34,126 nt of DNA, taken from NCBI GenBank assembly GCA_012522575.1, contig JAAYKE010000140.1:1-34126 (forward strand), in the 5' to 3' direction. Below the pieces are notes generated by a model. It was not told where the DNA came from. It did no database searches and saw nothing but the letters and a program-made list of their open reading frames with translations. A program made the position numbers and the translations under genes. The first letter of the stretch is position 1. Every line of letters begins with the position of its first letter. Below are positions 1-34,126 of this stretch, piece by piece. The stretch is from Armatimonadota bacterium. GTDB taxonomy: Bacteria; Armatimonadota; UBA5829.

Positions 1-666
1 GCCGCCCTGCTTGCCGACCCGCCTGCTCTGCACGAAAAAATGCGCGCAAAGCTGATGAAGTTCGGCGGAGTCGGTTATGTTGCGCCAACAGCGGAAACAT
101 TTCCCGATATCAGGACAGTTATTGAGATGACGAAGGGAATGGACGCGCTGCCTACTATGACCTGGCTGGATGGCACAAATCCCGGTGAGTCGGATATGGG
201 CGCGCTGCTTGGGCTGGCGGAGAGCATGGGGGCTGTCGCGCTTAATATAATCCCCGATCGCAACTGGAACATAAAGGACCCACAGGACAAGCGCATCAAG
301 GTGGAAAACCTGGATAAAGCCGTTCGGGCTGCAAGATCGTTGAACATGCCGCTGTGCGTGGGAACCGAACTAAACAAACTTGGGCTTCCATTTGTGGATG
401 ATTTTTCGGCCACTGAACTGCAACCCTACCTGCAGGACTTTGCCGACGGAGCATACTTCTTCTGGGGACATACTGCGTTGGCCGTTAAAGCAGGAATGGG
501 ATTTGCAAGTGACTGGGCAGAGGCGCACTTCTCTAACAGGGCGGACAAAAATGCGTTCTACGCAAAGGTCGGCAGACTGGTGAGTCCGAAAGCCTGCATT
601 GATGGCTCGACTCTGCGGGATGCCACGCCGGATCAGGCGCTTCGCATTCTGGAAAAATCGGCTTAG
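1..666 (+). CDS. Hypothetical protein, C-terminal part, TIM-barrel-like (5' end outside window)
   Basis: The reading frame is open from base 1 (in-frame codons precede the first ATG at 40), so the gene starts outside the window and 221 codons are seen. The protein alternates hydrophobic strands and helices, with stretches such as ALNIIPDRNWN, LCVGTELNKLG and AYFFWGHTALAVKAG, which fit the later strands of a metal-dependent-hydrolase-like or PHP-like barrel. I recognise this only as a conserved hypothetical type and cannot assign a reaction. Its stop codon overlaps the stop region of the convergent lipoprotein gene by 4 bp (663-666), leaving no room for an intergenic terminator. Confidence 0.6.
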   Translation, partial: AALLADPPALHEKMRAKLMKFGGVGYVAPTAETFPDIRTVIEMTKGMDALPTMTWLDGTNPGESDMGALLGLAESMGAVALNIIPDRNWNIKDPQDKRIKVENLDKAVRAARSLNMPLCVGTELNKLGLPFVDDFSATELQPYLQDFADGAYFFWGHTALAVKAGMGFASDWAEAHFSNRADKNAFYAKVGRLVSPKACIDGSTLRDATPDQALRILEKSA

Positions 667-1454
667 TAGTATTCGATGCCGGCGATTTTCACCTTGACAG
701 GCAGCGTGCCCGCATTGATTCCCTGTGCGGCTGCACGCGCCTGATCCTCGCTGCCAAAGCCGGTTATATGCGCCTGCCCGTCGGCGATGGCATCCTTTAT
801 CACAGGAGCGGAAATCAATCGACCGTTATAGAAGACGGCCAGATATTCTCCGGGATTGTCTTTGGTGAACCGGTGAAATGTTTTGGCTCCCGGCTCTGTG
901 AATTGGACTACCACCGACCAGCCCTCTTGTGCGCGCTGAAATGTGGATGTCGGTTGAATATCGCGCCCTGTGAGCACGGGCTTCGCTTGCGGAACGCCCA
1001 CTACCTCGGCGAGAAGAGCCGCAGGCTCCTTGCGGCTGTCGACAAGCGTGGCATCCGGGCCGGAGAAAAGATATGAACCGCCGGGTGTTGATGGCGGTTT
1101 CATTTTCCAGGCTCGCAAAGGGTTGTTATCGGTAACTACGTTTGTGAGATGGTAAAGCTCTATGCTGTATGGCTCGATGAGCCTGTTGACATCCTCCCGA
1201 GGCACGTTTTTTCCGGGCAGAAGAAGGGTGATGGAATCATCCGACACGCTGCTTATCCTGGCTCCGGACAGGCCGAGCAGCAAACCCCCTCGCAGGGTAA
1301 GGTATCTGGAAACTGCGGCGAGCTGCGGACGGGTTATCGGCTTGGCCGTTTCTATGGATATTGTGACTCTCGTGCCGGTTTTAGGCTCAAGCTCCGAGCA
1401 GCCTGATACCAGCAAAGCGATTCCGAGCAGTGCGGCGATAAATATACAGCGCAA
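663..1454 (-). CDS. Lipoprotein with SecD-like periplasmic (P1 head) domain
   Basis: 263 residues. The N-terminus is a lipoprotein signal: hydrophobic core, then LLVSGC with Cys19 as the likely acylated residue. The rest resembles the periplasmic P1 base/head region of SecD: an early strand region (RVTISIETAKPIT), a central region with SYLFSGPDATLVDSRKE, and a C-terminal GRLISAPVIKDAIADGQAHI segment typical of SecDF head domains. SecD is normally a six-helix membrane protein that pulls secreted proteins out of the Sec channel; here no transmembrane helices follow, so this is a detached domain anchored by lipid. The start is TTG at 1452-1454, preceded by GGAGG six bases upstream. Partner and function are unknown. 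Confidence 0.65.
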   Translation of the reverse strand: MRCIFIAALLGIALLVSGCSELEPKTGTRVTISIETAKPITRPQLAAVSRYLTLRGGLLLGLSGARISSVSDDSITLLLPGKNVPREDVNRLIEPYSIELYHLTNVVTDNNPLRAWKMKPPSTPGGSYLFSGPDATLVDSRKEPAALLAEVVGVPQAKPVLTGRDIQPTSTFQRAQEGWSVVVQFTEPGAKTFHRFTKDNPGEYLAVFYNGRLISAPVIKDAIADGQAHITGFGSEDQARAAAQGINAGTLPVKVKIAGIEYY

Positions 1455-1822
1455 TATATTCCTCCGAGCAATTGTTCGATACGCTTAGGAATAATTCCTG
1501 CCGATGTAGAATATGTACTTGAGGTAATGGCTCATGAATAATGAGCACTCCTGTTCTAAATGCGTCAAGTAAGTTGTCATGCCGAGGCGTAGAGGTTGGA
1601 AGTTGGAGGTTAGATGTTGGGAATGGGTGGCGAGACCGGCTCGAACTTCGGACATCTGACCTCGGACATCGAAAAAAGCAGATTTCTCACTTCGTTCGAA
1701 ATGACACAATTTTTGTGGCTGGGACAGAGAGGCCAGCCACAACATCCACTCACCAAGAGTGAGTTGATACTATCTGAGTTGCGTACGCCGACCGGTGATT
1801 TTAATTTTGCGAAGGCTAAGGT
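1455..1822. other. Intergenic region with palindromes and a dispersed repeat
   Basis: No convincing gene was found here. It separates the divergent lipoprotein gene and GH106-like gene, so promoters for both should lie within it, but I see no strong -35/-10 pair. A hairpin with 6-bp arms (GCTCAT/ATGAGC) lies at 1530-1546. A REP-like repeat fills 1576-1766. Confidence 0.5.
1576..1766 (+). repeat. REP-like dispersed repeat, copy A
   Basis: In order it contains a GTCATGCCGAGGC start, a four-unit heptamer array (units GTTGGAA, GTTGGAG, GTTAGAT, GTTGGGA at 1595-1622), a core at 1664-1706, and a terminal hairpin with arms ACTCAC/GTGAGT near 1749-1764. The core is identical over 43 of 43 bases to the reverse complement of 29598-29640. 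The flanking modules recur in the same order there, so the two copies form an inverted pair about 28 kb apart. The core includes an imperfect palindrome (TCACTTCG-TT-CGAAATGA). No transposase is present in either copy. Confidence 0.85.
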
Positions 1823-3940
1823 ATGTTTGAACATCTGAAGACTCCTGCAGCGCAATACCGCCCTGCTGTGTTCTGGATTTGGAGTGAAATCCCCGATATT
1901 TCGGAGATTGCACGTCAGCTTGAGGAGATGCGCGACAAAGGAATTGGCGGCTTTTTTATTGATGGAAAATTGGCAGCGCGCGATGCCGAATCCGAAACGG
2001 AGTTGGTCGATCGCATACAGGAAACCTGCCGCATCGCCAAAGAGCTTGGGTTGCAGGTTTATGAATATGATCAGCCGCGCACAGGTATGATAAATGAGCC
2101 GATATTGAGGGATAAGCTGTCATCGTCGGCTGCTCATCTGGACGGACAACAGCGTATTCTCGCGAGATTGCCCATCAATAGAGCCGACTGGACTCTTTCA
2201 CTTGCCGACTTGAAAAAAAGTATCGATCTGCAGGCATGCCTCGGCGCAAACTTCTTTTGTCCTGATGCGTTTTATTACAGCGTCGCCGGTCAGTTGCGGC
2301 CGCATCTGCCTCCTTCTCAGTTCTATCAGGCTACATATTGGCCTCACTACAAGCGCCTTACAGATTATGCCGCCAGATTGAGCTATGTACTGTCACAGGG
2401 CAGACACAGGGCGCAAATTGCTCTGCTGCGACCGGGCAGCCGCTCAGAGCCTCTGGAAATGGAAACGGTCAAATGGCTCGCGGCCTATTGTGATGCGCTG
2501 ATCGCTGAGCAGGCGGACTTTGACATAATCGACGAGGACAGCCTGTCACAGGCGATGTGCGCGGATGAGCGGCTGCAGATCGCTGATGAGGCGTATGAAC
2601 TGCTGATACTGCCGCCTTTAGATGCTATTTCGTGTAAAACCGCAGAGAAGATCAGCGCATTTACGGATGAGGGCGGGCGCGCGCTCGGAACCATGCGGCT
2701 GCCGAGCAGGGATTCCGCCGGTCAACATAACGCCTATGTGCGGGAGATAATAGACAGCGTATTTGACCCTGAGGCCAACGCCGCCACAGTTCACTTTTTG
2801 GATATCGAAAGAACGGATGACTTGCCCGATACGCTTGCACAGGCCCTGAAGGTCAGCATCAAGCGCAATGTATCCATTCGATCGGGCAGCGGCCAGAGCC
2901 GGGATATCGTGTTTACTCATCGCTCCACCGGAGAGATCGATGTGTTCTTCTTTTCCAATCAATCCCCGCAGCCTAGAGAGGTAAAGATTTCCGTTCGCTG
3001 CGACCGCGCTCCTCATCTGCTGGATCTGGAGACGGGCGCAAGCATTGCCCTGCCGAACTGCACGCAGCAGGGCAGCAGGACGGTCCTGTTGCATCGCTTC
3101 GAGGGCTATGGGTCGCTTATGATGGCGTTTGGGAAGTATCCGGCTCTGGCTGTGAGTCCCCCTGTAGTCGAAGAAGGCCAGGAGATCACGATAGATGATG
3201 ATTGGGAATTCTCTTTGGAACAGCCGAACAGTATAAGTCTTGACGATTGGGCATTTAACACACTTATACAGGATGATCGGGAGATTTTTGAATACGTGAC
3301 CTCATTTGAAGCCGATTATATTCCCCGCAGCCTGCAGCTTGTCCTGGAGCGGACTAGCGGATTCGGGGCCGAATCGGGTCTGGAGGTCTATGTCAACGAC
3401 GAGCCGGCTCCTGCCTGGGATAGCTGGGTGACGGATGTCAATTTCAAGACCATCGAGATTTCGGCTTTGACTCGAAAAGGGACTAATCGTATCAGGATGC
3501 TGGTGCGGCGAGCGGGTTGGACGGGAGATCCTGTTCCTACTCCGGCAAGGGCGCGATTGATGGGAGGTTTCAGCCTGACGGAGAGCCTTCGCCTTGCTTC
3601 GCCTGTTGCCAGCATCAGAAGCGGGTCATGGACTGAGCAGGGCTATCCGTACTATTCAGGAACGGCGACATATAAGCAGACCGTGCAGATCCCCACATTT
3701 GCGCAGGGGCAGAGGGTTATAATCTGCGCTCACTGCGCCGGAGGCATCGTGGAGTTCGTGGTCAATGGCGCGGTGGCGTGCCTGCGGCCGTGGGCTTCTT
3801 ATGAGGCTGATATCACCGCTTTGGTTAAGCCGGGAGCAAACCAGATAGAATTGCGCGTCACCAACAGCCTCGCCAATATGCTCATGAATCGACCTGTCAC
3901 ATCCGGGTTAATCGGCGGCGCGAGCGCGTTTCTGGCCTAA
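1823..3940 (+). CDS. Short GH106-like glycoside hydrolase (alpha-L-rhamnosidase-type), beta-sandwich C-terminus
   Basis: 705 residues. The N-terminus (YRPAVFWIWSEIPDISEIAR, then a QLEEMRDKGIGGFFIDG stretch) matches the opening of GH106-type proteins, which start with an FWWWN-like strand followed by a helix and a GFGGVFI-like strand. Residues of about 190-320 look like a glutamine-amidotransferase-like domain (ALLRPGSRSEP, LLILPPLDAI). The C-terminal third (about 460-700) is made of galactose-binding, GH2-like sandwich segments (DDWEFSLEQ, NQIELRVTNSLANMLMNRP). Typical GH106 enzymes are around 1,000 residues, so the catalytic barrel is abbreviated and I cannot point to the usual catalytic glutamates. 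No signal peptide is seen, so it is probably cytoplasmic. The start has a modest AAGG-type site just upstream. It may be an inactive or specialised relative. Confidence 0.6.
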   Translation: MFEHLKTPAAQYRPAVFWIWSEIPDISEIARQLEEMRDKGIGGFFIDGKLAARDAESETELVDRIQETCRIAKELGLQVYEYDQPRTGMINEPILRDKLSSSAAHLDGQQRILARLPINRADWTLSLADLKKSIDLQACLGANFFCPDAFYYSVAGQLRPHLPPSQFYQATYWPHYKRLTDYAARLSYVLSQGRHRAQIALLRPGSRSEPLEMETVKWLAAYCDALIAEQADFDIIDEDSLSQAMCADERLQIADEAYELLILPPLDAISCKTAEKISAFTDEGGRALGTMRLPSRDSAGQHNAYVREIIDSVFDPEANAATVHFLDIERTDDLPDTLAQALKVSIKRNVSIRSGSGQSRDIVFTHRSTGEIDVFFFSNQSPQPREVKISVRCDRAPHLLDLETGASIALPNCTQQGSRTVLLHRFEGYGSLMMAFGKYPALAVSPPVVEEGQEITIDDDWEFSLEQPNSISLDDWAFNTLIQDDREIFEYVTSFEADYIPRSLQLVLERTSGFGAESGLEVYVNDEPAPAWDSWVTDVNFKTIEISALTRKGTNRIRMLVRRAGWTGDPVPTPARARLMGGFSLTESLRLASPVASIRSGSWTEQGYPYYSGTATYKQTVQIPTFAQGQRVIICAHCAGGIVEFVVNGAVACLRPWASYEADITALVKPGANQIELRVTNSLANMLMNRPVTSGLIGGASAFLA

Positions 3941-3954
3941 TAACGCAGGTTATT
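3939..3954. terminator. Compact hairpin between convergent stop codons
   Basis: A perfect inverted repeat, AATAAC-GCAG-GTTATT, overlaps the stop codons of both convergent genes (stops at 3938-3940 and 3950-3952). A short T run follows on the plus strand. It could serve as a weak bidirectional terminator. Confidence 0.45.
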
Positions 3955-4354
3955 TTGCGATACTCTGCAGCCCTTTGACCAGCTCAATTTCACCGGTGGT
4001 CATGCCGGATTGAGGAGTAAACAGGGCTGTATTGTTGCCGGCCAATTCGGTTTGGACGGAAGGCGCGCACTCTGCCGGCTGAGGTGTCGAGGCGGGTCGA
4101 CCGGCCTGCATAGCTGCTATTCTGTGCTCGGCCTCGTTGAGGGTGAATTCCACTCGCGCAACGCATTCATCGGCGGCAGCTTTGAGATCGGCGACCAGTC
4201 GCGCGACGCTTTGCTCCAGAACTTTCATATCGGTCGGAGTGAGCGGCTGGTCTTTATTTTGTGATGCGTGGCCGGCTCTGGCCATCCATCTTATGCCTAT
4301 GAATGCGGCGTATCCCATGCCTATGAGCGTAATTATCGAAAATAGCACTTCCAT
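3950..4354 (-). CDS. Single-pass membrane protein with coiled coil, in the position of swrB
   Basis: 134 residues. One N-terminal transmembrane helix (about residues 3-24) is followed by a charged helical stretch (about 40-85) likely to form a coiled coil, then a Pro/Thr-rich linker. It is the last gene of the flagellar cluster, two genes after the FliA-type sigma factor. In Bacillus subtilis the gene after sigD is swrB, a single-pass membrane protein with a coiled coil that promotes flagellar basal-body assembly. The shared layout and position suggest an analogous role, but I see no sequence signature that proves homology. The ATG lies one base after the upstream gene's stop, suggesting translational coupling. 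Confidence 0.6.
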   Translation of the reverse strand: MEVLFSIITLIGMGYAAFIGIRWMARAGHASQNKDQPLTPTDMKVLEQSVARLVADLKAAADECVARVEFTLNEAEHRIAAMQAGRPASTPQPAECAPSVQTELAGNNTALFTPQSGMTTGEIELVKGLQSIAK

Positions 4355-4355
4355 T

Positions 4356-4643
4356 TTATACCATCACATCCAGTCCCTGATCGTCGGATTGCTGATCGTC
4401 GTCATCGTTTGACCTGGTTAATTGTCTTTCTATTTGCCTGCGTCTGCGTTCTCGTTCCTGCAGGAGTCTTGCCCGGCGGAGGGCATCGGCCTGTTCAGCT
4501 TTTATCGGGCTGACATCGCTGTTAAAGCTGGCTGCGGCCTGCTCCTGGGCGATCTCTCCAGCCCTTTGTGATGCATTGGATGATCTGTCTACATCCAGCG
4601 ATTTGGCAAGGGAACCGGCCAGGTTTGCTGCCTCAGGTCCCAT
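4356..4643 (-). CDS. Small hypothetical protein, charged and helical
   Basis: 95 residues with no signal peptide or membrane segment. The middle (about residues 45-75) is a strongly basic helix (RRARLLQERERRRRQIERQL), and the tail is acidic (SNDDDDQQSDDQ). The start is well supported: a GGGAGGTGA ribosome site sits about seven bases before the ATG at 4643, just past the sigma-factor stop. It is co-transcribed between fliA and the SwrB-like gene. I do not recognise the family; an adaptor or RNA/protein-binding role near the flagellum is only a guess. Confidence 0.6.
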   Translation of the reverse strand: MGPEAANLAGSLAKSLDVDRSSNASQRAGEIAQEQAAASFNSDVSPIKAEQADALRRARLLQERERRRRQIERQLTRSNDDDDQQSDDQGLDVMV

Positions 4644-4659
4644 CGCCGATCACCTCCCG

Positions 4660-5427
4660 TCATGCAGCGAAAGCAAAGGACAGCGAACTGCGGGAGAGCT
4701 TGCCCGAAAGTCTCAATATGGCCTTTGTATGAATCTGGCATACGCGAGACTCAGTCACCTCCAGCACCGCCGCAATTTCTTTTTGTGTCAAATTTTCATA
4801 GTAGTAGAGCGCGATCACGGTGCGCTCACGTTCCGGCAACTCATCTATAGCTTTGGCAAGCAGATTTTTCTGGTCCGCTCGCTCGGCATGCGATGCGGGA
4901 TCGTCGTCCGTCTCCTCCGCGCTCGACGTGCGAATCTCACCGCCGCTCGCAATCACCTCATCGAGGGACAGCAGGGCAGACTGGCCGACATCGGCGAGCA
5001 TTTTTTCGAGTTCTTCGATATCAACGCCCAAATGACGCGCGACTTCCGCATCGCTCGGCGGCCGCTCCATCTCCATTTCCAGCAGAGAATATGCCTCCCT
5101 GAGCTGAGATTCGTGCTTGCGCACCGATCGCGGAGTCCAGTCCAGTTGCCTGATGACGTCAATAACCTCTCCGCGAATGCGTGTCAGCGCATAGGTCTCG
5201 AACTTGACATTGCGATCAAGGTCGAACTTCTCGATCGCGTCAATCAACCCCACCACTGCGTGCCCAATAAGGTCCTCATAGCCCATCACGCCATGCGGAG
5301 ACAGATTCAGCCTGTCCACGGCATATTTTGCCAGATATGCGTATTCGTTGATGAGCTGCTCACGAGCCTGCTCGCTGCCTTTGCGCTTCAGATCACGCCA
5401 GAGTTTTGTCCGATGATCCATAGCCAT
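4660..5427 (-). CDS. fliA: RNA polymerase sigma factor, FliA/SigD/WhiG type
   Basis: 255 residues, the usual length for sigma-28. Region 2 carries the core-binding and -10-recognition helix (YEDLIGHAVVGLIDAIEKF followed by FETYALTRIRGEVIDVIR and DWTPRSVR). Region 3 follows at about 95-150 (MERPPSDAEVARHLG). Region 4 has a helix-turn-helix near the end (LPERERTVIALYYYENLTQ, then VTESRVCQIHTKAI). This factor directs late flagellar genes such as flagellin and is usually held inactive by FlgM until hook completion; no flgM is in the window. Two starts are possible, ATG at 5427 or 5421; an AAAGGA site lies 4 or 10 bases upstream respectively. It sits near the end of the cluster, as sigD does in Bacillus. 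Confidence 0.93.
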   Translation of the reverse strand: MAMDHRTKLWRDLKRKGSEQAREQLINEYAYLAKYAVDRLNLSPHGVMGYEDLIGHAVVGLIDAIEKFDLDRNVKFETYALTRIRGEVIDVIRQLDWTPRSVRKHESQLREAYSLLEMEMERPPSDAEVARHLGVDIEELEKMLADVGQSALLSLDEVIASGGEIRTSSAEETDDDPASHAERADQKNLLAKAIDELPERERTVIALYYYENLTQKEIAAVLEVTESRVCQIHTKAILRLSGKLSRSSLSFAFAA

Positions 5428-5435
5428 TAAATCCT

Positions 5436-5681
5436 TTAATCAGCCTGTCCGGCTGCCTTCTTTTCGTATTCGCCGGAGGTGTCCTGTTGATCTTCCGCGC
5501 TAAATGAGATCAAACCCGCAAGCCAGCCGATCAGCATCCAGCACACAAGAAACGTCACTACAGCCTTGCCGACAACCCATATAAGCTCTTCGCCACAGCA
5601 CAATGAGTGCGCGCCTACAACAAAAAAGGCCGCTAGAGCAAGAAACAGGCTTATCATTTTCAGGGCTGCCTTAATCATCAT
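5436..5681 (-). CDS. Small two-helix membrane protein between flhG and fliA
   Basis: 81 residues with two hydrophobic segments (about 8-25 and 34-58) and a polar, charged C-terminal tail, consistent with a small inner-membrane hairpin protein. A CC pair (HSLCCGEE) lies between the helices. The start abuts the flhG stop (5682-5684), so translation is probably coupled, and a second ATG lies at 5678. I do not recognise a family. In Firmicutes this interval holds chemotaxis genes (cheB to cheD), which are absent here. Confidence 0.6.
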   Translation of the reverse strand: MMIKAALKMISLFLALAAFFVVGAHSLCCGEELIWVVGKAVVTFLVCWMLIGWLAGLISFSAEDQQDTSGEYEKKAAGQAD

Positions 5682-6539
5682 CTATGCCTCCAGCAGCGAC
5701 TCGGCGCGCCTCGACGCCTGCCATTGCCGTTCGCGCTCGACGATTTTGATTGCCAGACGCTTCAGCCACGAAGCCGCGGGAGTATGAGCGGCATGCAGCG
5801 CAAACGGACGCCGTGTCAGTATAGCCCGCCCAACAGACGGATCCGTCGGCACATACTCATATCTCTGAAAACTTCTGCCCAGAAAACGTATGCAGATCGC
5901 ATCCAGACCTCGCGCCACTGACCCGGCCTGTGATGGGGATGAGCAATTGTTTGTGACAAGTGAAATCCGGCAGTCCGGTTTTGCCTGAGTGAGCACCTTG
6001 ATTGTGGCATAACAGTCGGTGATCGATGTCGGCTCCGGAGTCGTCACCACCAGCACTTCATCGGCCATCGATAGTATGGAGATGACCGAGTCGTCAATTC
6101 CGGGAGCTGTGTCGATGACGATGATGTCCCCGTTTTCTGCGGAATCCAGTGCCGAGGCCATCAATTCCGCGCTTGCGACGCCATCGATATTGGTCATTGA
6201 ATCCAGCCCTGACCCTGACGAAATTAACCGCAGGCCGCCGGGACAATCTACCCACGCGTCGGCTGCATCGATGCGCCCGCAGACGACATCCTCCAAAGTG
6301 TGATCCGGATTGACTCCGAGCAGCACCTCCGCATTAGACAGGCCATAATCCGCATCCACCAGCCTGACTCGTCCCTTTGTTGAGGCTAGGGTAAGCGCGA
6401 GGTTGACCGCCAGACTGGTCTTGCCCACCCCACCCTTGCCGGATGTAATGGCAACGGCGTAGGCTCTCGTTCGCCTAGGCAGGTCGAGATGGCTTTTGTC
6501 TCTGACAAGACTTCTGAGCGCATCGGCCTGGTCTATCAC
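5682..6539 (-). CDS. flhG: FlhG (FleN/YlxH) MinD-like ATPase, flagellar number regulator
   Basis: 285 residues from a GTG start at 6537-6539. The GTG overlaps the flhF stop as GTGA and is preceded by GGAGGT about six bases upstream; a longer upstream reading is not supported. The deviant Walker A (ITSGKGGVGKTS, about residues 31-42) with its signature lysine is present. A Walker A' type segment (VRLVDADYGLSNAEVLLG) and the IDTAPGI switch region follow. FlhG works with the FlhF GTPase to set flagellum number and position and stimulates FlhF GTP hydrolysis through its N-terminal segment. The N-terminal segment here (DQADALRSLVRDK) matches the usual DQA.xLR activator motif. The gene order flhA-flhF-flhG supports the call over MinD itself. 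Confidence 0.93.
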   Translation of the reverse strand: MIDQADALRSLVRDKSHLDLPRRTRAYAVAITSGKGGVGKTSLAVNLALTLASTKGRVRLVDADYGLSNAEVLLGVNPDHTLEDVVCGRIDAADAWVDCPGGLRLISSGSGLDSMTNIDGVASAELMASALDSAENGDIIVIDTAPGIDDSVISILSMADEVLVVTTPEPTSITDCYATIKVLTQAKPDCRISLVTNNCSSPSQAGSVARGLDAICIRFLGRSFQRYEYVPTDPSVGRAILTRRPFALHAAHTPAASWLKRLAIKIVERERQWQASRRAESLLEA

Positions 6540-7663
6540 TGCGCCACCTCCGTCACCAACCTTGCCACCAATCCCGCATCGGCAAATTCTATATCCTGCG
6601 GCACATTTTGACCCATAGTCAGACAAGCGAGCGGCAAGCCGGAGATTATGGGCAGATTGACCAACGCGGCGCGATCGCGGGATTCATCAATTTTCGTCAC
6701 CACAAGTTTATTTGGCGACAACGCGGCCATCCTCTCCAGCACCTCATTTTGCACGGCGCGACTTTGAGAGGCGGATACGCAGAGGTATATGTCCGTGGGA
6801 TCAGCCGCATCGACGAATGTCTTCAATTCATCGAGATGTTCGCCATTGCGCTGACTGCGCCCGACCGTATCTATCAGCACCACGTCTTTATCGGCGTGCT
6901 TCTCGACCCCTGCGGCGACTTCGTCCGGGGAGAGGGCAATTTCCAGCGGCAAACCCATAATTCGCGCATAGGTGCGAAGTTGTTCGACGGCTCCTATCCT
7001 GAACGTATCCGCAGTGACCAGAGCCGTCTTTTTGCCCTGCTCTATGGCGAATTTGGCCGCCAGTTTTGCCAGAGTGGTGGTCTTTCCGACGCCGGTCGGC
7101 CCGATTATGGCTATAACCTGCCTGCCGTCAAACGAGGGAGGCGCGGCATACGCCTGCATTTTGCCGGCCAAAGCGGATGCCATCTCGACCGCGTTATCCA
7201 CATCTGACAAATCGGCCAGAACGCCGCTGGCGATTTTGTCATCTATGCCGAGTTCGACAAGCATGCCTGCGGTGTGATTGCCGGGCTGCGGATGGGCGGT
7301 AAGCAATCTGCGGACGACTTCGCCGAGATCATTTATTTGATCTTGAATCTGCTTCATATTGGCCGTTGCCTCAACAGGGCCGGCAGACTCTTCTTTTACG
7401 GAGCCGACATAGGCGCTTACCGCCGCCCTTGCAGGAACGGCATTGCCGCACATATCGGCCTGAGGCGCGGGAGATTGTGGTGAGTCCACGGATAAATCAT
7501 CCACCGCGGCCATAAGCTCAACCCGTGTCGATCCGCCCAATCCCAATACGCCGCCGGCTTTAACATACTTGCTGTTAAGCACGATAGCATCTTCTCCGAG
7601 TTCGGCGCGAGCCTGAGCCAGCGCATCGGGCATTGTGTTTGCCTGAAATGTTTTAATACGCAT
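6536..7663 (-). CDS. flhF: FlhF, SRP-type GTPase for flagellar placement
   Basis: 375 residues from ATG 7663 (MRIKTFQANTMPDALAQ), the usual FlhF N-terminal B domain; an upstream extension has no family support. A low-complexity linker covers about residues 55-100. The NG domain follows: P-loop GPTGVGKTTT near residue 188, then TADTFRIGAVEQLRTYA, the DTVGRSQRN G3 region and VVTKIDES (TKxD, G4). FlhF binds GTP, dimerises at the membrane and recruits FliF to the assembly site. The start overlaps the flhA 3' end by 11 bp and the stop overlaps the flhG start by 4 bp, so all three should be translationally coupled. Confidence 0.95.
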   Translation of the reverse strand: MRIKTFQANTMPDALAQARAELGEDAIVLNSKYVKAGGVLGLGGSTRVELMAAVDDLSVDSPQSPAPQADMCGNAVPARAAVSAYVGSVKEESAGPVEATANMKQIQDQINDLGEVVRRLLTAHPQPGNHTAGMLVELGIDDKIASGVLADLSDVDNAVEMASALAGKMQAYAAPPSFDGRQVIAIIGPTGVGKTTTLAKLAAKFAIEQGKKTALVTADTFRIGAVEQLRTYARIMGLPLEIALSPDEVAAGVEKHADKDVVLIDTVGRSQRNGEHLDELKTFVDAADPTDIYLCVSASQSRAVQNEVLERMAALSPNKLVVTKIDESRDRAALVNLPIISGLPLACLTMGQNVPQDIEFADAGLVARLVTEVAQ

Positions 7664-9755
7664 TAGTCGAAGCCACCAATCCTTCGTCAAGTGTGACCAA
7701 TCCAATAGATTCGATGTTAACGTCCGGGGCTATCTCCGCATAGGAGAGAACCGCCACCGTCGGGAAGCTCTGTTCTATCAGCCTGCGCATGTGCAGACGG
7801 GTTCTCGGCGAACATAGCATTACAGGCTCGTGGCCCTGCTGCGCCATAAGCTCGATCTGGTCACGAACTCCTGTCAGCAATTCCTGTACCCGACCGGGGT
7901 CCAGTATGAGCCGCGCTCCCAGTTCCGTCTGTCGAATGCCATCGACTATAACCTGCTCCACTCCGGGATGGAGGGTGAAGACGGTTAATGTTCCGTCATC
8001 AGCCGCATAGCGACGACATATCGCCAGCCCGAGGCGCTGTCGAACATATTCGGTCAATATGTCGGTATCCTTGGTCGATGGAGCGAAATCGGCGAGGGCT
8101 TCCAGAATCGTTACTATATCCTTAACCGAGACCCTCTCCCGCAGCAGGTTCTGCAGCACTTTTTGCACATCGCCGAGGGCCATAGCTTCCGGAATCAGTT
8201 CGTTTACTACAGCGGGAGCTTCCTGCCGGGCTGCGTCTACAATATCCTGCGTCTCCTGACGTGTGAGCAGTTCGGCGGAGTGTCTGCGGACGATTTCCGT
8301 AAGGTGAGTGACCAGCACTGTCGTCGGCTCCACCACGGTATAGCCCGCCACCTCAGCAAACATTTTCTGGCCTTCGGCGATCCACGTAGCCGGAAGCCCG
8401 AAGGCCGGCTCTGTGGTTTCTATTCCGGTGAGCTTGTCCGTTGCTGCTCCCGGGTTCATAGCGAGGTATTGTTCGGGGAATATCTCTCCACGCGCGGTCT
8501 CTGTGCCGCGGAGTCTGACCACATATTCGTTTGAGCCTAACTGCACGTTGTCCCGCACTCTTATGGCCGGAACCAGCACGCCCATCTCCATTGCCGCCTG
8601 CCTTCTGATCATGGTGATTCTGTCCAGCAAATCTCCGCCCTGCTTGGGGTCAGCCAAAGGTATCAGGCCGTAGCCAATTTCCAGGGTAAGGGGATCGACG
8701 CCGATGAGATCGGTCATAGATTCCGGAGCTTTGGGGGCGTCGTGCTGCTGCTCTGTGCGACGCTTTTCATCTTCCTGTGCCTGCTTTTCGCTCTGTGAAA
8801 GCATATAAGCGGCGGTGGCGCACATTGTAGCCGCCAGAAGCAGAGGCATCTTGGGCATTCCCGGCACGACCATCATAACCGCGAAGACCGCCGCCGTAAT
8901 TGAAAGGGCCTTTGGTTTGGAGCAAATCTGGGTGATAAGCTCGTAGCCGAGACTCTTCTCACCCCCGTTTTTGGTCACCATAAGACCCATAGCGGTCGAT
9001 ACCAGCAATGCGGGAATCTGAGTGACGAGGCCTTCGCCGACGGTAAGCAGCGTGTAAGTCTGCAGGGCATCGGTGAGATTCATGCTGCGCTGGGCTACGC
9101 CGACGACGAATCCGCCGATGATATTTACGATGATCATTATTATGGCGGCAATGGCGTCCCCTCGAACGAACTTTCCGGCTCCATCCATCGCGCCATAGAA
9201 GTCTGCTTCTCTGGATATTTCCACGCGCCTGTGCCTGGCCTGCGTTTCGTCAATCAAGCCCGCGCTGAGGTCTGCATCGATGGCCATTTGCTTCCCCGGC
9301 ATAGCGTCGAGCGTAAACCTGGCCGCGACCTCGGCTACCCTGCCCGCGCCTGAGGTGATTACAATGAACTGGATGATAACGAGGATGGCAAAGACCACTA
9401 TGCCGACCACATAGTTGCCTCCGACTACCACTGATCCGAATGACGTGATCACCTGTCCCGCGCTTGAGTGCAGAAGAATAAGTCGCGTGGCGGAAACGTT
9501 GAGCGCAAGCCTGAACAGCGTGGTCATCAGCAGCATCGACGGAAACGAGCTGAACTCCAGCGGCTGAGAGGTATACATCGTCACAAGCAGGATCGAAAGC
9601 GCGAGGGCAATGTTTGCGCACAGCAGAATATCGAGCAGCCAGTGCGGCATTGGAAGGATCATCATTCCAACCACCATAACCGCGGCTGCCGCGACCATTA
9701 CATCGCTGTGACGTCCGATAAATCCGAGATTGGGTTGTGCAGTAGTCTCATTCAT
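7653..9755 (-). CDS. flhA: FlhA, flagellar export gate ring protein
   Basis: 700 residues from ATG 9755 (MNETTAQPNLGF); a TTG further upstream lies inside an inverted repeat and is less likely. About eight transmembrane helices occupy the first 320 residues. The conserved FHIPEP cytoplasmic loop is seen as RREADFYGAMDGAGKFVRG-type sequence (READFYGAMDGAGKFVRGDA). The C-terminal cytoplasmic domain (about 340-690) contains VLCSPRTR-like sequence (PVMLCSPRTRLHMRRLIEQ), typical for chaperone docking. FlhA forms a nonameric ring of the type III gate and uses proton-motive force. The ORF continues directly into flhF. Confidence 0.96.
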   Translation of the reverse strand: MNETTAQPNLGFIGRHSDVMVAAAAVMVVGMMILPMPHWLLDILLCANIALALSILLVTMYTSQPLEFSSFPSMLLMTTLFRLALNVSATRLILLHSSAGQVITSFGSVVVGGNYVVGIVVFAILVIIQFIVITSGAGRVAEVAARFTLDAMPGKQMAIDADLSAGLIDETQARHRRVEISREADFYGAMDGAGKFVRGDAIAAIIMIIVNIIGGFVVGVAQRSMNLTDALQTYTLLTVGEGLVTQIPALLVSTAMGLMVTKNGGEKSLGYELITQICSKPKALSITAAVFAVMMVVPGMPKMPLLLAATMCATAAYMLSQSEKQAQEDEKRRTEQQHDAPKAPESMTDLIGVDPLTLEIGYGLIPLADPKQGGDLLDRITMIRRQAAMEMGVLVPAIRVRDNVQLGSNEYVVRLRGTETARGEIFPEQYLAMNPGAATDKLTGIETTEPAFGLPATWIAEGQKMFAEVAGYTVVEPTTVLVTHLTEIVRRHSAELLTRQETQDIVDAARQEAPAVVNELIPEAMALGDVQKVLQNLLRERVSVKDIVTILEALADFAPSTKDTDILTEYVRQRLGLAICRRYAADDGTLTVFTLHPGVEQVIVDGIRQTELGARLILDPGRVQELLTGVRDQIELMAQQGHEPVMLCSPRTRLHMRRLIEQSFPTVAVLSYAEIAPDVNIESIGLVTLDEGLVASTNAY

Positions 9756-9768
9756 CGTTTGTCTGTCA

Positions 9769-9799
9769 GAGCGTTTGAACGCTCCAACGTCCAAACGCT
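9769..9799. repeat. Intercistronic inverted repeats between flhB and flhA
   Basis: Outer arms AGCGTTTG (9770-9777) and CAAACGCT (9792-9799) are perfectly complementary and reach into the flhB stop codon. An alternative overlapping palindrome, GAGCGTT-TG-AACGCTC, lies at 9769-9784. The two foldings exclude each other. There is no T tract, so this looks like an mRNA processing or stability element rather than a terminator. Confidence 0.6.
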
Positions 9800-10862
9800 A
9801 CGCTTTTCTCAGTTTGTGGCTCAGTTTGTAGACATAAGCCAGTATTTCGGCGACTGCCTGATACAGATCGGCAGATATTTCCTGTCCGATTTCGACGGAC
9901 GCGAAAAGGGTTCTCGCCAGTTGGACGTTTTCCACTATAGGGACGCCCGCCTCGGCCGCTATGTCTTTGATTCGCTGAGCGATCAGCCTCTGGCCTTTTG
10001 CGACTACAATCGGCGCGGCGGACTGCTCGGAATCGTATTTCAGCGCGACTGCATAGTGGGTCGGGTTGGTGACAACCACATCCGCTTTCGGCACTTCCCG
10101 CATCATCCGCTGGCCTGAGATTTCTCGCTGTTTCTGTCGAATCCTCGACCTCAGCAGCGGGTCTCCCTCTGTTCGCTTGTAGTCCTCCTTGACCTCTTGT
10201 TTCGTCATTCGCAGTTGTTTTTCGAGCTGCGTCTTTTGAAACACATAATCAAGGGCCGCTATCACAAACAAGCACAGAGCCGATCTCAGCAGCAGATTCC
10301 ACGTAAGCCCGCCGATCGCCGAACACGATGTGAGATAATCCGCACCCACCAGGCTCTGAATGTCGGTGTGTTTGTCCCGTAGAAACGAGAATACAATGTA
10401 GCCGACAATCACGATTTTCGCGACCGACTTGAGCAGCTCGACTCCGGCTCTTGCGGAAAACATCCGGGTGATCCCTGTGATGGGATTTAATCTTTCCGCT
10501 TTGAACTGAAGCGCCTTGGCGGAAAATACCAACCCCACCTGCAGCGCACTGCTCGCGAACCCTACTATGGCCACCCCTATCAGCAGGGGCGCGATAGCCG
10601 TGCCGGTCTGCAGCAATAACCGTGCCAGGTAGCTCGAGAGGCCGGGGATAGTGAAGTCCTGTGATGGAAAATTGGTGAACGAGTCGGTGGCGATTCCTTT
10701 TAGGCAGGAGACTATGGACGGGCCGGAAAGCTTGATCAGTATCAACGCTGAGATCAGCACCATCGCCGATCCTAACTCCATACTGCGCGCAACCTGTCCT
10801 TCTTCGCGGGCTTCCTGCCTCCTGCGCGGGGTTGGGGCCTCGGTTTTGTCCTCTAGCGCCAT
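9798..10862 (-). CDS. flhB: FlhB, flagellar export switch protein
   Basis: 354 residues, normal length. The N-terminus is typical (MALEDKTEAPTPRRRQEARE). Four transmembrane helices lie between about 30 and 210. The autocleavage motif NPTH is intact at residues 266-269 within VVTNPTHYAVALKYD. Cleavage between Asn and Pro switches export from rod/hook to filament substrates, together with FliK, which is also in this cluster. The ATG directly follows the fliR stop (TAAATG), implying coupling; the FliR-FlhB pair is often adjacent and sometimes fused. Confidence 0.97.
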   Translation of the reverse strand: MALEDKTEAPTPRRRQEAREEGQVARSMELGSAMVLISALILIKLSGPSIVSCLKGIATDSFTNFPSQDFTIPGLSSYLARLLLQTGTAIAPLLIGVAIVGFASSALQVGLVFSAKALQFKAERLNPITGITRMFSARAGVELLKSVAKIVIVGYIVFSFLRDKHTDIQSLVGADYLTSCSAIGGLTWNLLLRSALCLFVIAALDYVFQKTQLEKQLRMTKQEVKEDYKRTEGDPLLRSRIRQKQREISGQRMMREVPKADVVVTNPTHYAVALKYDSEQSAAPIVVAKGQRLIAQRIKDIAAEAGVPIVENVQLARTLFASVEIGQEISADLYQAVAEILAYVYKLSHKLRKA

Positions 10863-11639
10863 TTAACCACCCATAAACCGCAGTAATCGAACGATGTCCC
10901 GCTCCAGGCCGCCGAACAGACGAGTCATCACTGCTAACGTGAGCGGCAGCGCGGCAAATACAGCAAGCATTCCGACGGTCAACTTCGCCGGGAAGCCCAC
11001 CACGAGAACGTTCAACTGCGGCACAGTGCGGGCAAGAATACCCAAAGAAACATCGGTGAGGAAAATTGCCCCTATCACCGGCGCGCCTATCTTGAGGGAT
11101 GCCACAAACAACACTACAAATATCTGCAGGATCGTTGAGGTCGCCTCGGCGCTGAGCGTCGCGCTGCCCAAGGGCAATACAGCGAAACTGTCGGCAAGCC
11201 CGCGGATCATTAGATGATGGCCATTGAGCGCAAGGAACAGCAGCGTCGCCGCGAAATTGTAAAGTTGGCCGATCACTGCGCTGTGATGCTTCATCATCGG
11301 GTCCACCACGTTGGCAAACCCAAAACCCACCTGCAAATCTATGTACGATCCCGCCATCTGGATTGCAGTGAATATCATCGATGCAAGAAAGCCCATTACG
11401 ATCCCTATGAGGGCCTCCTTGACGACAACGAGCAAAAATGGAAGAAATTCCAGACCGGACGCATCAAACTGCGCCATCGGCAGAAATACAAAGGCCAGGC
11501 AGGCCGCCCTTCCAACCCGCACCATAGGGGCTACATTGACGTTGCCGAATATAGGCGCGACGGTGAATATCCCCGCCACGCGAACCAAAACGAGGACAAA
11601 CGTTGTCATCTGAGATATTGTCCAAAGTCCGATGTTCAT
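10863..11639 (-). CDS. fliR: FliR, export gate membrane protein
   Basis: 258 residues from ATG 11639 (MNIGLWTISQMTTFVLVLVR), preceded by an AGGA site; this is the usual FliR N-terminus and size. The protein is almost entirely hydrophobic, with about six helices and the segment SYIDLQVGFGFANVVDPM characteristic of FliR. With FliP and FliQ it builds the FliP5-FliQ4-FliR1 export pore. It lies directly upstream of flhB with no gap. Confidence 0.94.
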   Translation of the reverse strand: MNIGLWTISQMTTFVLVLVRVAGIFTVAPIFGNVNVAPMVRVGRAACLAFVFLPMAQFDASGLEFLPFLLVVVKEALIGIVMGFLASMIFTAIQMAGSYIDLQVGFGFANVVDPMMKHHSAVIGQLYNFAATLLFLALNGHHLMIRGLADSFAVLPLGSATLSAEATSTILQIFVVLFVASLKIGAPVIGAIFLTDVSLGILARTVPQLNVLVVGFPAKLTVGMLAVFAALPLTLAVMTRLFGGLERDIVRLLRFMGG

Positions 11640-11665
11640 CTTAGAAGTCCTGCAGCGGCAATGGC

Positions 11666-11935
11666 CTATCGCGCCAGGTTTGGTATCGTCACAAACAGCT
11701 TTGTGGTGAAAGTGACCAGGCTGCGCAACATCCACGGGCCGAACAATACGAGGGCGGCTGTGGCGGCCAATATCTTTGGCACAAAGCTGAGCGTCATCTC
11801 CTGTATTTGCGTGGCCGCCTGGAACACGCTTACCAGCAGTCCCACCACAAGCCCGAACCCAAGCACCGGTGCGGCAAGCGTCAACGCAAGCATAACCGAC
11901 CTTTGCGCAAGTTCCAGAACACCTGAATCAGTCAT
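11666..11935 (-). CDS. fliQ: FliQ, export gate membrane protein
   Basis: 89 residues with two transmembrane helices separated by a short polar loop (ATQIQEMTLSFVPK), a hallmark of FliQ/SctS. Size and fold are normal. The ATG has a GAGGT site upstream. It follows fliP after a 40-bp gap that contains a hairpin. Confidence 0.95.
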   Translation of the reverse strand: MTDSGVLELAQRSVMLALTLAAPVLGFGLVVGLLVSVFQAATQIQEMTLSFVPKILAATAALVLFGPWMLRSLVTFTTKLFVTIPNLAR

Positions 11936-11954
11936 AACAAGACCTCAATAATTC

Positions 11955-11976
11955 GCCCTTAACGCCGTTTGAGGGC
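11955..11976. repeat. Intercistronic hairpin between fliP and fliQ
   Basis: Arms GCCCT and AGGGC flank an inner AAC/GTT pairing; the hairpin touches the fliP stop codon. No T tract is present, so read-through into fliQ is expected. Confidence 0.5.
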
Positions 11977-12752
11977 TAATGGAAGCTCATCGCCAGCGAT
12001 CTGGCAACGAGATGCCAGCCATCGACCATAACAAACAACAATATCTTGAACGGAAGCGATATCAGCACCGGCGGCAGCATCATCATGCCCATAGACAACA
12101 GGGTGACTGAGACTACCATGTCAATAATCAAAAACGGTATAAATATAACGAAGCCGATAGTGAACGCCGTTTTAAGCTCGCTTATCAAAAATGCCGGTAT
12201 GAGGGTGGTCATCGCCAAATCCGCCTCAGTGTGTGGCCGGGGCGCACGAGACAGGGACACGAACAAGGCTACGTCCTTCGGCCTTGTTTGTTTGAGCATA
12301 AACGACTTGAGCGGCACACAGGCATTGTCGGTGGCCTGGTCAAATGATATCTGGTGTTTTACGTATGGCTGCAGCGACGTTGTGTTTATAGACTGCAATA
12401 CCGGAGCCATAGTAAAGAACGTCAGAAACAACGCCAGCCCGATCAGAACCGTATTGGGCGGGACCTGCGGGGAACCTAGCGCGCTGCGCGTAAAGGACAG
12501 CACAATTATTATGCGAGTGAAGGAGGTCAGCATAATCAGCAGCGCGGGAGCGAGTGACAACACGGTCAGAATCAGAAGTATCTGGATGCTGCTGGAGACC
12601 TGCTCCGGCCCTTTGGCCTGTCCCAATCCGATCTGAATGTTTGGGACCACCGTTTGGGCGCAGGCGGCGGAGGCGTTTATGAGCGCGAAAGCCGCGGCGC
12701 TGAGAATTGTGGCAAGGCTGCTATTTGATTTCCGCATTCTGCGACTAAGCAT
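11976..12752 (-). CDS. fliP: FliP, export gate membrane protein
   Basis: 258 residues including a cleavable signal sequence ending near ASAACAQ, as in many FliP proteins. The core contains the family segments MLTSFTRIIIVLSFTRSALG and PHTEADLAMTTLIPAFLISE, followed by the final hydrophobic pair with FKILLFVMVDGW. FliP forms the pentameric centre of the export pore. Starts at 12752 or 12737 are both possible; the first overlaps the fliO stop by 8 bp and so favours coupling, while the second gives the shorter signal peptide. Confidence 0.95.
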   Translation of the reverse strand: MLSRRMRKSNSSLATILSAAAFALINASAACAQTVVPNIQIGLGQAKGPEQVSSSIQILLILTVLSLAPALLIMLTSFTRIIIVLSFTRSALGSPQVPPNTVLIGLALFLTFFTMAPVLQSINTTSLQPYVKHQISFDQATDNACVPLKSFMLKQTRPKDVALFVSLSRAPRPHTEADLAMTTLIPAFLISELKTAFTIGFVIFIPFLIIDMVVSVTLLSMGMMMLPPVLISLPFKILLFVMVDGWHLVARSLAMSFH

Positions 12753-13413
12753 TCTTGAACTTCTTTCTCAGCCTGCCAAGCTCCAGAACTTTGTCCTGCA
12801 AAAATGCACTGGAGCCGCGAATCATGCCTGCCACGCTCTGAGTCAGGGAGTCGGCGGAGGTATCGTTACCCATAAACTTCGAAAGATGCCCGGAAAAAGC
12901 GCCGCCTTTGTCGGTTTCATCTGCGGAGCCATCGGCGACCGCCTGACCGGCCGCTGATGCATCCACTTCGGTCAGCAGATTTATCTTGCTCGGGGTGGAT
13001 GATATGAGCAGGGTTTTGTCGCCGACCTCTATTATGTGAAGAGAACGGTTCGCTCCCAACGACGCATTTTCCACCACCTTTACGATGTTGGAGTTGTTAC
13101 CCTTCAATGCGCCGACGTTGAGACGCTTCAGCGCATAAATAGTGCCGTAGGCCAGCGCAACCACCACCGCCAGCTTGAAAATAAAGCTCAGCAGGGTTAT
13201 ATAGACCGGCTCCTGCTTTACCGCAGGCTCAGCGTCAGCCGCCTGCCGGTTTGCAGCTTCGGCTTCCATTCTTGAGATTAGATCCGGGCCGCTTGCCTGA
13301 TCTTTGGCTGCATCCGCCGCATACGCAGCCGACGCTATGGCCGCTGCAAACAGCAGGACCGCCGCCAGCCCGATTATCCATCTGGACTTATCAAACTCAG
13401 GCAGCCAGCGCAT
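12745..13413 (-). CDS. fliO: FliO, assembly factor for the FliP export pore
   Basis: 222 residues. An N-terminal signal-like helix (about 12-33, ending ASAAYA) is followed by a short extracytoplasmic region, a transmembrane helix (about 72-92, LLSFIFKLAVVVALAYGTIYAL) and a cytoplasmic domain. That domain has the FliO pattern VVENASLGANRSLHIIEVGDKTLLIS. The C-terminal extension after about residue 140 is poorly conserved. FliO scaffolds FliP during pore assembly. It overlaps fliN by 17 bp and fliP by 8 bp. Confidence 0.88.
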   Translation of the reverse strand: MRWLPEFDKSRWIIGLAAVLLFAAAIASAAYAADAAKDQASGPDLISRMEAEAANRQAADAEPAVKQEPVYITLLSFIFKLAVVVALAYGTIYALKRLNVGALKGNNSNIVKVVENASLGANRSLHIIEVGDKTLLISSTPSKINLLTEVDASAAGQAVADGSADETDKGGAFSGHLSKFMGNDTSADSLTQSVAGMIRGSSAFLQDKVLELGRLRKKFKNA

Positions 13414-13867
13414 CGGATTCTCTTGCTTTCCCGCTGATAATTTCAGTTATCCTGACGCCGAAGTTCTCGTCGATTACAACCACCTCGCCGCGAGCCACCA
13501 TTTTATTGTTCACGACAATTTCTACGGCTTCCCCTGCGTGTTTGTCTAATTCAACAACGGAGCCTGGCCCCAAGCCCAACACATCTCGCACGCGCATAAC
13601 GGATCGTCCCAACTCCACCGACACCTGCACGTTTACATCCATAATCAAATCAACTCCGCTGCCGGTAACGTTATCAGCTCCGGCTCCAAGTTGGCCAAAT
13701 GCAACTGATGGAACCACCGGATCGGAGTTTTGTTTTGCCTGCGATTGATCCACCGGCTGCCGATCGCTGACAAGTTCCGAATCTGCGCAGGGAGATGCCG
13801 CGTCTTGTTCGGATCCGGCTTTGATCAACTCCTGCAATTCTTCTTTGGACAAGGCTTCATCAGACAT
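13397..13867 (-). CDS. fliN: FliN, C-ring switch protein (single SpoA domain)
   Basis: 156 residues from ATG 13867. The GGAGG site lies just upstream of this ATG and inside a slightly longer reading, which decides the start. The first 70 or so residues are acidic and low-complexity, after an EELQELI-like helix. The SpoA domain (about 72-150) has VQVSVELGRSVMRVRDVLGLGPGSVVELD and MVARGEVVVIDENFGVRI. FliN tetramers form the base of the C ring and bind FliH. There is no CheC-like phosphatase part, so it is not FliY, and it lacks the FliM N-terminal region. fliM, normally directly upstream, is missing. Confidence 0.93.
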   Translation of the reverse strand: MSDEALSKEELQELIKAGSEQDAASPCADSELVSDRQPVDQSQAKQNSDPVVPSVAFGQLGAGADNVTGSGVDLIMDVNVQVSVELGRSVMRVRDVLGLGPGSVVELDKHAGEAVEIVVNNKMVARGEVVVIDENFGVRITEIISGKARESDALAA

Positions 13868-13888
13868 CTTTGAGTCCTCCATAACGGC

Positions 13889-13914
13889 GTCATTATTCGC
13901 GCCGCATATATGAC
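13889..13914. repeat. Imperfect hairpin in the fliL-fliN gap
   Basis: Arms GTCATTAT and ATATATGAC pair with a single-base bulge around a GC-rich loop. It occupies most of the 49-bp gap in which fliM would be expected. It ends just before the fliL stop (13917-13919). No T tract follows on the transcribed strand. Confidence 0.4.
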
Positions 13915-13916
13915 TT

Positions 13917-14363
13917 TCACTGCATAGCGAAGTCAGAGAAATATACGTTCTGCACCCGCACGGTTTTCAGACATTTTTCGCAGGCGGTCACAAGCTCGGT
14001 CTTAAGCTGTTCTTTGCCGCACGGTTTATTGATTTCGGCGAGACGCTTGCTGCTGAGCACGCTTATTATCGCGTCGCGCAGCGGGGCCTTAACCGCAGTA
14101 TCATCTCCCTCAGTTGTCGGCAGTTTGCCGGTGACTTCAAGGATAATATCCGTCTTGAGGTAATGTATTTCCGGCGTGTCCGCCAGGTTTACGATAAGCT
14201 CCCCTATCGGCAGCATATCGCCCGGCTCCTCTACTACGGGGATTTTTCCCTTTGGCGGAGGAGCTTTCTTCTGAAGCACCGCAACGCCTGCCACCGCGCA
14301 GGCAATGACCATTACAATTGCCATGATAATGATCGCAACTTTTCCCTTAGTGCCTACTGACAT
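13917..14363 (-). CDS. fliL: FliL, stator-associated membrane protein
   Basis: 148 residues with one N-terminal transmembrane helix (about 8-30), a proline-rich linker (KKAPPPKGKIPVVEEPG) and the extracytoplasmic FliL domain with LPIGELIVNLAD and HYLKTDIILEV. The C-terminus (VRQVYFSDF-like, here VQNVYFSDFAMQ) is typical. FliL surrounds MotA/MotB stators and supports torque under load. It starts two bases after the motB stop with an SD site inside the motB end. Confidence 0.92.
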   Translation of the reverse strand: MSVGTKGKVAIIIMAIVMVIACAVAGVAVLQKKAPPPKGKIPVVEEPGDMLPIGELIVNLADTPEIHYLKTDIILEVTGKLPTTEGDDTAVKAPLRDAIISVLSSKRLAEINKPCGKEQLKTELVTACEKCLKTVRVQNVYFSDFAMQ

Positions 14364-14365
14364 TC

Positions 14366-15265
14366 TTACTTCTCCCTGTCTGTATCCATATCATAGGATC
14401 CCGGCCTTTGTTCGGTCTGAGTATTTGCACGCGATTTTGCGCCCGATGTATTCTCGCTGGGCGTGTTTTTATTGGAGGCTTTGTTGCTTTCCGCAACAGC
14501 CCGGGCTGCAATGTCCGGTTTGATTGCGGGCGGCGGCGGCGCGATATCTTCGCGGGCCAGGATCACAATATCGACCCGTCGATTTTTGCGTCTGTTTGCC
14601 TCCGAATCATTTGTCGCGACAGGGTGCGTGCCCGCATATCCCGCCGCCGAGAACATTGCCGCATTCAAACCCTTGTCCTCGACGAGATATCTGAGCACGT
14701 TAGTAGCCCTGGCGGTCGAAAGCTCCCAGTTTGTGGGATACCTGCCTCCCAATCGAGGCGGAAGGTTGCAGGTGTGTCCCTCCACGCGCACGTTATTGTC
14801 TATTTTGACAAGCAATTCGGCTATCTTATTGAGCAGAGGCAGCGCGTGTTCGCGTATATCGGCGCGTCCGGAATCAAACAGCATATTGTCGCTGAGCATG
14901 CTGATTACCACGCCTCTGTTGTCGATGGTGACCCGTGCATTCTGTTTGAGCTGAGGGTCCATTTTTATATATTTGATCAACGGGTCGATCATTTGCCAGG
15001 TCGACACCGTTGTATCTCCGCCCATCGGCGAAGGCTTGGGAGAAAAGGACCCGGTTGTCCCCAGTATCGACTTGCCCTGCCCGCTGACGATGCCGCCAAA
15101 GCCACTGCGAATTGAGACAGCGGCTTCTCTGAACTTTGATAAATTGAGCACAGACATCGAGTACATCATAATAAAGAACGCCATAAGCAGCGTGATCATA
15201 TCAGCGTATGTCAGCAGCCATCGCTCGCTGTTTTCGTGGCCAGAATCGGCCTTTTTCTTTCTCAT
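14366..15265 (-). CDS. motB: MotB, stator protein with altered peptidoglycan-binding motif
   Basis: 299 residues. One transmembrane helix near the N-terminus carries the proton-binding Asp22 (LLTYADMITLLMAFFIMMYS). The OmpA-like domain covers about 110-240 and includes LLFDSGRADIREHALPLL-type sequence and NWELSTARATNVLRYL. The normally invariant Asp of the HTD loop is Cys166 here (EGHTCNLPP; codon at 14768-14770), while the ARA arginine of the LSxxRA motif is kept. Both residues normally hold diaminopimelate in peptidoglycan. A disordered, polar tail of about 55 residues follows. It overlaps motA by 4 bp (ATGA). The family is certain; how firmly it anchors to the wall is open. Confidence 0.94.
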   Translation of the reverse strand: MRKKKADSGHENSERWLLTYADMITLLMAFFIMMYSMSVLNLSKFREAAVSIRSGFGGIVSGQGKSILGTTGSFSPKPSPMGGDTTVSTWQMIDPLIKYIKMDPQLKQNARVTIDNRGVVISMLSDNMLFDSGRADIREHALPLLNKIAELLVKIDNNVRVEGHTCNLPPRLGGRYPTNWELSTARATNVLRYLVEDKGLNAAMFSAAGYAGTHPVATNDSEANRRKNRRVDIVILAREDIAPPPPAIKPDIAARAVAESNKASNKNTPSENTSGAKSRANTQTEQRPGSYDMDTDREK

Positions 15266-16071
15266 GCTGCGAGAGCTTCCTCATGGGCCGCAGCCGTCGG
15301 CCTGTCGGCTTCGATTTTGTCTCTAATTGCCGGCGGCAGGAACGCCATCATTCTGGTTTCCACTATTCGAGCGTTGTCCCCGGCCTGGATCGAGAGGACT
15401 CCTTCGATAATCATTTCGCAAGCTACCACTTCCTCAGCGGTATTAGTCCTGAGCTTGCCCGCAATCGGGAGATATACGAGGTTGGCAAACATGACGCCAT
15501 ACAGCGTAGCAACAAACGCGGTTGCGATCGCGTGTCCCATCTCTCCCGGCTCCGAAAGTTTTGCAAGCATGTTAATCAACCCGATTACCGTGCCGATGAT
15601 GCCCAGTGTCGGGGAGAACCCGCCCAGAGACGAGAAGAACGTTTCGCCAACCTTGTGGCGCTCCTGCATGCCGATTACTTCTGTTTCCAGTATTTCTCGA
15701 AGCATAACACTTGGGGTTCCGTCTACTACCAGCATAACGCCTTTACGCAGGAATTCGTTGTCCACCTCCTGCACGGCGACCTCGAGGCTGAGCACTCCTT
15801 CACGGCGGGCCTTTCGAGCAAAGCCGACCATAGTCCTGATCAGCTCCGGCGGGTTCATGACAGTTCCCTTGAACGCGCTGCGCACAATCGCCGGCAGGGA
15901 AAAGAGGGTCTTGATGGACGTGCCGGCTATGGCCGCGCCGATTGTGCCGAATACTACCAGCACAAACGCCGGCGTATTGACCAGCGATCCAAAGCTGCCG
16001 CCCTCCAAAATGACGGCAATTACCAAAGCTCCCCAGGCGATCACTATTCCGAGAATTGTTGCTATGTCCAT
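15262..16071 (-). CDS. motA: MotA, stator proton-channel protein
   Basis: 269 residues with four transmembrane helices and a large cytoplasmic loop. The conserved loop charges are seen in FARKARREGVLSLE, which hold the Arg and Glu that act on the FliG torque helix. The proline-containing helix 3 (GFSPTLGIIGTVIGLINML) and helix 4 (ATLYGVMFANLVYLPIAGKL) are intact. It has no sign of Na+-type divergence that I can judge with certainty. The start lies inside the flbD 3' end, and motB begins within its stop. Confidence 0.96.
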   Translation of the reverse strand: MDIATILGIVIAWGALVIAVILEGGSFGSLVNTPAFVLVVFGTIGAAIAGTSIKTLFSLPAIVRSAFKGTVMNPPELIRTMVGFARKARREGVLSLEVAVQEVDNEFLRKGVMLVVDGTPSVMLREILETEVIGMQERHKVGETFFSSLGGFSPTLGIIGTVIGLINMLAKLSEPGEMGHAIATAFVATLYGVMFANLVYLPIAGKLRTNTAEEVVACEMIIEGVLSIQAGDNARIVETRMMAFLPPAIRDKIEADRPTAAAHEEALAA

Positions 16072-16328
16072 GTTTCGAAGCCTCTCATCTCGGTACGAAG
16101 GAGATTCTGCCCTCTGGCGCCAAACGTTCGTCCGCTCTTGGATATCAAGCGCCTGTAGGCGATTACCTTTCCTACCACGTCCTCAACAGACTCTTTGACC
16201 ATCACCTTTTTACCGGTTGTAAGTGAGATGATGGTGTCCGGAGTTTTTTCGACGGACTCTATCATGTCCGCGTTAACCACCAAGTCTGCATCGTTATATA
16301 GCGTCAGTTTGATCACTGTCTTCACCAA
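16062..16328 (-). CDS. flbD: FlbD/SwrD-family small protein
   Basis: 88 residues. The first 60 match the FlbD-type family called SwrD (YlzI) in Bacillus: KLTLYNDADLVVNADMIESVEKTPDTIISLTTGKK, followed by VKESVEDVVGKVIAYRR. SwrD raises stator power in B. subtilis. It must not be confused with the Caulobacter transcription factor also called FlbD. The usual length is about 70 residues; the extra tail here overlaps the motA start by 10 bp. Its position between flgE and motA is typical for the family. Confidence 0.9.
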   Translation of the reverse strand: MVKTVIKLTLYNDADLVVNADMIESVEKTPDTIISLTTGKKVMVKESVEDVVGKVIAYRRLISKSGRTFGARGQNLLRTEMRGFETWT

Positions 16329-16342
16329 CTCTTATCTTCGGA

Positions 16343-16388
16343 CGATCAACCGTCAGCCATCAGGTAAGAGATGACTGACGGCCGATCG
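16343..16388. repeat. Long imperfect hairpin between flgE and flbD
   Basis: Stem segments CGATC, CCGTCAG and CATC (16343-16361) pair with GATG, CTGACGG and GATCG (16370-16388), interrupted by one mismatch and a small internal loop; the apical loop is AGGTAAGA. This gives about 16 paired bases. No T tract follows on the transcribed strand, so partial termination, RNase processing or 3'-end protection of the flgE message are the options. Confidence 0.65.
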
Positions 16389-16403
16389 AACCCGACTCGA
16401 TTA

Positions 16404-17669
16404 TTACCTGATTTGCACCAGTTCCTGAAGGACCTGATCTGCGGTCGTTATGATTCTCGAGTTCGCCTGGAACCCGCGTTGAGCGATTATCATATTGGCA
16501 AATTCCTGTGCCAGGTCGACGTTGCTTGACTCCAGAAACCCGGAAGCGATCAATCCGCGTCCGCCGACTCCCGCCGCTCCGATGCGAGCCGTGCCGGAGT
16601 TGGGGGACTCTCCCATCATATTATTGCCCAGTCTGGTAAGGCCGGAAGGGTTTGTGAAAACCGCGACGGCGATCTTGCCCAGCGGACGCTTTGATGAGTT
16701 GCTGAAGTGGCCTGTGATAGTGCCGTCCTGGCCTATGCTGAACGACTCCAGAGTTCCCAAAGGAAGCCCGTCATTGTCTCCGCCCGGCGTTACCGACGAC
16801 TTGCCGTCCATAGTGCCGATGCAGCTCATGCCGCTGGTATCGATTCTGATGTTCAGCGGCTGCAGGGATCCGTTGGGGACAGCAAGCTGCAGCGCGACAT
16901 CGATGCCGCTGACCTTGCTCGCGCCTCCGGTGTCGAACCCTATCGTGCCGCTGGCGATCACGTTAGCAGCATCCGGCGATGTAACCTCATAAGCCCACTG
17001 CGGCTCACCGGTCACGCTGTCGTTGGGCATTCTGGTTAGCGCGATGTCCACATTGTGAACCGAGCCGAGCGAGTCATATATCGGGCTTTGAATGTGCTCG
17101 ACGGTGCCTACCGCAGCTCCCAAATCCAGGTTTCCTACTACATTGAACCTGCTGGTTGCCCTTGCGTTTGCCAGCACGCCGACCGGGATATTGATTCCGG
17201 AACCGCCGTTGATCTCGCCGCTGGTGTTGATTTCACCGGTGATAAGGTCTGCCGACCATCCGAGGACTCTCATACCCGATGACGATGCCACAAGGTTGTT
17301 CTGAGCGTCAAGAGTAAACGATCCATCTCTGCTGTATACTCTTCGGCCGCCATCCGAGAGAATGAAATACCCGGCTCCATTCATCATCAGGTCTGTTTCG
17401 CTTCCTGTCGCGGTAGGGGAACCGCCGGTCATATTGGAGTCAATTGCTCCTACCGTCACGCCCAAACCCACTTGCACGGGGTTTGTTCCTCCATGCCCAT
17501 CAAAAGGCCCGGTTCCGCCGGATATGGTCTGCGACAATGCTTCTTTGAAAGTCACACGACTGGATTTGTATGCAACCGTGTTGACGTTTGCGATATTGTT
17601 TCCGATCACATCCAGGCTGGATTTGAATGCTTTCAGCCCGGCTATGCCGCTATACATTGCTTGTATCAT
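16404..17669 (-). CDS. flgE: FlgE, flagellar hook protein
   Basis: 421 residues. The N-terminal rod/hook motif is clear (SGIAGLKAFKSSLDVIGNNIANVNTVAYKS, split across residues 8-37), as is the C-terminal helix (LAQEFANMIIAQRGFQANSR and ITTADQVLQELVQIR). The central region holds the hook-specific YFILSDGG-type and LGSVHNVDIALTR segments. The protein polymerises into the hook and is exported through the gate until FliK/FlhB switch specificity. An SD site (GGAGG) lies about ten bases before the ATG. It is the only long axial gene here; flgK, flgL and flagellin are absent. Confidence 0.96.
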   Translation of the reverse strand: MIQAMYSGIAGLKAFKSSLDVIGNNIANVNTVAYKSSRVTFKEALSQTISGGTGPFDGHGGTNPVQVGLGVTVGAIDSNMTGGSPTATGSETDLMMNGAGYFILSDGGRRVYSRDGSFTLDAQNNLVASSSGMRVLGWSADLITGEINTSGEINGGSGINIPVGVLANARATSRFNVVGNLDLGAAVGTVEHIQSPIYDSLGSVHNVDIALTRMPNDSVTGEPQWAYEVTSPDAANVIASGTIGFDTGGASKVSGIDVALQLAVPNGSLQPLNIRIDTSGMSCIGTMDGKSSVTPGGDNDGLPLGTLESFSIGQDGTITGHFSNSSKRPLGKIAVAVFTNPSGLTRLGNNMMGESPNSGTARIGAAGVGGRGLIASGFLESSNVDLAQEFANMIIAQRGFQANSRIITTADQVLQELVQIR

Positions 17670-17694
17670 TTATTTATGACCTCCCGCGATCATC

Positions 17695-17745
17695 GGCCGC
17701 CTCAATCAGTCGGCGGCCACGCACTTCCTCAACGAGGTCCAGTGC
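17695..17745. repeat. Two hairpins upstream of flgE
   Basis: The first has perfect 7-bp arms GGCCGCC (17695-17701) and GGCGGCC (17712-17718). The second has arms GCACT (17721-17725) and AGTGC (17741-17745) with inner CCTC/GAGG pairing. They fill the 82-bp gap between the TIGR02530-type gene and flgE. No T tract follows. Confidence 0.55.
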
Positions 17746-17751
17746 GCGATT

Positions 17752-18132
17752 TCAGATTATTATTGCGCTGTCAATGTTGGTGAATACGCCGTCTTTTGCG
17801 CTCTCAGCGTCCAGCGCCGTTATCACTACCCGGTTCTTGACGCTCACAAGCAGCGCTAGGTCGTCCATAAGCACCAACGATTTGTCCGCGCCCTTGCCGT
17901 CGGCTCGATCAATTGCGCTCTCGAGCCGCGATTGTTCGCTTTCGGAGAGGGATACGTTGCGCTCGGCCAGCCTCTTTACCGCGTGGGCGGACAACTTGAC
18001 CGCGCCCTGCTTCAAGACCTCAGCCTGAAGCGCTCCCGCGAAGTCGCCCTGCCCTGCCGTCTTATGCCGGACGGGGCCTGTTTGCGGCGCACCAACTCCC
18101 GATATCTGGTTGTTTAATTGAACCGGAGCCAA
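17752..18132 (-). CDS. Flagellar operon protein, TIGR02530 type
   Basis: 126 residues. The signature lies in LSAHAVKRLAERNVSLSESE and LVLMDDLALLVSVKNRVVITALD, typical of a small protein found between flgD and flgE in many Gram-positive flagellar operons (TIGR02530, putative flagellar protein). Its molecular role is not established; proximity to hook genes suggests hook assembly or export. The start is TTG at 18130-18132 with an AAAGGAGATG site upstream. Confidence 0.85.
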   Translation of the reverse strand: MAPVQLNNQISGVGAPQTGPVRHKTAGQGDFAGALQAEVLKQGAVKLSAHAVKRLAERNVSLSESEQSRLESAIDRADGKGADKSLVLMDDLALLVSVKNRVVITALDAESAKDGVFTNIDSAIII

Positions 18133-18148
18133 TTTAGCTCATCTCCTT

Positions 18149-18192
18149 TCATGACCGGCTCCTGAAACAGCAATTTCCGTGCCCGGACATGA
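18149..18192. repeat. Inverted repeat between flgD and the TIGR02530-type gene
   Basis: TCATG-A-CCGG (18149-18158) can pair with CCGG-A-CATGA (18183-18192) across a 24-base loop, with one A-A mismatch. It lies in a 124-bp gap that otherwise holds nothing I recognise, and it overlaps the ribosome site region of the downstream gene. Confidence 0.35.
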
Positions 18193-18256
18193 TTCTCGCA
18201 TCCTAAGGCGCGCTGCCCCGGATTCGAGCCTGCCATAGAGGCGCAATTCCCCAGCC

Positions 18257-18664
18257 TCAGTAGACAGTGACCACATTCGCCAAAAGAACCTTTTCGCTGC
18301 CGATATTGAGAATCGGCGAGCCATATTCGAATGTTACCTTGTCCACCCTGCCTGTGCGCGGCCCCTCAAAGTTCGGATCGGCGTATTCGATGGTCTTGCC
18401 GATCAGGGCAAACGCCTGAGATGCAATGCTGCTCTTTGACAGGCCTTCGAAGCCTGTGTTGAGGCTTTGCATCTGCTCAAGTGAAGAGAACTGCGCAAGC
18501 TGTGAGATGAACTCCTTGTCCTCCATAGGATTCATAGGATCCTGATAGCGAAGTTGAGTCACCAGCAGCTTCAAAAACGCGTCTTTATCGAGCGATTGCA
18601 TTGTGTTTTGAGACACAATCATGCCTGAATTTGCCGTCGCGCTCGATACTCCGTCTATTGCCAT
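18257..18664 (-). CDS. flgD: FlgD, hook-cap protein (short form)
   Basis: 135 residues. It holds the conserved FlgD N-terminal region: LDKDAFLKLLVTQLRYQDPMNPME and EFISQLAQFSSLEQMQSLN. A short C-terminal part ends soon after a GRVDKVTFEYGSPILNIG segment, so the Ig-like/Tudor domains of enterobacterial FlgD (about 230 residues) are missing, as in Bacillus. It forms the cap for hook polymerisation. A strong AAAGGAGGTGA site precedes the ATG. Confidence 0.94.
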   Translation of the reverse strand: MAIDGVSSATANSGMIVSQNTMQSLDKDAFLKLLVTQLRYQDPMNPMEDKEFISQLAQFSSLEQMQSLNTGFEGLSKSSIASQAFALIGKTIEYADPNFEGPRTGRVDKVTFEYGSPILNIGSEKVLLANVVTVY

Positions 18665-18681
18665 TTATCCTGTCACCTCCT

Positions 18682-20208
18682 TTAAGCCAGCCAACTGTGG
18701 GCTGATTGTTTTGACATTGTCCACGCTCTGTGCATTGCCGTTTCCGCGACCGCAGGATTGATCGCTGCGTCGCGAACATAAGAATCGCTCGGCCTCGGCC
18801 TGAAGCCTCGGGAGTGCGGGTCGTTGTGACGCGGGTCCTGAGTGAACGCGTTGAACTGCGCGCCGACCGATACCGACACCGAGTCCATTCGGACACCGAC
18901 CTTAGCGAGCGAATCTATGAGCAGAGGCAGATGCGCCTCCAACAGACCCTGAACTCTCCTGTTGGACGCTTCGATGTGCGTTGACATCCCGCCCGGATCG
19001 CTCTTCACGCTCAATTGCAGAGATCCGAGATCGGGGGGATTGAGCTTGACTATCAGGTTGCTGCCGCCATCTATGTGCTGCAGCCTGACCTGCCGGACAA
19101 CTTGATCAATAACCCGAACGTGTAACTCCGCGCTCGATGCGGGGGATACAGGGGAAACGGGCGCAGACTGCAACTGCGCCGCTGCCTGAAAACCAGCCGC
19201 CACGGTCGCTACCGGAAGAGGCTGTTCGGGACGCGAATTGACCGGCTGCGCTTCATTCGCTGCATCTACTGTCGGAACGGCTACGCGCTCGACTGTTGGT
19301 GCGATTGACTCATCTGAAGCTGCAGCCCTGACGTTCATCGCCACTTGAACGGGCAGATCCTCGACCGAAGCCCGCCTGACCGGATTACTGGCCGCTTCGT
19401 TAGTTGTCACAGTCGATACTTGAATCGGCTGTTCAGGCCGGGAAATAACCGACTGCGCTTCGTCAGATGCATCTACTGTCGGAACAGCTACTTGCTCGAC
19501 TTGCGGTGCGACTGACTCACCTGAAGCTGCGGCCCTGATGTTCATCGTTGCTTGAACGGGCAGGTCCTCGACCGCAGCCTGCCGGGCCGGATTACTGGCT
19601 ACATCGTTAGCCGCCGCAGCCGACTCTTGAGGCACGCGGCTGATTGCATCAGTTTCGAGGGCAGCCTTCCGAACGATTAACTCGTCGGAGGGCGTTTGCT
19701 GTATGGGTTGCTCCGAAACTTCGGACATAGCGAGACTGATGAATTGTTGATCAGCCTCCGCCGACTCCACAGCGAACTGCTGAAGAGTTGCAGCCTGAGG
19801 CATAGACGATTCGCGGGCATTCACTAGAATATCCGCCGTCACGCTGTTCGCATCCGACTGCGGTTTCACGCCCGATACTGATGCATTTGACGACACTAAC
19901 CAGTCCGGCATTTTTATGTCCGGAACAAGTTGCAGTTCAAAAGCGGCCGTATCCGACGCAATCGCCGGTGTTGCTATCAGGCCAGGATTGAACGCGATTT
20001 GATCGGTTGTCTGCGTGACCGCGTCCTCTTCTTTGGCCACAGGCAGCGCGGAATCGTCCGTCAATAAGCCACGCTCGATTTTCGCCTCAACAAGCGGAAT
20101 CAAGGTGTCTGCGAACAGAGACGACTCCACCGCCGTTTGCAGATCGACAGGCGCTTCCGTTTCGAGGCCAGCCATCGGCTTCGCAGCCAGATCACAGAAT
20201 ATATTCAT
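18682..20208 (-). CDS. fliK: FliK, hook-length control protein
   Basis: 508 residues from ATG 20208, chosen because an AAAGGAGGTGATG ribosome site lies directly before it. The first 350 or so residues are low-complexity, rich in Ala, Pro, Val, Glu and Gln, and serve as the ruler. They include a 69-residue tandem duplication (residues 201-269 and 270-338). The C-terminal export-switch domain is at about 365-455, with LNPPDLGSLQLSVKSD and a following helix (RVQGLLEAHLPLLIDSLAK). FliK contacts FlhB to end hook growth; ruler length sets hook length. Confidence 0.92.
   Translation of the reverse strand: MNIFCDLAAKPMAGLETEAPVDLQTAVESSLFADTLIPLVEAKIERGLLTDDSALPVAKEEDAVTQTTDQIAFNPGLIATPAIASDTAAFELQLVPDIKMPDWLVSSNASVSGVKPQSDANSVTADILVNARESSMPQAATLQQFAVESAEADQQFISLAMSEVSEQPIQQTPSDELIVRKAALETDAISRVPQESAAAANDVASNPARQAAVEDLPVQATMNIRAAASGESVAPQVEQVAVPTVDASDEAQSVISRPEQPIQVSTVTTNEAASNPVRRASVEDLPVQVAMNVRAAASDESIAPTVERVAVPTVDAANEAQPVNSRPEQPLPVATVAAGFQAAAQLQSAPVSPVSPASSAELHVRVIDQVVRQVRLQHIDGGSNLIVKLNPPDLGSLQLSVKSDPGGMSTHIEASNRRVQGLLEAHLPLLIDSLAKVGVRMDSVSVSVGAQFNAFTQDPRHNDPHSRGFRPRPSDSYVRDAAINPAVAETAMHRAWTMSKQSAHSWLA
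19195..19608 (-). repeat. 207-bp tandem duplication inside fliK
   Basis: Copy 1 (19402-19608) and copy 2 (19195-19401) abut exactly and stay in frame. The translated 69-residue units share motifs such as SNPxRxAxVEDLPVQ, RAAAS-ES, VAVPTVDA and SRPEQP. Substitutions are scattered, so the duplication is not brand new. Confidence 0.9.
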
Positions 20209-20242
20209 TGCTTCATCACCTCCTTTCTGTATGATTGAAATC

Positions 20243-20833
20243 TCAGGGCGTAAAGTAATCGTCTCTATATGAGAGCACTTTCGCCACGTAGTTTTGTGTC
20301 TCTCGATAGGGTGGCACGCCGCCGTACTTCGCCACGCTGCCGGGGCCGGCGTTATACGCGGCAAGCGCAAGATCGACATCGCCGTAACGATCTAGCTGTT
20401 GTTTGAGATATCTCGTGCCGGCATCGATATTCTGAGCGGGGTCAAACGAATCGGTGACGCCCAGCGTCCTTGCGGTTGCCGGCATCAGTTGCATCAACCC
20501 CTGTGCGCCCGCAGAGGAAATTGCGTTGGGATTGAAGCTGCTCTCCGCTTGAATTACTGCCTTAATGAGCGAGGCATCTACTCCGTGTTTTGCGCCGGAG
20601 GCTTCTATGAGATCATCGTAAGCGGAATTTGAGGGAGCGGATGCGGCATTCGCAGAAAGCTGATGCGCCTGAAGCAGGTACTGCGGAAAAAACGGCTGCA
20701 GGGCGTCGCGTTTAATAGCCGGGCCCGCAGTAGAATGCGAGACTACTCCAACAGCCCCTTCCTGTCCGGGATGAGCGAACCTTGCCTTTATTTCCCCTAT
20801 TCTGGCAAGCACGGCAGAGAGGTTTTCCAGCAT
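20243..20833 (-). CDS. Lytic transglycosylase (SLT domain) of the flagellar cluster
   Basis: 196 residues from ATG 20833, which follows AGGAGG by five bases and shares one base with the fliJ stop. The SLT domain (about 75-190) is intact: catalytic Glu97 in [16 protein letters not shown], then [14 protein letters not shown] and [12 protein letters not shown]. Such enzymes open peptidoglycan so the rod can pass. There is no Sec signal peptide, so export through the flagellar apparatus itself is likely. The N-terminal 70 residues are linker-like. It takes the role played by the FlgJ muramidase or SltF elsewhere. Confidence 0.92.
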
Positions 20834-21279
20834 CACATCCTCCTTGCGTAGGCGAGCGATGCGATTTCATCGAGCGTGCTTTGTTCGATTCGAGCCTGCT
20901 CTGCAATATATTCGATTTCTTTGCGATCACGCAGGGCTTCGATCAATTTTCTCTGCTTCATCGCTTCTGCGACCTCATCACGTTTTTCGTCGAGGCGTTT
21001 TTTTATGGCCTCGATGGTGAGTATTTGGACCTTTATATCGTCACGCAGCGCCTTCGCCCAGGTGTCGCATATCTCGAACGCACCCGCTGACGAATCGCCG
21101 CTCTCAGTTAACTTATCGAAAAACTGCCACGCATGCTTTAGCTCTATTTGCAATTTGCGCAGACATGCCTTCTCCTGCGACTCCTCGCGAAGCAGTTCGG
21201 CAAGCTGCGCCTGAAGCAGATTCTCTTTTGATTTCCGCTGATCAAGCAGCGTCTGCAGTTTGAACTGAAACTTCCTCAC
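20833..21279 (-). CDS. fliJ: FliJ, export ATPase stalk protein
   Basis: 148 residues from GTG 21279 ([20 protein letters not shown]), which matches the usual FliJ start; a TTG at 21300 gives seven more residues without family support. The whole protein is a charged, antiparallel coiled coil. FliJ sits in the FliI hexamer like the gamma subunit of F1 and links it to FlhA. It overlaps fliI by 38 bp. Confidence 0.88.
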
Positions 21280-22606
21280 TGTCCCCGAATATCTCCCCAA
21301 GGGCTATTCCCGCCGCTTCGAAATCAGATGGTTCATCGACTCCCTGCCGCAAAAATGAGTTGACCTCGTCTATCTTGCTCAGCGCGTAGTCTATTCCGGG
21401 ATTGCTGCCCGATACGTAGGCTCCGATGTTGATGAGGTCTTCACTGGTGCGATATGTCGAGAGCACATCGCGCAGCCTGCCCGCACGCATTCGTCTTTCA
21501 GGCTCGGTGATCTCCGGCATCAACCTGCTTACGCTGGATAACACGTCGATTGCGGGATAATGGTTGCGCGCAGCCAAGTCACGGCTAAGCACAATATGTC
21601 CGTCCAATATGCCGCGGACGGTGTCGGCGACCGGCTCGTTCATGTCGTCGCCTTCCACTAAAACGGTGTAAAGGCCGGTGATCGATCCCTTTGAGCTTGT
21701 CCCGGACCTTTCCAGCAAAGATGGAAGCACGGCAAAGACCGATGGAGTGTAGCCGCGTGTTGTGGGGGGTTCCCCGGAAGCCAGGCCAATTTCACGCTGC
21801 GCCCAGGCGACTCGTGTTACGGAGTCCATCATCAGCAACACGTCCAGTCCCAAATCCCGAAAATACTCGGCGATGCCGGTTGCCACTTGCGCGCCTCGAA
21901 GACGTACGACCGGAACCGTATCGGAGGTAGCCACGACCACCACCGACCGCGCCAGACCCTCCTCCCCAAGGTCTCTTTCAATAAAATCTCGAACCTCGCG
22001 ACCTCGTTCGCCTACCAGCCCAATCACATTCACATCGGCGGAGGTATTGCGAGCCATCATCCCCAACAGTGTGCTTTTTCCCACTCCGCTGCCCGCGAAT
22101 ATGCCCACCCTCTGTCCGCGGCCTATCGTAAGCAACCCGTCGATCGCTCGCACTCCCAAAGACAGGGGTTCTGATATGCGCTTTCGATTCAATGGGTGTG
22201 GCGGCTGACCTGCCGCGCATATCGTCTGCTCACCAACTATCGGGCCTTTGCCGTCAATCGGATTGCCCAGACCATCCAGAACACGTCCTAAAAGCGCGTG
22301 TCCGGCTGGCGCTTGAAGTTGAGAGCCGGTAGACACCACCGAGCAATCCGGGCGGATATTGGCGACGCTTCCGAACGGCATCAATAATGTCCGGCCCTCG
22401 CGAAACCCGACGACTTCGGCGCTGACGCTCTCCTCGTTGCGCCCGCTCTCTATGAGGCATAGCTCACCCACGCTGCAGGCCGGGCCTTGAGATTCCACCA
22501 GGACGCCGATGACCTGCACAACGCGACCGTTAATCCGGCAGGTGTCCGTCCGCTTTATCGTCTCCCGGTATTTGGGCAGGTTCAGTATTCGTTTGGCTGA
22601 ATTCAT
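21242..22606 (-). CDS. fliI: FliI, flagellar export ATPase
   Basis: 454 residues, normal for FliI. It has an N-terminal beta-barrel domain ([16 protein letters not shown]), the Walker A GSGVGKST at about 172-179, the [15 protein letters not shown] segment, Walker [18 protein letters not shown], and the C-terminal region with [15 protein letters not shown]. It is a paralogue of F1 beta and powers export with FliH and FliJ. It overlaps fliH by 77 bp, an unusually long overlap that suggests tightly coupled expression; the start might be slightly later. Confidence 0.97.
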
Positions 22607-23267
22607 TGTTGAATGCGTCCATCAGCTTTCTGCGTATTTGCTCCATTTGAGTTTCAATGCGCGCATCGAACTCCCCGGATGGCGATTCGACGACGCAACC
22701 GCCTGCCGATATTCGCCTGTCGTCAACAATGTTGAGTTCGCGCAGGTGTTCCGCTGCGCTTAGAAGCTCGTCTCTTGTGGCGCGCAGATGCGCAACCTCA
22801 GCGGGGTTTACTCGAACGGTGGCCTCGTCTCTGACTTTGAGCCGACGCAGGCACATCTTGAGGGTGCGGGCTACAACCTGCGGGGTTGTCTTGATCTCGT
22901 GCCTGATGATCTTCTCGGCGATATCCACGCACAGCGTCAGCGCATGCTCCTCTATCGAATCGACAAGCTCCGCGCGTTCCTGCGATTCTTGTTCTATTGC
23001 GGCTTGCAGCTCCCCGAAAAGCTCATCGAATGATCGATCCGCAGCTTTGATTCCTGCGTCGTAACCATCGGCATACGCGCTGTCCATAAGCGCCCTTGCT
23101 TCGGACTCCGCCGTTCGGACGATCAACTCGCACTGCTGCTTTGCCCTGGAGATAATGTTATCCGGGTCGAGTTTGGCTTCGATTTCTTCCTCAAAAGAAT
23201 CCGGGCTGAGTAGCAGCGGTCTGGAATCGAACAGATGACCCGGGCCGGATTTGATAACTTTGCTCAT
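22530..23267 (-). CDS. fliH: FliH, export ATPase regulator
   Basis: 245 residues. A long helical region with spaced small residues ([20 protein letters not shown]) leads into the C-terminal domain ([49 protein letters not shown]), which is the FliH/V-ATPase E-like fold. FliH dimers bind FliI and dock it on FliN. The last 30 residues are polar and overlap fliI. The start overlaps the fliG stop by 4 bp. Confidence 0.93.
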
Positions 23268-24040
23268 GACTGGCTCCCGACGCCGGTCAGGGCAGCCTGA
23301 CGCATCGTCTCGACGACCTTGCTTTGCGCATCCTCGACCTCTCGGATTTTCAGACGCGCCGATGACTGTAGTTGCTCACGCATAAGTTGCGCGGTCGCAG
23401 AAGGCAGGTTTCGCAGGACTGCATCCGCTACATCCTGACTTGCCACCCTTAGACTCAGGCTCAGATCATCAATTTCGACGTTTTCAAGTAAAGCGCGGAT
23501 TTGATCGTCAGACAAGCCGACAAGGTCATCTAAAGATGTGATTTCCGTTCTGGATTGTCCAGCCGAATCTGCATTGGGAGGCGCGTCGAACCGCTGGCGC
23601 ATAAGGCCATCGACCGCAGCAATGACGTCCGGCGATGCGTTATTCCTGCCGGCAAGGCTTTTCACTACTTTGTCCCGGCAGCTATCATCCAACCTAGCCA
23701 GTACCAGCGCAGCAGCTTTGGAGGAGAGATGCGAAAGGACAAGCGCAATTGTATTAGGACGCTCCCCGGCAATGGCATTGGCGATTTCGGTCGGTTGGCG
23801 ACTTTCGAGCCAGCCAAATGGGCGGGTATTTGATTGTTTTATAGCCGCGCTCACCTCGTCGAGCACCTGGTCACGAACAACCGACCTGACCGAGCGCATC
23901 CTGACGATCTGCGCGCCAAGCAGTTCGCGCTCGTGCGGGCTTAGTCGATCGAGTACCGCCTGCGAGGCGCCGGCGTCCAACGACATCAATAGAATGGAAG
24001 CCTTTTGCAGGCCGCTGAGTTTTTCTTCTGTCGCTATCAT
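23264..24040 (-). CDS. fliG: Reduced FliG, C-ring rotor protein
   Basis: 258 residues against about 335 in the family. The N-terminal domain that binds FliF is recognisable (LQKASILLMSLDAG). The middle domain begins at ERPNTIALVLSHL, where EHPQ is the family motif. Compared with E. coli, roughly 40 residues before this and about 30 after residue 152 are missing; the second gap removes the GG hinge and first helices of the C-terminal half. The MFxF hinge is ITSL (167-170). In the torque helix, K264, D288 and R297 correspond to Arg198, Glu222 and Lys231, but R281 and D289 correspond to Ala215 and Gln223. The C-terminal LKIREVEDAQSKVV is kept. Reading frame and overlaps look intact, so this is a diverged gene rather than a broken one. 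Confidence 0.88.
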   Translation of the reverse strand: MIATEEKLSGLQKASILLMSLDAGASQAVLDRLSPHERELLGAQIVRMRSVRSVVRDQVLDEVSAAIKQSNTRPFGWLESRQPTEIANAIAGERPNTIALVLSHLSSKAAALVLARLDDSCRDKVVKSLAGRNNASPDVIAAVDGLMRQRFDAPPNADSAGQSRTEITSLDDLVGLSDDQIRALLENVEIDDLSLSLRVASQDVADAVLRNLPSATAQLMREQLQSSARLKIREVEDAQSKVVETMRQAALTGVGSQS

Positions 24041-24045
24041 TTATC

Positions 24046-25638
24046 CTATTTTTCCGCCATCCACGATCTCACCAGCCGAGCCAGATCCTCCGGATTCGAC
24101 TCACTTACCTCCGGCGGCAGTTCGCTCTTTGAACCGCTCTCTGACTGTGCGGTATGCGGCTCCGTGCGCTCGGGCTGCATTTGCGCAACCGCCTGAGCAA
24201 CTGATGTATGTTCCGCCTCTTCTTTGACCGCTGCGGACGGGTTTGTTGCGGGAGCCTGCAGCTTTATGCCCATCACAATGGATCGCAGCAGCAGGAGAAA
24301 TCCTATCAGGAGTATTACCGCGCCGGCGTTCTTGGCGATGGTGGCGATCAACTCATTTCTTGAAGCGGTTGCCATCTCTTTGGCGACCTGTTTTTGAGTT
24401 GACGTGTCGAAGGCCACGGCCTGCACAGTCACCTGATCGCCACGGTCTTGATCGATGCCAGCGGCAGCATTTACCGCCTGGCGGATGTGCCCCACCTGTA
24501 TGCCGCTGACCGATTTATCCACCAGCACAGCCACAGAAAGTCTTTTCACCTGTCCCGGAGCAACCGTCGTTTCTTCGATGGTTTTGCTGACCTGGTATAG
24601 GGCCGTGGTCGTGGAGCGGCTGTATTTATCGCCGGTCGATGAACTGATACCCGTCGTCACACCTTGTATCGCGGGAGGGATCACCGAACCGCTGTAGTCC
24701 TCACTTGAGGTCTCCTGAGAGAGCATCACGCCTGTCGCGGATTGGCCTGTATCCTGCTGGCTGCCGACTCGTTCGGAGGCGGGCTGATAGGTTTCGGACC
24801 TGGTCTGCCTCTGGTCAAAATTCATGTCCGCGCTGACACGAACGACCGCTTTATCGGCTCCGACGATTCTCGTCAGCATGCTCTGCAGGTTGTGCGCTAC
24901 TTCATTTTCGTACTGCCGCTTGAGCTTCGACTGGCTGGCATTGAGCATGCCATGCGAGCCGGAGGATGAGGACTCGCTGAGCACGTTGCCATCCTGATCT
25001 ATCACATCGACGTTTTCGGGTTTCAGCCCTTCGACCGCGCTTGCTACAAGGTGCACGATGCCTCCGACCTGTTCGTCGGAGAGCGGCACGCCGCGGCGGA
25101 TTTTCAACGCTATCGAGGCTTTAGCGGGCTGCTGTTCGCTAGCAAACACCTTGTCCTCTGGCAAACTGATATGAACTCTGGCGCTGAGCACAGGCCGCAG
25201 TTGTGAGATTGTGCGAGTCAACTCCCCGGAAATCGCCCGCTGGTAGTTGAGTTTTTCGGCGAACTCGGTCATGCCGAAGTTGCTCTTATCGAACAATTCG
25301 AAGCCCACGCTTCCGCCTTGCGGCAGTCCTTGAGTAGCCATCTTCAGGCGCAGGTCGTGGACTTTATCCGCCGGCACTTCGATAGTGCCTCCATCGCCGG
25401 TAAGCTGATACGGAACCTTATCGTCGTTGAGCTTTTGCGCAATCGCGCCCGCATCCTCCCCTGCCAGACCGGAAAATAACACGGCCATACGAGGCTTGGA
25501 GGCAATCATGGTAACAAATGTCCCAACCACAACCGCAACTGCGACGAATGCGACCACCACAGCGCGTTGCGCACTGCTGAGGTCGTTCCATAGTCTCCCC
25601 AGGGCTGCAAAAGGCCCCAGTTTCTTTAACTGATCCAT
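24046..25638 (-). CDS. fliF: FliF, MS-ring protein
   Basis: 530 residues. Transmembrane helices lie near 25-46 and 437-460. Between them are the ring-building motifs: LFSGLAGEDAGAIAQKL, MTEFAEKLNYQRAISGELTRTI and LRPVLSARVHISLPEDKVF. The cytoplasmic tail ends with NPEDLARLVRSWMAEK, the helix that binds FliG. Length and motifs are normal, in contrast to FliG. A GGAGAG site precedes the ATG. Confidence 0.96.
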   Translation of the reverse strand: MDQLKKLGPFAALGRLWNDLSSAQRAVVVAFVAVAVVVGTFVTMIASKPRMAVLFSGLAGEDAGAIAQKLNDDKVPYQLTGDGGTIEVPADKVHDLRLKMATQGLPQGGSVGFELFDKSNFGMTEFAEKLNYQRAISGELTRTISQLRPVLSARVHISLPEDKVFASEQQPAKASIALKIRRGVPLSDEQVGGIVHLVASAVEGLKPENVDVIDQDGNVLSESSSSGSHGMLNASQSKLKRQYENEVAHNLQSMLTRIVGADKAVVRVSADMNFDQRQTRSETYQPASERVGSQQDTGQSATGVMLSQETSSEDYSGSVIPPAIQGVTTGISSSTGDKYSRSTTTALYQVSKTIEETTVAPGQVKRLSVAVLVDKSVSGIQVGHIRQAVNAAAGIDQDRGDQVTVQAVAFDTSTQKQVAKEMATASRNELIATIAKNAGAVILLIGFLLLLRSIVMGIKLQAPATNPSAAVKEEAEHTSVAQAVAQMQPERTEPHTAQSESGSKSELPPEVSESNPEDLARLVRSWMAEK

Positions 25639-25658
25639 AGATCTCTCCGAAATCCGTT

Positions 25659-25703
25659 GGCGCGATCAAAAACCGCGCCCGGCGCAACCGTAAATCGCGT
25701 TGC
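25659..25703. repeat. Hairpins between fliE and fliF
   Basis: The first has perfect 6-bp GC arms (GGCGCG 25659-25664, CGCGCC 25674-25679). The second has 5-bp arms (GCAAC 25684-25688, GTTGC 25699-25703) and touches the fliE stop. No transcription-stop T tract follows in the leftward direction. Confidence 0.5.
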
Positions 25704-26038
25704 TATATCTGCATCCTCATAATTTCCTGATAGGCTTCTATCACCTTGTTTCGCACCTGAATGGTGAAATCGAGTGCGAGTTTTGCTTTTTGCATGGCGA
25801 TCATAGCCTTGTGCACATCCTCAACATCGCCGGAGGCAACGTCTACCGCGAGCTTATCGGCCTGTGTCTGCAGCGAATTGACTTCTGCAACCGCTTTTTT
25901 TATGGTCTGCGTAAAATCGACAGGTGAAGCCGTGCCTGTTTCGCCCGCCTTCAATCCCTCGCTGCGCTCAGAGACCGTCTTGTTTATGCTCGTCAGCGCC
26001 TCGGTCATTTTTGTCGGATCAATTGGTCCTATTCGCAT
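25703..26038 (-). CDS. fliE: FliE, MS ring-rod junction protein
   Basis: 111 residues from ATG 26038, set by a GAGGA site eight bases upstream; a TTG two codons earlier is weaker. The conserved C-terminal helix pair is present: ASGDVEDVHKAMIAMQKAKL and DFTIQVRNKVIEAYQEIMRM. FliE joins the MS ring to the proximal rod and is the first exported substrate. Confidence 0.95.
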   Translation of the reverse strand: MRIGPIDPTKMTEALTSINKTVSERSEGLKAGETGTASPVDFTQTIKKAVAEVNSLQTQADKLAVDVASGDVEDVHKAMIAMQKAKLALDFTIQVRNKVIEAYQEIMRMQI

Positions 26039-26064
26039 AAGCAAAATCCTCTATGGCTAAAACT

Positions 26065-26481
26065 CTATCCTTTGCCTATTTCAATACCGGCTGCAATCAT
26101 CGACTTGGTGGCGTTCATCGCAGTAACGTTTGCTTCGTAGGCTCTGGTGGCCGATATCATATCCACCATTTCTTCAACCACATTGACATTGGGCATTTTG
26201 ACGTAGCCCGCAGTATCCGCATCCGGATGGGCCGGGTCGTAAACCATCCTGTAGTCGGTGGTATCCTGCGATATGCCGGCCACCTGTACTCCTGCCGGCG
26301 CATGATTGCCCAGGGTTTGATCGTAGACGCTGCGAAATGATATGCGCTGTCGACGATATGGCCCTCCGTCTGCGGTGCGGGTGGTGTCCGCATTTGCGAT
26401 ATTGTTGGCGATGACATCCATTCGCGTGCGCTGGGCGGAAATACCCGATGCGCTTATATCAAAAGAGGAAAATCTACCCAT
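26065..26481 (-). CDS. flgC: FlgC, proximal rod protein
   Basis: 138 residues. N-terminal motif SASGISAQRTRMDVIANNIA is followed by NADTTRTADGGPYRRQ, and the C-terminal helix NVVEEMVDMISATRAYEANV is typical. Length is normal. It starts one base past the flgB stop. Confidence 0.96.
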   Translation of the reverse strand: MGRFSSFDISASGISAQRTRMDVIANNIANADTTRTADGGPYRRQRISFRSVYDQTLGNHAPAGVQVAGISQDTTDYRMVYDPAHPDADTAGYVKMPNVNVVEEMVDMISATRAYEANVTAMNATKSMIAAGIEIGKG

Positions 26482-26482
26482 C

Positions 26483-26869
26483 CTACTTCTTGCCCTCCGT
26501 TATTGCGGCGCGCAGCATCGCTGATTTGTTTTCCAGAAGAGTAGCTACCGCCTTAAACTTGAGTGATGTCCGGGCGAGATCGGATATTTCCACGTCAATG
26601 TTGACGTTGTTGCCGTCGAGCCTCGAGGGGCTGAGCGTGTCTATATTGTCCACAGGAGCCAGTTTTTGCAGACCCTGGCGAATTGCATCCCCGGTTTTGT
26701 AGTCCAGCACGCGCCTTAGCTCGTCCTCGAATGAAACACTATGGCGTTTATAGCCCGGCGTCTCCACGTTGGCGATGTTGTTGGCTATCGCTTTCTGCCG
26801 GCTGGCAGCGGCGTCAAGTGTTTTCGAAAGCGCCGTGGCTGTAATGTCGCTTAATATATCTGATGCCAA
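26483..26869 (-). CDS. flgB: FlgB, proximal rod protein, first gene of the flagellar operon
   Basis: 128 residues. N-terminal motif ASRQKAIANNIANVETPGYK and C-terminal helix SLKFKAVATLLENKSAMLRAAI identify FlgB. The start is TTG at 26867-26869, with a GGGGGAG ribosome site five bases upstream. A sigma-54 core promoter lies about 33-48 bases upstream, leaving a leader of about 20 bases. Confidence 0.95.
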   Translation of the reverse strand: MASDILSDITATALSKTLDAAASRQKAIANNIANVETPGYKRHSVSFEDELRRVLDYKTGDAIRQGLQKLAPVDNIDTLSPSRLDGNNVNIDVEISDLARTSLKFKAVATLLENKSAMLRAAITEGKK

Positions 26870-26901
26870 TATAACTCCCCCTTTCGGACGCGCAGCTATG
26901 C

Positions 26902-26917
26902 AGCAATTACCGTGCCA
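26902..26917 (-). promoter_or_regulatory. Sigma-54 (RpoN) core promoter for the flagellar operon
   Basis: Read leftward the site is TGGCACG-GTAA-TTGCT, matching the sigma-54 consensus TGGCACG-N4-TTGC(A/T) at every core position with exact -24/-12 spacing. Transcription should start near 26891, just before the flgB ribosome site. It lies in the 96-bp gap between mreD and flgB. It implies control by RpoN and an enhancer-binding activator, neither of which is in the window. Confidence 0.85.
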
Positions 26918-26965
26918 GGGGAAATTAAGAGGAATGCAGTATAGGCGTGGATATGAGGTTGCTGA

Positions 26966-27457
26966 TTATAATCGGGCGTTGGCGAGCTTGATTTTGCGCC
27001 GTATATCCAAATTTCTAAGCGTGAAATAGACGAGCAGGGTCAATATGGCGTTGCCAAGGCATTCTCCGGCAATCTTGCGCGCCACAACTATAAGATCGGA
27101 CTGTGGGTTTCCGAGCAGAAACAGCACCTCGCATACCACCGTAAGCCATACGGCGGAAAGTGCGGGAACAAGGGGATTTTCACTAAAAAGACGAGTGGTG
27201 ACCAAGCCGGAAAGAAAGCCGGTGATTGTTCGGGTGATGATGAAACTGCCCATGCTCAGCCCGACATATCGGCCCTGAAGCAACCCGGCAACAAAGCCCA
27301 GCACCGCGCCGAATTCGGGATCGGCCGCAAGCGCATACGAAATGAGAACCACTATGATAAGGTCAGGTTTTGCGCCCCATATCGATATGAAATCCGGCAG
27401 ATTGCCCTGAAGTCCGGCAGCCGCAATCAGTGTCACTATGGGCCAAAAGTACCTCAT
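26966..27457 (-). CDS. mreD: MreD, cell-shape membrane protein
   Basis: 163 residues, nearly all hydrophobic with five or so helices, containing the typical KPDLIIVVLISYALAADPEFG and GAVLGFVAGLLQGRYVG patterns. MreD belongs to the elongasome. The start overlaps the mreC stop by 4 bp. No terminator is seen after it, so some read-through into flgB is possible. Confidence 0.92.
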   Translation of the reverse strand: MRYFWPIVTLIAAAGLQGNLPDFISIWGAKPDLIIVVLISYALAADPEFGAVLGFVAGLLQGRYVGLSMGSFIITRTITGFLSGLVTTRLFSENPLVPALSAVWLTVVCEVLFLLGNPQSDLIVVARKIAGECLGNAILTLLVYFTLRNLDIRRKIKLANARL

Positions 27458-28290
27458 AGTGATATACTCTGTCCAGGTTCGGCCACAAAAACCTGCTCAA
27501 TTTGATTGAGCCGCACGCTCGGTCGAACCAATGCCGTAGCGCTGCCAAGGACCTTGTTGTGCACCACTTTTACGACGCGCCCGATAATCAGCCCTTTTGG
27601 GATCACCCGGCCCATTCCGGAGGATATGACTACATCGCCGATTTTTACATCCGCATCTTTTGGCAGATAGGAAAGGGTTAAATAGTCCCCGCCCTGCCCT
27701 TGAATTATGCCGTTGCATCGGGATCGCTGAACCATTGCGCCGACGGCGCTGTTGGAATCGGTGAGGGCGATTATCCTTGCGCTGGAACGATCGACATCGA
27801 GCACCTGTCCTATCAGCCAGCGTCCGGAGGTAATCACCGCCGCGCCTTTTCGAATGCCGGATGTTCTTCCGCGATCTATCGCAGCAGTATCAAACCAGTT
27901 GCTTTCGTTGCGGGCTATAACTTCTACGGCAACCATTTTCAGCTTTGTGGATTGCTTGAAATCGAGGGCTGCTCTCAGGCGTGCGTTTTCGAGTTTGATC
28001 TCGTCAAGCTCCGCGTTTTTAGCCCGCAGGCTGACTACTTCCTTTCGCAGTTGTGCGTTTTCCTTGAGGATAGATCGACGGGGCCTTGCCGCATCGCCGG
28101 TCACTCCTGCCGCCACCGCGGTCAAATGAAAGGCCGATGCGCTCGGTTTCATAATGAGGGAAACCGCTTCAAGTACGATAAAGGACCTGCCGCTTTCAAC
28201 CGCTCTATCGTGCGCGACTCCTATCCCGATTCCGAGCGCGACAAGCACAAGCAGCGTCAATACAGCCTTTTCTCGAAGCAAAGAAAGCAT
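27454..28290 (-). CDS. mreC: MreC, cell-shape scaffold protein
   Basis: 278 residues. It has one N-terminal transmembrane helix (about 10-28), a coiled coil (about 72-110, LRKEVVSLRAKNAELDEIK) and the beta-sandwich domains (about 115-275) with AVITSGRWLIGQVLDVD, VVISSGMGRVIPKGL and IGRVVKV. The start may be this ATG or a TTG two codons earlier that overlaps the mreB stop. MreC couples MreB to the peptidoglycan synthases. Confidence 0.94.
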   Translation of the reverse strand: MLSLLREKAVLTLLVLVALGIGIGVAHDRAVESGRSFIVLEAVSLIMKPSASAFHLTAVAAGVTGDAARPRRSILKENAQLRKEVVSLRAKNAELDEIKLENARLRAALDFKQSTKLKMVAVEVIARNESNWFDTAAIDRGRTSGIRKGAAVITSGRWLIGQVLDVDRSSARIIALTDSNSAVGAMVQRSRCNGIIQGQGGDYLTLSYLPKDADVKIGDVVISSGMGRVIPKGLIIGRVVKVVHNKVLGSATALVRPSVRLNQIEQVFVAEPGQSISL

Positions 28291-28292
28291 TG

Positions 28293-29357
28293 TCAATTCT
28301 GTTGGAGCTGCCAGGTCGATTGCCTTAGCAGCGCTTTTTTCAAAGCAGGATTGGTCTCGGATTCATCAAGAGCCTTGGCCGTGCCCAGAACCACGCAACT
28401 GAGAGGGTCCGCTGCAATGTGAACCGGCATTGCAGTCTCCGCGGTCAGAAGTAGGTCCAGTCCCCTGAGCAGTGCGCCGCCGCCAGCCAGCACGATCCCG
28501 CGCTCCATAATATCGGCGGCAAGCTCCGGCGGAGTTAGCTCGAGGGTCAACTTGACAGCCTCGACGATCTCAAAAACCGGCTCGCGAATCGCTTCGCGGA
28601 TATCCTGGCTGGTGACAACTGAGCCGCGGGGCAGGCCCGATACCAAATCGCGTCCCCGCACCTCCATAGACATCTCCTGCTCGATTGGATATGCCGAGCC
28701 AATCTCCAGCTTGATTTCCTCTGCCGTTCTAGGGCCAATTAGCAAATTGAATGCCTTGCGCACGAAGTTGATGATCGCCTCGTCAATCTCGTCCCCTGCC
28801 ACCCTGATGGATCGACTGGTTACGATGCCTCCCAGGGAGATCAAGGCGACCTCGCTGGTTCCTCCGCCGATGTCAACTATCATACATCCCGTAGGCTCGC
28901 TTACGGGCATCCCTGCCCCTATGGCTGCCGCAAATGGTTCTTCGAGCGTATAGGCTTCCGCAGCTCCGGCTTTAATGGCAGCTTCCTTTACGGCGCGCCA
29001 CTCGACCTCGGTCACTCCTGAGGGTATTCCAACCGCCACCATAGGCTGAATCAACCCGTTGTGACGGTGCACTTTGCGAATAAATCCGCGAAGCATAGCC
29101 TCCGTCTGGTCGAAGTCGGCAATTACACCATCTTTGAGCGGGCGAATCGCGATAATGCTGCCCGGGGTGCGTCCCAGCATACGCTTGGCCTCTTCGCCCA
29201 CTGCCAACACTCTTCTGGATTCGCTGTCCAGCGCAATAACACTTGGCTCCCTGAGCAGAATGCCTCGCCCTCTGACGTGTACGAGCGTATTGGCAGTGCC
29301 AAGATCAATTCCGATAGCCCTGGAGAACCTGCTGAAAATTTTGGATAGGATTCCCAT
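28293..29357 (-). CDS. mreB: MreB, actin-like rod-shape protein
   Basis: 354 residues from ATG 29357 ([20 protein letters not shown]), the normal MreB start; a 16-residue upstream extension is not supported. Phosphate-binding motifs are intact: [31 protein letters not shown] and [15 protein letters not shown]. It polymerises with ATP under the membrane and guides cell-wall synthesis, so the organism is likely rod-shaped. mreC and mreD follow with overlaps. Confidence 0.96.
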
Positions 29358-29539
29358 CTGAACTTTATCAACCCGCCTTAGCTTGGACGTTTCCATTATT
29401 TTCAATCACTACACCAGCTTCAGGCATTTATGATACCACAAAACCTATGGCTGTTTCGAGGTAATAGCTCACTTTCCTTGAGTTCACGCTACATTATATC
29501 TCACTCGCGCCGGGAACCTCTGCGTCACAGCACGGGTAA

Positions 29540-29753
29540 CAACTCACTCTTCGTGAGTGGTTGTAGCAACTGGCCTCTGTCCCATCCACACAGACTATGT
29601 CATTTCGAACGAAGTGAGAAATCTGCTTTTTTCGATGTCCGAAGTTCTAGGTCCGATGTCCGATACGGGAAACCGCAAACCCTCTCAATAACCCTTCTAA
29701 CTTCTAACCTCCAACCTCTAACCTCTAAACCTCGGCTGTTGCCTCGGAATGAC
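29540..29753 (-). repeat. REP-like dispersed repeat, copy B (inverted relative to copy A)
   Basis: It has the same modules as copy A in reverse order: a hairpin with arms ACTCAC/GTGAGT (29542-29558), the 43-base core at 29598-29640 identical to 1664-1706, a heptamer array, and a GTCATTCCGAGGC end. It is slightly longer than copy A. Confidence 0.85.
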
Positions 29754-29824
29754 AAAAATTGGAGGCTACGCATAACCCTCTCAATAACTCTTCTAACCTC
29801 TAACTTCCAACCTCTAACCTCTAG
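29678..29824. repeat. Heptamer minisatellite blocks, two direct copies
   Basis: Two blocks of about 50 bp (29678-29731 and 29773-29824) both begin with CCCTCTCAATAA and continue as YTCYAAC heptamers (for example TTCTAAC, CTCCAAC, CTCTAAC). The first block is the heptamer part of repeat copy B; the second extends past it. Confidence 0.8.
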
Positions 29825-29883
29825 GACTCATCATTCGTTAGCTTTTACCAGCACGGGTATCGGGTATAATGACAGGAGTTGTT

Positions 29884-30702
29884 ATGAGAATAATTTCCGC
29901 GAGCAGAAGGGCCGATATTCCCGCATTTCAGGCAGAATGGTTCGCAGACTGCGTGAATCAGGGTTTCGTGAAGTGGCGAAATCCGTTTGGCGGTCAGGAA
30001 CTTGAAACCTCGCTTTTGCCGGAAGATGTGGCGGCTATTGTTTTTTGGAGCAAAGATTATGGCCCGCTGCTGCCGCATCTGCCGGGGCTTTATGAGCGCG
30101 GGTATCGTTTCGTATTTCACTTTACCATCACCGGCCTGCCGAACCTTTTTGAACCCTGCGTCCCTCCTGTTGAGACCGCCATACGCCTGGCGCGGCTGCT
30201 GGCCGATGAGTATGGGCGAGAGGCGGTGCTGTGGCGATATGATCCGGTGCTGGTCTCTACGATCACCACGCCGGATTATCACAGGAATCGTATCTCCGAA
30301 CTGGCATCTGCTCTTGATGGCAGTTGTTGTCGATGTTATATCAGCTTTCCGACTTTCTATGGCAAGGTCGAGCGCCGTCTCGCCGGATTGAGGCAGCAGA
30401 CGGGAATAGAGTGCATAAAATTGCCGGTAGAAGAAAAAATCGCCCTGGCGCACGATCTGGCCCAAATAACAGCCTCACACGGAATCGAAATGCTGTCTTG
30501 CTGCGGGGATTATCTGGTTTCTGATCTGATCGCCAAAGCCAGATGCGTGGACGCTGAGTTGCTGTTAAAACTGTATCCTGAACGGGAATTTGCGCTGAAG
30601 CACAGGGGAACACGAGAGGAATGCGGCTGCTTCGAGAGCGTTGACATCGGGACTTACGGTGCATGCAAACACGGGTGTATTTACTGCTACGCCAACAGGT
30701 AG
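29884..30702 (+). CDS. DUF1848 family protein with C-terminal CxxxCxxC motif
   Basis: 272 residues from ATG 29884 (MRIISASRRADIPAFQAEWF), preceded by an AGGAG site. The N-terminus, the FWSKDYGPLLPHL segment and the WRYDPV segment are typical of the DUF1848 family. The protein ends with a cysteine cluster: CGC near residue 250, then ACKHGCIYCYANR, a CxxxCxxC spacing as in radical SAM enzymes but at the C-terminus. This suggests an iron-sulfur protein, perhaps a rearranged radical SAM barrel. Substrate unknown. It stands alone, transcribed opposite to its neighbours. Confidence 0.8.
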   Translation: MRIISASRRADIPAFQAEWFADCVNQGFVKWRNPFGGQELETSLLPEDVAAIVFWSKDYGPLLPHLPGLYERGYRFVFHFTITGLPNLFEPCVPPVETAIRLARLLADEYGREAVLWRYDPVLVSTITTPDYHRNRISELASALDGSCCRCYISFPTFYGKVERRLAGLRQQTGIECIKLPVEEKIALAHDLAQITASHGIEMLSCCGDYLVSDLIAKARCVDAELLLKLYPEREFALKHRGTREECGCFESVDIGTYGACKHGCIYCYANR

Positions 30703-30726
30703 CACTGGGATTGGCGGCAAACGGAG

Positions 30727-31728
30727 TTAATCTTTGAGCAGCTTTTTGAGCTTATCCTGTGCAGTGGTAAATCGGCACCCGATTATATGCTCGCGCTCAT
30801 TGTTCAGCTTGGCGCGCAAAACCTCAGCGATTAATGATATTTTATCGGAATCCGTTTTGGGCCTGATTTCTACGTGCAGCATCTCGCCCGGCATTATTTC
30901 CTCCGGTATCACGAGGCACGCGCCGCCAAGGCTGAGGTCCTTCGTTCGACCGACTCCAAACTCAAGCTCGGTCTCATCTTCCGATACGCGCGCATAATTG
31001 ATTGGCAACTCCACCATAGTGCGGGGACTGGTTCTGCGCTGTGCTCGGTAGATCACGCGGGGTTTGTCGAGTACGAGCACAGGCTCTTCTCCTGACGATG
31101 AGGAGAGCACATTGGTTGTGAAGCTGTAGTATGCATCGCCGGCGGCCAACCCTACCCTGACAGCAGTGCGCGGGGGCACGGCAAGGGATTTGCCGCATTG
31201 TTTAGGTGACTCGACGCTGAGGGATACATCGTTCTTGCTGCTGATTCTGGAGGGATATGTCCTGGTTTTGCCGGCATCGTGCACCTCGACGGTCACCTGC
31301 TGGCCCCTGGCAAAAAGAACAGTCGACTCAGGCATGCGACAATCAGGCCGGTCAGCGCCTCGGCTCTGTGACGTGCAATGAACGAGGTTGACCAGGCTGT
31401 CGAGATCAAATGGCTTGTTGACATAGGCAAAGACGCCGTGGTTTCTTGCCTGTTCCATAGCCTCGGCATTTTCGCAGGCGGTCATCACGATCACAGGCAG
31501 AGAGCAGCGCATGCCACGGATCTTCTCCAGCGCAGTCAATCCATCCATTTTAGGAAGAATGAGATCAAGCAGAACTACGTCGTATTGTGACTCGCGAACT
31601 TTCTCTACTGCCTGGAGACCGTCATGCACTGATGTGACGTCATAGCCACTCTTGGCAAGCTTAGCCCCTATTATGCGGCACAGATTTACCTCGTCGTCAA
31701 CGACAAGGATGCTGCCCTTTGTAACCAT
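30727..31728 (-). CDS. Response regulator: receiver domain fused to YcgR-like and PilZ (c-di-GMP) domains
   Basis: 333 residues. The receiver (about 5-118) is complete: acidic pair Asp11/Asp12, phosphoacceptor Asp55 in VVLLDLILPKMDG, Thr83 and Lys105 (NKPFD). A second domain (about 135-225) resembles the PilZN part of flagellar brake YcgR. The PilZ domain (about 228-330) has the RxxxR motif (Arg232, Arg236) and DLSLGG (Asp264, Ser266, Gly269) needed to bind c-di-GMP. YcgR-type proteins act on MotA/FliG to slow rotation. Here output would depend on both phosphorylation and c-di-GMP. No kinase gene is adjacent. A GGAGG site lies ten bases before the ATG. Confidence 0.88.
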   Translation of the reverse strand: MVTKGSILVVDDEVNLCRIIGAKLAKSGYDVTSVHDGLQAVEKVRESQYDVVLLDLILPKMDGLTALEKIRGMRCSLPVIVMTACENAEAMEQARNHGVFAYVNKPFDLDSLVNLVHCTSQSRGADRPDCRMPESTVLFARGQQVTVEVHDAGKTRTYPSRISSKNDVSLSVESPKQCGKSLAVPPRTAVRVGLAAGDAYYSFTTNVLSSSSGEEPVLVLDKPRVIYRAQRRTSPRTMVELPINYARVSEDETELEFGVGRTKDLSLGGACLVIPEEIMPGEMLHVEIRPKTDSDKISLIAEVLRAKLNNEREHIIGCRFTTAQDKLKKLLKD

Positions 31729-31874
31729 ATCGTGGAGCCTCCAGACTTCACTGGGTTGGATGACGGTTTCTTGAGATCACCCACCCTAACTATTTTAATG
31801 CAAAAAATATGCCATTGGGCAAATTTTCCGTTGGCTTTGGCTGCAAATATGACGAAGTTGCAATACCTATCAGG

Positions 31875-31895
31875 TTATGCACAGGCTGTGCATAA
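31875..31895. promoter_or_regulatory. 21-bp perfect palindrome; arms match the DnaA-box consensus
   Basis: TTATGCACA-GGC-TGTGCATAA has two inverted 9-mers, each fitting TTATNCACA. It lies about 150 bases upstream of the response regulator start. It may be a DnaA-box pair or an operator for an unknown dimeric regulator. Confidence 0.55.
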
Positions 31896-32060
31896 AATGT
31901 TGAACACCTGTTGCACGGAGTCCTGCAAAGGCGCAACTGGTGGCAATTCCGGCCTGCTGCGCAGGATTATGCCTTATAGTTTAGCACACCTGATCCATAA
32001 AGCCATCTTTTCGAGAAAAAACCGATCGTTCTCCATGAGAACCATCGTCCCATTGCAAGG

Positions 32061-32091
32061 AAAAAATATAATGATTCGGTTGAAATCGAAT
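32061..32091 (-). terminator. Rho-independent terminator after the NAGPA-domain gene
   Basis: Read leftward, ATTCGATT and AACCGAAT (32074-32091) form an eight-pair stem with one G-U pair and a tiny loop, followed after a few bases by six T residues (32061-32066). It starts nine bases past the stop codon. Confidence 0.6.
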
Positions 32092-32099
32092 TAAGTTTT

Positions 32100-32978
32100 T
32101 TATTGAGCTGAATCCACAGCCATAATAACATCGCCATTAATCGCAGGCGCGGGCATCACTTTCGAAAGCGCATCGGCAGTCGTCCTGGCCGGTTTCTGTT
32201 CGGCTTTGGCAAACAGAGATGCCGGCGCAAGGGCTGTTTTGGCGTTGTTGTAGTCTTTGGATTTTGAATATACAACGAGAAGATTGGTCAGCTTTCTAAC
32301 CGGATTTGCACGGTAGGAGCCTCCGCCATAAAACCCTGTCGAGGAACCTCCGTCCAGCAACAGAGCATCGACCGCTCCGAGCTTTGCCATCAACCCGGCA
32401 ATTGCATGCAGGCTGATCTTGGAGTTGACCGCCACTATCAGCAGCTTGCCCGCTCGATTTATCCCGACCGCGGTGCGCGCCGCGGGTGCGGATAGCGAAC
32501 CTCCGAAGCCTTCCTGCTTGAGGCGCACCGATACCGCGCCATTGCTGACCAGTGCAGGGCCGCAGCTCAACACCGTCTCATATCCCGCCCACGCGGTTTT
32601 TCTCCCGCGAGCCATTGGCACAATGCTGGCCTTGTTATCTGTATCAATGCAAAGCGCCGATCCAATGCAGCCGCTGTGAACAACGGCTCCGCACACGGCA
32701 ATATCCCCGGTAGGCAAAAGGCTGCGGGTATCAAAAAAAGTGCCGGTGATGGCCGCTGTCGGCGCGGTGCGGGTGACAATCGACTTAAACGACTCACTCT
32801 TGCCAATACCGCCGCGGGCCAATGCCACAGAAACTCGGGTTTCGGGGTCAGCCAAATTGACGGTAACGAGATGGGCATGGATTTTGTCGCGATGGATCTT
32901 TTCGTAGACGACACTGGAAGCGGATACCGACACCGGTATGATCAAAGTGACAATGGTGGCAATAAGTCTACTTTTCAT
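32100..32978 (-). CDS. Secreted phosphodiester glycosidase (NAGPA domain) family protein
   Basis: 292 residues. Signal peptide at residues 1-20 (LIPVSVSASS). The NAGPA/DUF2233 domain covers about 25-240: VTVNLADPETRVSVALARG, AITGTFFDTRSLLPTGDI, then RTAVGINRAGKLLIVAVNSK and the signature ALLLDGGSSTGFY. The family includes the enzyme that uncovers mannose-6-phosphate and bacterial cell-wall or exopolysaccharide enzymes; the bacterial substrate is not known. The last 50 residues are Ala/Lys-rich and linker-like. The gene is preceded by inverted repeats and followed by its own terminator, so it is probably monocistronic. Confidence 0.85.
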   Translation of the reverse strand: MKSRLIATIVTLIIPVSVSASSVVYEKIHRDKIHAHLVTVNLADPETRVSVALARGGIGKSESFKSIVTRTAPTAAITGTFFDTRSLLPTGDIAVCGAVVHSGCIGSALCIDTDNKASIVPMARGRKTAWAGYETVLSCGPALVSNGAVSVRLKQEGFGGSLSAPAARTAVGINRAGKLLIVAVNSKISLHAIAGLMAKLGAVDALLLDGGSSTGFYGGGSYRANPVRKLTNLLVVYSKSKDYNNAKTALAPASLFAKAEQKPARTTADALSKVMPAPAINGDVIMAVDSAQ

Positions 32979-32981
32979 GTC

Positions 32982-33028
32982 GCATCCCTTTCAGCCGCAG
33001 GTAATATATCAGGATGCACAAGGGATGC
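32982..33028 (-). promoter_or_regulatory. Leader inverted repeat overlapping the ribosome binding site
   Basis: In the leftward transcript GCATCCCTT (from 33028 to 33020) is perfectly complementary to AAGGGATGC (from 32990 to 32982), which contains the AAAGGGA ribosome site of the NAGPA-domain gene. A second partial partner, GCATCC (33012-33017), lies in the loop. Confidence 0.55.
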
Positions 33029-33047
33029 CTTCGAATATGACATATCT

Positions 33048-33072
33048 ACCAGTTTTTTGATCGTTAACTGGT
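33048..33072. promoter_or_regulatory. Inverted repeat, possible operator
   Basis: Perfect 7-bp arms ACCAGTT (33048-33054) and AACTGGT (33066-33072) flank an AT-rich centre. It lies about 70-95 bases upstream of the NAGPA-domain gene. It may bind a dimeric repressor; no regulator gene is adjacent. Confidence 0.4.
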
Positions 33073-33162
33073 GATACTGCGTGTTTTATGGTCGTCAGGT
33101 TGTCTGTGCGACGTACTCGGGACGGCACGCGGCTGATTCTCTCAGTGCGACTTTGCGAGGTT

Positions 33163-33966
33163 TTATTGCTGAGGGTTGCTGTTTTTATTGATTTCGATTT
33201 GAAGAGCTTCGAAGTAGCTCTCGAATGTGCCGATGTCTCGCCTTATTTCATTGTCCTGCAGCGCGACACACCACACTTCTGCGCCGTCATCAAGCATAAG
33301 TCCGACCGAATCGGTGATCTGCAGTTCTCCGTTCGCGCCGGGCGTTGTGCGGCGGATATAGTCGAATATGGTCGGGTCAAACGCATATCTGCCGGCAATG
33401 GCATATTCGCTGGGAGCGTCAGCCGGGTCTGGTTTTTCCACCAGCCCGTCAATAGGAAAACTGGGAGCTATGCCATCTTTTGGCTTTACAATGCCGTAAC
33501 GAGAAACTTCGTCGCGCGGCGTTTTTTGCACCACAATAACTCCGGCGGCATCGGTTTCTGCGAATGTATTCAAGACCCTGCTAAAGGGCAGTATTTTTTG
33601 GTTGGTGTCGATAATTGAGTCGCCCAGCACGACGGCAAATGGGTCGCATCCGACGAAGTCTTGAGCGTATGAAATAGCATCCGCAAGTCCCTTTTGCTCG
33701 GTTTGGAACGTATATTCGAATCGCACACTCCCGATTCCGTCGCCAAAGTGCGTTCGGATGGCTGTTTTTTGCTCGGAGATGACGAACAAGACTTCACTGA
33801 TGCCCGCCTCAATGACCTCTTCTACGATGTGTTCGAGCACGGGCTTTGTGCCGAGCGGAATGAGTTCTTTGGGCACTGCTTTTGTGAGCGGCAGCAGTCT
33901 CGTTCCCTTGCCGGCTGCCGGAATTACAGCCTTTGTGATCAGCCTATTGTCATGTGGCGCAGTCAT
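33163..33966 (-). CDS. galU: UTP-glucose-1-phosphate uridylyltransferase
   Basis: 267 residues, slightly shorter than the usual 290. The nucleotide-binding motif AVIPAAGKGTRLLPLTKAVPKE is intact in its key positions, followed by KPVLEHIVEEVIEAG, the VVLGDSI metal-binding region, and VEKPDP. The enzyme makes UDP-glucose for cell-envelope sugars. An AGGAG site lies eight bases before ATG 33966. It follows two tRNA genes on the same strand. Confidence 0.95.
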   Translation of the reverse strand: MTAPHDNRLITKAVIPAAGKGTRLLPLTKAVPKELIPLGTKPVLEHIVEEVIEAGISEVLFVISEQKTAIRTHFGDGIGSVRFEYTFQTEQKGLADAISYAQDFVGCDPFAVVLGDSIIDTNQKILPFSRVLNTFAETDAAGVIVVQKTPRDEVSRYGIVKPKDGIAPSFPIDGLVEKPDPADAPSEYAIAGRYAFDPTIFDYIRRTTPGANGELQITDSVGLMLDDGAEVWCVALQDNEIRRDIGTFESYFEALQIEINKNSNPQQ

Positions 33967-33999
33967 TTGGGCGCTCCTGCCGTGGTTTGGGATAGACGA

Positions 34000-34075
34000 T
34001 GGAGCCGATGAGGGGACTCGAACCCTTGACCTGAGCTTTACGAAAGCCCTGCTCTACCAACTGAGCTACATCGGC
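34000..34075 (-). tRNA. tRNA-Thr (CGT anticodon)
   Basis: 76 bases including encoded CCA. Acceptor GCCGATG/CATCGGC pairs perfectly, D arm GCTC/GAGC, anticodon loop TTCGTAA giving CGT (reads ACG), T loop TTCGAGT. The T stem has an A-C mismatch at its second pair. It closely resembles the E. coli tRNA-Thr(CGU). Confidence 0.95.
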
Positions 34076-34082
34076 TCGAAGG

Positions 34083-34126
34083 TGGTGCCGAGAGTCAGAG
34101 TTGAACTGACGACACGCGGATTTTCA
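34083..34126 (-). tRNA. tRNA-Phe (GAA anticodon), 3' part only
   Basis: The window ends inside the anticodon loop. Visible leftward: TGAAAA loop part (anticodon GAA), stem TCCGC, variable loop GTGTC, T arm GTCAG-TTCAACT-CTGAC, acceptor TCTCGGC, and encoded ACCA. The remaining 5' half lies beyond the window. Confidence 0.88.

Follow-up and report, generated by a model that had tools for sequence, protein, structure and literature searches.

The question raised by this locus is whether a flagellar gene cluster in which fliL runs directly into fliN belongs to a motor that lacks FliM, or to one whose fliM lies elsewhere; the preliminary description had offered both possibilities. The window, i.e. 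the whole stretch of DNA analysed (34,126 nucleotides), is the entire contig C121 of G000, a draft genome of 3.06 Mb in 189 contigs that is about 100% complete. We searched 15 members of the window's family of uncultured Armatimonadota for FliM, FliN and FlhA. Profile searches found FliM and FliN in 11 of the 15, and no FliM, FliN or FlhA match was obtained in the other four. Outside the family, the comparison included G015 from the same order, G022, G026 and G027 from family f5, and G019 from family f4; G001 is the sister species of G000 in the same genus. The whole comparison is built on draft metagenome assemblies. In the following, FliG1 denotes the FliG encoded in the cluster and FliG2 the canonical FliG encoded away from it.

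The genes around the junction are read from the minus strand in the order motA, motB, fliL, fliN, fliO and fliP (Table 1). The fliN start at 13867 is shared with the sister species (MSDEALSKEEL) and leaves 49 nt between fliL and fliN, and an alternative upstream ATG at 13882 leaves 34 nt; the gap is genuine and leaves no room for fliM or for a large remnant of the gene. The PF02154 profile gave zero matches on the window contig, where the sole SpoA match (PF01052) is FliN, confirming that fliM is absent from between fliL and fliN and that there is no FliM-like sequence anywhere in the window. In all 11 flagellated family genomes fliL directly precedes fliN, with a spacing of 9–174 nt, and because the same junction recurs across all of them, it can be attributed neither to chance nor to a local assembly break. 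The gap is 1038–1462 nt long in G015, G022, G026, G027 and G019, where fliM fills it. Several further observations concern gene content along the cluster. A lytic transglycosylase (SLT domain) gene lies between fliJ and fliK (20243–20836), a position conserved in several genomes of the class. At G016 locus L193 (4529–5705), motA codons 1–241 run almost straight into fliP codon 116, with motB, fliL, fliM, fliN, fliO and the start of fliP missing, owing to either a deletion or a misassembly. Genus g3 (L082 in G003, L087 in G007) has a divergent MotA, with 40% identity to that of the window, and G003 yielded no MotB match, which may point to a different stator.

Table 1. Positions of the flagellar features discussed; coordinates are those of the window unless another contig is named.
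Feature	Coordinates	Strand	Remarks
fliP	11976..12752	-	PF00813
fliO	12745..13413	-	PF04347
fliN	13397..13867	-	Single SpoA and N-terminal EIDAL-like motif (MSDEALSKEELQELI); PF01052 92 bits; TIGR02480 105 bits, above cut-off
fliL–fliN junction	13868..13916	-	Site occupied by fliM in fellow class members
fliL	13917..14363	-	PF03748, 69.8 bits
motB	14366..15265	-	PF13677, PF00691
motA	15262..16071	-	PF01618, PF20560
fliH	22530..23267	-	PF02108; directly after fliF in genus g3 (G003)
FliG1 gene (in-cluster fliG)	23264..24040	-	258 aa, degenerate; FliG_N 1-65/104 only; M and C domains recognised
fliF	24046..25638	-	MS ring, expected FliG partner; named by place and homology to relatives' fliF
fliG-cheX-fliM module of G022	L078 (G022:C155) 7432-10046		Separate from the complete native flagellar cluster

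A full-genome search for FliM, which the preliminary description had set as the test of a FliM-less motor, found a full-length gene in G000 itself, on contig C96 (29307–30284), encoding 325 amino acids from a conserved start. Across the genome it is the one match to PF02154, and it shares PF01052 only with the FliN of the window. The alignment covers positions 1–191 of 192 in PF02154 (111 bits, cut-off 27) and 3–72 of 73 in the C-terminal SpoA domain PF01052 (63 bits); the match to the equivalog TIGR01397 spans 2–319 of 320 with 215.3 bits, against a curated cut-off of 219.6. The N-terminal EIDAL motif, which binds CheY-P, is intact (LSQSEVDALL; GELLSQSEVDALL). In the alignment the protein lacks the canonical GGxG motif, which we take to be the contact with the middle domain of FliG, and reads LLAGGAAPS in its place; the site is GGVA, GGSA or GAPR in relatives, as opposed to GGPG or GGFG in G047 and G019. 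The gap in the window is the only observation that favors a C ring without FliM, in which the motor would run on FliG and FliN, and given a FliM gene in G000 itself and in each of the 11 flagellated members of the family we regard such a ring as extremely improbable. A second flagellar system was also considered and rejected, given one FlhA per genome.

In a draft of 189 contigs with fliM 56 nt from a contig end, the picture could be due to an assembly or binning artefact, either because fliM was dropped from the window contig or because the C96 gene comes from another organism. This explanation is scarcely credible: the same junction occurs in 11 separate assemblies, the GC content is 52% on C96 versus 54.6% in the window, and the neighborhood recurs in G001, where the glycosidase-like gene c96_24 (69%) is followed by fliM (81%) and then by a guaA-like gene. 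A binning error in particular is unlikely, because the sister species has the same fliM neighbor. The displacement extends to the whole family, as fliM lies on a different contig from the flagellar cluster in 11 of 11 flagellated members, including G003 and G008 with about 20 contigs each. The surroundings of the displaced gene differ among genera. In g2 and g4 it is located inside a chemotaxis operon, cheA-cheR-cheY-cheX-fliM-cheC-cheD-cheB (fullest reading in G008), whose CheX, CheC and CheD have their best matches among Thermotogales models, below the curated cut-offs; in g3 it adjoins an rpoN-like gene and in the window's genus the glycosidase-like gene. None of the family members has more than one FliM gene; G014 gives two matches, which come from one broken gene. 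Of the two possibilities raised at the outset, the one stating that fliM has moved elsewhere thus holds, and does so family-wide, and the one stating that the motor lacks it falls with the C96 gene: in the whole family fliM is displaced outside the flagellar cluster, not absent.

The canonical fliG is displaced as well. FliG2 is encoded off the cluster in 10 family members; in G000 it is found at C167:3659–4678, with 339 amino acids, 348.8 bits to the FliG equivalog TIGR00207, and domain matches over 1–101/104 (FliG_N), 1–74/76 (M) and 2–108/108 (C). FliG1 of the window falls below the cut-off of the same equivalog (128.8 vs 226.7 bits). The best stretch covers only about 1–65 of the 104 FliG_N positions in the in-cluster copies of the family that were tested and in that of G022, a genome that has a second FliG besides; FliG_N is near-complete in the displaced FliGs and in the single FliGs of G015 and G026. 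In the alignment, the in-cluster FliG of the family is without the MFxF motif and the GPVR segment, both of which are kept in FliG2. Between the two species of the genus, dN/dS is saturated for fliG1, and identities were compared in its place, giving 54% for FliG1 and 87% for FliG2 and indicating that the in-cluster protein diverges much faster than FliG2 within the genus. The GGxG and EHPQ motifs have roles in the contact between the two proteins. FliG2 reads ERPQ where others read EHPQ, and a FliM without GGxG facing a FliG2 with ERPQ may represent a co-changed contact.

In G003 of genus g3 the in-cluster fliG is cleanly gone, so that fliF is followed by fliH. Eight genomes retain FliG1 as an open frame of 254–333 amino acids, in which all three FliG domains could be recognised wherever this was tested, and the protein may for this reason still be needed. 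That frame, together with the division of labor in Borrelia, where FliG2 is needed for assembly and FliG1 for torque (PMC7225975), makes it conceivable that FliG1, far from being a relic, serves as a specialised second FliG in an assembly, polar or regulatory role. We put this at somewhat less than an even chance, considering the fast divergence of FliG1, the absence of half of its FliG_N domain and the loss of the gene in genus g3.

The origin of the displaced genes can be approached through G022, which belongs to another family of the class and carries, besides a complete cluster that includes a native fliG and fliM, a separate fliG-cheX-fliM module (Table 1). The FliM of the module groups with the displaced FliM of the family (tree support 100/99), and its FliG groups with FliG2 (98/96; 93/83 in the reduced set). 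On the best reading, the in-cluster copies were superseded by a separate switch module, one module supplying both displaced genes being the simplest history. In the family ancestor, a working fliG (FliG2) and a full-length fliM would have taken up a place apart from the main flagellar cluster, most likely beginning as a single fliG-cheX-fliM module of the kind still present in G022; arrival of FliG2 and FliM together is the most likely course, rather than fliM moving alone. The in-cluster fliM would then have been lost, bringing fliL next to fliN, and the in-cluster fliG would have been either kept in a shortened and fast-evolving form, as in the window, or lost, as in genus g3.

Alternatively, the fliM of the cluster could have been simply re-inserted elsewhere in the family ancestor, with fliG duplicated independently and the G022 module acquired by horizontal transfer from a relative of the family. 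Such a history would fit the absence of any family member with two FliM genes as well as the FliM tree calculated without the extra copy of G022, which agrees with a control tree built from eight further flagellar proteins; in that control the family stands apart from f2, f3 and f5 (100/100), contrary to the order-level classification. On the other hand, it calls for three separate events in place of a single module that accounts for both genes, the coexistence of two FliG copies in the family indicates that duplicates did arise, and fliG, cheX and fliM adjoin in G022. We consider simple relocation a serious contender, but on balance less likely than not. A topology that unites both FliM types in a single clade was not rejected by an AU test (p = 0.30). 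The AU value of 4e-6 for family FliM versus G015 FliM is not taken as proof of paralog replacement: because the control tree shows the same separation, the distance between these two proteins is no proof of paralogy. Placement tests for FliG1 gave p values of 0.13–0.25, and it could descend from either FliG line. As a separate observation, the eight-protein tree groups f2 and f3 with f5 instead of with f1, to whose order they belong (AU p ~1e-104), which suggests transfer of whole flagellar clusters.

Taken together, we assign a probability of about 80% to the reading that fliM is displaced, that the canonical fliG and fliM, both off the cluster, likely once formed one module, and that the C ring is an ordinary one. 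G000 has one FlhA, one FliM, one FliN and two FliG genes. A normal FliM ring is very probable for this motor. The expected arrangement is FliF–FliG2–FliM–FliN, in which FliG2 would carry torque and bind the displaced FliM; the FliF of the window ends in DLARLVRSWM. A more far-reaching and tentative proposal is that the class has exchangeable rotor-switch modules, a native in-cluster FliG/FliM pair and a chemotaxis-linked fliG-cheX-fliM set, the latter having fully replaced the former in the family, with the shortened FliG possibly acting as a second rotor component. Under the same proposal, and with the same reserve, the native FliM would be the form whose CheY motif is degenerate where no CheA is found.

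The preliminary description had also stated that FliN has a single SpoA domain and no FliM or FliY parts. The single SpoA domain stands: Pfam gives SpoA alone, with no CheC-like domain ahead of it, the criterion for FliY. The second part does not, as the N-terminus of FliN, encoded at 13823–13867, carries an EIDAL-like motif of the CheY-binding type (ALSKEELQELI), which reads VLSQAEIEALL, VMSQEEIEALM or VISQAEIEALI in sister genera; comparison of N-termini did not find it in the FliN of G015, G022, G026 or G027. Both FliM and FliN would offer EIDAL-type N-termini to CheY-P. EIDAL-like motifs are known sporadically in FliN and FliY (PMC6946799). An intact CheY motif in FliM occurs mostly in genomes with CheA, and the motif is degenerate in the CheA-less G015, G026 and G027; in G022 it is degenerate in the in-cluster FliM and intact in that of the module. 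The window's genus is the exception. Searches of the whole genomes found neither CheA nor CheW in G000 or G001, nor was CheC or CheX found in the genus, and both species have the flagellar cluster as well as a FliM whose CheY motif is intact. With no CheA or CheW found, classical chemotaxis input may not reach the switch.

Had the motor been FliM-less, FliM could no longer have been regarded as a core part of the C ring; the claim of such a motor fails, cautioning that gene order alone is a poor ground for inferring the absence of a gene. What emerges is that two core switch genes of this lineage have left a flagellar gene order that is among the most conserved; one of the two, fliM, joined a chemotaxis operon, and an altered second FliG persists. 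The lineage is well suited to asking how a rotor ring gets replaced subunit by subunit. The predicted ring resembles that of E. coli and Salmonella in its full-length FliM with the LSQxE(I/V)DALL N-terminus and the middle and SpoA domains, in a canonical FliG (here FliG2) and in a single-SpoA FliN. It differs in that fliM and the canonical fliG lie off the cluster, a degenerate second FliG lies within it, FliM lacks GGxG and FliG2 has ERPQ instead of EHPQ. The g2/g4 operon that hosts fliM encodes CheX, CheC and CheD, as in Thermotoga-type chemotaxis, but with fliM between cheX and cheC. In the literature on a second fliM, two FliG proteins or a lost fliM, the only precedents found were Borrelia and Campylobacter. 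Borrelia likewise has a single flagellar system and a genome that encodes two FliG proteins (PMC7225975), whereas here the second FliG goes together with a fliM that is itself displaced, and half of the N domain is missing from the in-cluster copy. The Campylobacter C ring of FliM, FliY and FliN is similarly a non-standard set that arose via duplication, and EIDAL-like motifs likewise occur in some FliN and FliY proteins, but in Campylobacter a FliN-like protein was duplicated and here FliG, next to one FliM and one FliN (PMC6946799). Both are partial precedents for the combination of departed switch genes and an altered second FliG.
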